Positions 1 to 64,000 of a stretch of 64,000 bases of DNA are shown piece by piece. This DNA comes from an uncultured Bacteroides sp. GTDB lineage: Bacteria > Bacteroidota > Bacteroidia > Bacteroidales > Bacteroidaceae. The notes beneath the pieces were generated by a model, which made no database searches, was not told the origin of the DNA, and saw nothing but the letters and a program-made list of their open reading frames with translations. Location of the stretch: the NCBI GenBank assembly GCA_947646015.1, contig CANSEY010000001.1:124001-188000 (forward strand), written 5' to 3'. The position numbers were made by a program, and so were the translations under genes. The stretch's first letter is position 1, and each line of letters starts with the position of its first letter.

Positions 1-320
1 TTATCTGCCATACGAGCTGTGAAATCCCCCATAATAAGCGGACGATCGTAACTACGGATAACATCATAAGGAATGTAAGTAGCTTCGGGATTGTCGAAAA
101 AGATATGTACTCCGTTTTTTTCATCACTCTTCACTTCACCCGACAGTTGCTCGAGATACCCGACCGATCGATTCAGGATAGTGGTTTTTCCAACTCCATT
201 GATTCCGGATAGTATATTGACATCCGGACGAAGGTCCCAGACTATATTGAAACGGTCCCATAATCCGTCTATTTCAATTCGTTTGATATAATTGGCTGAT
301 AGTTCCATAAATGGTTGCAT
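1..320 (-). CDS. AAA-type ATP-binding protein, C-terminus beyond window
   Basis: The 5' part of a minus-strand gene, 106 complete codons, runs off the left edge. The visible residues carry a Walker A loop, GINGVGKTT, after a beta-strand typical of RecF/SMC-like or AAA_23 ATPases (a segment near residues 12-45 rich in I/V and ending in the P-loop). No Walker B or signature motif is in the window, so the subfamily cannot be named. Two ATGs are possible, at 320 and 308. A -7 box at 331-338 puts the transcript start near 324, which would make the 320 start almost leaderless and slightly favours 308. It could be an ABC-type or AAA ATPase of unknown role. Confidence 0.75.
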   Translation of the reverse strand, partial: MQPFMELSANYIKRIEIDGLWDRFNIVWDLRPDVNILSGINGVGKTTILNRSVGYLEQLSGEVKSDEKNGVHIFFDNPEATYIPYDVIRSYDRPLIMGDFTARMAD

Positions 321-330
321 TTAAATTAAA

Positions 331-338
331 CAAATATA
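331..338 (-). promoter_or_regulatory. Bacteroides -7 box for the truncated ATPase
   Basis: Read on the minus strand this is TATATTTG, an exact match to the Bacteroides -7 consensus TAnnTTTG. It lies 11-23 bp before the two possible start codons. No clear -33 TTTG was seen. Confidence 0.5.
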
Positions 339-361
339 GAAAATTCAAACGATAAATTGGT

Positions 362-369
362 TACTTTTG
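362..369 (+). promoter_or_regulatory. Bacteroides -7 box for the EamA transporter
   Basis: TACTTTTG matches TAnnTTTG. It predicts a start of transcription near 375, so the upstream in-frame start at 357 cannot be used and the ATG at 402 is favoured. Confidence 0.55.
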
Positions 370-401
370 CATCAGTTTTCAATAAAGGTAACATTTTCGG
401 T

Positions 402-1310
402 ATGGAGATTGATAAGAATCTGAAAGGACACGCATTGGCATTTACAGCCAACGTGATGTGGGGGCTGATGTCCCCCATTGGTAAATCGGCATTGGCAGAG
501 TTCTCAGCGCTTTCGGTAACCACCTTCCGCATGGTAGGTGCCGCAGCAGCTTTCTGGATACTTTCCGCTTTCTGCAAACAAGAGCAGGTAGGACACCGTG
601 ACATGGTGAAGATTTTTTTTGCTTCTCTGTTTGCCCTTGTTTTCAATCAGGGGATATTTATATTCGGATTGTCTCTCACTTCTCCGATAGACGCATCTAT
701 CGTAACAACAACTTCACCTATCATCACCATGATTGTGGCAGCTATCTATCTGAAAGAACCGGTTACCAACAAAAAGGTTTTGGGCATCTTTATCGGAGCA
801 ATGGGAGCGTTAATCTTAATTCTAAGCAGTCAGGCAGTAAGTGCAGGAGGAGGAAGCATTTGGGGAGATTTACTTTGCATGATTGCGCAACTTAGCTTCT
901 CCATCTATTTAACCGTATTCAAAGGGTTATCCCAACGCTATTCGGCCATCACGATTAATAAGTGGATGTTTATCTATGCATCCATCTGTTATATTCCTTT
1001 CTCATACCAGGATATAGCAAGCATTAAATGGGACAGCATTTCGACAGCCGCCATCTATCAAGTACTTTATGTGGTACTATGTGGAAGTTTCATTGCTTAC
1101 ATCTGCATCATGACCGCGCAAAAACTGATGCGCCCTACAGTAGTAAGCATGTATAATTATGTACAGCCTATTGTTGCTTCTATTGCTGCTATTTTAATGG
1201 GAATCGGAAGCTTCGGCTGGGAAAAAGGGGTTGCGATCGCATTGGTATTTCTTGGAGTCTACTTTGTGACTCAAAGTAAATCGAAAGCAGATTTGGAAGG
1301 TGTGTCATAA
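402..1310 (+). CDS. EamA/DMT-family membrane transporter
   Basis: A 302-residue polytopic membrane protein made of two EamA-type repeats, about ten hydrophobic segments in all. This is the usual layout of drug/metabolite transporters that move small metabolites across the inner membrane. The first repeat begins at GHALAFTANVMWG and carries the typical S-P-I-D-A-S loop (LTSPIDASIVTTTSPI). The second begins near SIWGDLLCMIAQLSFS. The start was placed at 402 rather than 357 because a -7 promoter box lies between them at 362-369. Substrate cannot be told from sequence. The gene stands alone and converges on meaB, and its last codons form one arm of a shared terminator. Confidence 0.85.
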   Translation: MEIDKNLKGHALAFTANVMWGLMSPIGKSALAEFSALSVTTFRMVGAAAAFWILSAFCKQEQVGHRDMVKIFFASLFALVFNQGIFIFGLSLTSPIDASIVTTTSPIITMIVAAIYLKEPVTNKKVLGIFIGAMGALILILSSQAVSAGGGSIWGDLLCMIAQLSFSIYLTVFKGLSQRYSAITINKWMFIYASICYIPFSYQDIASIKWDSISTAAIYQVLYVVLCGSFIAYICIMTAQKLMRPTVVSMYNYVQPIVASIAAILMGIGSFGWEKGVAIALVFLGVYFVTQSKSKADLEGVS

Positions 1311-1336
1311 CTCACCACAGAATTTTGACACACCTT
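1297..1336. terminator. Bidirectional terminator between eamA-type gene and meaB
   Basis: A perfect 11-bp inverted repeat (AAGGTGTGTCA, arms 1297-1307 and 1326-1336) with an 18-nt loop. The left arm overlaps the transporter's last codons and the right arm lies 5 bp past the meaB stop. Both genes read into it. Confidence 0.55.
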
Positions 1337-1341
1337 TATCA

Positions 1342-2433
1342 TTATTTCAGATCTTCAAAATAGGTATCGAGTAGGCTCTTGGCAGCAACAAAAGAGGTTA
1401 GATTTCCCCTGAGCACTTGTTGCTCTTTTTCTTGTAACATCGATTCGATCTTGGCATTATGATAGAAACTGTCACGTAACTGTTCATTGATGCTTTCATA
1501 CATCCAGTATTTACTTTGTTCGTTACGGCGATATTCAAAATAGCCATTACCTTTCACAAAATCGATATACTCATACACCATATCCCATATTTCCTTTACC
1601 CCAAGATTGTAGAATCCGGAATATGTGAGTACACGCGGTGTCCATCCGGAATCGGGAGCGGGAAAAAGATGCAAAGCATTACGGAACTGAGCAGCGGCCA
1701 ATTTGGCTTTATCGATATTGCTACCATCAGCCTTATTAATCACAATACCATCTGCCATTTCCATGATACCGCGTTTGATACCTTGAAGTTCGTCTCCCGT
1801 ACCGGCCAACTGAATCAACAGAAAGAAATCGACCATCGAGTGAACAGCCGTTTCACTCTGTCCCACTCCCACCGTCTCTACAAATATCTTATCGAAGCCG
1901 GCCGCTTCACACAGAATGATTGTTTCACGGGTTTTACGGGCTACTCCTCCCAAAGAACCGGCGGAAGGGCTAGGACGTATAAATGATTTAGGATGCACTG
2001 AAAGCTGCTCCATACGGGTTTTATCACCCAAAATACTTCCTTTGCTGCGTTCACTGCTCGGGTCGATGGCTAAAACAGCTAACTTACCTCCCTTTTCGAG
2101 AACGTGCAATCCAAAGACATCAATCGAGGTGCTTTTACCGGCTCCCGGTACACCACTGATACCTACACGGATTGAATTTCCGGAATAGGGCAGACATTTT
2201 TCAATAACTTCCTGGGCAGTAGCCTGATGTTCAGGACGCACACTTTCTACCAAAGTCACAGCCTGACTCAAGATCGTCACATCTCCCTTGACAATCCCCT
2301 CCACAAACTCACTAACCGACAATTGACGCTTCTTTACCTTCCGTTTCAGATAAGGATTTACAGATGACGGTTGTTCAATGCCTGCATTCACAACCAAACC
2401 TTTATACGCTTCGTTATTCTCAGGATGTTCCAT
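1342..2433 (-). CDS. meaB: MeaB/ArgK-type GTPase, methylmalonyl-CoA mutase chaperone
   Basis: A 363-residue G3E GTPase of the MeaB/ArgK family. Such proteins guard and reload the adenosylcobalamin cofactor of methylmalonyl-CoA mutase, the enzyme linking succinyl-CoA and propionate metabolism in Bacteroides. The P-loop GVPGAGKST is at residues 94-102. The switch region shows ETVGVGQSE, and the base-recognition motif is NKAD. The N-terminal helical arm (to about residue 80) and C-terminal dimerisation arm are both present, so it is full length. It follows the DUF1573 gene by 8 bp, probably as an operon. The mutase subunit genes are not in this window. The older name ArgK (arginine transport kinase) is a misnomer for this family. 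Confidence 0.92.
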   Translation of the reverse strand: MEHPENNEAYKGLVVNAGIEQPSSVNPYLKRKVKKRQLSVSEFVEGIVKGDVTILSQAVTLVESVRPEHQATAQEVIEKCLPYSGNSIRVGISGVPGAGKSTSIDVFGLHVLEKGGKLAVLAIDPSSERSKGSILGDKTRMEQLSVHPKSFIRPSPSAGSLGGVARKTRETIILCEAAGFDKIFVETVGVGQSETAVHSMVDFFLLIQLAGTGDELQGIKRGIMEMADGIVINKADGSNIDKAKLAAAQFRNALHLFPAPDSGWTPRVLTYSGFYNLGVKEIWDMVYEYIDFVKGNGYFEYRRNEQSKYWMYESINEQLRDSFYHNAKIESMLQEKEQQVLRGNLTSFVAAKSLLDTYFEDLK

Positions 2434-2441
2434 GGCAGATA

Positions 2442-3530
2442 TTAATTATGTGATTCGTTATTCGTAGCTTTTACATCGATCTCCACTTTCGGTTGCACCG
2501 GATCATTGGTGATCATCAGGATCCGTAAATGTCTCTTTTTCTTTCCAAGGTTCTTTTTCAGAACAGTCACCCTCAGCCGAGTACTTTCACCCGGTTGCAG
2601 TACAGTTTTTTTCAAAGCAACCCCCACTGCCGGATTAAACACTTGCAGTTTGCTAATTTGCAGAGGAGATTTACCCGTATTAGTGATAACAATGTCTCGT
2701 CTGGCTTTGTTTTTCTTGGCCAGCACCTGACTTAAATCAATCTTAGATTCGGACAGGCGAATAACAGGAGCGACCGCCTTATCCTGTTCGGTCATTCCTG
2801 AAAAGTCCGGAAGAAGGACTGCTGACACAGGTATTTCGTTCTCTTCACCCACTTTATCACCGGCAAAACGAGCCAGATAAACAGAAGACTGGGTCAAGCC
2901 CAAATCCATTAGTTGTTTGGTGTCGAGTGTGAGAGTAATGGTTCCTTTCTTACCCTTTAAAAGGACGGTCGGATTAGTTTCCATTTTCAGATAAGGCGGA
3001 AGGTGCATCAATACAGGTTCGTATGGACGATCGGAAAGATTGACTACTCCTAATGTGATTACCGGTTTCTCTCCACTGTGTGCATCCGGAAAATCAATAT
3101 CTGTACGATCAATCCGGATTTGCCCGATTGCATAAGGATGTGTTTTAGTAAAGTCCTTGATTTCCTGAACCACCTCCCCGTCAAAATTCAGATAAACCAA
3201 ACTGGGCTGTGCATTGCTGTAAATGCCGATTGACTTATTGAAATGCCCTAGCGCTTTAGCATCAAACGTAGCACTAACTGTTCCTTTTTCTCCGGGAGCA
3301 ATCGGAGTTTTCGTCCAGTTAGCAACCGAACAGGCACAAGAAGTGGTAACATTAGTCAGTACCAAAGGTTTATCACCTGTATTGGTAATAATATATTCTA
3401 CAGAAACCGGACGTTTCCATTCGATTTGTCCGAAATGATGGGTCTCCTTATTAGAAGAGATACGAGGTTGAGCTACAGCCGATAAAGTAATAGTAAGTAA
3501 AGTAAATATGAAGAGTAAACTACGTTTCAT
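2442..3530 (-). CDS. DUF1573 exported protein
   Basis: A 362-residue protein with an N-terminal signal peptide (MKRSLLFIFTLLTITLSAVAQ) and two Ig-like beta-sandwich units of the DUF1573/ASPM-SPD-2-Hydin type. The first, about residues 22-120, has the hallmark TNTGDKPLVLTNVTTSCACS with paired cysteines. The last, about residues 265-355, repeats the T-N-T-G-x-x-P-L pattern. The function of such proteins in the Bacteroidetes periplasm or surface is unknown. An upstream in-frame TTG at 3569 overlaps the promoter box at 3567-3574, so the ATG at 3530 was chosen. It is the first gene of a likely two-gene transcript with meaB, but no functional tie between them is evident. Confidence 0.85.
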   Translation of the reverse strand: MKRSLLFIFTLLTITLSAVAQPRISSNKETHHFGQIEWKRPVSVEYIITNTGDKPLVLTNVTTSCACSVANWTKTPIAPGEKGTVSATFDAKALGHFNKSIGIYSNAQPSLVYLNFDGEVVQEIKDFTKTHPYAIGQIRIDRTDIDFPDAHSGEKPVITLGVVNLSDRPYEPVLMHLPPYLKMETNPTVLLKGKKGTITLTLDTKQLMDLGLTQSSVYLARFAGDKVGEENEIPVSAVLLPDFSGMTEQDKAVAPVIRLSESKIDLSQVLAKKNKARRDIVITNTGKSPLQISKLQVFNPAVGVALKKTVLQPGESTRLRVTVLKKNLGKKKRHLRILMITNDPVQPKVEIDVKATNNESHN

Positions 3531-3566
3531 TCGTCTCTGTTTTATAATTATTAGTTGTTTAGAGTA

Positions 3567-3574
3567 CAAAAATA
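3567..3574 (-). promoter_or_regulatory. Bacteroides -7 box for DUF1573-meaB
   Basis: On the minus strand this reads TATTTTTG, an exact TAnnTTTG match, about 37 bp before the chosen ATG at 3530. Confidence 0.55.
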
Positions 3575-3665
3575 GGGGTTTTCAGTGAGATTCTGCCATT
3601 GATTACATATTTTTAAGCACAGGCAGAACGGCTTTCGCTTATATACCCTAATCGAAACTCTTTTT

Positions 3666-3755
3666 ACCACGGAGTGACACGGAGTATCACAGAGTCTTTT
3701 CATCAAGAATCAACAACTTAAAATTGCCTCTGTGTTACTCTGTGTCCTCTGTGGT
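3666..3755. repeat. Imperfect inverted repeat with ~28-bp arms
   Basis: Left arm 3666-3694 and right arm 3728-3755 are near-complementary, each built from short ACGGAG/ACAGAG-type words repeated about every 10 bp. The 33-nt loop is AT-rich. It fills most of the gap between the macroglobulin gene's stop and the DUF1573 promoter. It could fold into a long hairpin in the macroglobulin transcript, or be a dispersed repeat element. Confidence 0.7.
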
Positions 3756-3796
3756 GGGTTTTGACGATCCTCCCCTTTCAAAAGACAGAGTTCTAT

Positions 3797-6700
3797 TTAC
3801 TGAGAAACTTCGTAACGGGCAGAAGCTGAATGGGCAGCATATTCGGGTGCATAGGCACTTTGAATAGTAGCAATTCCTGTTTCATAACTTCCCGCACGAT
3901 CTACACGATAACTGTATTCTAAAACATAAGTCCCCTTATTCAAAGTATCGAAGAAGAAATCGGTAGAAGCATCTTTTACTGCAACATAACAACCGACATC
4001 ACCGACATTACGATATCCGGACAGGACCTCTACCGGTTCAAGACAAGCAGCACGTTGATCTTTCAATTGTACAAAGTCCATTGTACGATCGAGACGAACG
4101 GTCAGACGAACAACTACTTTATCACCAACCTTTAATTGAGTTTTACCGATAACCGGCTGTAACCGGCGATTATTATTAACAATCGTCTCTACATACAATT
4201 TCTTATCAACATTCAACCCACTTCCCTGGCGGACCACTTTATCAAGATTCTCTTCGAACTGTGCATAAACTGCTCCCCAGGCAATACCCGTATCTCTCTT
4301 TTCAACGATAATTTCATCGGTATTCACGGTCTTCTTATCGGTAAAAGTCTTTTTGATATAGCCTAATCCCGGAACAGTCGTCTTGGCAGGACTTATCGTT
4401 TCTAAAACTTCATTGCCAAGGACAATACGCACGTCTCCCTGATTATCCAATAAATTAGTACCCCGGTAAAGCAAAGCATAAACAGCATTGGCTGTAGCTA
4501 CCGGAGAGTCCCACTGTTGAGTTTGCTTCTGTTTTAAAAGCCACATTTTCATTTCTTCAACAATCGTGGCATTGCTGCCTACCATCTCAAAAGCCTCCAT
4601 TACATCAACATGGGCAGGCACTTTTAAGTTATTCCAAGCATACGGACTATCAGTCCTATCAAAGAACATGCCTTGCTCGTCTGTTTGAGTAAGATATTCT
4701 TTGAGAGATTCCATAAACTCCTGAGCTTCTTTTACCTTACCTGCCTTCTGTAATACAATAGCCGACCAGGCCTTCTCGGTGACGGATTGTTGAGACAATG
4801 ATGGAGCAACTTTGGATAGGAAGTAATCATAACCTTCTTTCACCGATGCCGGAACTTTCTCGCCAGAGATAGCAATCAAATAGAGATACTTCAATGCACT
4901 TCGTGAAATTCCCTCTGATTTATTGCCAACCTTTTCTGCCTCACGGATAGAACGATATTCCTGCAAGGCTTCTTTATGGAGATAACCGAAAGCTGCTTGT
5001 TGCATATCCAGCGCTCCTCCCTCCAGCGGCTTCCCTGTAAGCAGGGCTATACGTGCATTCTGTTCTACAATGAAGTCGGTGACAAAAAGACTTCCGTCCA
5101 TTCCTTTATACCAGCTCCACGAACCATCAGGTAACTGGAGTTCCTTTAATTTCAACAAAGCTGCTGTATTACTGTTACGGATATTATTCAAATCGAATAA
5201 AGTGGCAATACGCTCTTTTTGTTCGCTTTCCGAAGTCGCTTCCATCACCCAAGGAGATTCAGAAAGAAGGATATTCTTCACTTCCTGATTTTTTTGCAAA
5301 TTACTCAAGAAGCTTTCTTTAGTGCCTCCCTGGAGTTTCCAACTATCAAATATTGCCTGAATACGTGGCTGAGCATTCATGATATAAGAAGCCATTGTAT
5401 TGGCATACCAGGAAGTAGCCCACGAAATAGCATCATCATTCCGAGGTTGTGATAGTGCCGGTAATGCTTGCACTGCATACCAAGCCGGATTGGAAGTAAA
5501 CTCTACAGTTAAACGGCGGTTGGTCGCAGTCTTACTATGGTGATTGAACAGATCGGCCAAAGAAAAAGTACGTGTTTGCTCGCCACGAACAGGCATGGGC
5601 AAAGTCTCTGTCAAGTTCTCCTTATCACTGAGAACCGGAAGCAAATGCTGCTCTCCATCACTGAAATTTCCTCCTTCGGCAATCATCCGGCATCCCAAAA
5701 TTTCATATTTATCAGTTACTGTGAACAAGAAACTTACACCGACACTCTGTCCGGCTCCGGCATTAAATTTCTTCTGTTGGGTCGATATTACCTGATCTGT
5801 CATTGGATCGAAAAGTACCAGTTTCACAGTACCAGACAGATTTTTACCGGTCAGATTACTAACAGAAGCAGCCATGGAAGTGTGATCTCCTACCCGGACA
5901 AACCGAGGTAGATTCGGAGTAAGCATAAACTCTTTACTGGTAACAGCAGTAGCATCCATCTGCCCTGTCATCATATCTTGTGTATGAGCATATCCTCGGA
6001 AATTCCAGGTCGTGAGACTTTGAGGCATACGGAAAGAGAAACTGACCTCACCCTGAACGTTCGTGTGAAGCTGCGGATAAAAGAAGGCAGTTTCCGCAAA
6101 GTCGGTACGTAACTCTATATCTGTTGTCCTACCCATATCGGCATTGTCCATTGACATTGCTATTCCGCTCTCTTCCGTAACAGGAACCATTTCAGATTCG
6201 AAAACGACATCGGCTACGGCAGCGCTCTTCATTTGTGGTTTTGCAGCACCCATTCCGCGCAGACGTGCATATCGGGTAGTCGGGGCAGCATCATTGGTGA
6301 CCGACAACATTTCGGCAACCGCATATAAAACCGGAGGCAAGTCAAAATGATCATAGCTAAACGGAGGCACCTTCAAATCAGTCCGGCGGAAACCAAAATA
6401 AAAATAGTTTGAGCCAACATAATCTCTCCTCCAACGAGCAATGGGGACAGAAAGTTGATAATGTAATTGCAATGACTGGTTGGTCTTCCAAATTTTATCC
6501 AAAGAGGCATCATACATAGTAGCCAGCATTTCGGCCAAAACAGGTGATTTCTGTGGATTACGGATAGTCAGTTTCCATTCCTCTTCCTGCCCGGGACGTA
6601 ATTTATCACGGAATACATCCCAACGCATATTCAAGTTATGATCGGGCAAACGTTTTATCAGGCTTACCTCCTGTTCGTAAACAACACCTTTACGAACAAA

Positions 6701-9577
6701 TACAAAGGTAATACCCAAACCATTCCCGTAGGCTTCCCGATACGGATATTCAAAACGAACAAGAGAATCGGACAAATGAAGAAGCTTACTCTCCAGATGC
6801 TTATTACCACAGAACACATCCATTAAGACATAAGTATCTTTTTCGGAAGTACCAAAATAGAACAGGGCAGGATGTGCTGCATCAAACCGGGTATTCACTT
6901 CATAACACCACAAAGGCATAGATACCGGAGGACGCTTATCATCGGAAGCAAAAAGAATCACTACCTTTTCCGCATCTACCTTACGGCCTTGATCATCTTT
7001 CACCGAAGCTACAAGTTTGTAAGCACCTGAAGGAAGTTTTTTCCAATCGGAGAACAAGATCTCTTCATTGGACCTAAACGAACCGGAAAGAGCCGGTTGA
7101 TCGGAAACGTCCTGTTCTTTCAAGGGTTTTGATTTCTGATAATCGGAAATCAAAAACAACCGGTAACTGCCTTCGACACTGACCGGTTTACGATCCAGAT
7201 TATTTACCCGAAAAGTCGCTTTCACAGAATCATCCTTGCAAATCAACCCGGATATATCAGCAAACAATAACAAAGAGGTCTTTCCTGCCCGCAGACTTGT
7301 TTCTGAGGTTTGCGTTTCACCTGCGACATTGGTTACTGAAAGCTGCACTTTATAGTCATAATATAAAGAGGTATTGTCACCGTCTCCCAAATCGGGATTC
7401 GAAGTGTCTGGTTTCAGATCCACAGGAATTTCGAAGTTTCCATCTACTCCCAAACGGACAGTGTCAGAGGCCAAAATAACCGGATTCATCCCCCACATCC
7501 GCCAAGTATACAATGAGCGGGTAATGGTATAAGCAACAGGAATATCCTGTAACGGCACACCACTGAAAGTTTTTACACTCCCTTTCAACTCGACACGATC
7601 TCCCAACCGATAACTTTCAGTCACCGGCTCAAAAGTAATATCAAATGTAGGACGTTTGTAATCCTCTACACGAATGGAACGAAATCCGTTTTGAGTATTC
7701 AAACTGAAAGTACCGTTCAAACAAACGGACGGTAAAACAAATTCTGCGGTGAAAGATCCAAAATCATTGGTACGCAGCTTCTTTGCACTGATTTCTTGCC
7801 CATTGGCATCCGAAAGAGTCAGCGTATATTCCTGTCCCGCAATCACATGGGCAGAGTCAGGATACTGTTCATAGGCAATACCTTTTACATAGACAGTCTG
7901 CCCCGGACGATAAACAGAACGGTCGGTAAGCAAAGTTACCACAGAAACAGGTTTTGAATGGTCTGCAAAATTATAATCTCCTCCCCATAAATACATCTGC
8001 GGCATAGCTGTATCATTCCCTTTGGCAGCAGTCAGATACCTATATTTTTCCGACGAAGCAAACTGTACTTTCCCTTCGGTATTGGTAGTGGCTGTCAGAA
8101 GTTGTTTGTTCTGTCGATCGAAGAATGAAAGAACAACACCCTGCAAAGGCTTGCCACTCATAGCATCGAGAATAGCTACCTCACTCAGATTAGAAGGTAG
8201 AGATCGGGTAAGAACTTTAAAGCAAGTAGAATAGAGAAATTTTGAAACATTGGAACGAACCTTAACACCCGGAATAACACGGAGGGCGTACAGTCCTGTT
8301 TCAGGTGCCTTTATGTGGTAGATGGAATCTTTCACTTTATAGTCATCCGACGGGAAGAGAACATAATGTTCCGATGAAAGTAAACGTCCATGTTTTTTTA
8401 GAAATGCGTCATTGGGTGCTTCCACCGTATTCGGACGTGCCGGTAAATTAATTGCATACAACTCTACCGTAAAGTCTTTCAAATTTTTAAAGCTGACTTT
8501 TAAATCAAACTCCTCACCCGGATAAACTGTTGACGGGGATTGTACTGTCAGATCGGGACGCAGAATTTCTTGCTTCAGTTCTTTCAGAGCATTGATGCGG
8601 CGATAGTCCGGATAGCGAGAGATAGCCTCTTCGCACAATTGTAACGCAGAAGCGGGCACTCCTGCATCCATTGCCGCCTGTGCCTTGAGCAAATAAACTT
8701 CTGCACAGACATCATGTGACTTATTTTCGGCAATCAGTTTGTCCAGTGCAGCCAAATAAGGATCCTGTGTCAAGCCAAGTTTCCCCTCCGGAGCACGATA
8801 AGGCCGAAAATCGATATCAGTAAGCCTCTTCCACTGCAAATAATCCAAAGTAGTAAGCAACAGAGCATCGTGATTATCAGTCCGACGATATGAATTCATC
8901 ATATGCTGATAAATTTCTTCAATGCGTACATTTATTAAAGAATCACGGCCAAATCCGGACAGATTCTCCAATGAAGTAATGGCACGGGAAGCCAACAAAT
9001 GATACATATCATGATGATAGTAATCACTGGTTACTCCAAGTTCCACAAAAGGAATGTAGCTTCGGGAGGAAGTATCGAGCAGTAGCAAAGAGTCTTGAAA
9101 TGTTACGGCTATTTCTGTCATTACTTTAGTTACAAACTGATTCTTACTCCACTCCCGGATATCAACAGAGGGAGCTTCTTCTTCCAAATCCGTACGTTGA
9201 TTCAGTTTCCAACGGTTTTGGGAAGCATAATCTGCATACATACTACCGATGAGCGAATGCAGGATTGCACGGTCCAATGGCTTGTCCGTAGTCACCGCCC
9301 ACTGCTCTAAGCCATTCAACGACACGTAAAAGCTATCCGGAGTAATCTCTTCCCTAAATTTCATCTGCCAAATATAAGCTTTCAGCATTTGAGGAGAATT
9401 CTTCTCTGCTTTAGCTTTTTGATAAATTTCACCGGTTAATCGGACAACTGTTTGGGGCAAACTTTTCTGCTGGGCCTGCTCCACTTGCTTCCATAATCTA
9501 TCGTATGATTGAGCATGTGTCCATGACATCATCCCCATAGAAAGTAACACGATAATACAAATCAGTTTAATTCTCAT
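3797..9577 (-). CDS. Large alpha-2-macroglobulin-like protein lacking the thioester
   Basis: A 1926-residue exported protein with a signal peptide (MRIKLICIIVLLSMGMMSWTHAQ). An alpha-helical, TPR-like N-terminal region extends to about residue 330. Macroglobulin (MG) domains follow: an MG2-type unit at DLTVQSPSTVYPGEEFDLKV and another with TDRSVYRPGQTVYVKG. The A2M domain (PQLHTNVQGEVSFSFRMPQ, near residue 1165) precedes a helical thioester-type domain (about 1360-1700) and a receptor-like C-terminal beta domain. Family members trap proteases in the periplasm or at the surface. The usual CxEQ thioester motif is absent from the expected place near residue 1370, where SQPRNDDAISW is seen, so covalent trapping is not expected. 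The gene stands alone, head-to-head with the 9800-16147 operon. True function is unproven. Confidence 0.85.
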   Translation of the reverse strand: MRIKLICIIVLLSMGMMSWTHAQSYDRLWKQVEQAQQKSLPQTVVRLTGEIYQKAKAEKNSPQMLKAYIWQMKFREEITPDSFYVSLNGLEQWAVTTDKPLDRAILHSLIGSMYADYASQNRWKLNQRTDLEEEAPSVDIREWSKNQFVTKVMTEIAVTFQDSLLLLDTSSRSYIPFVELGVTSDYYHHDMYHLLASRAITSLENLSGFGRDSLINVRIEEIYQHMMNSYRRTDNHDALLLTTLDYLQWKRLTDIDFRPYRAPEGKLGLTQDPYLAALDKLIAENKSHDVCAEVYLLKAQAAMDAGVPASALQLCEEAISRYPDYRRINALKELKQEILRPDLTVQSPSTVYPGEEFDLKVSFKNLKDFTVELYAINLPARPNTVEAPNDAFLKKHGRLLSSEHYVLFPSDDYKVKDSIYHIKAPETGLYALRVIPGVKVRSNVSKFLYSTCFKVLTRSLPSNLSEVAILDAMSGKPLQGVVLSFFDRQNKQLLTATTNTEGKVQFASSEKYRYLTAAKGNDTAMPQMYLWGGDYNFADHSKPVSVVTLLTDRSVYRPGQTVYVKGIAYEQYPDSAHVIAGQEYTLTLSDANGQEISAKKLRTNDFGSFTAEFVLPSVCLNGTFSLNTQNGFRSIRVEDYKRPTFDITFEPVTESYRLGDRVELKGSVKTFSGVPLQDIPVAYTITRSLYTWRMWGMNPVILASDTVRLGVDGNFEIPVDLKPDTSNPDLGDGDNTSLYYDYKVQLSVTNVAGETQTSETSLRAGKTSLLLFADISGLICKDDSVKATFRVNNLDRKPVSVEGSYRLFLISDYQKSKPLKEQDVSDQPALSGSFRSNEEILFSDWKKLPSGAYKLVASVKDDQGRKVDAEKVVILFASDDKRPPVSMPLWCYEVNTRFDAAHPALFYFGTSEKDTYVLMDVFCGNKHLESKLLHLSDSLVRFEYPYREAYGNGLGITFVFVRKGVVYEQEVSLIKRLPDHNLNMRWDVFRDKLRPGQEEEWKLTIRNPQKSPVLAEMLATMYDASLDKIWKTNQSLQLHYQLSVPIARWRRDYVGSNYFYFGFRRTDLKVPPFSYDHFDLPPVLYAVAEMLSVTNDAAPTTRYARLRGMGAAKPQMKSAAVADVVFESEMVPVTEESGIAMSMDNADMGRTTDIELRTDFAETAFFYPQLHTNVQGEVSFSFRMPQSLTTWNFRGYAHTQDMMTGQMDATAVTSKEFMLTPNLPRFVRVGDHTSMAASVSNLTGKNLSGTVKLVLFDPMTDQVISTQQKKFNAGAGQSVGVSFLFTVTDKYEILGCRMIAEGGNFSDGEQHLLPVLSDKENLTETLPMPVRGEQTRTFSLADLFNHHSKTATNRRLTVEFTSNPAWYAVQALPALSQPRNDDAISWATSWYANTMASYIMNAQPRIQAIFDSWKLQGGTKESFLSNLQKNQEVKNILLSESPWVMEATSESEQKERIATLFDLNNIRNSNTAALLKLKELQLPDGSWSWYKGMDGSLFVTDFIVEQNARIALLTGKPLEGGALDMQQAAFGYLHKEALQEYRSIREAEKVGNKSEGISRSALKYLYLIAISGEKVPASVKEGYDYFLSKVAPSLSQQSVTEKAWSAIVLQKAGKVKEAQEFMESLKEYLTQTDEQGMFFDRTDSPYAWNNLKVPAHVDVMEAFEMVGSNATIVEEMKMWLLKQKQTQQWDSPVATANAVYALLYRGTNLLDNQGDVRIVLGNEVLETISPAKTTVPGLGYIKKTFTDKKTVNTDEIIVEKRDTGIAWGAVYAQFEENLDKVVRQGSGLNVDKKLYVETIVNNNRRLQPVIGKTQLKVGDKVVVRLTVRLDRTMDFVQLKDQRAACLEPVEVLSGYRNVGDVGCYVAVKDASTDFFFDTLNKGTYVLEYSYRVDRAGSYETGIATIQSAYAPEYAAHSASARYEVSQ

Positions 9578-9746
9578 ATATTAAAAGTTTAAGTATCAAT
9601 ACATAATTAACAAAGAAACAAATTAAAGTTTAAAGATTTGTTCTTTTTAGCTTAAAAAAAGAGAACAGGGCAAACGTGATACGATTATTAATGGTTCTAA
9701 TTAATCTCTTTTAACACAAAAATCAAAATAGCAAAACTTTTTCGGG

Positions 9747-9754
9747 TATCTTTG
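9747..9754 (+). promoter_or_regulatory. Bacteroides -7 box for the 9800-16147 operon
   Basis: TATCTTTG matches TAnnTTTG and sits 45 bp before the first ATG. The 222-bp gap to the divergent macroglobulin gene is AT-rich. On the other strand only one-mismatch boxes were seen. Confidence 0.55.
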
Positions 9755-9799
9755 TAATAAGAACCATTTATCTAATCACAAACTAAGGCACAACATTTT

Positions 9800-10540
9800 A
9801 TGAAAAACCGACATTACTTAAGGCACATACTGGCCATTACTGCGTTATTATTCAATGGAGAAACCATTTACTCGCAAACTTATCCAATAGAAAACTACTT
9901 AAAAGCAGCAGGAGACTATGTTACTATTTACAATGGTGAAATCGAATTAACATACAGTCTTGCCCAATACGACAATCTTCCCTATTTTCAAGGTGATGAA
10001 TTTACCACAGGAGAGATTATCTTCAAAGGAAACCGATACCCGGGACTGGATCTTCATTTGGATTTACACAAAGACCAACTTTGTGCACTGACTCCTGACA
10101 GCCATTACAGCATGATTATCAATAATGAAGGAATCGAACAAGTCAACCTGCACAATACTACATTTATCTATTTCCGTCCGACAAAGAAGACAGATCTCAA
10201 TAAGGGATTTTACGAATTACTACAAGACGGAAAGCGACTGAGACTGCTGGCACGAAAAACATACTCCGTTGCTCAGATCAACGTAGAAAAAATAGCCAAA
10301 ACCCGCAAACATCAAACTGAATACTTCATATACGGAGTAAAATATTATCTGGAATACAATGGGATATATTATCCCGTCAGTAACAACAAGTCGTTTGCCA
10401 AGATCTTTCCGGAGCAACATAAACTGATAAAACGTTACGCACGAAAACATAAACTTAATTTTCGCCATGACGCTGATGCCTCATTAATCGCTCTTACTAA
10501 CTTTTGTGAAGAATTGATAGACCAAAAACAAACACGATGA
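9800..10540 (+). CDS. Secreted protein of unknown function, first gene of envelope operon
   Basis: A 246-residue protein not recognised as any named family. It starts with a likely signal peptide (hydrophobic ILAITALLFNG, then cleavage near IYSQ). The mature part is mixed alpha/beta and rich in Tyr, Asn and Lys. It contains several aromatic-rich strands (for example YYLEYNGIYYPV) and a basic helical tail after about residue 205. There are no cysteines suggesting a lipoprotein anchor. Its TGA overlaps the ATG of the next gene by 4 bp, so translation is probably coupled to the TonB-dependent receptor. An accessory role for that receptor or its cargo is an inference from position only. Confidence 0.8.
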   Translation: MKNRHYLRHILAITALLFNGETIYSQTYPIENYLKAAGDYVTIYNGEIELTYSLAQYDNLPYFQGDEFTTGEIIFKGNRYPGLDLHLDLHKDQLCALTPDSHYSMIINNEGIEQVNLHNTTFIYFRPTKKTDLNKGFYELLQDGKRLRLLARKTYSVAQINVEKIAKTRKHQTEYFIYGVKYYLEYNGIYYPVSNNKSFAKIFPEQHKLIKRYARKHKLNFRHDADASLIALTNFCEELIDQKQTR

Positions 10541-13287
10541 AAAAAAGTACATACTTATGGATGTTGCCCCTACTATTTGCATGGCCGCAACAAATGACGG
10601 CTCAACACCCCCTCTCACTTCCTGCCGACAGTATAACTATTGACTCCTTATTGGAGACTGTAGAAAAAAATACACCCTATAGGGTTTTCAGCACTATTAG
10701 TGCTCCTTTCAAGGTTTTGGTGAAAGGAAAAGCTTCACCCCTGCAACAATTAAAAGAAGCACTTGAGCCGACTCCCTATAAATTGTCAGTATCCGGAAAC
10801 AATTTATTCGTGCTGAAAGAGCAGGAACTCATCACGCTATTACCTGCTAAACTGACCGGAGAACCGGAAAAAGGCGAAAGTTATTATGGTGACGTATATA
10901 CTTACCTAAGCGGAGAACCTGAAAAGGCATCTTCAGAAAACAAAGTGTATAATGTGGGAGATGTACGAATCAAGCAACCACCACGAAAAGCGGTACTCAA
11001 AGGGCAAGTTACTAACTTTAAAACCGGTGAGCCCATGATAGGCATCAATCTGATTTTAAAGGACCCATGGATTGCGACGACAACAGATGTTAAGGGAAAC
11101 TTTACTCTTGAACTTCCTACCGGACACAAACAAATTGATATCAAAGGACTTAACATTAAAGATACCCGTCGACAAATTATGCTTTACAGTGATGGTACAC
11201 TGGACATCGAACTTGAAGAAACTACACATATGCTGGACGAAGTAACCATTACTTCCGGACGTATACAAAATGTGAAAAGTACGCAATTAGGAGCAGAAAC
11301 ACTGCGTCCAACCCAATTGAAGAATATCCCGATGGCTTTGGGAGAAGTAGACATTTTAAAGATGGTACAGGCTTTACCCGGTGTAAAAACAGTAGGTGAA
11401 GCTTCAAGCGGCTTCAACGTACGTGGTGGAGCTACCGACCAGAATCTAATTCTGCTAAATGACGGAACCATCTATAACCCGAACCATTTATTCGGCTTTT
11501 TTGCAGCCTTCAATTCAGATATGGTAAAAGAAGCCGAGATATATAAAAGCAGCATCCCGGCACAATATGGTGGACGTATTTCATCCATTCTGGATATCAC
11601 CGGTAAAGAAGCCAATAAAGAAAAATTCACCGGTTCGGCCGGTATCGGTCTGGTAACGAGTAAACTGAATCTGGAGATTCCGATTATCAAAGACAGAACG
11701 TCTGTATTACTAAGTGGGCGTACTACGTATTCTGACTGGATCATGAAGCAGCTTCCGGAGAAAAGCGGATACAAAAACGGTACCGCCGGCTTTTATGATT
11801 TGGCTGCTATTGTGGCACATAAATTCAATGACAAACATAGTCTTAATGTCTACGGATACTATAGTCATGACCGTTTCGCTTTCAATTCAAACGAAAAATA
11901 CGGCTACAATAATCTCAATGCTTCCGCACGATGGAGAGCTGTATTTAACGAAAAACTGATAGGATACTTCTCCGCCGGATACGATCATTACGATTACAAT
12001 AACCGCGAGACCGTCAATGTATCAGCTGCTTATAAACTTTCATTTGATATTAATCAGTATTTTGTCAAAGCAGACTTCACAAACATACTGGCCGATAAGC
12101 ACACGCTCAACTTTGGTTTCAAGTCCATGCTCTATCATATCAATTCGGGCACTTATGAACCTGAAGGAAGTGAATCATTTGTAAAAAAGGACGTTTTACA
12201 AAAGGATAAAGCCTTGGAAACGGCATTTTATTTAGGTGATGAATGGGAAATCACTCCCAAACTATCGGTCAACGCAGGTATCCGTTACTCACTGTTCAGT
12301 GCACTCGGTCCACGTTCGTACTATCAATATGCATCAGGCATGCTCCCACACGAATCGACCATAACGGACACCATCACTGCAGGAGCAGGAAAATTCATGA
12401 AGACTTATCATGGGCCGGAATTCCGGTTATCCGCCCGGTATGCCTTCACAGATAATTTCTCGGTCAAAGCCGGATTTAACTCGATGCGGCAATATATCCA
12501 TAAGTTGTCGAACACTGTCATTATGTCGCCAACGGATACATGGAAGTTGAGCGATGTGAACATCAAACCCCAAAGAGGCTGGCAAGCCGCAGCCGGACTT
12601 TATCTAAATTCTCCGAGTGGCATCTGGGAATATTCTGTGGAAGGATATTACAAACGAATGTCCGATTACCTGGATTATCGTGGAGGAGCAAAGCTACTTA
12701 TGAACCACCATATTGAAACTGACGTCATCAACACGCAGGGACATGCTTATGGCGTAGAATTGCAGGTAAAAAAACAAGTCGGTAAGCTCAACGGATGGAT
12801 GAGTTACACGTATTCACGTACCTTCTTGAGACAGAATGATAAACGAATTGAGAAACCGGTGAATAACGGTGACTGGTATCCTACAGAATACGATAAGCCT
12901 CACGACTTTAAGTTTGTAGGTAATTACAAATTTACGCATCGATACAGTATGTCAATCAACGTGGATTATAGCACAGGACGCCCCACTACCATACCTGCCG
13001 GACAGTATTATGATGAATCAACGCAATCGATGCGAGTTTACTATACGGAAAGAAACTCATACCGCATTCCGGATTACTTTCGTACAGATATCTCTTTTAA
13101 TATAGAACCCAGCCATCATCTGACCCTGTTGACACATAGTTCTATTTCGATTGGGGTATACAATGTAACCGGAAGAAAGAATGTGTATTCTATTTATTAT
13201 ATGCCGGAAGAAGGACAAATAAAAGGATACCAGATGTCTATTTTCGGAGTTCCGATTCCTTTCATTACGTATAACATAAAATTCTAA
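10537..13287 (+). CDS. TonB-dependent outer-membrane receptor with STN-like and carboxypeptidase-like N-terminal domains
   Basis: A 916-residue outer-membrane receptor. A signal peptide (to about residue 22) is followed by an STN-like segment (ITIDSLLETVEKNTPYRVF, about 33-95). A CarboxypepD_reg-like beta-sandwich starts at AVLKGQVTNFKTGEPMIGIN (about 153-230). The plug (about 240-350) has ALPGVKTVGEASSGFNVRGG, and a beta-barrel extends to a terminal aromatic strand ending YNIKF. It differs from the classic SusC layout: no SusD follows. Instead a DUF4249 lipoprotein does, a pairing common in Bacteroidetes. The substrate is unknown. It overlaps the upstream gene by 4 bp and is 4 bp from the next, clearly an operon. 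Confidence 0.9.
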   Translation: MKKSTYLWMLPLLFAWPQQMTAQHPLSLPADSITIDSLLETVEKNTPYRVFSTISAPFKVLVKGKASPLQQLKEALEPTPYKLSVSGNNLFVLKEQELITLLPAKLTGEPEKGESYYGDVYTYLSGEPEKASSENKVYNVGDVRIKQPPRKAVLKGQVTNFKTGEPMIGINLILKDPWIATTTDVKGNFTLELPTGHKQIDIKGLNIKDTRRQIMLYSDGTLDIELEETTHMLDEVTITSGRIQNVKSTQLGAETLRPTQLKNIPMALGEVDILKMVQALPGVKTVGEASSGFNVRGGATDQNLILLNDGTIYNPNHLFGFFAAFNSDMVKEAEIYKSSIPAQYGGRISSILDITGKEANKEKFTGSAGIGLVTSKLNLEIPIIKDRTSVLLSGRTTYSDWIMKQLPEKSGYKNGTAGFYDLAAIVAHKFNDKHSLNVYGYYSHDRFAFNSNEKYGYNNLNASARWRAVFNEKLIGYFSAGYDHYDYNNRETVNVSAAYKLSFDINQYFVKADFTNILADKHTLNFGFKSMLYHINSGTYEPEGSESFVKKDVLQKDKALETAFYLGDEWEITPKLSVNAGIRYSLFSALGPRSYYQYASGMLPHESTITDTITAGAGKFMKTYHGPEFRLSARYAFTDNFSVKAGFNSMRQYIHKLSNTVIMSPTDTWKLSDVNIKPQRGWQAAAGLYLNSPSGIWEYSVEGYYKRMSDYLDYRGGAKLLMNHHIETDVINTQGHAYGVELQVKKQVGKLNGWMSYTYSRTFLRQNDKRIEKPVNNGDWYPTEYDKPHDFKFVGNYKFTHRYSMSINVDYSTGRPTTIPAGQYYDESTQSMRVYYTERNSYRIPDYFRTDISFNIEPSHHLTLLTHSSISIGVYNVTGRKNVYSIYYMPEEGQIKGYQMSIFGVPIPFITYNIKF

Positions 13288-13291
13288 CACC

Positions 13292-14443
13292 ATGCTGAAA
13301 TCAAAATATAAAATCTATCTGTTACTACTCTGCCTGACAGGTTGTGTTTCAGAATACAACGCACAACTACCTTCTTCCGATGAAGAATTGCTGGTAGTAA
13401 CCGGCGACATTATCGCTAATACAGAAGCCATATTCTCATTAAGCAAAAGTATTCCACTATCCGAAGACATGCCGGAAGATTATCGAAACATTTATGCCAG
13501 AATTGCTGTAGTAGGCAGCGACGGCTATCGAAGTGATTTCGGAACGGCTCTTGGTGATGGTAAATACCAGGTCAGTATCGGTGAATTGCAGGATGATGTA
13601 TCCTACGGAATAGAGATAGAATGCGACGGAGAGATTTATACCTCGTCTCCTTCCACACCGATGGTATCTTCTGAAATAGACAGTGTTTCGTGGATACAGC
13701 CAGAACCTGAACAAGCACTTTCTATACGGGTATCGACCCATGGTGATCCCGGAAAAACTCAATACTATATGTGGAACTATCGGGAAGACTGGGAGATAAG
13801 AGCCAGCTACATTACAACTTGCTACTTTGATCCGGATATGAACCGCATCTATGAAGACAGCAATTATCCAACTTTCTATTGTTGGAAAAAGGAAATATCA
13901 AGAAATATATTGATTGGCTCTACGGAAAAGTTGAAAGAACATCTGATCATAAATAATAAGCTACTCGATGTGCCGGTCAATGAAGACAGATTCACTGTAC
14001 TATACAGCATACAGGTACAGCAACGGGCATTGAGTAAAGAGGGATATGAATATTACTTGAATGTACAGCAACAGAATGAAGAAATGGGAGGAATCTTTAC
14101 TCCACAACCCTCTGAAATCCAAGGAAACATTAGTTGTATCAGTCAGCCCGAACGAAGGACGATCGGTTATGTAGGCGTCTATAAAAACATCTCTGAAAAG
14201 AGAATATACATTCATCCCAACGAAATTAAACGTCCTCCTCTATACAGTGGCTGTGAAGAAGTGTCGGATAGCGAAATGGATGAACAGGGCTATAGCACAT
14301 ATCTGATAAGATACCTTGCCGGTTATCGTCCAGTCGGTACAGGCACTCACATTGACCACTGGGCCCTACAGAGATGTACAGAATGTGAAGCCAACGGAGG
14401 AAGTAAAAACAAGCCTTCATTCTGGCCCAACGATCATCAATAA
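13292..14443 (+). CDS. DUF4249 surface/periplasmic lipoprotein
   Basis: A 383-residue lipoprotein with the lipobox LTGC (Cys18). The N-terminal beta-domain (EELLVVTGDIIANTEAIFSLSKSIPL) and the DUF4249 fold that follows are typical of proteins encoded next to SusC-like receptors lacking a SusD. By that position it may act as the receptor's lid or capture protein, but no function is established for the family. Near the C-terminus are paired cysteines (RCTECEANGG) preceding a short conserved-looking tail rich in W, P and N. The ATG is 4 bp after the receptor's stop. Confidence 0.85.
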   Translation: MLKSKYKIYLLLLCLTGCVSEYNAQLPSSDEELLVVTGDIIANTEAIFSLSKSIPLSEDMPEDYRNIYARIAVVGSDGYRSDFGTALGDGKYQVSIGELQDDVSYGIEIECDGEIYTSSPSTPMVSSEIDSVSWIQPEPEQALSIRVSTHGDPGKTQYYMWNYREDWEIRASYITTCYFDPDMNRIYEDSNYPTFYCWKKEISRNILIGSTEKLKEHLIINNKLLDVPVNEDRFTVLYSIQVQQRALSKEGYEYYLNVQQQNEEMGGIFTPQPSEIQGNISCISQPERRTIGYVGVYKNISEKRIYIHPNEIKRPPLYSGCEEVSDSEMDEQGYSTYLIRYLAGYRPVGTGTHIDHWALQRCTECEANGGSKNKPSFWPNDHQ

Positions 14444-14452
14444 CTTAAACAA

Positions 14453-14459
14453 AAGGAGG
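14453..14459 (+). promoter_or_regulatory. Strong Shine-Dalgarno sequence before the MG/plug protein
   Basis: AAGGAGG ends 5 nt before the ATG at 14465. Such a full match to the anti-SD sequence is unusual here, where most genes have A-rich, weak sites. Confidence 0.6.
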
Positions 14460-14464
14460 CAATT

Positions 14465-16147
14465 ATGAAACGGATTTTCACACTATATCTCTTTATCTTA
14501 TTCTGTCTGATTTTGCAAGCACAAGAAGAATTATATGAACGGGTATATGTACATACGGATAAAACGTGTTATTTGGCCGGTGAAGAAGTATGGCTCAAAT
14601 TTTATACTATTGACACACATTTTCGCCCATCTTCTTTCAGCAAAGTGGGATACATAGAAATATCGAATACTGAACGGCCTAAAGCACAACTTAAACTGGC
14701 ACTTGACAATGGGAGCGGTTCGGGCAAAGTCAAGATTCCTACAGACGCTCCTTCGGGAATTTATGAATTGACCGGATACACACGATATATGAGGAATGAA
14801 GGAGAAAAAGTGTTCTTCAGAAAATCCATTGCTGTAATTAACACTTTCCGAGTATCAGACTCCGATCCTATTGAACTAGCGGATTCTGCCGAGATATATC
14901 CGAAAGGGAAACCGGCTACCACCGAAAATATTCATATAAAAACTTCCCAGTCGAATTACAACACACGCCAACTCGTAGAATTGACCATTAATAGACTACC
15001 GGATGAAGTATCCGATCTTACTGTCTCGGTAAGCCGTAATGATTCACTGGTAACCCTCCCGCCTCTTGAAGAATCCACCTGGAGAAAACAAGTAACCGCT
15101 ACTCCCGGAACATTTTCCGGAAAATGGATACCGGAATATGAAGGGCATATCATCTGCGGACAGATAGAAAGCCCTACAGGAGAAACATTGAAGCAAGTAC
15201 AAAATGAACCTATATCAGCCGACATCGCTTTCGTAGGAAAAGATATACGATATGTGCAAGGACAAGTGGAATCGGGAGGAAATACACTGTTCTACACAAG
15301 CCATGTATATGGAACAAACGATGTAGTAGCCGCTGCATGGAACATTAACGGGGAACCGTTCAGAATGAACATCTTATCACCCTTCAGTGAAAAGTTACCC
15401 CAAAACCTGCCATCATTAAAACTCTATCGGAATAAAAAACGACTGTTGGAAAGGAGCATAGGTATACAGCTGCAGCAAGTCACAGTGCTCGATTCATTGG
15501 ATCATGCTATTCCTCTGCAATCTTGTTATGGACTTCAACCTTATCTGAATTACAATTTGGATGAATACACACGATTCAATACAATGACAGAAACTTTCGT
15601 GGAATTCGTACGCAGTGTGATAATACGTAAAGTTAATGGAAAACGTAGATTAAGAGTACTCAAAGAAGGAGAAAAAAGATTCAATATCGGAAATACATTG
15701 GTACTGCTGGACGGTGTTCCCATTCATGACCATGAGGATATTTTAAAATATAATCCCAGATTGGTGAAGAAAATCGAAATATATAACGGCCGTTATGGAT
15801 TTGGTGGTGAAGTATTCGAATGCATGATTTCACTTACTACCCAAAGAGGAGACTTACCTTCCATACAGCTTAGTGACGATTCACGACTAACGGTTTACGA
15901 GTGTCCGCAACTGCCTGTTACATTTAAGATGCCTGAATATAAAGACGCTACTGACAAAAAATCACGTAGACCGGATTTCCGCCATACGCTATACTGGAAT
16001 CCCTCTGTAGAGACAGAAGCAGGAATAGATACCACACTTTCATTCTATACTTCTGACCTTGAAGGAGAATTTAAGGTGGTAGTGGAAGGCTTCACATTAA
16101 AAGGAGAGCTGATCAGAGGCGAGGTAAACTTCCATGTGAAAAAATGA
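14465..16147 (+). CDS. Exported macroglobulin-like protein with a TonB-plug-like segment but no barrel
   Basis: A 560-residue exported protein (signal peptide to about residue 19, LILQAQ). The N-terminus is an MG2-like domain with the tell-tale YVHTDKTCYLAGEEVWLKFY, followed by at least one more beta-sandwich to about residue 300. Residues about 410-455 resemble a TonB receptor plug: NTLVLLDGVPI, then KYNPRLVKKIEIYNGRYGFG. The C-terminus (LYWNPSVETEAGIDTTLSFYTSD) looks like the A2M-type domain that ends in FKVVVEG. No beta-barrel follows, so it cannot be a transporter by itself. It is the last gene of the receptor/DUF4249 operon. Related proteins are often annotated only as 'MG2 domain' or 'plug domain' proteins, with function unknown. 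Confidence 0.8.
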   Translation: MKRIFTLYLFILFCLILQAQEELYERVYVHTDKTCYLAGEEVWLKFYTIDTHFRPSSFSKVGYIEISNTERPKAQLKLALDNGSGSGKVKIPTDAPSGIYELTGYTRYMRNEGEKVFFRKSIAVINTFRVSDSDPIELADSAEIYPKGKPATTENIHIKTSQSNYNTRQLVELTINRLPDEVSDLTVSVSRNDSLVTLPPLEESTWRKQVTATPGTFSGKWIPEYEGHIICGQIESPTGETLKQVQNEPISADIAFVGKDIRYVQGQVESGGNTLFYTSHVYGTNDVVAAAWNINGEPFRMNILSPFSEKLPQNLPSLKLYRNKKRLLERSIGIQLQQVTVLDSLDHAIPLQSCYGLQPYLNYNLDEYTRFNTMTETFVEFVRSVIIRKVNGKRRLRVLKEGEKRFNIGNTLVLLDGVPIHDHEDILKYNPRLVKKIEIYNGRYGFGGEVFECMISLTTQRGDLPSIQLSDDSRLTVYECPQLPVTFKMPEYKDATDKKSRRPDFRHTLYWNPSVETEAGIDTTLSFYTSDLEGEFKVVVEGFTLKGELIRGEVNFHVKK

Positions 16148-16197
16148 CCCGGCCTCAAAACTCAACGACACGAAACAAACTTGAGTCAAAATAAAAA

Positions 16198-16233
16198 AAG
16201 TGGGGAACACTTTTATTTAGTGTATCCCCACTT
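16198..16233 (-). terminator. Terminator of the micro-ORF unit, also facing the envelope operon
   Basis: Arms 16198-16210 and 16220-16233 pair as AAGTGGGGA plus ACAC with one bulge. On the minus strand the stem is followed by a long T run, a good intrinsic terminator. It can also stop plus-strand transcription from the operon ending at 16147. Its minus-strand left arm overlaps the last codons of the 28-residue ORF. Confidence 0.7.
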
Positions 16234-16299
16234 CATCATTTCATTTCTGCCGGCTTCTCTCAAACATCTTTCCAGCAGATGCATTACTACTTTTTTCAT
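16213..16299 (-). CDS. Candidate 28-residue micro-protein (second ORF of unit)
   Basis: A minus-strand ORF of 28 codons plus TAA. It begins MKKVVMHLLERCLREAGR and ends MMKWGYTK. It is strongly basic and can form an amphipathic helix over residues 4-16, with no membrane-spanning segment. It lies 64 nt after the stop of another short ORF in the same unit. Both peptides end in a W-G-Y motif. The terminator stem overlaps its last codons. No family is recognised. Evidence is the promoter-ORF-ORF-terminator layout and the shared C-terminal motif. It could instead be non-coding RNA. Confidence 0.45.
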   Translation of the reverse strand: MKKVVMHLLERCLREAGRNEMMKWGYTK

Positions 16300-16363
16300 T
16301 GCTTTAAATACTAATAATAATTACCTTAATTAATACACACTGAAAACCTGAAGGGAAAAACGC

Positions 16364-16438
16364 TTAGAGCGTCACATATCCCCAAATGTTAGGATTGGCA
16401 TTAGCCAAATTCTTTAATAAACTTCTTACAATCTTCAT
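16364..16438 (-). CDS. Candidate 24-residue micro-protein (first ORF of unit)
   Basis: A minus-strand ORF of 24 codons plus TAA. It starts MKIVRSLLKNLANANPN and ends IWGYVTL. It is basic, with an amphipathic N-terminal half. A purine-rich stretch (AAGGTAAAAAG) lies just before the ATG and could serve as a ribosome site. A -7 promoter box at 16504-16511 would give a leader of about 60 nt. The W-G-Y near its end recurs in the next ORF (16213-16299), suggesting related or co-acting peptides. No similarity to a known family is recognised. Confidence 0.45.
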   Translation of the reverse strand: MKIVRSLLKNLANANPNIWGYVTL

Positions 16439-16503
16439 AATCTTTTTACCTTAAAAACTGTTACCTAAAAACTTTGTTATCCTAATTTTTATGTTTTACA
16501 ACA

Positions 16504-16511
16504 CAAAAGTA
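16504..16511 (-). promoter_or_regulatory. Bacteroides -7 box for the micro-ORF unit
   Basis: On the minus strand this reads TACTTTTG, an exact TAnnTTTG match. Nothing but the two short ORFs and the terminator lies downstream before the convergent operon. The 230 bp upstream of it (16512-16740) hold no gene that I can see. Confidence 0.5.
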
Positions 16512-16744
16512 AAGCCAAAACAGATACGTTGTACTCAAAAGCAAGATAAAAACATGTTTTAAAACACATTTCTTGATGTATATCAAGAAAAAGAGTCCCG
16601 GATGGTAATCAAAAGACAAAACAGGACAATAAGGGAGTCAAAAAGACAGGCTGCAACTGACAATATCTCACATCCGAATGACAGGCCGTCATAAAGTAGA
16701 CAGGAAGAAAGATAGTTTTCAAAAGTAGAAAAGACACTAAAAAG

Positions 16745-16781
16745 AAAAGAGGAAAGCGTTTACACCACGCTTACCTCTTTT
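16745..16781 (-). terminator. pepD terminator
   Basis: A 15-bp stem with one mismatch (arms 16745-16759 and 16767-16781) and a 7-nt loop, followed on the minus strand by a T-rich tail. It lies 20 bp past the pepD stop. Confidence 0.75.
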
Positions 16782-16800
16782 CACTATCAATGGACTTTAT

Positions 16801-18258
16801 TTATTTCATTGGAGTCTGCTCCAAAGTAGCAATTAAAAAGTCATAGAATTTTTGAACTGTCGGAATCAAAGCTCTTTCATCGGGAGAATGCGGAGAGCGT
16901 AGTGTTGGCCCAAATGAAATCATATCCAACCCAGGAATAATAGCTCCGATGATACCACATTCCAATCCGGCATGAATTACTTTCACTGCCGGTTCTGTAC
17001 CAAACTGGTTCTTGTAAGATTCCTTCATAGCATGTAAAATCGGAGAATTAATATCGGGTTGCCATCCGGAATAGCCTCCGGTCATCTCTACCTTCATACC
17101 TGCCATAGAAAAACAGCATTCCAAACTGGTAGTCAGACATTCCTTCATACTGTCACTGGAACTGCGCGCAAGGATTTTGAAAGAGGCTTTACCTTCACCA
17201 ATATTGATGATAGCTAAATTTGAAGAGGTTTCCACGGTATCGGGAATAGTAGGAATCATACGCATCACACCATTCTGGCAAGCAAAAATAGCATCGATCA
17301 GATTATCCTGGATTTCTTCAGGAACTTCTCCAGCAGGTAATTCTACCCGTTCTGCAGTAAAGCTGATAGGAGTTTCGATCGCTTTGAACTCTTCATTGAA
17401 AAGATCTTCACAATATTTCACCAAAGCCAACAATTCTTCTTCATTTTCAGCAGGAATAGTCACTACAGCATGTGCCTCGCGAGGTATGGCATTCCGCATA
17501 TTTCCGCCTTCCCAGCTTGCCAGGCGGGCTTCATAAGTTGCTACTGCCTCACGTATAAAACGTACCAACAATTTGTTGGCATTGGCACGTCCCTGATTAA
17601 TCTCCAATCCGGAATGTCCTCCACGAAGACCTTTCAGATTCACTCTAATAGCGATATCACCTTCTTCCGGAGCAACTTCCTTATATTCAAGAGAAGCAGT
17701 TACATCCATACCACCAGCACAGCCAATATAAAGTTCACCTTCATCTTCAGAATCAAGATTAAGCAATATTTCGCCATTCACCGTACCCGGTTTTAAGCCA
17801 AAAGCACCATACATGCCCGTTTCTTCATCTTTCGTAATCAAAGCCTCCAATGGCCCGTGTTTTAGATTCTGATCTTCAAGAACAGCCATGATAGCAGCTA
17901 CACCCAAACCATTATCGGCCCCCAATGTAGTACCTTTCGCTTTTACCCATTCACCATCTATATAAGTTTCGATCGGATCTTTCTCAAAATCGTGAACTGT
18001 ATCGTTATTTTTCTGCGGAACCATATCCATATGTGCCTGAAGGATAACTCCTTTACGATTCTCCATCCCCGGAGTGGCGGGTTTACGGATAATCACATTA
18101 CCGGCATCATCCACAAAAGTTTTCAATCCAAGACTATTACCGAAGTTTACCAGAAATTCGGTAATTTTTTCCATATGTCCCGATGGCCGGGGAATCTGTG
18201 TCAAAGAATAAAAGTGCTTCCATACATTTTGTGGAGCTAAATCAAGAATTGTGCTCAT
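16801..18258 (-). CDS. pepD: Aminoacyl-histidine dipeptidase (M20C peptidase PepD)
   Basis: A 485-residue cytoplasmic dizinc metallopeptidase that cleaves Xaa-His and other dipeptides. Expected metal and catalytic residues are visible: His76 and Asp78 in LQAHMDMVPQ, Asp115 in LGADNGLG, the Glu pair at 145-146 in DEETGMYG, Asp in NLDSEDEGE, and a C-terminal His in SPHSPDER. The lid domain insertion begins after RGGHSGLEI. Its length matches E. coli PepD (485). It is a single gene with its own promoter box (18299-18306) and terminator. Confidence 0.95.
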   Translation of the reverse strand: MSTILDLAPQNVWKHFYSLTQIPRPSGHMEKITEFLVNFGNSLGLKTFVDDAGNVIIRKPATPGMENRKGVILQAHMDMVPQKNNDTVHDFEKDPIETYIDGEWVKAKGTTLGADNGLGVAAIMAVLEDQNLKHGPLEALITKDEETGMYGAFGLKPGTVNGEILLNLDSEDEGELYIGCAGGMDVTASLEYKEVAPEEGDIAIRVNLKGLRGGHSGLEINQGRANANKLLVRFIREAVATYEARLASWEGGNMRNAIPREAHAVVTIPAENEEELLALVKYCEDLFNEEFKAIETPISFTAERVELPAGEVPEEIQDNLIDAIFACQNGVMRMIPTIPDTVETSSNLAIINIGEGKASFKILARSSSDSMKECLTTSLECCFSMAGMKVEMTGGYSGWQPDINSPILHAMKESYKNQFGTEPAVKVIHAGLECGIIGAIIPGLDMISFGPTLRSPHSPDERALIPTVQKFYDFLIATLEQTPMK

Positions 18259-18298
18259 AAATGAATTATTTATAGGTTTTAAATCAATTTCTACAGGT

Positions 18299-18306
18299 CA
18301 AAGCTA
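18299..18306 (-). promoter_or_regulatory. Bacteroides -7 box for pepD
   Basis: On the minus strand this reads TAGCTTTG, matching TAnnTTTG, 40 bp before the pepD ATG. Confidence 0.55.
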
Positions 18307-18423
18307 CTAAAAAGAATGGAAAAGAAAGAATTACCGGAAGAAATTCAAATAAAAAAGTTCAAAAAGCGGATTCAGAGATTAAATATATATCTTTCGGTAC
18401 ATACAATATTTAATCCGCCCCCG

Positions 18424-19425
18424 TCACTTCCGGTGTAAAAAAGAAATAGTCACCAATCCATAAACACCCAATAAAATAACCAGCAGAGTCTGGATGCCAT
18501 GAACAATTAGTGCAAAAATCCCTGCATCCGTCGCATTTACCCCGTAAAGCATCATCATGGTAATAACGGCAAAATGCCATGGACCGGCTCCATTCGGAGT
18601 AGGCACAATTACAGCAAAGGTACCTCCAACAAACATAACCAATGCAGCAAGTAAGCCCAAATGTGCCGTAAAAGCAAAACAATAAAAAGTGAAATAAAAA
18701 TGCAGGAAATAGCTAAGCCATATCAAAAAACTATAGAGTAGAAAAAGCGGAAGATTCTTCACATTACGCAGTGACATAATTCCTTCACAAACATTAAGCA
18801 CAACTCCTTTCACTTTCTCAAAGAAAGAAAGCGTACGAATCAGATAGTAGAGAAGTACAATAACTCCGATTGTACAAAATAAAATAATGTAAAACCAGAC
18901 AGAAGTAAGTAAATGCATGAATGAGGGGATTTTCGTTCCGGTTTGCTCAAGGAAGGTAACAAACACAGGCATTTGCAATAGAACCGTAACGCCGGTAATC
19001 AAAAGAATAGTCACAGTATCTACCAGACGTTCGGTAACCACAGTCCCTAAAGATTTAGCAAAAGAAACGTTGTCATACTTAGCAAGTACCCCGCAACGAC
19101 TCACCTCACCTACCCTCGGTACAACCAAACTAGCTGCATACGAAATGAAAATGGCATCAACACAATCCCTTCTTCGGGGAAATGCTCCCAAAGGCTCCAG
19201 CGTCTGGCGCCAACGCCAACCACGAAATACCTGTGCAAATATGCCGAAAAGAAGCGAGAAAGCCATCCACCACCAGTTTGTGCCATGTTGCAAAACTTCC
19301 GTAGCCTTCACAAAATCGAAGTCACGATAGACCCAATATAAGATAAAGCCTCCCAAAACCAATGGTAAGATAAGTTTCAGCGCCTTTTTTATTAGTTTCT
19401 TCATCCCTAATTCTTTATTCTTCAT
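18424..19425 (-). CDS. Lysylphosphatidylglycerol-synthase-TM / UPF0104 flippase-like membrane protein
   Basis: A 333-residue polytopic inner-membrane protein of the LPG_synthase_TM (UPF0104, AglD-like) family. Family hallmarks are visible: FRGWRWRQTLEPLG in the first third, a Y-A-x-S-L-V-V-P-R-V-G-E segment (SYAASLVVPRVGEVSRCGVLAKYD), and a late P-T-P-N-G-A-G-P-W-H-F loop. It lacks the catalytic domain of full MprF, so it probably moves a lipid or lipid-linked substrate rather than making lysyl-PG. Two starts are possible: ATG 19425 (18-nt leader from the mapped -7 box) or ATG 19404. Its promoter overlaps that of ksgA head-on. Confidence 0.85.
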   Translation of the reverse strand: MKNKELGMKKLIKKALKLILPLVLGGFILYWVYRDFDFVKATEVLQHGTNWWWMAFSLLFGIFAQVFRGWRWRQTLEPLGAFPRRRDCVDAIFISYAASLVVPRVGEVSRCGVLAKYDNVSFAKSLGTVVTERLVDTVTILLITGVTVLLQMPVFVTFLEQTGTKIPSFMHLLTSVWFYIILFCTIGVIVLLYYLIRTLSFFEKVKGVVLNVCEGIMSLRNVKNLPLFLLYSFLIWLSYFLHFYFTFYCFAFTAHLGLLAALVMFVGGTFAVIVPTPNGAGPWHFAVITMMMLYGVNATDAGIFALIVHGIQTLLVILLGVYGLVTISFLHRK

Positions 19426-19435
19426 TTAAAAGAAT

Positions 19436-19443
19436 TACCTTTG
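19436..19443 (+). promoter_or_regulatory. Bacteroides -7 box for ksgA
   Basis: TACCTTTG matches TAnnTTTG, 31 bp before the ksgA ATG. It faces the minus-strand box at 19451-19458 only 7 bp away. Confidence 0.6.
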
Positions 19444-19450
19444 TCTGCTG

Positions 19451-19458
19451 CAAAAGTA
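19451..19458 (-). promoter_or_regulatory. Bacteroides -7 box for the flippase-like gene
   Basis: On the minus strand this reads TACTTTTG, matching TAnnTTTG. It would start transcription close to 19444, on top of the ksgA box. Confidence 0.6.
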
Positions 19459-19474
19459 GTTATTTAGTTGATAA

Positions 19475-20293
19475 ATGAAATTAGTAAAGCCTAAAAAGTT
19501 TCTCGGACAACATTTCCTGAAAGACCTGAAAGTGGCACAGGACATTGCCGATACAGTAGATACATTCCCCGATTTGCCAATTTTGGAAGTCGGACCGGGA
19601 ATGGGTGTGCTCACTCAGTTTCTTGTTAAGAAAGAACGGTTGGTAAAAGTTGTAGAGGTAGACTACGAATCAGTAGCCTATTTGCGAGAAGCCTATCCGT
19701 CATTGGAAGATAACATCATCGAGGATGACTTCCTGAAAATGAACTTACAACGTTTGTTCGACGGACATCCTTTCGTCTTAACTGGAAACTACCCTTACAA
19801 CATATCCAGCCAAATTTTCTTCAAAATGCTGGATAACAAGGATCTGATCCCCTGCTGTACTGGAATGATTCAAAAAGAAGTAGCCGAACGCATCGCCGCC
19901 GGACCGGGTAGTAAAACGTATGGTATACTCAGCGTTCTGATACAGGCCTGGTATCGGGTAGAATATCTGTTTACAGTAAATGAACAGGTGTTCAATCCAC
20001 CTCCCAAAGTGAAAAGCGCAGTCATACGAATGACACGCAACGAGACACAAGAGCTCGGTTGTGACCCCAAGCTATTTAAACAAATTGTAAAAACAACTTT
20101 CAACCAGCGTCGAAAGACATTACGAAATTCAATCAAACCGATTTTAGGTAAAGATTGCCCGTTGACAGAAGACGCCCTGTTTAATAAACGACCGGAACAA
20201 CTATCGGTACAAGAGTTTATCCACCTGACAAATCAGGTGGAACAAGCACTAAAAGTTCCGATAGAACCAGTTTCTCAGATAGAAAATCCATAA
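19475..20293 (+). CDS. ksgA: 16S rRNA (adenine1518/1519-N6,N6)-dimethyltransferase
   Basis: A 272-residue SAM-dependent enzyme that dimethylates two adjacent adenines in the 3' hairpin of 16S rRNA during late 30S assembly. Loss gives kasugamycin resistance. Visible: the N-terminal FLGQHFLKD segment, SAM motif I (ILEVGPGMGVL, about residues 36-46), the catalytic motif NYPY at 105-108 (usual form NLPY), and the C-terminal RNA-binding helical domain starting near FNPPPKVKSAVIRM. The length is usual. It is followed by mgtE after 100 bp. Confidence 0.96.
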   Translation: MKLVKPKKFLGQHFLKDLKVAQDIADTVDTFPDLPILEVGPGMGVLTQFLVKKERLVKVVEVDYESVAYLREAYPSLEDNIIEDDFLKMNLQRLFDGHPFVLTGNYPYNISSQIFFKMLDNKDLIPCCTGMIQKEVAERIAAGPGSKTYGILSVLIQAWYRVEYLFTVNEQVFNPPPKVKSAVIRMTRNETQELGCDPKLFKQIVKTTFNQRRKTLRNSIKPILGKDCPLTEDALFNKRPEQLSVQEFIHLTNQVEQALKVPIEPVSQIENP

Positions 20294-20354
20294 AGAACCA
20301 ACCGGATTATCGGACTGAACTAACAAAGTAGGAAATGTAATATACAAAACTTGT

Positions 20355-20375
20355 CTTCCTTATTATTATAGGAAG
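20355..20375 (+). promoter_or_regulatory. Small hairpin in the mgtE leader
   Basis: CTTCCT (20355-20360) pairs with AGGAAG (20370-20375) around a 9-nt AT loop. A further ACTT/AAGT pairing lies outside a 2-nt mismatch. It ends 18 nt before the mgtE ATG and has no T tract, so a role in translation or mRNA stability is more likely than termination. No known magnesium riboswitch was recognised. Confidence 0.3.
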
Positions 20376-20393
20376 TTAAGTAAGGCTGTAATT

Positions 20394-21734
20394 ATGAACG
20401 AAGAATACATTGACAACGTAAAAGAACTTATCGAAGAAAAAGATGCCGATAAGGTAAAAGAGCTTCTTATCGACCTACACCCTGCTGACATAGCGGAATT
20501 GTGTAACGAGTTGAACCCGGAAGAAGCCCGCTTCGTCTACCGATTACTTGATAATGAAACAGCTGCGGATGTACTTGTCGAAATGGATGAAGACGTTCGT
20601 AAAGAGTTTCTCGACATCCTGCCATCAGAAACTATTGCCAAACGCTTCGTTGACTATATGGATACGGACGACGCAGTAGACCTGATGCGTGAACTGGATG
20701 AGGATAAACAGGAAGAAATACTTTCGCACATTGAAGACATCGAGCAGGCAGGAGACATTGTCGACCTGCTGAAGTATGATGAAAATACTGCCGGTGGTTT
20801 GATGGGTACGGAAATGGTAACCGTCAACGAAAACTGGAGTATGCCCGAATGTCTGAAAGAGATGCGCCAACAAGCCGAAGAACTCGACGATATCTACTAT
20901 GTATATGTAATAGATGATGATGAACGCCTTCGCGGAATATTTCCACTGAAAAAGATGATCACATCTCCCTCTGTATCTAAAGTAAAACATGTAATGCAGA
21001 AGGATCCTATCTCAGTACACGTAGACACCCCTATCGATGAAGTGGCACAAATTATTGAGAAATATGACTTGGTTGCCATTCCTGTTCTTGACAGTATAGG
21101 CCGACTAGTAGGACAAATCACCGTAGATGACGTCATGGACGAAGTTCGTGAACAATCAGAACGTGACTACCAGTTAGCATCCGGTCTTTCTCAAGATGTA
21201 GAAACAGACGATAATGTACTCCGCCAGACTACTGCCCGCTTACCTTGGTTGTTAATCGGTATGATTGGAGGTATTGGCAACTCTATGATATTGGGGAACT
21301 TTGATTCCACTTTTGCCGCGCATCCCGAAATGGCCCTTTACATTCCATTGATTGGTGGTACAGGCGGAAACGTAGGGACTCAATCGTCAGCTCTCGTCGT
21401 ACAAGGCTTGGCCAACAGTTCCCTTGACGCCAAAAATACTTTCAAGCAAGTCAGCAAAGAAGCCGTAGTTGCCTTGATCAATGCTACGATCATCTCTTTA
21501 CTGGTATATACCTATAATTTTATCCGTTTCGGAGCAACCGCCACAGTCACTTATTCGGTATCTATCAGTCTGTTCTCAGTAGTGATGTTTGCCTCCATCT
21601 TCGGTACTTTGGTTCCAATGACACTCGAAAAGATGAAAATAGATCCGGCCATAGCTACAGGACCGTTTATTGCCATTACGAACGATATCATCGGCATGAT
21701 GATGTATATGGGGATTACGGTGTTATTATCGTAA
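20394..21734 (+). CDS. mgtE: MgtE-type magnesium transporter
   Basis: A 446-residue magnesium channel. The acidic N-domain (about 1-125) contains LHPADIAELCNELNPEE and ends in repeated helices. Two CBS domains follow (about 130-255, including YDENTAGGLMGTEMV and VDDVMDE). The C-terminal membrane domain (about 280-446) has LPWLLIGMIGG and GGTGGNVGTQSSALVVQGLA. In the family the N and CBS domains sense cytoplasmic Mg2+ and close the pore. Full length for MgtE. No clear TAnnTTTG box was seen in the 100-bp gap after ksgA, so it may be co-transcribed. Confidence 0.95.
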   Translation: MNEEYIDNVKELIEEKDADKVKELLIDLHPADIAELCNELNPEEARFVYRLLDNETAADVLVEMDEDVRKEFLDILPSETIAKRFVDYMDTDDAVDLMRELDEDKQEEILSHIEDIEQAGDIVDLLKYDENTAGGLMGTEMVTVNENWSMPECLKEMRQQAEELDDIYYVYVIDDDERLRGIFPLKKMITSPSVSKVKHVMQKDPISVHVDTPIDEVAQIIEKYDLVAIPVLDSIGRLVGQITVDDVMDEVREQSERDYQLASGLSQDVETDDNVLRQTTARLPWLLIGMIGGIGNSMILGNFDSTFAAHPEMALYIPLIGGTGGNVGTQSSALVVQGLANSSLDAKNTFKQVSKEAVVALINATIISLLVYTYNFIRFGATATVTYSVSISLFSVVMFASIFGTLVPMTLEKMKIDPAIATGPFIAITNDIIGMMMYMGITVLLS

Positions 21735-21852
21735 AAAATGACTCAATTAAAAAAAAATAAAGGAAAATAGTATGAAGTAATCATTTTATTTCATTAATTT
21801 GTGACCTAATGGATTTAAAGACAAATCCTGTTTTCCTAAAAACGAATATACA

Positions 21853-23703
21853 ATGATGGACTCTCATGACACTAACCAACCTTTGAAACAAGGGGAATTA
21901 GAAGAAGAAAAAAAAGCGGTTGAGGTTTCTGAAGAAATTACAGAAACTCCGGCTGAAGAAACTATTGTGGAAAAACCGACAGAAAATGCTTCGAAACTAA
22001 GCTCCAAAGAAGAGGTGCTGCTCCGGTTAAAAGAAGTTGCCCAAGATGCTGAAAATGCAAACAAGCAGGAACTGGATGGTTTAAAGCAAACTTTCTATAA
22101 AATTCATAATGCCGAAATCGAGGCTGCGAAAAAAACGTTCGTAGAGAATGGTGGTGCCGAAGAAGAATTTATTGCTCAGCCCAGTGGCGTGGAAGAAGAA
22201 TTCAAAAGTTTGATGGCAGCTATTAAAGAAAAAAGAAGTGCCTTGGCAGCTGAGATTGAAAAGCAAAAGGAAGAAAATCTACAAGTTAAACTATCGATTA
22301 TCGAAGAGTTGAAAGAGTTAGTGGAATCACCCGATGACGCCAACAAATCCTACAACGAATTTAAAAAGCTACAGCAGCAGTGGAACGAAGTGAAATTGGT
22401 GCCACAAGCTAAAGTGAACGAGTTATGGAAGAACTACCAGTTGCATGTTGAAAAGTTCTATGATATATTAAAACTGAATAATGAATTCAGAGAATACGAC
22501 TTCAAAAAAAACCTGGAGATTAAAACACATCTCTGTGAAGCTGCCGAAAAGTTGGCCGATGAACAAGATGTAGTCTCCGCTTTCCATCAATTACAGAAAC
22601 TACATCAGGAGTTCCGTGACACCGGTCCTGTCGCCAAAGAATTACGTGACGAAATATGGAATCGCTTTAAAGCCGCTTCTACAGCCGTCAACCGTCGCCA
22701 TCAGCAGCATTTCGAAGCTCTAAAAGAGACTGAACAACATAATTTGGATCAGAAAACAGTTATCTGTGAAATAGTAGAAGCTATTGAGTTTGACCAATTG
22801 AAAACATTTGCGGCATGGGAAACCAAGACACAAGAGGTGATCGCCCTGCAAAACAAATGGAAAACAATTGGTTTTGCTCCGCAGAAAATGAACGTGAAAA
22901 TCTTTGAGCGTTTCCGTAAAGCTTGTGACGAATTCTTTAAAAAGAAAGGAGAATTCTTCAAGTTGCTGAAAGAAGGTATGAATGCTAATCTGGAAAAGAA
23001 AAAGGCATTGTGCGAAAAAGCAGAATCTCTGAAAGATAGTACAGAATGGAAAGAAACGGCTGAAATCTTAACCAAGCTCCAAAAGGAATGGAAAACAATT
23101 GGCCCTGTTTCTAAAAAATACTCGGACGCTGTTTGGAAACGTTTCATTACTGCATGTGATTACTTCTTTGAGCAAAAAGGCAAGGCCACTTCTTCTCAAC
23201 GTTCTGTAGAACAAGAGAATCTAGAAAAGAAGAAGGCAATCATTGCCCGCTTAACTGCTATTGACGAAACGACGGATGCCGATGAAGCAAGCAAAGAGGT
23301 TCGTGAATTGATGAAAGAATGGAATGGTATCGGACATGTACCGTTTAAAGAGAAAGACAGGCTTTATAAACAATATCACGGTTTGATTGACCAACTCTTC
23401 GATCGATTTAATATCAGTGCATCGAACAAGAAACTGAGTAATTTCAAGTCTTCTATCGGCAATATTCAAAGTGGAGGCTCCCAGTCACTCTACCGTGAAC
23501 GTGAGAAATTAGTCCGTACATACGAAAACATGAAAAATGAACTCCAAACTTATGAAAATAATTTGGGCTTCCTGACTACCTCTTCTAAAAAAGGGAATAG
23601 TCTTTTGACAGAAATCAACCGCAAGGTGGAAAAATTAAAATCCGACTTAGAATTAGTATTGCAGAAAATAAAAGTAATCGATGAATCAATCAAAGAAGAA
23701 TAA
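21853..23703 (+). CDS. DUF349 repeat protein
   Basis: A 616-residue, highly charged helical protein with an acidic, low-complexity N-terminus (about 1-55). At least five DUF349-type repeats of roughly 65-75 residues follow, each with a pattern like LQKEWKTIGPVSKKYSDAVW and RFxxACDxFFxxKG. The C-terminal 80 residues are a coiled coil (YREREKLVRTYENMKNELQTYENNL). There is no signal peptide or membrane segment, so it is cytoplasmic. DUF349 proteins have no settled function. A one-mismatch -7 box (TTAATTTG, 21794-21801) lies before it, and a strong terminator follows. Confidence 0.88.
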   Translation: MMDSHDTNQPLKQGELEEEKKAVEVSEEITETPAEETIVEKPTENASKLSSKEEVLLRLKEVAQDAENANKQELDGLKQTFYKIHNAEIEAAKKTFVENGGAEEEFIAQPSGVEEEFKSLMAAIKEKRSALAAEIEKQKEENLQVKLSIIEELKELVESPDDANKSYNEFKKLQQQWNEVKLVPQAKVNELWKNYQLHVEKFYDILKLNNEFREYDFKKNLEIKTHLCEAAEKLADEQDVVSAFHQLQKLHQEFRDTGPVAKELRDEIWNRFKAASTAVNRRHQQHFEALKETEQHNLDQKTVICEIVEAIEFDQLKTFAAWETKTQEVIALQNKWKTIGFAPQKMNVKIFERFRKACDEFFKKKGEFFKLLKEGMNANLEKKKALCEKAESLKDSTEWKETAEILTKLQKEWKTIGPVSKKYSDAVWKRFITACDYFFEQKGKATSSQRSVEQENLEKKKAIIARLTAIDETTDADEASKEVRELMKEWNGIGHVPFKEKDRLYKQYHGLIDQLFDRFNISASNKKLSNFKSSIGNIQSGGSQSLYREREKLVRTYENMKNELQTYENNLGFLTTSSKKGNSLLTEINRKVEKLKSDLELVLQKIKVIDESIKEE

Positions 23704-23727
23704 AGGAAAATAATTTTAGTTCTATGT

Positions 23728-23772
23728 AAAAGGCGTATCAAAGGGATTTTGAATCTCTTTGATACGCCTTTT
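23728..23772 (+). terminator. Strong terminator of the DUF349 gene
   Basis: A near-perfect 21-bp stem with one mismatch around a 3-nt loop (AAAAGGCGTATCAAAG in the left arm), ending in TTTT. Confidence 0.85.
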
Positions 23773-23986
23773 CTAAATTCAAGTGTTACACATTAAAAAC
23801 AGGTATAAACATTCTCCATTTACCTACATAATATCAACAGATTATATTATTTCGTTTGCAATCCTACCACCGGATCGGACAGAAAAAAAATCTAAAACTA
23901 CAGTTTGAAAGAACGATAAGAAACAGTTCTCTGCCACCGGGGATATCACTGAACAACTGTTTTATCGAAAAGACTTGAAAGGATAA
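23773..23986. other. Intergenic AT-rich stretch, no gene seen
   Basis: This lies between two terminators. The only structure I see is an 8-bp inverted repeat, AAACAGTT (23931-23938) with AACTGTTT (23955-23962). No ORF with promoter or ribosome site was found. Confidence 0.5.
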
Positions 23987-24022
23987 AAAATCCCTCTAAA
24001 ACCGTAGTTTTAGAGGGATTTT
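23987..24022 (-). terminator. Terminator of tRNA-Gln
   Basis: A perfect 16-bp stem (left arm begins AAAATCCCTCTAAAAC) with a 4-nt loop, followed on the minus strand by a T run. It lies 23 bp past the tRNA 3' end. Confidence 0.85.
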
Positions 24023-24045
24023 ACTTATTTATAATGTGAATTTGT

Positions 24046-24115
24046 TGGGCTATCTGGACTCGAACCAGAAATGACAGGACCAGAATCTGTAGTGTTACCA
24101 TTACACCATAGCCCA
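24046..24115 (-). tRNA. tRNA-Gln (anticodon CUG)
   Basis: A 70-nt cloverleaf on the minus strand. It has a 7-bp acceptor stem (TGGGCTA/TAGCCCA), a 4-bp D stem (GTGT/ACAC), a 7-nt anticodon loop TTCTGGT giving CUG, and a 5-bp T stem (TCTGG/CCAGA) with loop TTCGAGT. The U1-A72 closing pair is a known identity feature of tRNA-Gln. The top pair of the anticodon stem next to the loop is an A-C mismatch. CCA is not encoded. Confidence 0.93.
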
Positions 24116-24158
24116 ATGTTACTTACGATCAACATCTCTTGTTTCTCGTTTGCGGTTG

Positions 24159-24166
24159 CAAAGGTA
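24159..24166 (-). promoter_or_regulatory. Promoter of tRNA-Gln
   Basis: The minus strand has TACCTTTG here. A TTTG (-33 element) at 24185-24188 is separated by 18 bp, close to the Bacteroides TTTG-N19-21-TAnnTTTG consensus. Confidence 0.65.
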
Positions 24167-24314
24167 CAAAGTTTTTTTTAATCACAAATACTTTTCGCTC
24201 TTTTTTTCTAAAAAAATATCTAATATGCCGGATTCCAAAGAGATGCATCCCTAAAAAAAAACAAAAAATGAAATAGATTTAGCACATTACTTTCATTGAT
24301 ACAATAAATCAGCG

Positions 24315-24322
24315 TATATTTG
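24315..24322 (+). promoter_or_regulatory. Promoter of rsfS-ftsH-cdsA
   Basis: TATATTTG matches TAnnTTTG. A TTTC at 24291-24294 is 20 bp upstream. The predicted leader before the rsfS ATG is about 88 nt. The rest of the tRNA-rsfS gap holds nothing else recognisable. Confidence 0.6.
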
Positions 24323-24416
24323 TAAAAAATATCACGTTTATGACAAGAAAACAAAGAATCCCCTTTCCTTGTTATAAACAGAAACTGAACATTGATTATT
24401 TAATTTCAACCTATAA

Positions 24417-24776
24417 ATGAACGAAACGAAAGTATTAATAGAAAAGATAACCGAAGGTATACAAGAAAAAAAAGGTAAAAACATTGTCATAGCAGACCTG
24501 ACAAACATAGACGACACGATATGCAAATACTTTGTAATCTGTCAGGGGAACTCTCCCAGCCAGGTCATTGCCATTGTAGATTCCATAAAAGAATTTACCC
24601 GCAAAGGTGCCGGCACCAAACCCTCTGCCATCGACGGACAGCGAAATGCAGAATGGGTAGCTATGGACTTTTCAGATGTATTAGTACATGTATTCCTACC
24701 GGAAGCCAGAAACTTTTATAATTTGGAGCACCTGTGGGCAGATGCCAAGTTAACTACAATTCCCGACATTGATTAA
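24417..24776 (+). CDS. rsfS: Ribosomal silencing factor RsfS (Iojap/YbeB)
   Basis: A 119-residue protein of the Iojap/RsfS family. It binds ribosomal protein uL14 on the 50S subunit and blocks joining with 30S under starvation. Family motifs are seen: DLTNIDDTICKYFVICQGNSP, DGQRNAEWVAMDFSDVLVHVF and FYNLEHLWADA. The usual length is about 105-130. It is first in an operon with ftsH (9-bp gap) and cdsA. Confidence 0.95.
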   Translation: MNETKVLIEKITEGIQEKKGKNIVIADLTNIDDTICKYFVICQGNSPSQVIAIVDSIKEFTRKGAGTKPSAIDGQRNAEWVAMDFSDVLVHVFLPEARNFYNLEHLWADAKLTTIPDID

Positions 24777-24785
24777 TCTATCAGT

Positions 24786-26819
24786 ATGGACAATAACAGC
24801 AAGAAACCCAACAATAAAGTAAATATGCCCAAGTTCAATCTGAACTGGATGTATATGATTATCGCCCTAATGCTTTTAGGGCTGTATTTCGCTAACGGAA
24901 GCAGTTCTGTCAGTAAGAACATCTCTTACGATGAGTTCCAGCAGTACGTACGTGACGGCTATGTAAGTAAAGTGATCGGTTATGATGATAATTCGGTCGA
25001 GATTTATATCAAACCCCAGTACGTAGGAACCGTATTCAAACAAGATTCCACCCGTGTAGGCCGGAATCCGATGATCACTACGGAAGCCCCTTCACGCGAG
25101 AACCTGGATAACTTTCTACAAAAAGAAAAAGAGGAGACGCACTTTGACGGTTCTGTCAGCTATGATAAGAAAAAAGACTATTTCAGTGCAATACTTTGGA
25201 ATGTACTGCCGATTGTCTTCCTGATTGCTTTATGGATATTCTTCATGCGACGCATGGGCAGTGGTGCCAGCGGAGGTGCAGGCGGAGTATTCAATGTAGG
25301 AAAGTCGAAAGCCCAGCTTTTTGAAAAAGGCGGTTCCATCAAAGTAACTTTCAAAGATGTAGCCGGACTGGCAGAAGCCAAACAAGAAGTAGAAGAAATT
25401 GTGGAATTCTTGAAAGAACCCCAGAAATATACTGACCTGGGAGGTAAAATTCCTAAAGGCGCTCTATTGGTGGGCCCTCCGGGAACAGGTAAAACGTTGC
25501 TTGCGAAAGCTGTGGCCGGTGAAGCCAATGTACCTTTCTTCTCTTTGGCCGGTTCCGATTTCGTTGAAATGTTTGTCGGTGTAGGTGCATCCCGTGTACG
25601 CGACCTCTTCAAACAAGCTAAAGAGAAAGCTCCTTGTATCGTTTTCATCGACGAGATTGATGCTGTAGGACGTGCTCGCGGTAAGAATCCTGCAATGGGC
25701 GGAAATGATGAACGTGAAAATACGTTGAACCAGTTGCTGACGGAAATGGATGGTTTCGGCTCAAATAGCGGTGTTATTATCCTGGCAGCCACCAACCGTG
25801 TGGATGTACTAGACAAGGCATTGCTCCGTGCCGGACGTTTCGACCGACAAATCCATGTAGATTTACCTGATCTGAACGAACGTAAAGAAGTATTTGGCGT
25901 ACACTTGCGCCCCATCAAAATAGACGATACGGTAGATGTAGACTTACTGGCACGCCAGACACCCGGATTTTCGGGTGCAGACATTGCCAATGTATGTAAT
26001 GAAGCTGCTCTGATCGCCGCGCGTCACGGAAAGAAATTCGTAGGCAAGCAAGACTTTCTGGACGCAGTAGACCGTATTATTGGCGGACTTGAAAAGAAAA
26101 CAAAGATTACTACGGAAGCCGAACGTCGGTCTATTGCCCTGCACGAGGCCGGACACGCCAGCATTTCCTGGTTATTGGAATATGCCAATCCATTGATTAA
26201 GGTAACTATCGTCCCCCGCGGGCGGGCCTTGGGCGCTGCCTGGTATCTGCCGGAAGAAAGACAGATCACGACTAAAGAGCAAATGCTCGACGAGATGTGT
26301 GCTACTTTGGGCGGGCGTGCTGCCGAAGACCTTTTCATCGGCCGTGTATCAAGCGGAGCTGCTAACGATCTTGAGCGCGTAACCAAACAGGCGTATGGCA
26401 TGATCGCATATTTGGGTATGAGTGAAAAGCTACCCAATTTATGCTATTATAATAATGATGAGTATTCATTCCAGCGTCCATATAGTGAAAAAACTGCCGA
26501 ACTGATTGACGAAGAGGTCAAAAGAATGGTAAACGAACAGTATGAACGTGCCAAACAGATTCTCTCGGAACACAAAGAGCAACACAACGAATTGGCACAG
26601 CTACTGATCGATAAAGAAGTCATCTTTGCTGAGGATGTAGAACGTATCTTTGGAAAACGTCCTTGGGCTTCTCGTTCGGAGGAAATCATGGCAGCTAATA
26701 ACAAACAAGAAAACGCCGTTCATCCTGCAGATGGAGAAGATGTAGACACAACTACTCCGCAAGCAACAGAGTCTCAAGAGGGCAATACGCAACAAGAGTC
26801 AGCGGCATCACAAAACTAA
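24786..26819 (+). CDS. ftsH: ATP-dependent zinc metalloprotease FtsH
   Basis: A 677-residue inner-membrane AAA+ protease that extracts and degrades membrane and some cytoplasmic proteins. An N-terminal transmembrane segment (about 18-36) and a second one (about 137-155) flank a periplasmic domain. The Walker A motif GPPGTGKT is at 230-237, the Walker B region has [13 protein letters not shown], and the second region of homology includes [20 protein letters not shown]. The zinc-binding HEAGH is at 453-457. The Gln/Glu-rich tail after about residue 640 is disordered. The gene is linked to rsfS and cdsA, so protein quality control and phospholipid synthesis are co-expressed. Confidence 0.97.
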
Positions 26820-26834
26820 AAACGTAACAACACC

Positions 26835-27674
26835 TTGAAGAACAACTTTTTACAACGCGCCATAACAGGAATATTATTCGTAGCCATCATAGTGGGTTGT
26901 ATACTTTATGATCCACTGGCTTTCGGCACTCTTTTTGTCATTGTCAGCGCTCTGACTATACGCGAATTCGGACATCTCGTCAACCAATCGGGAGAGGTAA
27001 GCATCAACCGGACTATCACCATGTTGGGAGGAGCTTATCTGTTTCTGGCCATTATGGGTTTCTGTATCGACGCTGCCGGTTCTAAAATATTTATTCCTTA
27101 CCTGATATTAATCATTTATCTGATGGTAAGCGAGTTATATCTCAAAAAGAAGAATCCGGTTTTAAACTGGGCTTACTCCATGCTGAGCCAGATGTACATC
27201 GCGCTTCCCTTTGCCATGCTGAATGTGCTTGCTTTCCAGAATGATCCGGAAGCAAGCAGCGTATCATACAATCCGATATTGCCTCTATCCATCTTTGTCT
27301 TTTTATGGCTGAATGATACGGGGGCATATTGTTTCGGATCACTTTTTGGCAAACACCGCCTGTTTGAACGCATATCACCTAAAAAATCATGGGAAGGTTC
27401 CATTGGCGGAGGTATTGTAGCCATTGCCTCTTCATTTGTTTTTGCCTGCTACTTCCCCATCATGACATGGGCAGAATGGGCGGGACTGGCATTGGTAGTT
27501 GTCATTTTCGGAACTTGGGGTGACCTGACAGAGTCTCTGCTGAAACGCCAATTGCAGATTAAAGATTCAGGAAGTATTCTACCCGGACATGGAGGTATGC
27601 TCGATCGCTTCGACAGTTCACTAATGGCTATACCGGCAGGCGTTATTTACCTATATGCACTGACATTGGTCTAA
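26835..27674 (+). CDS. cdsA: Phosphatidate cytidylyltransferase (TTG start)
   Basis: A 279-residue polytopic membrane enzyme that makes CDP-diacylglycerol from CTP and phosphatidate, the branch point to all phospholipids. The C-terminal CDS signature is complete: SLLKRQLQIKDSG followed by LPGHGGMLDRFD. About eight membrane segments are visible. The start codon is TTG at 26835. The next in-frame ATG is about 58 residues in and would remove the first two membrane helices, so TTG is preferred. It follows ftsH by 15 bp. Confidence 0.94.
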   Translation: MKNNFLQRAITGILFVAIIVGCILYDPLAFGTLFVIVSALTIREFGHLVNQSGEVSINRTITMLGGAYLFLAIMGFCIDAAGSKIFIPYLILIIYLMVSELYLKKKNPVLNWAYSMLSQMYIALPFAMLNVLAFQNDPEASSVSYNPILPLSIFVFLWLNDTGAYCFGSLFGKHRLFERISPKKSWEGSIGGGIVAIASSFVFACYFPIMTWAEWAGLALVVVIFGTWGDLTESLLKRQLQIKDSGSILPGHGGMLDRFDSSLMAIPAGVIYLYALTLV

Positions 27675-27704
27675 AGCAGACAAAAAAATAAGTCACAAAA
27701 AAAC

Positions 27705-27767
27705 AACGGGCTACAAACACCAAGTACCCTGCAAAAGATAGCAGAAACTTATTGTTTGTAGCCCGTT
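27705..27767. terminator. Bidirectional terminator between cdsA and the NigD-like gene
   Basis: A perfect 15-bp inverted repeat (arm AACGGGCTACAAACA, 27705-27719 and 27753-27767) with a 33-nt loop, and T-rich sequence on both sides. Confidence 0.6.
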
Positions 27768-27788
27768 ATTCTTTTAACTAACCTTCTT

Positions 27789-28532
27789 TTATTTTATTTG
27801 CACTTCATCCGAAAGCGTCACCTGCTTTGCTTCCTCCGGCATTGACTGGCCCTTTAAGTTAAAGACCACTTCCGTTTCCCCGTCCTTTACGGAATTCAAT
27901 TTCACCTTAATGCCTTTCTTACCGGTCAGATCCAATGAATTCAAGTTGAAAGATACGGCACCATTCGCCTGGCGAGCGGTCACATCATCGTATGTTTTAT
28001 AGCGAAATTCCAAATGGATGTATTCATCATCCTCTCCCTCGGCAGCTGTAGCCCGCATATCACGAACCAGACTGACAAGATGCTTCTCCTTAACCGGTAA
28101 ATTCTGACGGAAAATGACATTCAAGTATCCCCCGCCGATCCACATCATATCCTTGTTAACCCAAACCGGATCATTCCCAAATTCCGATTCATTCTCAGCC
28201 GTCAAATCTTCTACCTGTTTGGTCAGGACATTATAATTATGCTCTACCTTCACAGCATGATCATATCCTTCATAATTATCGTAAAGTGGGTTGAAGTAAG
28301 TAATCACCCGTTGCCCGTCTATCGGCTTATAAAATGGGATAGCAGTTGCAGCCGGCCAAAGAGTTCCCCAACGGTCAGCATTCAGCGAATAAGTGTCGCC
28401 ACCGACCACACGTACCGTGGCCCAATCTACCGCTATATCTCCCAATGAATAGCCATCATTATCGTCACACGATTGCAATGCCGGCAGCATCAGTGTCAAC
28501 ATTGCCATCCAAAGTAGTTTTATTTTTTTCAT
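27789..28532 (-). CDS. NigD-like lipoprotein
   Basis: A 247-residue lipoprotein with lipobox LQSC (Cys22). Acidic residues follow the cysteine (CDDND), a pattern used in Bacteroidetes for export to the cell surface. The N-terminal NigD-type beta-barrel (about 30-115, GDIAVDWATVRVVGGDTYSL) precedes a C-terminal beta-sandwich containing HLEFRYKTYDDVTARQANGAVSFNL... The family is named after a gene linked to nitro-induced/anaerobe-related clusters, and function is unknown. It lies just past the lpxB terminator. No good promoter box was seen in the 40 bp between, so it may depend on readthrough. Confidence 0.82.
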   Translation of the reverse strand: MKKIKLLWMAMLTLMLPALQSCDDNDGYSLGDIAVDWATVRVVGGDTYSLNADRWGTLWPAATAIPFYKPIDGQRVITYFNPLYDNYEGYDHAVKVEHNYNVLTKQVEDLTAENESEFGNDPVWVNKDMMWIGGGYLNVIFRQNLPVKEKHLVSLVRDMRATAAEGEDDEYIHLEFRYKTYDDVTARQANGAVSFNLNSLDLTGKKGIKVKLNSVKDGETEVVFNLKGQSMPEEAKQVTLSDEVQIK

Positions 28533-28572
28533 CTCTTTTTTTAGTTAATCCTTATATCCTATAAATAAAAAA

Positions 28573-28594
28573 ACCGGGCATTTACTGCACCGGT
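28573..28594 (-). terminator. Terminator of surE-lpxB
   Basis: The stem ACCGG-GCA/TGC-CCGGT with one bulge around a 5-nt loop is followed on the minus strand by seven T residues, 26 bp after the lpxB stop. Confidence 0.7.
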
Positions 28595-28619
28595 CTCCTG
28601 TTTATTATTGAATAAAAAA

Positions 28620-29753
28620 CTATTTTTTAAGCAATTTCACCATTTCACGAGCTGCATGCCGGGGGGCTCCGGCCGGTCCGAGTAACCGTGCCATCTCTTC
28701 GTAACCGTCCAACATTTTGCGACGATAATCCTCCCGAAACAGCAAACGCTCCAATTCGGCCCGCATATTCTCTACCGTCATCGTATCGGCCACCAACTCC
28801 CTGACAACTTCACGTCCGGCAATCAGATTGACCAACGAGATAAACTTCACCTTCAAAATATGCCTTCGGAGAAAAGACACCAATTTGCCCACCGGAGTGT
28901 AATAACAAACCACCTGAGGAACACGGAAAAGAGCTGTCTCGAGAGTAGCCGTACCGGAAGTAACCAAGGCAACATCCGCCTGTTGGAGCAAACGATAAGT
29001 CCGGTCAAAAATCACCGCCAGTTCCGTTCCTTTTACAAATTTGGCATAGTATTCCGGAGAAATGCCCGGAGCAGCTGCCAGCACAAGCTGATAACCGGGA
29101 AAAGCTGAAGCAGCCCGGATCATATCGGGCAGATTATCCTTAATCTCCTGTTTTCTGCTACCTGCAAGCAAAGCTATGATAGGTTTATCTGCCAATTCAC
29201 TATCGGCAATAAAATCGGCAAAGGACTCCTGATGCGACGCCTTGAAGGCGGTCACCTCATCTACCGTCGGATTTCCCACATAATGAATGGGATATCGATG
29301 TCCCTTGAAAAATCTTACCTCAAAAGGAAGTATGGAAAAAAGCTCGTCCACATCTCTTTTTATATTCTTGATCCGATACTCTTTCCATGCCCAAATCTTG
29401 GGAGAGATATAATAATAAACCGGTATCTTTGTTTTCGCATGCACAAACTTAGCAATATCGAGATTAAAGCCCGGATAATCCACCAGAATGACCACATCGG
29501 GCGACCACGCCACGATGTCCTCCTTGCATCTCTTCATGTTGGCAAAAATGGTCGGCAAATGTAGCAGCACAGGGATAAACCCCATGTAGGCCAACTCTTT
29601 ATAATGCTTCACCATTGTTCCTCCCACGGCAGCCATCAAATCACCGCCAAAGAAGCGAAATTCAGCTTCCGGGTCTTCCTCTTTCAGTGCAGCCATCAAG
29701 TGGGAAGCATGCAAATCGCCCGAAGCCTCGCCAACAATCAGATAATATTTCAT
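28620..29753 (-). CDS. lpxB: Lipid-A-disaccharide synthase
   Basis: A 377-residue GT19 glycosyltransferase that joins UDP-diacylglucosamine and lipid X to make the lipid A disaccharide at the inner membrane. Visible family motifs are [16 protein letters not shown] at the N-terminus, [14 protein letters not shown], the [14 protein letters not shown] segment, and a C-terminal nucleotide-binding part with [19 protein letters not shown]. The length is usual. Its ATG overlaps the surE stop (ATGA), so the two are translationally coupled. Confidence 0.96.
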
Positions 29754-30517
29754 AATTCCCAGGATTTCAGTTCATCCATAAAATGATAAGCGGTCATATC
29801 CACTACAGTAGGTGTAATCGCTACGTATCCATTAGCCAGTGCCCAGTGATCATTCTTTTCGTTTTCCGGTTCATGATCGATAAATTCTCCGGTTAACCAA
29901 TAGAAATTCGCATCGTCTCTCCGGGGGCAAGCCTGCCATTCTCCGCTCCAATGTCCTTTGGCCTGTTCGCAGATTCTCACCCCTTTTATCTCCTGAGTAT
30001 TAGGAAAATTCACATTGAGGCAAGTCAGTGGCGGAAGTCCTTTCTCAAGCACCATCGCAGCTATTCTCCGGACATAAGGTCCTGCTGCATCAAAATCAGC
30101 TCCGGGGGCATGGTCACAAATAGAGAAACCGATAGAAGGAATCCCATTGAGACAACCTTCGATCACGATCCCCATCGTACCGGAATAGTGCACATTGGTA
30201 GCGGAATTGTCACCATGGTTGATTCCACCAACAACCAGGTCCGGCTTCCGGTCGAGTATCTGATTCCGTGCCAGTTTTATGCAGTCGGTCGGTGTACCGG
30301 AACATTTATAAACAGTCAGTCCCACATCTTTCTTTAATAACTGATAGTGCACCGGCTGTGTCACCGTCAATGCACATCCACTGCCGGAACGAGGGGCATC
30401 CGGGGCCATTACCACTATCTCGCCCAGCGGGCGGAGGAATTTTATCAGTTCACTAATACCTTTTGCCATGATGCCGTCGTCATTGGAGACGAGGATCAGA
30501 GGTCTTTTATTTTCCAT
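29750..30517 (-). CDS. surE: 5'-nucleotidase SurE
   Basis: A 255-residue metal-dependent nucleotidase that dephosphorylates nucleoside 5'-monophosphates and helps stationary-phase survival. The N-terminal [12 protein letters not shown], with the metal-binding DD pair, and [18 protein letters not shown] and YSGTMG segments are characteristic. A longer ORF extends to 30628, but a promoter box at 30558-30565 lies inside it, so the start at 30517 ([15 protein letters not shown]) is correct. It is co-transcribed with lpxB. Confidence 0.95.
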
Positions 30518-30557
30518 ACAATCTACCTTATCTGTTATTTTATGTTTTCGAAATGCA

Positions 30558-30565
30558 CAAAAGTA
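30558..30565 (-). promoter_or_regulatory. Bacteroides -7 box for surE-lpxB
   Basis: The minus strand has TACTTTTG, matching TAnnTTTG, about 40 bp before the surE ATG. Confidence 0.6.
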
Positions 30566-30657
30566 ACAAAAAGAACTTGTATCGACAACAGAACCAAATA
30601 GGAAAGCGAAAGTCTCTTCATTTTCCATAGATGATAACTATAAAAGAGAGGAATAAA

Positions 30658-30740
30658 AACATCCGGGTGTTTTACACAACAACATCCGGATGTTTTAAGA
30701 TAGAACATGGGGATGTTATTATCCAAAACATGGGGATGTT
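30658..30740. repeat. Four tandem 14-bp palindromes at exact 23-bp spacing
   Basis: Cores start at 30658, 30681, 30704 and 30727, each 14 bp with 9-bp variable spacers. Copy 2 is the perfect palindrome AACATCCGGATGTT. Copy 1 has one change (AACATCCGGGTGTT). Copies 3 and 4 are both AACATGGGGATGTT. The array sits between the divergent surE promoter (30558-30565) and the parA promoter (30866-30873). The even period suggests repeated binding of a dimeric protein on about the same face every other turn. Which protein is unknown. Confidence 0.85.
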
Positions 30741-30865
30741 TTGCCACTTCTCTTTTCATGTAAACCCAGAAAGGGTCTGATGTTTAGCCATGCAGACTAC
30801 CCGTTTACAAATCTTAATCTTCTGCAAGTGAGTAAAAAAAGGAATCGATATTCAATTTTAATACG

Positions 30866-30873
30866 TATATTTG
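30866..30873 (+). promoter_or_regulatory. Bacteroides -7 box for parA operon
   Basis: TATATTTG matches TAnnTTTG, 149 bp before the parA ATG, giving an unusually long leader of about 140 nt. Confidence 0.55.
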
Positions 30874-30892
30874 CAAGCTAAAAAGAGAAAAA

Positions 30893-30949
30893 ATGCCCGT
30901 ATCTCACCTGGCAGTTATTAACAAAACAGGTGACTTATCAACAGATTAA
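30893..30949 (+). other. Possible 18-codon leader ORF upstream of parA
   Basis: The ATG at 30893 is preceded by an AAAGAGAAAA stretch and runs to TAA at 30949 (begins MPVSHLAVINK). It lies in the long parA leader and overlaps an inverted repeat, TCACCTG (30904-30910) with CAGGTGA (30927-30933). It could be a regulatory leader peptide or chance. Confidence 0.25.
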
Positions 30950-31021
30950 GCAAAGTTTCTATTTTTTAGTAGGCGCTCTGAGGATTTATCACTTATTTCG
31001 CTGCCAATAAATTTAGATAAT

Positions 31022-31789
31022 ATGGGAAAAATAATTGCTTTGGCCAATCAAAAAGGTGGTGTAGGAAAAACAACGACTACGATTAACCTCGCAGCTTCGT
31101 TGGCTACGCTCGAAAAGAAAGTACTGGTTGTTGATGCAGACCCACAGGCAAATGCCTCTTCCGGATTGGGAGTCGACATCAAGCAATCTGAATGTACTAT
31201 CTACGAATGCATTATCGACAGAGCCAACGTACAGAACGCTATTCATGACACCGAAATTGATTCGTTGAAAGTCATTTCATCGCACATTAATCTCGTAGGC
31301 GCCGAAATAGAAATGCTAAATCTCAAAAACCGCGAAAAGATACTGAAAGAAGTGCTGACTCCGTTAAAGGAAGAGTATGATTATATTTTGATAGACTGCT
31401 CTCCTTCGCTGGGACTGATCACAATCAACGCCCTCACGGCAGCCGATTCGGTGATTATCCCCGTACAAGCGGAATATTTTGCCCTTGAGGGAATCAGCAA
31501 ACTGCTGAATACCATCAAGATCATCAAATCGAAACTGAACCCGGCACTCGAAATAGAAGGTTTTCTGCTGACCATGTACGACTCACGTCTGCGTCAAGCC
31601 AACCAAATCTATGATGAAGTGAAACGCCACTTCCAGGAACTGGTGTTCAAAACCGTCATCCAGCGTAACGTAAAACTGAGTGAAGCCCCCAGCTACGGCC
31701 TCCCCACCATCTTATATGATGCAGAGTCCACCGGAGCGAAAAATCATTTGGCGCTGGCTAAAGAACTAATAAGCAGAAACAGTAAATAA
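31022..31789 (+). CDS. parA: Chromosome-partition ATPase ParA/Soj
   Basis: A 255-residue MinD/ParA-type ATPase. The deviant Walker A, KGGVGKTT, is at residues 11-18 and the Walker A' region is VLVVDADPQANASSG. The Walker B region has YDYILIDCSPSLG. It forms ATP-dependent dimers on DNA and, with ParB, drives origin segregation. It is short, lacking the N-terminal HTH of plasmid ParA, as is usual for chromosomal Soj. It is followed by parB after 8 bp, in the standard order. Confidence 0.97.
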   Translation: MGKIIALANQKGGVGKTTTTINLAASLATLEKKVLVVDADPQANASSGLGVDIKQSECTIYECIIDRANVQNAIHDTEIDSLKVISSHINLVGAEIEMLNLKNREKILKEVLTPLKEEYDYILIDCSPSLGLITINALTAADSVIIPVQAEYFALEGISKLLNTIKIIKSKLNPALEIEGFLLTMYDSRLRQANQIYDEVKRHFQELVFKTVIQRNVKLSEAPSYGLPTILYDAESTGAKNHLALAKELISRNSK

Positions 31790-31797
31790 ACGAAGAT

Positions 31798-32688
31798 ATG
31801 GCAACACAGAGAAGAAATGCATTAGGCCGCGGGCTGGACGCCCTACTCTCCATGGAAGAGGTGAAAACCGAAGGTTCTTCGTCTATTAACGAAATAGAAC
31901 TGTCGAAAATCTCCGTCAACCCCAACCAACCACGCCGTGAGTTTGATGAAACGGCACTGGAGGAGTTGGCCGATTCGATCAGAGAAATAGGAATTATCCA
32001 ACCCATCACCTTACGTAAAGTCTCGGACGACGAGTACCAGATTATTGCCGGAGAACGCCGCTACCGCGCCTCTCAGAAAGCCGGACTGGATACTATTCCC
32101 GCATATATCCGGACAGCCGATGATGAGAACGTGATGGAAATGGCGCTGATAGAGAATATCCAGCGTGAGGATCTTAATTCAGTGGAAATCGCACTGGCCT
32201 ACCAGCACCTGATAGAGCAATATGACCTGACACAGGAACGGTTGAGTGAACGTGTCGGCAAGAAGCGTACGACCATTGCCAACTATCTGCGCCTGCTGAA
32301 ACTGCCGGCACCGATACAAATGGCCCTGCAAAACAAGCAGATAGACATGGGACACGCCCGGGCACTGATCACATTAGGCGATCCGAAACTACAAGTTAAA
32401 ATATTCGAAGAGATTCTGGAACACGGATACTCCGTTCGCAAAGTAGAAGAGATCGTGAAATCGCTGAGCGAGGGAGAAGCCGTAAAGAGCGGAACCAAAA
32501 AGATAACCCCGAAACGGGCCAAACTGCCCGAAGAATTCAATATGCTGAAACAGCACCTTTCGGGATTCTTTAACACCAAGGTACAACTGACCTGTTCTGA
32601 AAAGGGAAAAGGAAAAATAAGCATCCCCTTCAGTAATGAAGAAGAGTTGGAACGTATCATGGAAATCTTCGATTCACTGAAGAAATAA
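31798..32688 (+). CDS. parB: Chromosome-partition protein ParB/Spo0J
   Basis: A 296-residue ParB-family CTPase/DNA-binding protein. An N-terminal ParA-interacting segment (RGLDALLSMEE) precedes the ParB/Srx domain with the GERRYRA CTP-binding motif. The central HTH region (LTQERLSERVGKKRTTIANYLRLLKL) should bind parS, and a C-terminal dimerisation domain follows. No canonical 16-bp parS was noticed by eye nearby. The stop codon abuts the ATG of the DUF5683 gene with no gap. Confidence 0.96.
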   Translation: MATQRRNALGRGLDALLSMEEVKTEGSSSINEIELSKISVNPNQPRREFDETALEELADSIREIGIIQPITLRKVSDDEYQIIAGERRYRASQKAGLDTIPAYIRTADDENVMEMALIENIQREDLNSVEIALAYQHLIEQYDLTQERLSERVGKKRTTIANYLRLLKLPAPIQMALQNKQIDMGHARALITLGDPKLQVKIFEEILEHGYSVRKVEEIVKSLSEGEAVKSGTKKITPKRAKLPEEFNMLKQHLSGFFNTKVQLTCSEKGKGKISIPFSNEEELERIMEIFDSLKK

Positions 32689-33555
32689 ATGGCAAAAAAA
32701 ACTAAAACATACCCGTTATACATTGCCCTGCTTCTCTGTTTCTTTCAGGTAGCAGGGATTGATGTGTATGCACAGGAGCCTGTCAAAGTATCCCAAGACT
32801 CCATTTCTCCGGTACGCGAAGCCCCCAAAGCACGGGCACGCCGCCATCGCGAGCCGGTCGTTTCTACTCCGGCCACCGACAGTGTGAAAGTGGAGAAAGC
32901 AGTCGTCCTCCCACCGATAGACAGTTTGGAGAACCTGAAACCCGCCATCGTTACGGCAGACAGCCTGGAGGAAGTCAACCGACAGAACCTGGAAAGGATA
33001 GAAACACCCGTCATGCCATCGGTCGTAAAGGCAGATAGCCTGCCACCCGTCATGCCCAAGAAGCTTTTCGTACCTAATCCGACGAAAGCCACCTGGTATG
33101 CCATCGTATTTCCGGGCGGAGGACAAATTTATAACCGCAAATACTGGAAGTTACCTATTATATATGGTGGATTTGCCGGATGTGCTTACGCATTGAGCTG
33201 GAACGGGAAAATGTATAAAGACTATGCTCAGGCGTATATGGATATTATGGATAACAATCCTAATACCAACAGTTTTCAGGATTTGCTTCCTCCGAATCAT
33301 AACTATACCGATACGCAACTGAAAGACCTGCTCCGCAAACGAAAGGACACATACCGGCGCTATCGGGATCTCAGTATATTCGCCGTCATCGGTGTATATC
33401 TGATTTCCATCATCGACGCCTATGTGGATGCGGAACTATCGAATTTCGACATATCACCCGACCTGAGTATGAGGGTGGAACCTACTATTATAAATAACAA
33501 CCCGTTGCAACCCGGCAGCAAGTCGGTAGGCGTGCAATGCAGCCTCAGATTTTAA
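32689..33555 (+). CDS. DUF5683 membrane protein
   Basis: A 288-residue protein. An N-terminal hydrophobic segment (YPLYIALLLCFFQVAGIDVYA, probably a signal peptide or anchor) is followed by a Pro/Arg/Ser-rich linker to about residue 125. A DUF5683 core follows with WYAIVFPGGGQIYNRKYWKLPIIYG and one or two further hydrophobic helices (about 150-175 and 218-238). This gene commonly sits between parB and mltD in Bacteroidetes, and its role is not known. It is directly joined to parB (0 bp) and 3 bp from mltD. Confidence 0.85.
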   Translation: MAKKTKTYPLYIALLLCFFQVAGIDVYAQEPVKVSQDSISPVREAPKARARRHREPVVSTPATDSVKVEKAVVLPPIDSLENLKPAIVTADSLEEVNRQNLERIETPVMPSVVKADSLPPVMPKKLFVPNPTKATWYAIVFPGGGQIYNRKYWKLPIIYGGFAGCAYALSWNGKMYKDYAQAYMDIMDNNPNTNSFQDLLPPNHNYTDTQLKDLLRKRKDTYRRYRDLSIFAVIGVYLISIIDAYVDAELSNFDISPDLSMRVEPTIINNNPLQPGSKSVGVQCSLRF

Positions 33556-33558
33556 CCC

Positions 33559-34878
33559 ATGAAGATTGAACAAATAAGAATGAAGAAATTAGCAAACTAT
33601 TGCCCCCTGATTTTATTATTTTTGTTTGCCACACCCAAGGTAAACGCACAGAGTGTAGACGTAGTGATTCGCGACAACGGCAAAGAACGCCAAGAGAGCA
33701 TCGAACTTCCCAAAAGTATGACTTATCCTCTCGATAGCCTGCTCAACGACTGGAAAGCCAAGAATTATATCGACTTAGGAAAAGACTGCAGTACAGCGGA
33801 GATCAACCCGCTGTTCAGCGACTCCGTATACATCGACCGCCTATCACGCATGCCAACTGTTATGGAGATGCCATACAACGAAATTGTACGTAAATTTATT
33901 GATATGTATGCCGGACGCCTGCGGAATCAAGTCTCTTTTATGTTGAGTGCCTGCAACTTCTATATGCCTATCTTTGAGGAGGCCCTCGATGCGTATAATT
34001 TACCATTGGAATTGAAATATCTGCCTATTATCGAATCGGCCTTGAACCCGTCGGCAGTATCGCGCGCCGGTGCAGGAGGCTTGTGGCAGTTCATGATCGG
34101 AACCGGCAAAATGTACGGTCTGGAGTCAAACAGCCTGGTGGACGACCGTCGTGACCCGATAAAAGCAACCTGGGCAGCAGCACGCTACCTGAAGGATCTA
34201 TATGACATTTATCATGACTGGAACCTTGTGATTGCGGCTTACAACTGCGGACCAGGCACTATCAACAAAGCCATCCGCCGCTCGGGAGGAGAAACCGACT
34301 ATTGGAGTATTTATAATTATCTGCCCAAAGAAACAAGAGGTTACGTACCGGCATTTATCGCCGCGAACTATGTAATGACCTATTACTGTGATCACAACAT
34401 CTGCCCGATGGAAACCAATATTCCCGAAAGCACTGATACGATTCAGGTTAACAAAAACCTCCATTTCCAGCAGATCGCCGACTTATGCAACGTCCCAATG
34501 GACCAAATCAGAAGTCTCAATCCACAATATAAAAAAGAAATCATACCGGGCGAAAGCAAGTCGTACACACTGCGCCTTCCACAAAACGCGGTCAGCTCGT
34601 TCATCGACCGTCAGGATACGATTTATGCCCACCGTGCCGGCGAACTGTTCAAGAATCGGCGTACAGTGGCCATCAGGGACGACAGTTCAGCCTCCAAGAG
34701 GAGAGGTAGCTCTGCCAAAGCCGGCAGTGGTACACCCACTTACTATAAAATCAAAAACGGGGATACCCTGGGAGCCATTGCGGCAAAATATGGTGTACGC
34801 GTAAAAGATCTTCAAAACTGGAACGGATTGCGGGGAACTAACATTTCCGCAGGAAAACGTTTGAAAATATACAAATAA
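33559..34878 (+). CDS. mltD: Membrane-bound lytic transglycosylase D-like, LysM
   Basis: A 439-residue exported peptidoglycan-cleaving enzyme. A signal peptide ends near VNAQS. The start may be 33559 or the internal ATG at 33580. The SLT/GH23 domain (about 120-260) shows LKYLPIIESALNPSA with the catalytic Glu, then GAGGLWQFM and IAAYNCGPGTI. A first LysM-like segment (HFQQIADLCNVPMDQIRSLN) and a canonical C-terminal LysM (YKIKNGDTLGAIAAKYGVRV) follow. It ends the parAB operon; rel has its own promoter. Confidence 0.93.
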   Translation: MKIEQIRMKKLANYCPLILLFLFATPKVNAQSVDVVIRDNGKERQESIELPKSMTYPLDSLLNDWKAKNYIDLGKDCSTAEINPLFSDSVYIDRLSRMPTVMEMPYNEIVRKFIDMYAGRLRNQVSFMLSACNFYMPIFEEALDAYNLPLELKYLPIIESALNPSAVSRAGAGGLWQFMIGTGKMYGLESNSLVDDRRDPIKATWAAARYLKDLYDIYHDWNLVIAAYNCGPGTINKAIRRSGGETDYWSIYNYLPKETRGYVPAFIAANYVMTYYCDHNICPMETNIPESTDTIQVNKNLHFQQIADLCNVPMDQIRSLNPQYKKEIIPGESKSYTLRLPQNAVSSFIDRQDTIYAHRAGELFKNRRTVAIRDDSSASKRRGSSAKAGSGTPTYYKIKNGDTLGAIAAKYGVRVKDLQNWNGLRGTNISAGKRLKIYK

Positions 34879-34912
34879 ATCGCCTTTCGCTTGCCTGATG
34901 TTTAAATTTGAT

Positions 34913-34920
34913 TATTTTTG
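34913..34920 (+). promoter_or_regulatory. Promoter of rel
   Basis: TATTTTTG matches TAnnTTTG, with CTTG (one mismatch to the -33 TTTG) at 34890-34893, 19 bp upstream. Confidence 0.6.
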
Positions 34921-34946
34921 CAGAAAAGGAACGAAAGGACTAAATT

Positions 34947-37190
34947 ATGGACACTGAGAACCAGAAAGAAATAGCTGAAGAGCAGATGATTGAACAAGCG
35001 TTTCAGGAATTGCTGAACGATTATCTTGCTACCAAGCACCGCAAACGTATTGAGATTATAACCAAGGCCTTCAATTTCGCCAACCAGGCACATAAAGGCA
35101 TCAAACGACGCTCGGGGGAACCGTATATCATGCATCCCATTGCCGTCGCGAAGATCGTATGCAATGAAATAGGCCTTGGCTCGACTTCCATTTGTGCCGC
35201 TTTGCTGCACGATGTTGTCGAGGACACCGATTATACAGTAGAAGATATCGAAAATATCTTCGGGGCCAAGATTGCACAGATTGTCGACGGACTGACCAAA
35301 ATCTCCGGAGGTATTTTTGGTGACCGGGCTTCGGCACAAGCAGAAAACTTCAAGAAACTCCTGCTCACCATGTCTGATGATATCCGGGTGATCCTGATCA
35401 AGATTGCCGACCGCCTGCACAACATGCGTACACTCGGTTCCATGTTGCCCAACAAGCAATATAAGATTGCAGGCGAAACCCTTTATATTTACGCCCCTCT
35501 TGCCAATCGCCTGGGACTGTATAAGATCAAGACGGAACTGGAAAACCTCAGTTTCAAATATGAACATCCTGAAGAATATCAGGAGATTGAAGAAAAGCTG
35601 AACGCAACAGCCGCCGAACGCGATAAGGTATTCAACGAATTCACCGCTCCCATACGCGAGCAGTTGGATAAAATGGGATTAAAATATCGAATCCTGGCAC
35701 GTGTGAAGTCCATCTACTCTATCTGGAACAAGATGCAGACCAAGCATGTTCCTTTCGAAGAGATTTATGATCTTCTGGCTGTACGGATCATTTTCGAACC
35801 ACGCAACATAGACGAGGAACTGAACGACTGTTTCGATATTTATGTTTCTATCTCCAAAATCTATAAACCGCATCCCGACCGTCTGCGCGACTGGGTGAGC
35901 CACCCCAAAGCTAACGGATACCAGGCACTGCACGTCACTTTGATGGGCAATAATGGCCAGTGGATCGAAGTCCAGATACGCAGTGAGCGGATGAACGATG
36001 TAGCCGAACAGGGATTTGCCGCTCACTGGAAATATAAAGAAGGAGGAGGCAGCGAAGACGAAGGCGAACTGGAGAAATGGTTGCGTACCATTAAAGAGAT
36101 ACTCGACGATCCGCAGCCGGATGCCATCGACTTTCTCGATACAATCAAATTAAACTTATTCGCCTCGGAAATCTTTGTCTTCACCCCGAAAGGAGAGCTC
36201 AAAACCATGCCGCAGAACTCCACTGCCCTGGATTTCGCCTTCTCACTGCACACGGATATAGGAAGCCACTGTATAGGTGCCAAAGTGAATCATAAACTGG
36301 TGCCGCTAAGCCATAAGCTGCAAAGTGGTGACCAAGTGGAAATCCTGACATCCAAGTCACAGCGTGTACAGCCCCAATGGGAAGTGTTTGCCACTACTGC
36401 GCGTGCAAGAGCTAAGATTGCGGCTATTCTGCGTAAGGAACGAAAAACCTTCCAGAAAGAAGGAGAAGAATTGTTGAATGAATTCTTTAAGAAAGAAGAG
36501 ATCCGCCCGGAGGCAGCCGTCATCGAGAAGTTGTGCAAACTGCATAACATGAAGAACGAAGAAGAGTTTCTTGTAGCCATCGGTAACAAAACCATCGTTC
36601 TGGGAGATGCCGACAAAAATGAACTGAAAGAGAAACAAAGCAGCAACTGGATGAAGTATCTGACTTTCTCTTTTGGCAATAATAAGGATAAACAGCAGGA
36701 GGAAAAAGAACCGCAGGAAAAGGAAAAAATCAACACCAAACAAATTCTCAAACTGACGGAAGATGCCCTGCAAAAGAAATATATCATGGCCGAATGTTGT
36801 CATCCCATCCCCGGTGACGACGTACTGGGATACATGGACGAGAATGACCGCATCATCATCCACAAGCGTCAATGTCCGGTAGCGGCCAAACTGAAAAGCA
36901 GCTACGGCAACCGCATCATTGCCACTGAATGGGATACACACAAGAAGCTTTCGTTCCTGGTATACATTTATATTAAAGGAATAGATAATGTAGGGCTGCT
37001 GAATGAAATCACACAAGTTATTTCACGCCAGCTTAATGTGAATATCCGGAAACTGGATATGGAAACGGATGATGGCATTTTCGAAGGAAAGGTCCAATTG
37101 TATGTGCACGATGTGGAAGATGTAAAAGCTATTTGCAACAACCTGCGCAAGATTCCGAATATAAAGTCGGTGACACGTGTAGAAAACTAA
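34947..37190 (+). CDS. rel: Bifunctional (p)ppGpp synthetase/hydrolase RSH
   Basis: A 747-residue RelA/SpoT homologue controlling the stringent response. The HD hydrolase domain is intact (His63, His88-Asp89 in AALLHDVVEDTDY). The synthetase domain includes ARVKSIYSIWNKM, EEIYDLLAVRIIF and NGYQALHVTL. A TGS domain (IFVFTPKGELKTMPQNSTALDFAF) and a C-terminal ACT domain (VGLLNEITQVISRQLNVNI) complete it. Intact hydrolase residues and the positively charged RxK motif argue for a bifunctional enzyme. A charged linker (EEKEPQEKEK) precedes the ACT region. It has its own promoter after the parAB operon. Confidence 0.95.
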   Translation: MDTENQKEIAEEQMIEQAFQELLNDYLATKHRKRIEIITKAFNFANQAHKGIKRRSGEPYIMHPIAVAKIVCNEIGLGSTSICAALLHDVVEDTDYTVEDIENIFGAKIAQIVDGLTKISGGIFGDRASAQAENFKKLLLTMSDDIRVILIKIADRLHNMRTLGSMLPNKQYKIAGETLYIYAPLANRLGLYKIKTELENLSFKYEHPEEYQEIEEKLNATAAERDKVFNEFTAPIREQLDKMGLKYRILARVKSIYSIWNKMQTKHVPFEEIYDLLAVRIIFEPRNIDEELNDCFDIYVSISKIYKPHPDRLRDWVSHPKANGYQALHVTLMGNNGQWIEVQIRSERMNDVAEQGFAAHWKYKEGGGSEDEGELEKWLRTIKEILDDPQPDAIDFLDTIKLNLFASEIFVFTPKGELKTMPQNSTALDFAFSLHTDIGSHCIGAKVNHKLVPLSHKLQSGDQVEILTSKSQRVQPQWEVFATTARARAKIAAILRKERKTFQKEGEELLNEFFKKEEIRPEAAVIEKLCKLHNMKNEEEFLVAIGNKTIVLGDADKNELKEKQSSNWMKYLTFSFGNNKDKQQEEKEPQEKEKINTKQILKLTEDALQKKYIMAECCHPIPGDDVLGYMDENDRIIIHKRQCPVAAKLKSSYGNRIIATEWDTHKKLSFLVYIYIKGIDNVGLLNEITQVISRQLNVNIRKLDMETDDGIFEGKVQLYVHDVEDVKAICNNLRKIPNIKSVTRVEN

Positions 37191-37209
37191 CAAAACAATA
37201 AATTAAATA

Positions 37210-37263
37210 ACGGGAAGAGGAGCAATGAGTGCTTGAACAATCACTCATTGCTCCTCTTCCCGT
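37210..37263. terminator. 22-bp perfect hairpin ending rel and merR
   Basis: Arms 37210-37231 and 37242-37263 pair perfectly with a 10-nt loop. The right arm contains the last codons and stop of the merR gene, so coding and terminator sequence are shared. Confidence 0.7.
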
Positions 37264-37610
37264 CTTGTTGAAAACCCATCCAAAGCATCCCTCATTCCGA
37301 TCAACTCTTGACGAATCTGCTTCAAACGGTCGATAATTTCAAAATTCCGGATCGTCGCTTCCCTGTTATCTTTCAGTTTCTGGCGAGCTCCGGGCAGAGT
37401 CATTCCTCTTTCTTTCACCAAATGATAGATCAGGCGAATGGTTTCCACATCCTCTTTCCTATACTGGCGCACGCCACGACTCCCTTTCTTTGGGGATATC
37501 TGCGGGAACTCCTTTTCCCAGAAACGAAGCAACGATTCGTTGACATCAAACATTTGGGCAACTTCACTGATAGAGTAATATAATTTCAGGTCTCTCTCCG
37601 TATTTTGCAT
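37245..37610 (-). CDS. MerR-family transcription regulator
   Basis: A 121-residue DNA-binding protein. The MerR HTH lies in residues 12-75 with YYSISEVAQMFDVNESLLRFWEKEFP and the wing VRQYRKEDVETIRLIYHLVKERGMTL. The C-terminal helix is short and no metal- or drug-binding domain exists, so any signal is unknown. It overlaps its own terminator and is 14 bp after the M23 peptidase gene, probably one transcript. Confidence 0.88.
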   Translation of the reverse strand: MQNTERDLKLYYSISEVAQMFDVNESLLRFWEKEFPQISPKKGSRGVRQYRKEDVETIRLIYHLVKERGMTLPGARQKLKDNREATIRNFEIIDRLKQIRQELIGMRDALDGFSTRREEEQ

Positions 37611-37624
37611 GATTTTCTTCTCTT

Positions 37625-38593
37625 TTAGTCAAATACTTTACCGTGGTTGGCGGCAATCTGAATCATCCGTTCATAATCTTCCGCACTCAAATCCATAAAG
37701 TAATAGTTCACCGGATTGACCACCTGTCCTTTGACGTGCACTTCGTAATGCAAATGCGGGCCGGTACTCTTTCCCGTACTTCCTACCCCGGCTATAACTT
37801 CACCACGCACGACCTTTTTACCCAGTTTAGTACGAAACTCCTGTAAATGGGCGTAGCGGGTACGATATCCGAAGCCATGGTCAATCTCGACAGTATTGCC
37901 ATAACCGGTCTCCCATCCCATTTTCACAACCGTACCATCACCCGTGGCATACACGTCCGTACCCGGATGCGCCGAGAAGTCCATGCCGGCATGAAATTTC
38001 GTTGTTCCGTAGATAGGGTCAATCCGTGTCCCATAACCGGATGCTGTCTTCCGAAGGTCCTTATTGGATATAGGCTGGATGGCGGGAATACATTTCAGCA
38101 TCTGATCATGATTTTTACACATTGCCACTACATCGTCAAATGACTTGGACTGGATATAAAGCTGTTTGCTCAGTACATCCATCTTTTGGGTAGTGTTGAT
38201 CACCAACTTTGAGTTAGCCATATCCATCAATTGTTCGTAACGGTTCGTACCACCATAACCGGCCTGACGAATAGCCGGTGAAACAGGATCGGCCATAAAA
38301 ATCACTCTATAGAGGTTATCATCACGCTGCTGGATATCCTGAAGCACCCCCATCGCCTCGTCAAGACGACGAGAGAGTACGTTATATTGCGCCAAGAGTT
38401 GGCTATTTTCTTTCCGCAACTCCTTCTCTGAGGGAGAACCGAAAATCAGTAACAGAATGATGAAACTGCCGGCTCCCAGTCCCATTCCTATAAAAAGACG
38501 GCGGAGAATGCTCAGCGCCCGTTGTCGGACAGTCGGATAAATCCGGTCATAAGTCTGCGTTTGCGGATTATAGATGTAGTAAACTTTGCGCAT
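37625..38593 (-). CDS. M23-family peptidoglycan endopeptidase
   Basis: A 322-residue inner-membrane-anchored LytM/M23 protein. A hydrophobic anchor (about 33-50, LFIGMGLGAGSFIILLLIFG) is followed by a coiled coil (about 55-95) and a C-terminal M23 domain (about 185-305). The zinc ligands lie in KFHAGMDFSAHPG and HLHYEVHVKG, and catalysis uses the His of YAHLQEF. Both metal motifs are complete, so it should be an active DD-endopeptidase rather than an activator. It shares a divergent promoter region with alaS. Confidence 0.92.
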   Translation of the reverse strand: MRKVYYIYNPQTQTYDRIYPTVRQRALSILRRLFIGMGLGAGSFIILLLIFGSPSEKELRKENSQLLAQYNVLSRRLDEAMGVLQDIQQRDDNLYRVIFMADPVSPAIRQAGYGGTNRYEQLMDMANSKLVINTTQKMDVLSKQLYIQSKSFDDVVAMCKNHDQMLKCIPAIQPISNKDLRKTASGYGTRIDPIYGTTKFHAGMDFSAHPGTDVYATGDGTVVKMGWETGYGNTVEIDHGFGYRTRYAHLQEFRTKLGKKVVRGEVIAGVGSTGKSTGPHLHYEVHVKGQVVNPVNYYFMDLSAEDYERMIQIAANHGKVFD

Positions 38594-38621
38594 CTTATAA
38601 ATATTTCGCTTGTTAATACGG

Positions 38622-38629
38622 CAAAAATA
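38622..38629 (-). promoter_or_regulatory. Bacteroides -7 box for M23-merR
   Basis: The minus strand has TATTTTTG, matching TAnnTTTG, about 29 bp before the ATG. Only 12 bp separate it from the alaS box. Confidence 0.6.
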
Positions 38630-38641
38630 ATAAAAACAAGC

Positions 38642-38649
38642 TATCTTTG
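38642..38649 (+). promoter_or_regulatory. Bacteroides -7 box for alaS
   Basis: TATCTTTG matches TAnnTTTG, 47 bp before the alaS ATG at 38697. Confidence 0.6.
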
Positions 38650-38696
38650 CACTGCTTTTTTCAGAATATTAACCTCAACAATAGATATATAGAAGT

Positions 38697-41315
38697 ATGT
38701 TGACTGCAAAAGAAACCAGAGATTCGTTTAAGAATTTCTTCGAGTCAAAAGGACATCAGATTGTTCCTTCGGCTCCAATGGTGATTAAAGATGACCCCAC
38801 CCTGATGTTTACCAATGCAGGGATGAACCAGTTTAAAGATATTATTTTGGGTAACCACCCGGCGAAATACCACAGAGTCGCGGACTCACAAAAGTGCCTT
38901 CGTGTAAGCGGCAAGCACAATGACCTTGAAGAAGTAGGACACGATACCTACCATCACACCATGTTCGAAATGCTGGGTAACTGGTCGTTCGGTGATTACT
39001 TCAAGAAAGAAGCCATCAGTTGGGCATGGGAATATCTGGTAGACGTCCTGAAACTGAATCCGGAACACCTGTATGCAACAGTATTCGAAGGTAGCCCGGA
39101 AGAGGGCCTGGAGCGTGATAACGAGGCCGCCTCTTACTGGGAGCAATACTTGCCTAAAGACCATATCATAAACGGAAACAAACATGATAACTTTTGGGAA
39201 ATGGGTGATACAGGCCCTTGCGGTCCGTGTTCGGAGATCCACATCGACCTCCGTCCTGCAGAAGAGCGTGCCAAGATTTCAGGACGCGACTTGGTGAACC
39301 ACGATCATCCCCAGGTTATCGAAATCTGGAATCTTGTATTCATGCAATACAACCGCAAAGCCGACAGCACTCTTGAGCCGCTTCCGGCGAAAGTGATCGA
39401 TACCGGTATGGGATTCGAACGCCTGTGCATGGCTTTGCAGGGTAAAACATCCAATTACGACACGGACGTATTCCAGCCGTTGATTAAAGCAATCGCCCAA
39501 ATGGCCGGAACGGAATATGGCAAAAATGAACAGAACGACATTGCCATGCGTGTTATTGCCGACCACATCCGTACCATTGCGTTCTCAATTACTGACGGAC
39601 AATTGCCTTCGAATGCCAAGGCCGGTTACGTGATTCGTCGTATCCTGCGTCGTGCCGTTCGTTACGGATATACATTCCTTGGACAGAAACAGGCATTTAT
39701 GTACAAATTACTTCCGGTTCTGATTGACAGCATGGGAGATGCCTATCCGGAACTGATTGCTCAAAAAGAGTTGATCGAAAAGGTTATCAAAGAAGAAGAA
39801 GAATCATTCCTCCGTACTTTGGAAACCGGTATCCGCCTGCTTGATAAAACAATGGCTGACACCAAAGCTAACGGAAAGACTGAAATCAGCGGTAAAGACG
39901 CTTTCACATTATATGATACATTCGGTTTCCCACTCGACCTGACAGAGTTGATTCTGCGTGAAAATGGTATGACAGTCAATGTCGAAGAGTTCGATGCCGA
40001 AATGCAACAGCAGAAACAACGTGCCCGCAATGCAGCTGCCATAGAGACAGGTGACTGGATCATACTGAAAGAAGGAACTACTGAGTTTGTAGGTTACGAT
40101 TACACGGAATACGAAACTTCCATCCTGCGTTATCGCCAGGTGAAACAGAAAAACCAGACTCTGTATCAGATCGTACTGGACTACACTCCGTTCTATGCAG
40201 AGAGCGGTGGCCAGGTAGGCGACACCGGTGTATTGGTAAACGAATTCGAGACTATCGAAGTAATCGACACCAAGAAAGAAAATAATCTTCCGATACATAT
40301 TACAAAGAAACTGCCCGAACATCCGGAAGCTCCGATGATGGCATGTGTAGACACAGACAAACGTGCCGCTTGTGCAGCCAATCACTCGGCTACCCACTTG
40401 CTGGACGAAGCGCTCCGTGAAGTTTTAGGCGAACATGTAGAGCAGAAAGGATCATTGGTTACACCGGACTCTCTGCGTTTTGACTTCTCTCACTTCCAGA
40501 AAGTGACAGACGAAGAACTCCGCAAAGTAGAGCATCTGGTAAACGCCAAGATACGTGCCAATGTTCCATTACAGGAACACCGCAACATCCCTATCGAAGA
40601 AGCGAAAGAACTGGGCGCAATCGCCCTGTTCGGCGAGAAATATGGTGACCACGTACGTGTTATCCAGTTTGGCTCATCCATTGAATTCTGTGGAGGTACC
40701 CACGTTGCCGCTACCGGAAATATCGGTATGGTAAAAATTATCTCTGAGAGTTCGGTAGCTGCCGGTGTACGCCGTATCGAAGCATATACCGGAGCTCGCG
40801 TAGAAGAAATGCTGGATACGATCCAGGATACTTTGAGCGACTTGAAAGCTCTTTTCAACAATGCTCCCGACCTTGGTGTGGCCATTCGCAAGTATATCGA
40901 CGAAAACGCAGGACTGAAAAAACAGGTGGAAGACTTCATGAAAGAAAAAGAAGCTGCCGTCAAAGAACGCCTGCTGAAGAATGTACAAGAGATTAACGGC
41001 ATTAAAGTCATTAAGTTCTGCTTGCCGATGCCCGCCGAAGTAGTGAAGAACATCGCTTTCCAACTTCGTGGTGAAATTACAGAAAATCTCTTCTTTGTAG
41101 CCGGAACAGTAGATGCCAATAAACCAATGCTGACTGTTATGATCAGTGACAACCTGGTTGCCGGCGGACTGAAAGCAGGTAATCTGGTGAAAGAAGCTGC
41201 CAAACTGATTCAGGGTGGCGGTGGCGGTCAACCTCACTTCGCAACAGCCGGTGGCAAGAATCCGGACGGACTGAACGCTGCTGTTGAGAAGGTACTGGAA
41301 CTGGCAGGAATCTAA
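38697..41315 (+). CDS. alaS: Alanyl-tRNA synthetase
   Basis: An 872-residue class II synthetase charging tRNA-Ala. The N-terminal catalytic domain (about 1-240) has the class II motifs around [15 protein letters not shown] and [19 protein letters not shown]. The editing domain (about 560-720) has the zinc/catalytic HSATHLL and [10 protein letters not shown] motifs. The C-terminal C-Ala domain ends with [15 protein letters not shown]. Length and domain order are standard. Its promoter lies beside that of the M23 gene, and a terminator follows. Confidence 0.98.
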
Positions 41316-41405
41316 AGGGGCCGACTCTTACGAGTGGGTACCACGCTATCCGAAAGTTCCCATATAAAGTTAGAAGTCAGATTAAACATCATAGACTCTC
41401 CGAGT

Positions 41406-41434
41406 AAAGAGTCCGGTACTGCACCGGACTCTTT
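41406..41434 (+). terminator. alaS terminator
   Basis: A perfect 12-bp stem (AAAGAGTCCGGT, 41406-41417 with 41423-41434), 5-nt loop, then a T-rich tail. It lies 90 bp after the alaS stop. Confidence 0.8.
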
Positions 41435-41561
41435 CTATTTTATTCCCCTTCATCGAATGTCCATATCACAAACTCACTTTATCCCCCGGAAAGAGCAAGA
41501 ATGATCTTGTTTATTCTACTCCTTCTACTACAGTAACGGAGAAGAGTGGACAGACTCAGCC

Positions 41562-42416
41562 TCATCCGAGATTCTTGATCGCCCGAAACTCTTTTGGAGA
41601 GATACCCGTATTCTTTTTAAAGAAATGCGTCAAATAGGATTGGTCCGGAAAATGCAGTTGCTCAGCTATTTCTGTTACAGATAAACGAGGCTCATTCAAC
41701 AGCACTTTTATTTCGGCCACCAACTGTTCATCAATAAGCTGTTTAGGCTTCTTTCCATCTAAATGCCGAACTGTAATTTTATGCAGGTAACGAGACGATA
41801 TACAAAGTTTTTCGGCATAAAAAGCTACCTGATGTTCATGCATACTATATTCACGGATCAATTGCATAAACCGATGGCAAAGTAATTGCGTACGACTATA
41901 TTGCTTACTGACAGCCAATTTTTCCGGAATCGTATTAAACAGCCACATAAGCAGACTTTGCAAAAAGTTGTGCTCTTGTTGTCCCCTGAACTGGGGCATC
42001 GGTTCGGTAAACAACATTTGTGCCATATCCATCCACAAATTGATCTGCCGCCAGGTCTTCTGACTCCGTTCGTCAGCAGTATGATGGTAACAGGGATGTT
42101 CGTGAGTATAATTAAAGTAAGGTGTATCGATAGGTAACATGGCATTTAAAAATGCTTCTTTAGGAAACATCAACATTTTCACCTGTAAATCTCCTGAAGT
42201 TTCGAGCACTTGCAGCAAACCGCCGGTCAGGAAGATCAATTCTGTCTGTTCATTGAATATATATTTCTGCACACCGGTAGAGACAACGGCTTCTCCCTGC
42301 GTACAAATCAGATAGATACCACACCGGAAATGGTATGGGGCCGATATCAAAGAGGCCAGGTCGGTCTCTTCATATCGGATCGTTTTTGTATCGGCAAGCA
42401 ATCGGTCTGTTTTCAT
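41562..42416 (-). CDS. AraC-family transcription regulator
   Basis: A 284-residue regulator. The N-terminal half is a cupin-like AraC sensor domain (about 20-150). The C-terminal HTH domain (about 180-280) carries HEHQVAFYAEKLCISSRYLHKI, then LSVTEIAEQLHFPDQSYLTHFFKKNTGISPKEFR, the usual double HTH. It is divergent from a Bcr/CflA efflux gene 150 bp away, so it probably controls that gene. The inducer is unknown. Confidence 0.9.
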   Translation of the reverse strand: MKTDRLLADTKTIRYEETDLASLISAPYHFRCGIYLICTQGEAVVSTGVQKYIFNEQTELIFLTGGLLQVLETSGDLQVKMLMFPKEAFLNAMLPIDTPYFNYTHEHPCYHHTADERSQKTWRQINLWMDMAQMLFTEPMPQFRGQQEHNFLQSLLMWLFNTIPEKLAVSKQYSRTQLLCHRFMQLIREYSMHEHQVAFYAEKLCISSRYLHKITVRHLDGKKPKQLIDEQLVAEIKVLLNEPRLSVTEIAEQLHFPDQSYLTHFFKKNTGISPKEFRAIKNLG

Positions 42417-42435
42417 AAAAGTCTGTTTTAGGCAA

Positions 42436-42443
42436 CAAATGTA
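42436..42443 (-). promoter_or_regulatory. Bacteroides -7 box for the AraC gene
   Basis: The minus strand has TACATTTG, matching TAnnTTTG, giving a leader of only about 13 nt. A second, plus-strand box (TATTTTTG at 42448-42455) lies beside it. Confidence 0.55.
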
Positions 42444-42530
42444 GGTTTATTTTTGATATTCGGGCTATTTTGTTCTGAAAACAACATGTTTTGTACAGAT
42501 TAGCCTATATTCGATTCCTAACAGATGGAG

Positions 42531-42538
42531 TAATTTTG
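42531..42538 (+). promoter_or_regulatory. Bacteroides -7 box for the MFS exporter
   Basis: TAATTTTG matches TAnnTTTG, 27 bp before the ATG at 42566. Confidence 0.6.
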
Positions 42539-42565
42539 CAACCGTATTGATCAAAGAGAATAGCA

Positions 42566-43759
42566 ATGACTGACAGACAGAATTCCAGACGGTTCTTATT
42601 ATTATTTTTAGGTGTATTAAGTGCTTTCGGCCCTTTTATAATGGACATGTATTTGCCTACCTTACCGGCTATGGCAGATTTTTTCCACACTTCATCTTCT
42701 ATGGTACAATTGGGACTCACCACCAGCATGATTGGCTTGGCTGCCGGACAATTAATTTTCGGTCCCTTGAGTGACAAGTGCGGGCGACGTCCTCCATTAC
42801 TTCTGGCCATGATTCTGTTCCTGCTCGCTACGGTGGGATGCATCTTTTCACATACCATTTCACAATTTGTGACATCCCGATTCTTACAAGGCATTGCCGG
42901 AGCAGGTGGTGTAGTGATTTCCCGCTCCATAGCTACCGACGAGTATTCGGGACAGCAACTGGCCGGCATGCTTGCCGTTATCGGCGGAATAAATGGAATA
43001 GCTACAGTCATCGCCCCTATCGGAGGAGGTATACTGGCTCAGATAACAAGCTGGCAAGGCATCTTTATCTGCTTATTCTTTATGGGAGTGGTTCTCCTAT
43101 CCGGAAGCTTACATTTGAACGAATCACTTCCGGCAAAACACAGACAGACTGTGAGTTGGCAAGACTTATACCATAGTTTCGGAGAAGTCCTCCGCAACCG
43201 CCGCTATGTAGGCTACGTCCTGCAATATGGTTTCACTATGGGAATACTGTTTGTCAATATCTCTTCTGCACCATTCATCATGCAACAACACTACGGACTC
43301 TCTCCTCTATCCTTCAGCCTCTGTTTCGGAATCAATGCGATAGCAATGGTTATCTTTTCAGCCATATCGATAAAATTACCTACCATGGAACGGGCTTTAT
43401 ATATAGGAAGCCGGGGCATGCTGTCAGTATCTGCACTATTGATGGTATTCTTGTCCTTGGGATGTGATTTTTGGATCTACGAGTTATTGATCTTCGCTCT
43501 ACTCTCGATGATTGGCATGACTTTTACAGCATCCAACACCTTGGCCATGGAGTGTGAGCGACGGAATGCAGGCATTGCTTCGGCACTTTTGGGAGCCACC
43601 GGGTTTGCATTCGGAGGTATTGTATCGCCATTGGTAAGTTTAGGAGATATGATGACCTCTACCGGAATATTGTTTTTAGCAGGTTCTGCCTGTGCCTATG
43701 CATGCACCCGATATGTACTGTCACAATCCGTTCAACCCTCCGGAGTGCTATATCATTGA
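42566..43759 (+). CDS. Bcr/CflA-family multidrug efflux MFS transporter
   Basis: A 397-residue, 12-segment major facilitator of the Bcr/CflA (DHA1) subfamily. The first helix has GPFIMDMYLPTLPAM with the conserved Asp. The TM2-TM3 loop shows the MFS signature GPLSDKCGRRP, and TM5 contains the antiporter-type GGINGIATVIAPIGGG. Family members export bicyclomycin, sulphonamides, or dipeptides/cysteine. The substrate here is unknown. An AraC regulator is divergent from it, 150 bp away. Confidence 0.92.
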   Translation: MTDRQNSRRFLLLFLGVLSAFGPFIMDMYLPTLPAMADFFHTSSSMVQLGLTTSMIGLAAGQLIFGPLSDKCGRRPPLLLAMILFLLATVGCIFSHTISQFVTSRFLQGIAGAGGVVISRSIATDEYSGQQLAGMLAVIGGINGIATVIAPIGGGILAQITSWQGIFICLFFMGVVLLSGSLHLNESLPAKHRQTVSWQDLYHSFGEVLRNRRYVGYVLQYGFTMGILFVNISSAPFIMQQHYGLSPLSFSLCFGINAIAMVIFSAISIKLPTMERALYIGSRGMLSVSALLMVFLSLGCDFWIYELLIFALLSMIGMTFTASNTLAMECERRNAGIASALLGATGFAFGGIVSPLVSLGDMMTSTGILFLAGSACAYACTRYVLSQSVQPSGVLYH

Positions 43760-44204
43760 AAGTTACTATGGCGTTCTTTCCTGACAAAACGCTAAAAGGA
43801 GATTTAAAATCCAATGCAACCGACTAAAGATAAAGTCAAAGCATACCATAAGCCATGATTCACTAACAAACAGATACTTAAGATTCAAGATGTTAATTGA
43901 AAACCAAAGGATCCTGCCTTTAAAACCAACAATCCTTTGGCTTTTAAAGCAACGGTTCTCCTCTTTTCAACCTATAAGAACTCCATCCAAATCATCTCAT
44001 ACGTTCGATTGTACGCCGGGGAACAGATGTATTTTATCTATACATCCCGTTTTTCAAAACATTAAGAAGGGATCACTGAAACGGAAAGCATATTATCTCC
44101 CCCGGCTGTTTATAATGCCCCCTCCGCCCTCATGATAACGAGTCGAAATACAAAAAGACGAATCAATCAGCACACAAGCTCTTTCGTTTTACATTTATAT
44201 TCTC
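43760..44204. other. Intergenic region between MFS gene and GH92
   Basis: No convincing gene. Contents seen: a candidate terminator (43904-43940) and A/T-rich sequence. An 81-codon open frame at 43890-44135 has no promoter box or ribosome site and was not accepted. Confidence 0.6.
43904..43940 (+). terminator. Candidate terminator downstream of the MFS gene
   Basis: A 9-bp stem CCAAAGGAT (43904-43912) with ATCCTTTGG (43932-43940) is followed by CTTTTA. The loop is 19 nt. Moderate. Confidence 0.45.
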
Positions 44205-44212
44205 TACCTTTG
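44205..44212 (+). promoter_or_regulatory. Housekeeping-type promoter of the first GH92 gene
   Basis: TACCTTTG matches TAnnTTTG. TTTC at 44182-44185 (one mismatch to TTTG) is 19 bp upstream. It lies inside a longer ORF starting at 44132 and therefore sets the gene start at 44258. Confidence 0.65.
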
Positions 44213-44257
44213 CACACTAAATCAATCAATTACTTAAAAAACTCTAACCCAAGCCGC

Positions 44258-46474
44258 ATGAAAGTACTTTTTCATTCACTATTTATTCTTTTATTTGTTT
44301 TCACTGCCTGTACGTCTACCCCTAAACAGGCAACTATTGACTATACCCAATATGTAAACCCATTTATCGGAACCGATTTCACCGGTAATACCTATCCCGG
44401 AGCACAAGTCCCTTTCGGCATGGTACAACTTAGTCCGGACAACGGACTTCCCGGCTGGGACCGTATCTCCGGATATTTTTATCCCGATAGCACTATTGCC
44501 GGATTCAGCCATACCCACCTTTCTGGTACGGGAGCAGGCGACTTATATGACATCTCTTTTATGCCCGTCACCCTGCCTTATAAAGAAGCAGAAGCTCCGT
44601 TAGGTATTTACTCCAAATTTTCCCATCAGGACGAAAGTGCCACGGCAGGATATTACCAGGTACTGCTGAAAGATTACGGCATCAACGTCGAATTGACGGC
44701 AACCGAACGATGCGGTATTCAGCGTTACACTTTTCCTGAAGCCAAAGCCGCTATCTTCCTCAACCTGAAAAAAGCTATGAATTGGGACTTTACCAATGAT
44801 TCGCACATCGAAGTTATCGACTCGGTAACCATTCAAGGATACCGCTTCTCCGACGGATGGGCACGCGACCAGCATGTCTATTTCCGTACACGCTTCTCTA
44901 AACCTTTTACAGCCGTTCAAATGGATACAACTGCCATCCTGAAAGACGGAAAACGAATGGGTACGGCTACCATAGCCCGATTCGATTTCGACACACAAAA
45001 AGGAGAGCAAATACTTGTCAACACAGCCCTTTCCGGTGTCAGCATGGAAGGAGCAGCTCAAAATCTGGCAGCCGAAGTTCCGGAGGATAATTTCGATAAA
45101 TATCGTGAGGCTGCACGGGACAACTGGAACCGGCAACTCTCTAAAATCGCAGTCAAAGGCGACCATAAGGACGATTGGGTAAACTTCTACACCGCACTCT
45201 ATCACACCATGCTTGCTCCTACCATTTATAGCGATGTCGACGGTTCGTATTACGGTCCGGACAAAAAGGTTCATCGCACAGACGGATGGGTAAACTACAG
45301 TACTTTCTCTTTATGGGATACATACCGCGCCGCACATCCTCTATTTACCTATACCGAACCCGAACGTACCAACGATATGGTTCAATCATTTCTGGCTTTC
45401 TACGAACAGAACGGACGCCTGCCGGTTTGGAATTTCTACGGTAGTGAAACAGATATGATGATTGGCTATCATGCCGTTCCGGTCATCGTGGATGCTTATC
45501 TGAAAGGTATTGGAAACTTTGATCCGGAAAAGGCATTGGAAGCTTGTGTAGCCACTGCCAACCTGGACAATTACCGCGGAATTGGTGCTTATAAAGAACT
45601 GGGATATGTTCCTTTCAATGAAAAAGATAGTTATAATGCCGAAAACTGGTCGTTATCCAAAACACTTGAATACGCTTATGATGATTACTGCATTGCCCGC
45701 ATGGCAGAAAAACTGGGAAAGAAAGAGATTGCGGACGAATTCTATAAGCGGTCGCAAAACTATCGTAACGTATACAATCCGGCAACCTCGTTCATGCAAC
45801 CTCGTGATGACAAGGGAGAATTTCAGAAAGACTTTAAAGCAGATGCTTATACACCGCATATCTGCGAAAGCAACGGTTGGCAATATTTCTGGTCGGTACA
45901 GCATGACATAGACGGACTGATCGGTCTGACAGGCGGAAAAGAACGTTTTGCACAAAAGCTGGACAGCATGTTCACCTTCCATCCTTCGGCCGACGATGAA
46001 CTTCCGCTCTTCAGTACCGGAATGATAGGCCAATATGCTCACGGAAACGAACCGAGCCATCACGTCATCTACCTTTATAATGCGGTAGACCAACCCTGGA
46101 AAACCCAGGAGTATGTGGCAAAAGTAATGAACGAACTCTACCTGAACAGCCCTGCCGGACTCTGCGGAAACGAAGACTGCGGCCAGATGTCGGCTTGGTA
46201 TGTATTCAGCGCCATGGGATTCTATCCGGTAAATCCGATAAGCGGTCAATATGAAATAGGTACTCCCCTTTTCCCGGAAGTGCAACTGCACCTTGACAAC
46301 GGGAAAACATTCACTGTCAAAGCTCCGGCTGTCAGCAAAGAGAATATCTATATCCGATCAACCAAACTGAATGGAAAACCCTATGATAAAAGTTACATTA
46401 CTCATGAACAGATTATGAGTGGTGCAACCCTTGAGTTTGAAATGGGAAAGGAGAAAGTTACGAGTGATCAATAA
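44258..46474 (+). CDS. GH92 alpha-mannosidase lipoprotein (first of three)
   Basis: A 738-residue glycoside hydrolase of family 92, a Ca2+-dependent inverting alpha-mannosidase. Lipobox FTAC (Cys19) implies lipid anchoring. The N-terminal beta-sandwich starts YTQYVNPFIGTDFTGNTYPGAQVPFGM, and the (alpha/alpha)6 domain carries the GH92 motifs. The likely catalytic acid Glu537 is in ICESNGWQY; the His-rich loop is HGNEPSHH; the base-region loop GNEDCGQMSAWYV has Asn638 and Asp640. It would trim mannose from mannans or N-glycans. An upstream frame to 44132 is excluded by the promoter. It lies before the sigma-factor gene (38-bp gap). By layout it resembles BT3994 of B. thetaiotaomicron (inference). 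Confidence 0.94.
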   Translation: MKVLFHSLFILLFVFTACTSTPKQATIDYTQYVNPFIGTDFTGNTYPGAQVPFGMVQLSPDNGLPGWDRISGYFYPDSTIAGFSHTHLSGTGAGDLYDISFMPVTLPYKEAEAPLGIYSKFSHQDESATAGYYQVLLKDYGINVELTATERCGIQRYTFPEAKAAIFLNLKKAMNWDFTNDSHIEVIDSVTIQGYRFSDGWARDQHVYFRTRFSKPFTAVQMDTTAILKDGKRMGTATIARFDFDTQKGEQILVNTALSGVSMEGAAQNLAAEVPEDNFDKYREAARDNWNRQLSKIAVKGDHKDDWVNFYTALYHTMLAPTIYSDVDGSYYGPDKKVHRTDGWVNYSTFSLWDTYRAAHPLFTYTEPERTNDMVQSFLAFYEQNGRLPVWNFYGSETDMMIGYHAVPVIVDAYLKGIGNFDPEKALEACVATANLDNYRGIGAYKELGYVPFNEKDSYNAENWSLSKTLEYAYDDYCIARMAEKLGKKEIADEFYKRSQNYRNVYNPATSFMQPRDDKGEFQKDFKADAYTPHICESNGWQYFWSVQHDIDGLIGLTGGKERFAQKLDSMFTFHPSADDELPLFSTGMIGQYAHGNEPSHHVIYLYNAVDQPWKTQEYVAKVMNELYLNSPAGLCGNEDCGQMSAWYVFSAMGFYPVNPISGQYEIGTPLFPEVQLHLDNGKTFTVKAPAVSKENIYIRSTKLNGKPYDKSYITHEQIMSGATLEFEMGKEKVTSDQ

Positions 46475-46512
46475 CTTGTAGCCCGCACCCCCAAAACCAG
46501 CAGCTAAAAAAG

Positions 46513-47067
46513 ATGGACGACACATTTGATATAACCTACAAAGCCCTGTTCCGGAGGTACTATCCGAACCTGATGTTCTACGCCACCCGCCTGGTGGGCG
46601 ATGAAGAAGCAGAAGATGTGGTACAGGATGTATTCGTGGAACTGTGGAAACGAAGAGATTCCATGGTAATAGGCGACCAGATCCAAGCCTTCCTCTATCG
46701 GGCGGTATATACCCGGGCCTTGAATGTGCTGAAACATCGCAGTATAGAGGACGGATATTGCGCTGCTGTGGAAGAAATCAACCAAAAACGAGCGGAATTC
46801 TATCAGCCGGACAACAACGAAGTAATCCGGCGGATAGAAGACCGCGAATTGCGAAACGAAATCTACCAAGCCATTAACGAGCTACCGGACAAATGCAAGG
46901 AAGTGTTTAAGTTGAGCTATCTGCACGAAATGAAGAATAAAGAAATAGCCGACGTGATGGGAGTCTCTTTACGTACGGTAGAAGCCCACATGTACAAGGC
47001 ACTGAAGTTCCTACGAAACCGTCTCGGCCATTTATGGTTTTTATTTCTACTATTTTTTATCAAATAG
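46513..47067 (+). CDS. ECF RNA-polymerase sigma factor of the GH92 locus
   Basis: A 184-residue ECF sigma-70 factor of the Bacteroidetes FecI-like group. Region 2 (about 20-85) has YYPNLMFYATRLVGDEEAEDVVQDVF. Region 4 (about 115-170) has LPDKCKEVFKLSYLHEMKNKEIADVMG and SLRTVEAHMYKAL. The very hydrophobic C-terminal tail (LWFLFLLFFIK) is typical of this group. It is followed by its cognate FecR-type anti-sigma factor. It should drive the susC operon when a glycan signal arrives through SusC's STN domain. Confidence 0.93.
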   Translation: MDDTFDITYKALFRRYYPNLMFYATRLVGDEEAEDVVQDVFVELWKRRDSMVIGDQIQAFLYRAVYTRALNVLKHRSIEDGYCAAVEEINQKRAEFYQPDNNEVIRRIEDRELRNEIYQAINELPDKCKEVFKLSYLHEMKNKEIADVMGVSLRTVEAHMYKALKFLRNRLGHLWFLFLLFFIK

Positions 47068-47119
47068 ATAAGTGTTTTTAAAGATTTAGTTGTTTCTATT
47101 ATATAATGAAAAAGAAAAG

Positions 47120-48118
47120 ATGAATAATCTGAGCGAAGACATATTGATGAGATATCTGACAGGCGAATGTTCTGACAAAGATTTTGCCAGAGTGAACGCT
47201 TGGATCAAAGAATCAGACGATAATGCCCGCCGACTTTTCCGAATGGAAGAGGTATATCATTTGGGCAGACACGACAGCTTTCCGGATCAGAAAAAAGTTG
47301 CCCGGGCAGAAGCACGACTATACAAGAAACTGGCTCAGGAAGATGCACATAGCCGCAAAGTGATCAGAATGCACCAATGGATGCGATATGCCGCTATCAT
47401 CGTGCTCGCACTGATGATAGGCACCGGAGGCGGATACCTGTACTATCAGGCCGATCCGACCCGGAATATGATAACGGCCTCGTCCACGGATGGCAAAGTG
47501 AAAGAAGTGATGTTGCCCGATGGCACAAAAGTATGGCTCAATCAATCGGCCACCTTGAGATATCCCAAGGAATTCTCAGAATCCGAAAGAGATGTATATC
47601 TCGATGGAGAAGCTTATTTCGAAGTCACTAAAAACCGTCGGTGTCCTTTCGTTGTAGAGAGTGAGGCTATGCGTATCAAAGTGTTGGGAACCACTTTCAA
47701 TTTCAAGTGCGACAAGAGTCACAAACTGGCAGAAGCAACCTTGATCGAAGGAGAAATAGAAGTGAGAGGAAACCACGATGAAGGAATGATTATTCTTTCG
47801 CCCGGACAAAAGGCCGAACTGAATAAAACAACCCGCAGACTGGTGGTGAAGCAAGTAGATGCCAAATTGGATGCCGTATGGCACAATGACCTGATCCCGT
47901 TTGAACAGGCGGACATTTTTGTCATCACCCGGACATTAGAACGCTTTTATGATGTGAAAATCATTCTTTCACCCGACATTAAGTCCGACAAAACTTACTC
48001 GGGTGTATTGAAGAAAAAAGATAATATAGAGTCTGTACTCCAATCGTTGGACAACTCTATACCTATCAATTATAAGATTGTGGGAGACAATATCTTTATT
48101 TCTTCACGTAACAAGTGA
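47120..48118 (+). CDS. FecR-family anti-sigma factor
   Basis: A 332-residue inner-membrane regulator. The cytoplasmic N-terminus (about 1-85, MNNLSEDILMRYLTGECSD) binds the sigma factor. One transmembrane helix is at about 90-108. The periplasmic FecR domain has SSTDGKVKEVMLPDGTKVWLNQSATLRYP-like sequence (to about 245), and a DUF4974 domain ends the protein. It should release or activate the ECF factor on contact with the SusC signalling domain. A longer frame from 47090 needs a TTG; the ATG at 47120, after an AAAGAAAAG stretch, was preferred. Confidence 0.93.
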   Translation: MNNLSEDILMRYLTGECSDKDFARVNAWIKESDDNARRLFRMEEVYHLGRHDSFPDQKKVARAEARLYKKLAQEDAHSRKVIRMHQWMRYAAIIVLALMIGTGGGYLYYQADPTRNMITASSTDGKVKEVMLPDGTKVWLNQSATLRYPKEFSESERDVYLDGEAYFEVTKNRRCPFVVESEAMRIKVLGTTFNFKCDKSHKLAEATLIEGEIEVRGNHDEGMIILSPGQKAELNKTTRRLVVKQVDAKLDAVWHNDLIPFEQADIFVITRTLERFYDVKIILSPDIKSDKTYSGVLKKKDNIESVLQSLDNSIPINYKIVGDNIFISSRNK

Positions 48119-48147
48119 GCAACTAATTAAAATAAACATACAGTACC

Positions 48148-50415
48148 ATGAAATTTAAAACATTCCTGGCGGGATGTTTAGGAGGCTTATTGTCTCTGAA
48201 CTCCTGCACAAACTCGCCGGACATGACTGATTACGCAGCTTATGTCAACCCATTTATCGGTACAGGCGGACACGGTCATACTTTTCCGGGCGCCATTGTC
48301 CCCCATGGCATGATTTCTCCCAGCCCAGACACCCGCATAGATGGGTGGGATGCCTGCTCGGGATATTATTACGCAGATTCCACCATCAACGGATTCTCAC
48401 ACACCCATTTGAGCGGAACTGGTTGTTGCGACTATGGAGATGTACTACTGATGCCTACGGTGGGCGAACAAAAGTACCTCCCCACAGGTTCACAGAGCCA
48501 GCAGATGGCTTATGCTTCTGCCTTTTCACATCAGAATGAGACTGCCGAACCGGGCTATTACTCAGTCTTCCTGGATACTTATCAAGTAAAAGCCGAACTG
48601 ACTGCAAGCAAACGGGCAGCTATCCACAGATATACTTTTCCTGAAAGTAAAGAAGCAGGATTCATCCTCGACTTGGACTACAGTCTGCAACGGCAGACCA
48701 ACAAAGAGATGGAAATAGAGGTCATCAGCCCCACTGAAATCTGCGGCCGTAAAAAGACCATGTACTGGGCTTTCGACCAATATATCAACTTTTATGCAAA
48801 ATTCTCGAAACCTTTCACCTACACGTTGGTGACTGATTCGATGGCACTCGACGATGGAGGCAGACTGCTGCCTACCTGTAAAGCATTACTTCACTTTGAC
48901 ACGACCAAAGACGAACAAGTGTTTGTCAAAGTCGGAATCTCTGCTGTGGACATAGAGGGTGCACGCAAAAATGTAGAAACTGAAATACCAGACTGGGATT
49001 TTGACGGAGTACGTAAAGACGCACGCAAAGCGTGGAATGAAACGTTATCGAAGATTGATATTACTACCAATGATAAAAATGACAAAACCATCTTCTATAC
49101 CGCACTCTACCACACTGCCATTAGCCCGAATCTGTTTACGGACGTAGACGGACGTTATCTGGGTATGGATCTGCAAGTACATCAAGGAGATACACTGAAT
49201 CCGATGTATACCATTTTTTCTTTATGGGATACCTTCCGTGCACTGCATCCGCTAATGACCATTATAGATCCGGATCTGAACAATGCTTTCATCCGTTCAC
49301 TGATCAAAAAGCATCAGGAGGGGGGCATTTTCCCAATGTGGGACATGGCTTCCAACTATACCGGTACAATGATTGGTTACCATGCCGTTCCCGTCATTGT
49401 AGATGCATATATGAAAGGCGATCGTAATTTCGACATCCAAGAAGCTTACCGAGCCTGCGTGCGTGCGGCAGAATATGATACAACAGGAATCAAATGCCCC
49501 GATCTGGTGTTACCCCATCTGATGCCGAAAGCCAAATATTATAAAAACTCAATCGGCTACGTACCGTGTGACCGCGAAAACGAATCGGTTGCCAAGGCCT
49601 TGGAGTACGCTTATGACGACTGGTGTATTTCAGTATTTGCCGATGCATTGAACGACTACGACACCCGGGACAAATACGCACGTTTCGCAAAAGCCTACGA
49701 GTTTTACTTCGATCCGGGAACCCGCTTTATGCGCGGATTGGACAGTAAGGGCGAATGGCGCACTCCCTTCAATCCACGCTCTTCAACTCACCGCAACGAT
49801 GATTATTGTGAAGGGACTGCCTGGCAATGGACCTGGTTCGTTCCACACGACATCGAAGGATTGGTAAAACTAATGGGCGGCGAAGATGCCTTCGTCGGTA
49901 AACTGGATTCTCTGTTTACCGCCGACTCTTCACTGGAAGGCGAAACAACCTCCTCGGACATCAGCGGACTGATCGGACAATATGCCCACGGCAACGAACC
50001 CAGCCACCACGTGATTCATATGTACAACTATGTGAACCGTCCGTGGAGGACGCAAGAATTGGTAGACAGCGTATACCGTAGCCAATATGCCAATGCCGTA
50101 GACGGATTGTCGGGAAATGAAGATTGCGGACAAATGTCGGCTTGGTATGTACTCAATTCTATGGGATTCTATCAGGTATGTCCGGGGAAACCGGTTTATT
50201 CTATCGGACGCCCCGCATTCGATAAAGCCGTAGTAAACCTGCCCGATGGCAAAAAGTTTACAGTGATAGCTAAGAATAACTCGAAAAAGAATAAGTATAT
50301 CAAAAGCATGACACTGAACGGAAAACCATTGGATAAACCATTCTTTACGCATGACGATATCATAGCAGGCAGTACGTTGGAAATAGAAATGACAGACCGG
50401 CGGACCCAACCCTAA
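48148..50415 (+). CDS. GH92 alpha-mannosidase lipoprotein (second of three)
   Basis: A 755-residue GH92 lipoprotein with lipobox LNSC (Cys20). The N-terminal domain has YAAYVNPFIGTGGHGHTFPGAIVPHGM. The probable catalytic acid Glu555 is in YCEGTAWQW, the loop HGNEPSHH includes Glu617, and the base-region loop GNEDCGQ has Asn657 and Asp659. It differs from the third GH92, which has Asp in place of that Asn. It lies 29 bp after the anti-sigma gene, probably co-transcribed. It removes alpha-linked mannose in the family, and linkage preference cannot be told. Confidence 0.94.
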   Translation: MKFKTFLAGCLGGLLSLNSCTNSPDMTDYAAYVNPFIGTGGHGHTFPGAIVPHGMISPSPDTRIDGWDACSGYYYADSTINGFSHTHLSGTGCCDYGDVLLMPTVGEQKYLPTGSQSQQMAYASAFSHQNETAEPGYYSVFLDTYQVKAELTASKRAAIHRYTFPESKEAGFILDLDYSLQRQTNKEMEIEVISPTEICGRKKTMYWAFDQYINFYAKFSKPFTYTLVTDSMALDDGGRLLPTCKALLHFDTTKDEQVFVKVGISAVDIEGARKNVETEIPDWDFDGVRKDARKAWNETLSKIDITTNDKNDKTIFYTALYHTAISPNLFTDVDGRYLGMDLQVHQGDTLNPMYTIFSLWDTFRALHPLMTIIDPDLNNAFIRSLIKKHQEGGIFPMWDMASNYTGTMIGYHAVPVIVDAYMKGDRNFDIQEAYRACVRAAEYDTTGIKCPDLVLPHLMPKAKYYKNSIGYVPCDRENESVAKALEYAYDDWCISVFADALNDYDTRDKYARFAKAYEFYFDPGTRFMRGLDSKGEWRTPFNPRSSTHRNDDYCEGTAWQWTWFVPHDIEGLVKLMGGEDAFVGKLDSLFTADSSLEGETTSSDISGLIGQYAHGNEPSHHVIHMYNYVNRPWRTQELVDSVYRSQYANAVDGLSGNEDCGQMSAWYVLNSMGFYQVCPGKPVYSIGRPAFDKAVVNLPDGKKFTVIAKNNSKKNKYIKSMTLNGKPLDKPFFTHDDIIAGSTLEIEMTDRRTQP

Positions 50416-50517
50416 GAAAGTACTCTGTTTCATCACAGATTATACGAATATGTAGCCTACACGGCATCGATGATAGAAAATATATAATATCCATATAGCA
50501 ATACACTTATCCACACC

Positions 50518-52788
50518 ATGAGAAAAATTCTTTTGACCGCTTGCCTTATAGCTTGCTCACTAATGGCTGAGGCCAAAGACTGGACCCAATACGTAAACCC
50601 ACTGATGGGAACGCAGTCTTCTTTCGAATTATCAACCGGGAACACCTATCCCGCTATTGCACGTCCGTGGGGAATGAACTTCTGGACACCGCAAACGGGC
50701 AAGATGGGGGACGGATGGCAATACACGTATACAGCCAACAAAATCAGGGGATTCAAGCAAACCCACCAACCCAGCCCATGGATCAATGATTACGGACAAT
50801 TCTCCATCATGCCCGTCACAGGCAAACTTGAGTTTGATGAAGAAAAACGTGCCAGTTGGTTCAGTCATAAAGGTGAAATAGCAACTCCTTCCTACTATAA
50901 AGTATATTTGGCCGAGCACGATGTAGTGACCGAAATGACTCCGACAGAACGTGCGGTTCTGTTCCGTTTCACCTTTCCCGAAAACGAACACTCGTACATT
51001 GTAGTAGACGCATTCGACAAGGGTTCCTACGTAAAAGTAATTCCGGAAGAGAACAAGATAATCGGCTACACCACCCGTAACAGTGGTGGAGTGCCCGAGA
51101 ATTTCAAGAACTACTTCGTTATCGAGTTCGACAAACCTTTCACTTACAAAGGCACTTTTGCAGACAAAAAGCTGGAAGAAGGCAACTTGGAGCAGAAAGC
51201 CGACCATACGGGAGCCATCATTGGTTTCAGTACCCGTAAAGGTGAAATCGTGCATGCCCGTATAGCTTCTTCGTTCATTAGTTTTGAACAAGCGGCTCAG
51301 AACCTTAAAGAATTGGGTAACGACTCTTTTGAGCAACTTGCACAAAAAGGGAATGATGCCTGGAACAAGGTATTAGGTAAAATAGAAGTAGAAGGCGGCA
51401 ATCTGGACCAGTACCGTACATTCTACTCCTGCCTCTACCGTTCTCTGCTATTCCCCCGCAAATTCTATGAGTTTACGGCAGACGGGCAACCTGTTCATTA
51501 TAGTCCTTACAACGGTCAGGTACTCCCCGGATATATGTACACCGATACAGGATTTTGGGATACATTCCGTTGTTTGTTTCCATTCCTGAACCTGATGTAC
51601 CCATCGGTAAACAAAGAAATACAAGAAGGACTTGTCAATACTTATAAGGAAAGCGGTTTCTTTCCGGAATGGGCGAGTCCCGGACACAGAGGTTGTATGA
51701 TAGGCAATAACTCTGCTTCAGTATTGGTAGACGCCTATATGAAAGGAGTAAAGGTAGACGATGTGAAAACTCTATATGAAGGGCTGATTCACGGTACAGA
51801 GAATGTACATCCGGAAGTCTCTTCTACCGGACGCTTGGGGTATCAGTATTACAATAAGCTGGGCTACGTACCCTATGACGTGAAAATCAATGAAAATACA
51901 GCCCGCACATTAGAATACGCTTACGATGACTGGTGCATCTACCAACTGGCTAAAGCCCTGAACCGACCGAAAAAAGAAATTGAACTATTTGCCAAACGTG
52001 CCATGAACTATCGGAATGTATTCGACAAAGAAAGCAAACTGATGCGTGGCCGTAATGAAAACGGCCAGTTCCAGTCACCATTCTCTCCGTTGAAGTGGGG
52101 AGATGCATTCACAGAAGGTAACAGCTGGCATTACTCCTGGTCCGTATTTCACGACCCGCAAGGATTAATCGATCTGATGGGAGGCAAAAAGATGTTTATC
52201 ACGATGCTGGACTCCGTATTTGCAGTTCCTCCTGTATTCGACGACAGTTATTATGGACAGGTGATCCATGAAATCCGCGAAATGACCGTGATGAACATGG
52301 GCAACTATGCACACGGCAACCAACCGATACAGCACATGATTTACTTGTACAATTATGCCGGACAGCCCTGGAAAGCGCAATACTGGCTTCGTCAAGTAAT
52401 GGACCGCATGTATACTCCGGGCCCTGACGGTTACTGTGGCGACGAGGACAACGGACAGACCTCTGCCTGGTATGTATTCTCAGCCCTCGGATTCTATCCG
52501 GTATGTCCGGGAACAGATGAGTATGTCATTGGAGCCCCTCTATTCAAAAAGGCAACGCTACACTTTGAAAATGGCAATAATCTTGTGATCGATGCACAGA
52601 ATAACAGTAAGGAGAATCTTTATATCGAATCCCTCCGGGTCAACGGGCAAGAATCAACCCGGAACTATCTGAAACATGCCGATCTGCTGCGAGGCGGAAC
52701 CATTGAATTCAAAATGGGTTCACAACCCAACCTCAACAGAGGCATCAACGATGATGATGCCCCCTATTCATTCTCCAAGATGAAATAG
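50518..52788 (+). CDS. GH92 alpha-mannosidase, secreted (third of three)
   Basis: A 756-residue GH92 enzyme with a cleavable signal peptide (to about residue 19, SLMAEAK) and no lipobox, so probably periplasmic. It starts DWTQYVNPLMGTQSSFELSTGNTYP. Glu533 is in FTEGNSWHYSW, and Asp642 and Asp644 are in GDEDNGQTSAWYV. These are the same numbers reported for the catalytic residues of B. thetaiotaomicron BT3990 (from memory), so this is very probably its orthologue, an alpha-1,2-mannosidase. The His loop reads HGNQPIQH (Gln602). It is followed by the susC gene after 245 bp. Confidence 0.95.
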   Translation: MRKILLTACLIACSLMAEAKDWTQYVNPLMGTQSSFELSTGNTYPAIARPWGMNFWTPQTGKMGDGWQYTYTANKIRGFKQTHQPSPWINDYGQFSIMPVTGKLEFDEEKRASWFSHKGEIATPSYYKVYLAEHDVVTEMTPTERAVLFRFTFPENEHSYIVVDAFDKGSYVKVIPEENKIIGYTTRNSGGVPENFKNYFVIEFDKPFTYKGTFADKKLEEGNLEQKADHTGAIIGFSTRKGEIVHARIASSFISFEQAAQNLKELGNDSFEQLAQKGNDAWNKVLGKIEVEGGNLDQYRTFYSCLYRSLLFPRKFYEFTADGQPVHYSPYNGQVLPGYMYTDTGFWDTFRCLFPFLNLMYPSVNKEIQEGLVNTYKESGFFPEWASPGHRGCMIGNNSASVLVDAYMKGVKVDDVKTLYEGLIHGTENVHPEVSSTGRLGYQYYNKLGYVPYDVKINENTARTLEYAYDDWCIYQLAKALNRPKKEIELFAKRAMNYRNVFDKESKLMRGRNENGQFQSPFSPLKWGDAFTEGNSWHYSWSVFHDPQGLIDLMGGKKMFITMLDSVFAVPPVFDDSYYGQVIHEIREMTVMNMGNYAHGNQPIQHMIYLYNYAGQPWKAQYWLRQVMDRMYTPGPDGYCGDEDNGQTSAWYVFSALGFYPVCPGTDEYVIGAPLFKKATLHFENGNNLVIDAQNNSKENLYIESLRVNGQESTRNYLKHADLLRGGTIEFKMGSQPNLNRGINDDDAPYSFSKMK

Positions 52789-52814
52789 TCCTCTCTCTTT
52801 AGACAACTCATATC

Positions 52815-52868
52815 CCCCGAGGGTGCATACCCATAATCCAATACGGATACACGTACGCATCCTCAGGG
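52815..52868 (+). repeat. Imperfect inverted repeat upstream of susC
   Basis: CCCCGAGGGTGC (52815-52826) pairs with GCATCCTCAGGG (52857-52868), 10 of 12 positions, around a 30-nt loop. It may be a weak terminator of the GH92 gene or a regulatory structure. Confidence 0.35.
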
Positions 52869-52907
52869 ACATATAAAATAATTCTCAAAAAAGTTAGTAA
52901 CTGAAGT

Positions 52908-52929
52908 AAGTGTTTCTTTCGGGACACTT
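52908..52929 (+). terminator. Short hairpin upstream of susC
   Basis: AAGTGT (52908-52913) pairs with ACACTT (52924-52929), followed by GTTTTATT. It could attenuate GH92 readthrough before the susC promoter. Confidence 0.3.
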
Positions 52930-53033
52930 GTTTTATTAACATCAAGGGTACAAAAGCCGTTGACTTATATTATAAATACAATGCTTAAACCTTGTATGTT
53001 TTTAAAGTTAACTAATTAATTTAATTATAGTCA

Positions 53034-56000
53034 ATGAAAAACAAAATCCTATTTCAAAGACCCAGGCTGCTCAAAGCATCGCTGGTTCTTCTTTTAGCTG
53101 CCGCTCCTATCCAGTGGTCATTTGCACAATTCACATTTTCAACTTCCCGCACTACATTGGGGCAAGTCATCAAAACGGTGCAATCTCAGTCTAAGTATCA
53201 ATTCTTTTATGATGACCAATCGTCAAACATGCCGATTGAGAATCTGAACGTAAAGAATGTAAGCCTGGAACAACTGTTGAATACTGCGCTCAAAGGTAAA
53301 AACCTGACATACAAAATCGAGGATAACATTGTTTATCTGTCTCAGGCTTCCAAACAACAGGATCCGGTTCAGGCATCGGCCAAACGTCAGATCAGCGGTA
53401 CGGTTGTAGATGCTAACGGCGAGGCGCTGATCGGCGTCAATGTATCTGTTAAGGGTACCAGCACAGGAGCCATTACCGACCTGGAGGGTAAATACACCCT
53501 GACTGTCAATGATCCGAAAGCTGAAATCGTATTCTCCTATATCGGATACAAACAACAAGTGTTGCCCGCTAAAGAAAGCATTCTGAATGTAACGATGAGT
53601 GAAGATACCCAGATGATCAGTGAAGTGGTTGTAACCGCTTTGGGCATCAAACGTGAGAAGAAAATGTTAGGATATGCCGTACAGGAAATCAAAGGCGACC
53701 AACTGAACCAGACAGGAGATCCTTCAGTGACCAGTGCATTGCAAGGTAAAGTAGCCGGTCTGCAAATGAATACAGCCGGAACTGGCTTGGGTGGTTCTAC
53801 CAAGATTACAATCCGCGGTAACTCTTCTCTCGCAGATAACAACCAGCCGCTCTGGATTGTAGACGGTGTACCGTTCAGTGACAATAATAACTCGGATGCT
53901 ACCTATTACGGTGGTGTCGACCGTGGTGGTTCGTCCGTCGATATCAACCCGGAAGATATTGAATCGATCTCTGTACTGAAAGGTCCGAATGCCGCCGCTC
54001 TCTACGGTTCGCGTGCCGGTAACGGTGTGATCTTGGTCACAACCAAAAAAGGTAGCAAGAAAGATGGATTCGGAGTACGCTATAGCGGCAACTTCACTTG
54101 GAGCCAGGTAGCCGAAACTCTTGAAATGCAAGATCGTTACGGACAGGGCCACATTGTGACTCAGGATGAAAACAAGAATCCTCTGTCTCAATATTATGCC
54201 AAATATGATCCGACAGACTCTTCCAGTTGGGGACCGGTATTGGACGGAAGCATGCAGAAAGCCTGGAACGGCGATACCTATGCATTCTCTAAATACGGCA
54301 ACAAACTGAAAGATTACTTCGATACCGGTTTCGCGCAAAACCACAATGTATCGGTGAGCAACGTAACAGATAAATCGCACTTTCGTGCTTCTTTCGGCAG
54401 CTCGAACAATAAGGGCGTATTCCCGAACGAGAAGCTCAACCGAATCAACCTCGACCTGAATGCCGGAATGGAAATGAACAAATATCTCTCTATGGACGGA
54501 AAGATTTCACTTTCACGTACCAAAGCAGAAGATCGTCCTTACTTCGGTACTTACGGAGCAATCGCTCAATTGATGGGTATTCCTAACAATATTCGTCTGG
54601 ACGACCTGAAACAATATTCGACAGATGGCAATGCACACGTAAACTGGACAGGTCCTACTGCCGGTATCCGTAACCCTTATTACGTCTTGAACCAGCGCCA
54701 CAACTCTGACGAACGTTGGAGAGCATTCGGATATTATGGAATGAAAATCAACTTTACTGACTGGTTGCACTTGTCTGCCAAATATGCATTCGATTATTAT
54801 CGTACCCGAATCGAAGAAACGAATGCAGGTGACGGTATCAACGGTGAGAGCAGTATCAAAGATATCACCGATGACGAAATGAACCGCGAGGAGCAGAATT
54901 TCTTCGAATCGAACGCAGAAATCGTATTGATGGGTGACAAACAGCTGACTGACAATTTCCGTCTGGGATTCACGGTAGGTGGTAACTTCATGTACCAGAA
55001 TTATGAATCACTGAATGCCGGCGTACGCAATATGCTGGATAAGGGACAATGGATTTTCAATGCAGCCAATATGCTGAACACTGCCGGAGAAACCGGACAT
55101 GAACGCGCAACAAATTCAGTATTCGGATCTTTGCAACTCTCTTGGAAAGAATATCTGTCACTAGACTTGACTGCCCGTAACGATTGGTCGTCTACACTGC
55201 CGAAAAAGAACAACTCTTTCTTCTACCCGTCTGCCAACTTAAGTTTTGTCGTTTCTGATTTTGTCCGTTCACTGGACAAAACACTGCCCAACTGGCTGAC
55301 TTTCGCCAAGGTACGTTTGTCTGCCGCACAAGTAGGTAAAGATACGGACCCGTATCAGTTATACAATACGTACGGATTTAAATTTGAAAAAGGTGAGCTG
55401 ATTCCAAGCAAATCGAACGTGAAAATGAACGACCAGCTGAAACCGGAAATCTCTTCTTCTTACGAAGCAGGTTTGGATATGAAGTTCCTCAACAACCGTT
55501 TGGGATTTGACTTTACCTATTATTATAGCCGCACGAAGAACCAGATCATGAAAGTGCCCGCCGCTGCTCCCTGGAGTGGAGGTAAATGGGTCAATGCCGG
55601 TCTGATCACCAACAAAGGTTTCGAAATGATGATCTACTCTACACCGGTACAATTGAAAGACTTCTCTTTCGATCTGAATGTCAATCTGGCCAAGAACGTA
55701 TCGAACGTAGAGAAACTGGCCGACGGTGTAGACTACATCTACTTCAATGGCGACTCTAACTTCCCGATCAACGTAGGTGCACGCCCGGGTCACAAATTGG
55801 GTGAAATCTATGCCAAGACTCTCTACAAACGTGACGAACAGGGCAACATCATTATAAATAAAGAGAACGGCTTGCCTATGACGACCACAGATGCTGACGA
55901 ACGCCTGGCTAAACCTATCGGCAACATCCAGCCTAACTTGCTGATGTCTGTATCTCCGTCGTTCACCTACAAAGGCTTTACACTGTCGGCCATGTTCGAT

Positions 56001-56450
56001 ATGAAATTCGGTGGCGATATCATCTCTATCTCCGAAATGAACGCAACAGGCTCGGGTATGGCTAAACGTACTATGAATCGTGGAGAAAGCGATAACTTTA
56101 TGATGATCTTCCCGGGTGTATACGAAGACGGAACACCCAATACTCAGAAGATCTCAGCATCCAACTATTACGGAGCACAGAACGCAGAAGACTTTATCTA
56201 TGATGCTTCTTTCATCAAGCTGAAGGAACTGGCCATCGGCTATACATTCCCCAAAAGCATGCTGAAGAAAACGCCGATCAACTCGCTGAATGTTTCGTTC
56301 GTAGCACGTAACCTGGCTTATCTGTTGAAACATACTCCGGGAACAAGTCCGGAAGGTGGTTACGACACAACCATGTTCTCTCAAGCCATCGACTTTATGG
56401 CTGTACCTTATACCCGTACATTCGGATTCTCAGTTAACCTTGGTTTCTAA
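53034..56450 (+). CDS. SusC-type TonB-dependent glycan importer with STN signalling domain
   Basis: An 1138-residue outer-membrane importer. After the signal peptide (to about residue 32) is an STN domain (about 33-105, FTFSTSRTTLGQVIKTVQSQ). A CarboxypepD_reg-like sandwich follows (about 117-205, ISGTVVDANGEALIGVNVSVKG). The plug has ALQGKVAGLQMNTAG and WIVDGVPF, and a 22-strand barrel ends VNLGF. The STN domain implies trans-envelope signalling to the FecR anti-sigma factor. With SusD it should import mannose-rich glycans. No TAnnTTTG box is visible in the 245 bp before it, consistent with ECF-sigma control. Confidence 0.96.
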   Translation: MKNKILFQRPRLLKASLVLLLAAAPIQWSFAQFTFSTSRTTLGQVIKTVQSQSKYQFFYDDQSSNMPIENLNVKNVSLEQLLNTALKGKNLTYKIEDNIVYLSQASKQQDPVQASAKRQISGTVVDANGEALIGVNVSVKGTSTGAITDLEGKYTLTVNDPKAEIVFSYIGYKQQVLPAKESILNVTMSEDTQMISEVVVTALGIKREKKMLGYAVQEIKGDQLNQTGDPSVTSALQGKVAGLQMNTAGTGLGGSTKITIRGNSSLADNNQPLWIVDGVPFSDNNNSDATYYGGVDRGGSSVDINPEDIESISVLKGPNAAALYGSRAGNGVILVTTKKGSKKDGFGVRYSGNFTWSQVAETLEMQDRYGQGHIVTQDENKNPLSQYYAKYDPTDSSSWGPVLDGSMQKAWNGDTYAFSKYGNKLKDYFDTGFAQNHNVSVSNVTDKSHFRASFGSSNNKGVFPNEKLNRINLDLNAGMEMNKYLSMDGKISLSRTKAEDRPYFGTYGAIAQLMGIPNNIRLDDLKQYSTDGNAHVNWTGPTAGIRNPYYVLNQRHNSDERWRAFGYYGMKINFTDWLHLSAKYAFDYYRTRIEETNAGDGINGESSIKDITDDEMNREEQNFFESNAEIVLMGDKQLTDNFRLGFTVGGNFMYQNYESLNAGVRNMLDKGQWIFNAANMLNTAGETGHERATNSVFGSLQLSWKEYLSLDLTARNDWSSTLPKKNNSFFYPSANLSFVVSDFVRSLDKTLPNWLTFAKVRLSAAQVGKDTDPYQLYNTYGFKFEKGELIPSKSNVKMNDQLKPEISSSYEAGLDMKFLNNRLGFDFTYYYSRTKNQIMKVPAAAPWSGGKWVNAGLITNKGFEMMIYSTPVQLKDFSFDLNVNLAKNVSNVEKLADGVDYIYFNGDSNFPINVGARPGHKLGEIYAKTLYKRDEQGNIIINKENGLPMTTTDADERLAKPIGNIQPNLLMSVSPSFTYKGFTLSAMFDMKFGGDIISISEMNATGSGMAKRTMNRGESDNFMMIFPGVYEDGTPNTQKISASNYYGAQNAEDFIYDASFIKLKELAIGYTFPKSMLKKTPINSLNVSFVARNLAYLLKHTPGTSPEGGYDTTMFSQAIDFMAVPYTRTFGFSVNLGF

Positions 56451-56472
56451 TTTTATAAATTAAAGATATAGT

Positions 56473-58206
56473 ATGAAAATCAAAATATACAAATCGCTTG
56501 CCATGTGCACTCTCCTGTTAGGACTGGCTGCATGTAATGATTTCGAAGAAATGAATACCGATCCCTACGCACCGGTATACGATCCGGAAATAATCGGTGC
56601 CACACCTGACGGAATCGATATCGACTACGAACTGACACCCAGTGCACTGAAAAGCCTTCAAGGCACGGAAAGCGCCATCGGTTCGGTGTTCGCCAACCTG
56701 ACTTACGAAGGACTCTATAATGATTATCAGGTTACGACCAACCTGACTCATGACATCTACGCTGCTTACTTTGCCAACAACGTTAGCGGATTCGTGACCA
56801 ACTCGCCTACCTACGGTTATAACGACGGATGGTCCAAAAGACGCTGGGAGCACTTCTACGATAACCGCACTGTAGAAGAATACAGTCAGTTGATCAAAAC
56901 ATTCTGGTTCTGCGGAAAAGAGCGCTATCACAATGCGTTCTATATGACCCGTATCTACTACGCATTCCTGATCTCTATGCAAACAGACACTTATGGAGCC
57001 ATTCCATTGGAATACTACGTAAAAGGTGCAATGCCCACAGACGAGAAAGTGAAATACATGGATCAGAAAGATGTATACGACGTTATCTTTAAAATGCTCG
57101 ATCAGGCCATCACTGCACTGCACAACACTCCTTCTACTGCACAATACAGCCTGGGTGAAAACGACAAGTGCTTTGGAGGCGACAAAGACAAATGGCTTCG
57201 TTTTGCCAATACCCTTCGTTTACGATTGGCACTACGTGTATCGAATGTAGATCCCCAACTTGCTAAAGAACAGGGTGAGAAAGCCATGGCCGACCCTGCC
57301 GGATTGATGCAAAGCGATGATGATAATATGAAGCAGACTCCCAAATACTCGTACATCACGGGTGGTAACGAAAACATCTACACACTTCTGTACAACTGGA
57401 GTGCTAACGTAGTGTTATCCAAAGAAATGGAACGAGCTTATAAAGAACAATCGACCATTCTCGACCCACGTTGCGAAATATTGTGGTGGAGACCGACCGC
57501 TCTTGAGGACCTGAACCAAACCGAACCCAAAGAAGACATGACAAAAGACTTCAATGGTTGCGAAAACGGTGAGACTTCATTGGGAGGAAGCTACACAACG
57601 ACTTATTCTCCAAGCCGTGTATTCATCAAGCAAGATCAGAAAAAACTCGACCGCAAACATTGGTGGTGTTATGCACGCGAAATAGTATGGCTGGGTTACT
57701 CCGAAAGCCTGTTCCTCCGGGCAGAAGCCGCTCTCCGAGGATGGGCCGGTGCTAAAGGTACCGCTGAAGATCTCTATAAGGAAGGCATTGAAGCTTCCTT
57801 CAACTACTATCAGATTGGTGCTGACGAGGAAGGACAAGAAAAGATCAGCAAATACATGGAAGGATTGAAAGGCTTACAAGCCTTCAAGAGTGGTGACAGA
57901 GAAGCACAGTTGGAACAAATCATCACCCAGAAATGGATTGCCGTATATCCCAACGGTAACGAAGGATGGGCAGAGTTCCGCCGTACAGACTATCCCCGCT
58001 ATATGAAAACACCTAAAGGAGGCAACAACTCAGGGGGTGAAGTTGCAAACGGGAAGTTCATCAAACGCCTGAGATACCCGGACAGTGAAGTATCTAACCC
58101 GAACCGTCCGAAAGATGTAGATACACAGGGAACTCGTTTATGGTGGGACGTAGCCGACACCAATGATGATGGAGGCAATTACGTTACCCCAAACAACTTC
58201 CGCTAA
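56473..58206 (+). CDS. SusD/RagB-type surface glycan-binding lipoprotein
   Basis: A 577-residue SusD/RagB lipoprotein with lipobox LAAC (Cys21) and acidic residues after it (CNDFEE), suggesting surface export. Helical TPR-like segments fit the family, including DKWLRFANTLRLRLALRVSNV. The C-terminal region has ITQKWIAVYPNGNEGWAEFRRTDYP, a SusD hallmark. It forms the lid over the SusC barrel. It lies 22 bp after susC. The locus ends here, with no glycan-binding SusE/F-like or GH18 gene after it. Confidence 0.95.
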   Translation: MKIKIYKSLAMCTLLLGLAACNDFEEMNTDPYAPVYDPEIIGATPDGIDIDYELTPSALKSLQGTESAIGSVFANLTYEGLYNDYQVTTNLTHDIYAAYFANNVSGFVTNSPTYGYNDGWSKRRWEHFYDNRTVEEYSQLIKTFWFCGKERYHNAFYMTRIYYAFLISMQTDTYGAIPLEYYVKGAMPTDEKVKYMDQKDVYDVIFKMLDQAITALHNTPSTAQYSLGENDKCFGGDKDKWLRFANTLRLRLALRVSNVDPQLAKEQGEKAMADPAGLMQSDDDNMKQTPKYSYITGGNENIYTLLYNWSANVVLSKEMERAYKEQSTILDPRCEILWWRPTALEDLNQTEPKEDMTKDFNGCENGETSLGGSYTTTYSPSRVFIKQDQKKLDRKHWWCYAREIVWLGYSESLFLRAEAALRGWAGAKGTAEDLYKEGIEASFNYYQIGADEEGQEKISKYMEGLKGLQAFKSGDREAQLEQIITQKWIAVYPNGNEGWAEFRRTDYPRYMKTPKGGNNSGGEVANGKFIKRLRYPDSEVSNPNRPKDVDTQGTRLWWDVADTNDDGGNYVTPNNFR

Positions 58207-58258
58207 ACAACGAGATTCATATTCATGCACTGACAATAAATTAAGTTACACAAAAGAA

Positions 58259-58285
58259 ACAGGGAGCCCGAGATGGGTTCCCTGT
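58259..58285 (+). terminator. susCD terminator
   Basis: An 11-bp stem (ACAGGGAGCCC with GGGTTCCCTGT, one G-T wobble) and 5-nt loop, then CTTATTT. It lies 53 bp past the SusD stop and may also serve the convergent RecD-like gene. Confidence 0.75.
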
Positions 58286-58301
58286 CTTATTTATAGTCCG
58301 G

Positions 58302-59720
58302 TCACTCTATTTGCTCTTCCGGATAATTCACCAGATAGAGAGTTTTCGATGCACGCGTAAAAGCTGTATACAGCCAACGGAAATAATCAGGTGTCAGATA
58401 CTCATCCGACATATACCCCTGGTCAAGAAAAACATTTTGCCATTGCCCGCCCTGCGCCTTATGACAGGTCACCGCATAAGCGTACTTCACCTGTAGAGCA
58501 TTGTAGTGTGGGTCAGCTTTCATTTTTTTCATTCGCTCCCGCTTGACGGTGATGTCCACATAGTCTTCAAGTACAGAATAAAAAAGCCGGTCGTTTTCTG
58601 TTTTGGGTAAAGCAGGTGCATCCGAATGAAGCGTATCAAGCAACAAATTAGCTTCCAACTCAAAGTCATTTTGATCGGGAAACGCAAGAAGTACTTCAGC
58701 AAACCTGAAACCATACAGTTCACGAGTACGCCTCACCCGACGAACCACAGCAATCTCTCCGTTCGCTATAAAATCCATTTCTTTATACTTCTCTGTCCAG
58801 AAGTAATTATTCTTCGCTACCATGAGTAAGTCACCCGTATTCAGTTCATCTTCCCTGTAAAGAATCTGAGCACGTATACCTTTATTATATATGTTAGCCC
58901 GTTTATTGGAACGGCATACCACAATCGTCTCGTCCATTCCGTCTTTTTCGTAGCAGCCGGTCAGGGTATCGATCAATTCGTCGCCACGTACCACCTGTAT
59001 ATCCGGAAATCCGCTTACTTTTATCTTAGGCAGCGAAAAACACTCGTCTTCAGCAATCAACTGCCGAATCTGAGTGGCATTCCATAAAATACCGGACGAC
59101 TGAACCTGACGTACCACCTGTGTGAGATCAACCTCTATGACATTCAGTCCATATCCTTTCAATGCCTCGGTAGCAAGTGCCGGACTTTGCTCTTCTCCTA
59201 CCGGAGGCAACTGAGCCGTATCTCCCATCAACAATAAACGACACCCTGCACCGGAATAGACAAACTCCACCAAATCATCCAACAGACGTCCGGTACCGAA
59301 CATCGAACCGGACAAACCTTCATTCGAAATCATGGAAGCCTCATCTACAATATATAATGTATGAGTAGTCAGATTATCATTAATTGAAAAATTACTTACT
59401 TCATTCGAAAAAGACTGCTGCCTGTATATCTTTTTATGAATGGTAAAAGCCGGGTGTCCTGCGTAAGCAGAAAATACTTTAGCCGCTCTTCCCGTAGGAG
59501 CCAGTAAAACCGATTTCTGTTGTAACTTATCCATCGCTTTCACTAAGGCCCCGACAAGAGAAGTCTTTCCTGTTCCCGCATATCCACGAAGCACAAAAAC
59601 CGTATCATTAGCCGTAGAAAGTAGAAACTCCGAAAGAGATTTTACAGCTATTTCTTGCTCAAAAGTTGGCTGATAAGAAAAATTTTCCTTAATTTGCCGC
59701 TCTAAATAGTTATTTATCAT
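58302..59720 (-). CDS. RecD-like ATP-dependent DNA helicase
   Basis: A 472-residue superfamily 1 helicase. The Walker A motif GYAGTGKT is at 46-53, LAPTGRAAKV is motif Ia, YIVDEASMIS is motif II, and MGDTAQLPPVG is motif III. The C-terminal UvrD_C_2 motif reads YAVTCHKAQGGQWQNVFLD and WLYTAFTRASKTLYLV. It lacks the long N-terminal domains of RecD2 and no RecB/RecC-type partner is nearby. A role in DNA repair or recombination is likely but unproven. The upstream box TAACTTTT has one mismatch. Confidence 0.88.
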   Translation of the reverse strand: MINNYLERQIKENFSYQPTFEQEIAVKSLSEFLLSTANDTVFVLRGYAGTGKTSLVGALVKAMDKLQQKSVLLAPTGRAAKVFSAYAGHPAFTIHKKIYRQQSFSNEVSNFSINDNLTTHTLYIVDEASMISNEGLSGSMFGTGRLLDDLVEFVYSGAGCRLLLMGDTAQLPPVGEEQSPALATEALKGYGLNVIEVDLTQVVRQVQSSGILWNATQIRQLIAEDECFSLPKIKVSGFPDIQVVRGDELIDTLTGCYEKDGMDETIVVCRSNKRANIYNKGIRAQILYREDELNTGDLLMVAKNNYFWTEKYKEMDFIANGEIAVVRRVRRTRELYGFRFAEVLLAFPDQNDFELEANLLLDTLHSDAPALPKTENDRLFYSVLEDYVDITVKRERMKKMKADPHYNALQVKYAYAVTCHKAQGGQWQNVFLDQGYMSDEYLTPDYFRWLYTAFTRASKTLYLVNYPEEQIE

Positions 59721-59773
59721 TTTTGTACGAGAAAAAAGTTACAAGAACTATCGTTAATTAGATTTATTTATTT

Positions 59774-59781
59774 TATTTTTG
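59774..59781 (+). promoter_or_regulatory. Bacteroides -7 box for the 59817-61826 operon
   Basis: TATTTTTG matches TAnnTTTG, 36 bp before the ATG at 59817. Confidence 0.6.
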
Positions 59782-59816
59782 CGCTACGAATATAAACTAA
59801 AAAAAACATATTTATC

Positions 59817-60500
59817 ATGAAAACAGTATTTAATATCGTACTAGGTGTATGCGCCATTGCTTTGGTTTACATTTGCTATGCTAGTATCATGGGTCCTATC
59901 AACTTCGAAAAAGCTAAAAAGCACAGAGACAAAGCAGTTGTTGCCCGCTTGATTGATATTCGTAAAGCTCAGGCAGAATATCGTAACATTTACAAGCAGT
60001 ATACTGCAAGCTTTGACACACTGATCGATTTCGTTAAGACACAAAAGATTCCTTTCGTATCTAAAGAAGGCGTATTGAGCGACAAGCAGCTGGAAGACGG
60101 TATGACTGAAAAGAAAGCCATGGCTCTGATCAACAAGGCTAAAAAGACTAACAACTGGAAAGAAGTTGAAGCTGCCGGCCTGATGGGCTTCAAACGTGAT
60201 ACAATATGGGTTGCCGTAACAGATACGATCTACGATAAGTCATTCAATGCAGACTCTTTGAGATATGTTCCGTTCGGTAATGGTGCACAGTTCGAAATGT
60301 ACACTAAAAACGATACAACTAAATCAGGAGCTCCTATCTTCTTGTTCCAGGCCAACACTCCATATGATGTATACTTGAACGGACTTGACAAGCAAGAAAT
60401 TGCAAACTTGAAAGACCTTCAGGTTAAATTGGGTAAATATGCCGGTTTGATGGTAGGTTCTATCGATACTCCTAACAACGGCGCAGGTAACTGGGAATAA
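59817..60500 (+). CDS. Membrane-anchored protein of unknown function
   Basis: A 227-residue protein not recognised as any named family. One N-terminal transmembrane helix (VFNIVLGVCAIALVYICYASIMG, about 4-26) is followed by a Lys/Asp-rich helical region (about 30-125). A beta-rich C-terminal half follows (RDTIWVAVTDTIYDKSF, then FEMYTKNDTTKSGAPIFLFQANTPYDVYL). The topology predicts a periplasmic domain. It precedes the DUF3822 and rsmD genes by 7 bp, a likely operon, but a link to rRNA methylation is not evident. High Lys content and GC suit a well-expressed native gene. Confidence 0.78.
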   Translation: MKTVFNIVLGVCAIALVYICYASIMGPINFEKAKKHRDKAVVARLIDIRKAQAEYRNIYKQYTASFDTLIDFVKTQKIPFVSKEGVLSDKQLEDGMTEKKAMALINKAKKTNNWKEVEAAGLMGFKRDTIWVAVTDTIYDKSFNADSLRYVPFGNGAQFEMYTKNDTTKSGAPIFLFQANTPYDVYLNGLDKQEIANLKDLQVKLGKYAGLMVGSIDTPNNGAGNWE

Positions 60501-60507
60501 TCCGAAT

Positions 60508-61302
60508 ATGCCCGATAGAGCAATTGCAGAAACGATTGACTTTGGTAAATCGGAACAATATACATTGTCCATCCGTCTTAGTACGGATGGATTTTCTTTT
60601 TCTATCTACAATCCGATTCACGATAGTTCGCTCTCTTTCTTTGAGAAGGAGGTCGAGGCTTCATTATCTCTTACAGCCAATCTCAAACAGGCTTTCCGTG
60701 AATTGGACTTTCTGAATCATACTTACAAACGGGTAAACATTCTGATGGCAGACAAGCGTTTCACCCTAATCCCCCTTGAACTGTTTGAGGATGATCAGTC
60801 CGAAATGATATTCTACCATAACCACACTCCCAAAGAAAATGAAACGGTAAAATATAATATTTTAAAAAAGAATAATGCCGTAGTCATCTTCGGCATGGAT
60901 AAAAGTACTTGCCAATTCTTATCCGATCAGTATCCCGAAGCAAGATTTTATTCACAAGCAGCTCCATTAGCAGAATATTTTTCGGCGAAAAGCAGATTAG
61001 GCAACAGTAAAAAGATATATGCTTCTATTCGCCGTGATGCCATCGACTTTTTCTGTTATGAGCGTGGGCATCTGCTTCTTGCCAATTCATTTGAATGTCG
61101 CAAAACAGGTGACCGAATCTACTATCTGCTCTATCTATGGAAACAGTTGAATTTTGATCAGGAACGGGACGAACTTCACCTGACAGGTGCATTTAATGAT
61201 AAAGAGAAACTAATGCAGGAGTTACGTAAATACATACAGCAGGTATTCATAATGAACCCTGCAAGCAATATTGACATGCAAGCCTTATTAACATGCGAGT
61301 AA
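60508..61302 (+). CDS. DUF3822 family protein
   Basis: A 264-residue cytoplasmic protein of the DUF3822 family, with an actin/RNaseH-like beta-alpha pattern. It starts with a beta-rich segment (LSIRLSTDGFSFSIYNPIH). Later it contains KIYASIRRDAIDFFCYERGHLLLANSF, which resembles a type of ATPase fold, though no nucleotide motif is obvious. The ORF overlaps rsmD by 10 bp, so the two are probably translationally coupled. Function unknown. Confidence 0.82.
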   Translation: MPDRAIAETIDFGKSEQYTLSIRLSTDGFSFSIYNPIHDSSLSFFEKEVEASLSLTANLKQAFRELDFLNHTYKRVNILMADKRFTLIPLELFEDDQSEMIFYHNHTPKENETVKYNILKKNNAVVIFGMDKSTCQFLSDQYPEARFYSQAAPLAEYFSAKSRLGNSKKIYASIRRDAIDFFCYERGHLLLANSFECRKTGDRIYYLLYLWKQLNFDQERDELHLTGAFNDKEKLMQELRKYIQQVFIMNPASNIDMQALLTCE

Positions 61303-61826
61303 TCAGCGGAATATATAAAAGAAGAAGATTTGATGTGCCCAGAACCTTCAAGGCACGTCCGACAACAGATTTTGCCAAAGAGAATCTGTTTAATGTATTA
61401 TCCAATTACATGAATTTTGAAGAGGGCATTGTTGCTCTCGATCTGTTTGCCGGTACAGGCAGTATCAGTATAGAGCTGGTTTCACGTGGGTGTGACCGCG
61501 TCATCAGTGTGGAGAAAGACGGAGCCCATCATGCTTTCATCAGCAAAATCATGAAAGAGGTGCAAACAGACAAATGCCTGCCTATCCGTGGAGATGTATT
61601 TAAATTCATAAATGGCAGTCATGAACGGTTTGATTTCATTTTTGCCGATCCTCCCTATGAACTAAAAGAGTTGGAAACAATTCCGGATTTAATTTTCAAG
61701 AACAACCTGCTGAAAGAGGATGGCCTGTTTGTTCTGGAACATGGCAAAAAGAATAACTTTGAAGATCATCCCCACTTTATAGAAAGAAGGGTATACGGAA
61801 GTGTCAATTTTTCCTTCTTCAGATAG
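61293..61826 (+). CDS. rsmD: 16S rRNA (guanine966-N2)-methyltransferase RsmD
   Basis: A 177-residue SAM methyltransferase that modifies G966 of 16S rRNA. It starts MRVISGIYKRRRFDVP. SAM motif I is ALDLFAGTGSISIELVSRG (about 49-67), and the catalytic DPPY is at 119-122 in FIFADPPYEL. The C-terminus (RVYGSVNFSFF) is as in the family. The length is usual. It overlaps the upstream DUF3822 gene by 10 bp and converges on the cardiolipin synthase gene. Confidence 0.95.
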   Translation: MRVISGIYKRRRFDVPRTFKARPTTDFAKENLFNVLSNYMNFEEGIVALDLFAGTGSISIELVSRGCDRVISVEKDGAHHAFISKIMKEVQTDKCLPIRGDVFKFINGSHERFDFIFADPPYELKELETIPDLIFKNNLLKEDGLFVLEHGKKNNFEDHPHFIERRVYGSVNFSFFR

Positions 61827-61843
61827 ATTGAAGAAGGTTTTCC

Positions 61844-63283
61844 TTATAGCAACGGAGCCAATAATCGAACTACAGACTCCATTGCCTTCTGACGCGAAGA
61901 ACGTTTTTCCCAGCTCTTCAGGAAAATCTGAGTACTTTCCCGCTGATCCTGCAAGAAAATCTCCCGCATCTGCAATGCTGTCTCCATATCGTACATAAAG
62001 GCATTTACTTCAAAATTATGTTCAAAACTACGGAAATCGAGATTGGTAGACCCCACTGTCGAAAGCATATCATCCGAAACCATTAATTTAGAATGCAGGA
62101 AACCCTTTTTATAAAAATAGACCTTGACTCCTGCACGCAATACATCTGCCAGATAAGAACAGGAGCCCAAATGTGTAACACGATTATCCGCATGCTCAGG
62201 CAACATTAACCGGATATCTACTCCCGCCAATGCAGCAGTCTGCATTGCACCCAAAATTTGTTCGGTAGGTAAGAAGTAAGGCGTCTGCATATAGAAATAT
62301 TTCTTAGCACCGGATATGGCTACTGTCAACCCTTGCATAATCTCTTTCCAGGGACCGATCGGTTCACTTGTCACAATCTGTACCAAAGAATTGCCATAAG
62401 CTTCTATCTTAGGAAAGTAGCGCGAAGCAGTGATCAGAGTGCGATCCACGAAATACCAATCGAGCAAAAAAGCAGTCTGAAGACCATGTACCGCTTTTCC
62501 TTCAAGCAATATATGCGTATCTCTCCAGATTCCCCACGAAAAGCCACGCATATAACGTTCGGCAAGATTCATTCCACCGATAAATCCAATACGTCCGTCA
62601 ATCACCACAATCTTCCGGTGATTGCGATAATTCACTTTACTCGTAAACAAGGGAAAACGGACCTTCAAAAAACTGCGTACCTCAATTCCTGCATCTCTCA
62701 TCTCTTCGAAAAAGCGATGAGGAACATGCCAACATCCTACATCGTCATAGATCACACGCACCTCGACTCCCTCCCGCGCTTTCTCGATCAGTACATCACG
62801 TACCAATCGTCCCACAGGATCATCCTCAAAGATGTAATATTCCATATGAATATGAAGCCTCGCCTTTTGCAACTCTCTCAACAGAGCTTGTAGTTTAGAA
62901 TATCCGCCAGTGTAAATATCGACCCGATTTCCCTCAAACGGAAAAGCCTGGTTCGTATTCTGGAACAGCTGTATCAGCCGTTCATATTCCTTCGGCGTTT
63001 CACAGCAGTTCTGCGCCAAATACTCTGCCATCGGTTTTTTGAGCAAACGGTCATAACTTTTCTTACCGATAATCTTCTCACGCCTTTGGCTACGCCCAAA
63101 AAAGAAATAGAAAACCAACCCTACAACCGGAAGAAACATCAGGATCAGAATCCATGCCATTGTCTTCACCGGATTACGATTGTCGAGAATCACGATGACA
63201 ATCGTACCGATAATAGCCCCGAAATAAATAATATCAAAGGCAACGGTAGCTATTACACTTGCTATGTAGTTCCAATCTATCAT
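61844..63283 (-). CDS. cls: Cardiolipin synthase
   Basis: A 479-residue phospholipase-D-type enzyme that condenses phosphatidylglycerol into cardiolipin. Two N-terminal membrane helices (about 3-25 and 33-55, MAWILILMFLPVVGLVFYFF) precede two PLD domains. The first HKD motif has HRKIVVID followed by GFIGGMN. The second has HSKLMVSD, then VGSTNLDFRS. A longer ORF starts at 63307, but a promoter box at 63312-63319 and a strong SD (63289-63294) mark the ATG at 63283. It stands alone. Confidence 0.95.
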   Translation of the reverse strand: MIDWNYIASVIATVAFDIIYFGAIIGTIVIVILDNRNPVKTMAWILILMFLPVVGLVFYFFFGRSQRREKIIGKKSYDRLLKKPMAEYLAQNCCETPKEYERLIQLFQNTNQAFPFEGNRVDIYTGGYSKLQALLRELQKARLHIHMEYYIFEDDPVGRLVRDVLIEKAREGVEVRVIYDDVGCWHVPHRFFEEMRDAGIEVRSFLKVRFPLFTSKVNYRNHRKIVVIDGRIGFIGGMNLAERYMRGFSWGIWRDTHILLEGKAVHGLQTAFLLDWYFVDRTLITASRYFPKIEAYGNSLVQIVTSEPIGPWKEIMQGLTVAISGAKKYFYMQTPYFLPTEQILGAMQTAALAGVDIRLMLPEHADNRVTHLGSCSYLADVLRAGVKVYFYKKGFLHSKLMVSDDMLSTVGSTNLDFRSFEHNFEVNAFMYDMETALQMREIFLQDQRESTQIFLKSWEKRSSRQKAMESVVRLLAPLL

Positions 63284-63288
63284 ATTCG

Positions 63289-63294
63289 CCCTCC
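63289..63294 (-). promoter_or_regulatory. Shine-Dalgarno sequence deciding the cls start
   Basis: GGAGGG on the minus strand is 5 nt before the ATG at 63283, stronger than most sites in this window. Confidence 0.6.
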
Positions 63295-63311
63295 GCGGAT
63301 TATACAAAGAA

Positions 63312-63319
63312 CAAATGTA
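63312..63319 (-). promoter_or_regulatory. Bacteroides -7 box for cls
   Basis: The minus strand has TACATTTG, matching TAnnTTTG, about 29 bp before the chosen ATG. Confidence 0.55.
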
Positions 63320-63368
63320 TGGAAAATATCGGATACGAACAACAACTGTCCCGATTCAAAACGATAAT

Positions 63369-63417
63369 CCCTCCGGACCGATACAAAATTAAAGAGATTT
63401 TGCATCTGTCCGGAGGG
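63369..63417 (-). terminator. Two-part hairpin ending the outer-membrane protein gene
   Basis: An outer 10-bp perfect stem (CCCTCCGGAC, 63369-63378 with 63408-63417) encloses an inner CAAAAT/ATTTTG stem. It lies about 30 bp past the stop of the minus-strand gene at the right edge. Confidence 0.6.
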
Positions 63418-63445
63418 AAGTTGCCTGTGTTAACAAGATATCTTA

Positions 63446-64000
63446 TTAAAAGCGGGGATGTCCGCCACCAAAGCCACCGCCGGGACCTCTACCGGGTCCA
63501 CCAAAACCTCTTCTACCACTATTCATCATCTTTTCTCGAGCAGCTTTACTGCCGAAGATATTCAGACGGTAGATAAAGTGTACCATACAGTAACTATTAA
63601 TACCGTTATATTCGGATACCGAACGCATATCGGCTGACAATGAACGGCTGATGTTACTCTGTTGTCTCAAAATATCATAAACCTCAAAACTAACAGTAGC
63701 AGCACCTTTCAGCAATGACTGGGCAAGTTGTGCATTCCAGATAAGTTCGTCACGGTTCATGCTTGAGTCACGATAGCCGCGACGACTTTGATTGGCGATG
63801 TTTGTAGCCAAAGTCATTTTCCAAGGCATCGTAATATTGGTACTTGCTCCATAAGAATATGTATAAGGTTCCTGATTGTTCTCCGGACGAAGTTTATTGC
63901 GTTCGGCTGTGTAATTGATCGAACCGTTCAAAGAAAATTCAAACCAATCATTGCGATAGGAACCTGTTACTCTCTCACCTAATGTCAGGCCTGTACTTGT
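63446..64000 (-). CDS. Outer-membrane beta-barrel protein, N-terminus beyond window
   Basis: The last 184 residues of a minus-strand gene, open to the right edge of the window (the reading frame continues past 63931 with no ATG needed). Alternating polar/hydrophobic strands (YSYGASTNITMPWKMTLATN, then AATVSFEVYDILRQQSNISR) and a closing strand IYRLNIFG resemble TonB-receptor-like OMP_b-brl_3 barrels. The extreme C-terminus is a glycine/arginine-rich tail after KMMNSGRRGFGGPG, ending HPRF, which may be disordered. No plug or signal peptide is visible here, so the subfamily is tentative. Confidence 0.75.
   Translation of the reverse strand, partial: TSTGLTLGERVTGSYRNDWFEFSLNGSINYTAERNKLRPENNQEPYTYSYGASTNITMPWKMTLATNIANQSRRGYRDSSMNRDELIWNAQLAQSLLKGAATVSFEVYDILRQQSNISRSLSADMRSVSEYNGINSYCMVHFIYRLNIFGSKAAREKMMNSGRRGFGGPGRGPGGGFGGGHPRF

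Follow-up and report, generated by a model that had tools for sequence, protein, structure and literature searches.

The Crp-type regulator Cur (BT4338) is required by Bacteroides thetaiotaomicron for colonisation of the gut; it activates as well as represses, and in carbon limitation it activates fusA2 via a 22-bp site that was tested by deletion (accessible part of PMC6989115). A consensus, wwwTATGTTnTAnAACATAwww, has been proposed for this regulator, and the use of arabinosides lies within its regulon (PMC3878776, as far as its text is accessible). In the accessible parts of these sources, the named targets comprise genes for the use of sugars, fusA2 and others; a microprotein operon is not among them, which sets the locus described below apart. 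Cur also controls Roc, via a gene product that PMC10294740 calls unidentified.

Two small RNAs come close to this locus in other respects. MasB (BTnc201) of B. thetaiotaomicron is a Cur-activated short intergenic transcript that is highest in starvation and has a strong Cur peak upstream; it seems to differ from our locus in its length of about 100 nt and in its narrow conservation, as described in the accessible part of PMC10994844. The FopS RNAs have sigma-ABfr promoters, and their possible regulator in bile salts is called unknown in the accessible text of PMC11697453. FopS is reported to be expressed in the opposite sense to GibS, whose levels are highest on mucin and in starvation.

Transposon libraries are reported to contain too few of the short genes, and in B. 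thetaiotaomicron there are 409 predicted sORFs, 7 of them with ribosome support. Here we describe a conserved, apparently undescribed family of microproteins that is probably under this master starvation regulator. No description of the micro-operon was found in the open-licence literature; single ORFs may already figure as unnamed candidates in supplementary lists of sORFs.

Layout and Genomic Position of the Locus

The window, i.e., the whole stretch of 64 kb that was analysed, corresponds to C1:124001-188000 of a 4.9 Mb assembly that is 74.7% complete. The initial annotation had described a self-contained minus-strand unit at 16190..16511, consisting of a TAnnTTTG box, ORFs of 24 and 28 codons, and a hairpin with a T run; each of these elements was found again on the same strand (Table 1). 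The upstream end had been drawn too short: two conserved regulatory boxes lie beyond it, so that the unit reaches approximately 16586, and an almost invariant regulatory region had thus been overlooked. At the other end, the 28-codon ORF runs into the terminator, so that its last codons and its 3' end lie inside the hairpin.

Table 1. Features of the unit and its upstream neighbour, in coordinates of the window.
Feature	Position	Strand	Basis
TTGAYN4RTCAA box TTGAYNNNNRTCAA, CRP/FNR-type palindrome (window TTGATATACATCAA)	16573..16586	minus	Exact TTGAYN4RTCAA in 53/53 upstreams
Site 1, palindrome GTGTTTTAAAACAT, predicted to bind Cur (BT4338)	16554..16567	minus	Conserved spacing; consensus likeness
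Sigma-ABfr -7 box TAnnTTTG, TACTTTTG	16504..16511	minus	Exact in 54/56 distinct upstreams
Site 2, palindrome GTGTTGTAAAACAT spanning the inferred start, likewise predicted to bind Cur	16491..16504	minus	Conservation; consensus likeness
ORF A, 24 aa, MKIVRSLLKNLANANPNIWGYVTL	16364..16438	minus	ORF list, profile search, pN/pS, B. fragilis comparison
ORF B, 28 aa, MKKVVMHLLERCLREAGRNEMMKWGYTK	16213..16299	minus	ORF list, profile search, pN/pS, B. fragilis comparison
Intrinsic terminator, hairpin then T run	16190..16234 (approximate)	minus	-21.1 kcal/mol, z -5.95 vs 200 shuffles
Upstream neighbour, aminoacyl-histidine dipeptidase gene (positional anchor, outside the unit)	16801..18258	minus	TIGR01893, 5.1e-177

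The initial reading of the unit proved incomplete, in that its place beside the dipeptidase gene is conserved among relatives. The unit is a two-gene version of a conserved micro-operon located 3' of the aminoacyl-histidine dipeptidase gene. This position was found in the window and in 13 of the 16 named loci that were fetched, the exceptions being L095, L107 and L108, the last of which, set within a long ORF in a different context, is a probable chance match. One locus, L103 of B. cutis, contains a full dipeptidase gene, then two other ORFs, then a second, 75-residue dipeptidase fragment followed by the micro-operon, and was counted among the dipeptidase neighbours through this fragment. In 11/16 named loci, the unit is followed by a gene of one and the same cluster, whose MG2 (alpha-2-macroglobulin-type) domains were confirmed in L097 and L104.

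We also inspected 11 genomes that lack all three ORFs; they were hand-picked from the no-match lists and have a completeness of 90% or more. All 11 keep the dipeptidase gene, and none has the palindrome within 1.5 kb after it; therefore, the operator and the ORFs are missing together in these genomes. It should be noted that the B. finegoldii record lists no gene at the place of the micro-operon, and that its gene table describes itself as incomplete.

A mobile or phage origin was considered and rejected: the 20 candidate stretches that a profile scan picked out in viral contigs included no relative, and the composite regulatory pattern had no match in the same contigs. Matches to ORF B in a plasmid record (NZ_OY725943.1) and in a record labelled as bacteriophage (MT836837.1) sit in the chromosomal dipeptidase locus, and both records are probably mislabelled pieces of chromosome that hold this locus with the micro-operon.

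Distribution and Relatedness of the Microproteins

A DNA search gave matches in 25 of 100 genomes, the source genome counted, and the unit of the window is 91% identical to that of B. fragilis S82. The source genome is accordingly taken as a Bacteroides species close to B. fragilis. With profiles (E up to 0.01), matches were obtained among 149 genomes of the genus for ORF A in 69, for ORF B in 76 and for a third related ORF, C, in 42, the union being 88/149. The other 61 sampled genomes, some of which are incomplete, have no profile match to A, B or C; the operon is thus not general in the genus. Named carriers are B. faecis, B. xylanisolvens and B. finegoldii. At the level of the order, 393 sampled genomes, among them the source genome, gave a single strong further match, to ORF B (4.8e-11) in G253, from another family; the operator is absent there, and we keep this locus (L090) as a distant relative of B. 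Weak matches in G066 and G454 were taken as chance.

The initial annotation had proposed a new small-protein pair. Small proteins are indeed what the comparison supports, but "pair" is too narrow, since relatives contain up to four related ORFs in tandem, with 24–32 residues in A, 28–31 in B and 29–31 in C. The sets found are A-B, A-C, B-C, A-B-C and A alone, with A-A-B-C in one genome and B alone outside the family. Across the loci that were read, the order A, B, C is the same, and all ORFs are intact. Profile comparison by hhalign shows homology between B and C (E 1.5e-9, probability 96%); between A and B it is probable (E 3.4e-5, probability 72%), and between A and C none was detectable (0.038, 1.4%). 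B. fragilis S82 also has lone A-like and B-like ORFs (L155 and L156), approximately 34 kb apart and without the operator; the A/B peptide family occurs in other settings, too.

Evidence for Coding

To describe selection on the ORFs, we used only pairs that do not differ in length and have a nucleotide identity of 75% or more. The pN/pS values were 0.197 for A (308 pairs), 0.169 for B (150 pairs) and 0.207 for C (36 pairs), and third codon positions account for 57–65% of the differences. In the same pairs, the ORFs are 83–86% identical, vs 40–48% in the next 60 nt, a comparison that is ungapped and in which the selection of pairs favours the ORF. Compared to B. fragilis Q1F2 and S82, the changes in the ORFs of the window are all synonymous (four in A; one and two in B), and these close strains show neither frameshifts nor stop codons. 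The motifs are conserved as well, with WGY in 31/31 distinct A peptides and [WMLN]GY in 33/33 distinct B peptides. Of the checks that had been proposed for the unit, those for synonymous bias and, in the two B. fragilis genomes, for intact frames favour coding. From these comparisons, ORFs A, B and C almost certainly code for proteins, and the unit, with its 88/149 genomes and its synonymous bias, is far more than a chance arrangement.

The same data bear on the other proposal made at the outset, a small RNA that merely contains ORFs. The transcript would then be mainly a Cur-controlled regulatory sRNA, with ORFs that are incidental or only recruit ribosomes. Its size, promoter and strong terminator are sRNA-like, FopS (below) carries a similar site, and MasB is Cur-activated in the accessible part of PMC10994844. 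Against this stand the conservation of amino acids, the excess of third-position differences and the presence of three related ORFs with variable spacers. Moreover, the unit has no Rfam match at the gathering threshold in the window or in eight homologous loci, and scans at a relaxed E-value, which covered 901 bases of locus L105 from B. faecis and a 701-base part of the window, gave sub-threshold, chance-like matches only. FopS itself (RF04319) has no match in the window at gathering, nor at a relaxed E-value in 16100-16800. Given that the peptides have been kept while the DNA diverged, that pN/pS is close to 0.2 and that two B. fragilis genomes show no frameshift or stop codon, the sRNA-only proposal is unsupported, and we consider a mainly regulatory sRNA very unlikely.

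Properties of the Peptides

The peptides had been described as basic and as able to form amphipathic helices, and both statements hold. The median charge is +5 for A, +4 for B and +5 for C; the maximal hydrophobic moment exceeds that of shuffled sequences (mean z 3.03, 1.64 and 1.97, respectively); and the AlphaFold2 model of the B. clarus B peptide consists of one helix (residues 2–23) with an open tail (pLDDT 84, pTM 0.39). Amphipathicity is nevertheless weak evidence, given the mean z of 1.64 for B. The W-G-Y that had been placed at the end of both peptides is present, but it stops a little short of the C terminus itself (WGYVTL and WGYTK). More generally, A contains WGY, B contains GY and C mostly YY (17/18 distinct C peptides).

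No relative above the cut-off was found for six peptides in NCBIfam and Pfam, for five peptides in PHROGs and PADLOC, or for the profiles of A and B among PDB sequences. The best sub-threshold values (RDD1 0.016, phrog_5382 0.032, 1wmg 0.052) look like chance.

Tandem sets of short amphipathic peptides that are related to each other and lack an obvious leader are also typical of phenol-soluble modulin operons and leaderless multi-peptide bacteriocins. By analogy, the peptides of the micro-operon could be secreted and membrane-active: they are tandem, related, basic and amphipathic, and no signal sequence is seen by eye. The micro-operon differs from these systems in its GY/YY tail, in the absence of a recognised exporter or immunity gene among the identified neighbours (in the window, the B. 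finegoldii record and the clustered neighbours), and in the one chromosomal place that is kept in 13/16 named loci. Secretion of this kind is, in our judgement, unlikely. Still less support can be given to the peptides as type I toxins of a toxin-antitoxin pair. They are very short and encoded in intergenic units, and putative type I systems have been reported in B. thetaiotaomicron; on the other side, they are charged (median +4 to +5) and amphipathic, up to four paralogues are under purifying selection, and the regulatory region points to metabolism. We regard toxins as highly improbable.

The Control Region

We read 56 distinct upstream regions, and left out L057 and L096 (no exact TAnnTTTG) and L090 (other family), which leaves 53 usable genus upstreams. 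The site 1 palindrome fits RTGYTNTANAACAY exactly in 50/53 and with one mismatch in three; in the window, 49.5 nt separate its centre from the first T of the downstream -7 box, and this distance is 49.5 nt in 49/53 and 48.5 nt in 4/53. A second copy of RTGYTNTANAACAY over the inferred start is present in 47/53, and is absent in L004, L025, L072 and L082-L084. The TTGAYN4RTCAA box is exact and at a fixed offset from the palindrome in 53/53. A sigma-ABfr -7 box begins at about -11; if this applies here, the positions come out at about -60 for site 1 and about +3 for site 2.

In the 64 kb of the window, TTGATN4ATCAA has a single match (0.27 expected; at least one in 22/100 shuffles). The TTGAYN4RTCAA box resembles the FNR sites of other bacteria and suggests a second protein of the CRP/FNR type.

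In the 4.9 Mb assembly, exact RTGTTNTAAAACAT occurs six times vs once for the reversed control: two copies are at the micro-operon promoter, three at copies of the FopS repeat and one before an ECF-type sigma gene. The last (L124, G000:C36:4838-4851) is upstream of an ECF-type-like sigma gene, 66.5 nt before a -7 box, and could be chance. A search for a wider regulon with one mismatch gave 52 matches vs 43 in the reversed control, and so the one-mismatch palindrome is not usable for this purpose.

The leaders show further repetition. In the window (16440-16490, minus strand) and in relatives, words similar to AGGATAACAA are repeated, and in many relatives AGGAGGATAACAAA-ATG stands just before ORF A in a Shine-Dalgarno-like arrangement; FopS has AAGGTTAACAAAGG. 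A Shine-Dalgarno-like sequence is unusual for Bacteroides. The leader words are possibly a candidate site of an RNA-binding protein.

Relation to Cur and FopS

The palindrome RTGYTNTANAACAY falls within the published consensus of Cur, and here it stands upstream of a sigma-ABfr promoter. A difference from the regulon lies in the 16-base core of Cur, TATGTTnTAnAACATA, to which the window has two mismatches in site 1 and one in site 2; over 53 relatives, site 1 has no mismatch in 11, one in 28, two in 12 and three in 2. The strict form TATGTTN4AACATA occurs in six places vs two in the control, and the micro-operon promoter is not among them. A GH127 beta-L-arabinofuranosidase-type gene has one of these occurrences 51.5 nt upstream of its -7 box; this is a single case, and the gene is a candidate at most for the published arabinoside target. 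In view of the likeness to the published consensus, the micro-operon is a predicted Cur target. We consider control by Cur probable on the strength of these sites.

The repeat with exact RTGTTNTAAAACAT is FopS (Rfam RF04319, 77.8 bits). We compared copies in the source genome (L121-L123, L125-L134) and in relatives (L176-L203). The palindrome (at least 10/12 positions) lies 48.5 nt before the -7 box in 28/35 copies, a proportion biased upward, as the copies are the best matches to a query that contains the palindrome. None of the 35 has TTGAYN4RTCAA within 30 nt upstream (best, three mismatches). The likeness of FopS to the micro-operon thus consists of a palindrome at a nearly equal distance before the -7 box, and of a leader word, AGG(A/T)TAACAA, that is similar by eye. 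FopS is, however, a noncoding RNA of 65–70 nt (accessible part of PMC11697453), whereas the micro-operon very probably codes for proteins and has no RF04319 match.

Base-pairing of FopS to the microprotein mRNA was tried and rejected. Mean energies in the start regions were -6.9 for A, -10.0 for B and -10.8 for C, vs -8.5 to -8.8 for shuffles, and because seven unrelated start regions of the window span -7.5 to -14.3, the pairing is nothing special.

Discussion

A Cur-controlled operon of amphipathic microproteins is the explanation that we favour, and we hold it to be probable. The operon would produce two homologous microproteins (up to four in relatives), mostly of 24–32 residues, each predicted to form an amphipathic helix of basic character and to end in a short tail that contains the conserved GY or YY. 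Transcription would start from the sigma-ABfr promoter under the control of a predicted Cur site near -60, a Cur-type site over the start and the TTGAYN4RTCAA box for another CRP/FNR-type regulator. When preferred sugars are absent, Cur would become active, bind near -60 and turn the operon on, a step that we infer from the conserved sites.

The direction of this regulation is a guess. Three observations speak against simple activation: repression is also among the actions of Cur, site 2 spans the start and could serve to repress, and FopS, with its similar operator, is reported to run opposite to the starvation-high GibS.

Once translated, the microproteins would presumably act inside the cell via the amphipathic helix, as the character of the sequences suggests, and the GY/YY tail may provide the contact to a specific partner. 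The likeliest place of action would be the inner membrane or a membrane protein, a placement which we put forward tentatively and with some doubt.

Basic peptides can bind RNA. The microproteins could therefore be imagined to act on starved translation, at the ribosome or at an mRNA leader, alongside EF-G2, and to be the Cur-controlled product for Roc; their predicted regulator is the same as that of fusA2. Roc was, however, studied in B. thetaiotaomicron VPI-5482, and the named carriers of the operon are other species, and this role appears quite unlikely to us. A broader proposal, in which undescribed tandem microproteins are a direct starvation arm of Cur at the membrane or in translation, a counterpart of EF-G2 and maybe the product for Roc, with FopS under Cur as well, is speculative, and we rate it as rather unlikely as a whole.

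Under the favoured explanation, i.e., a Cur-controlled operon of amphipathic microproteins, several consequences may be considered. The common operator makes Cur a named candidate for the regulator of FopS. Genes for proteins of 24–32 residues are easily overlooked, and Cur acts through at least one product that is called unidentified in PMC10294740. If Cur controls the micro-operon, its microproteins would be a compact effector of the starvation response.
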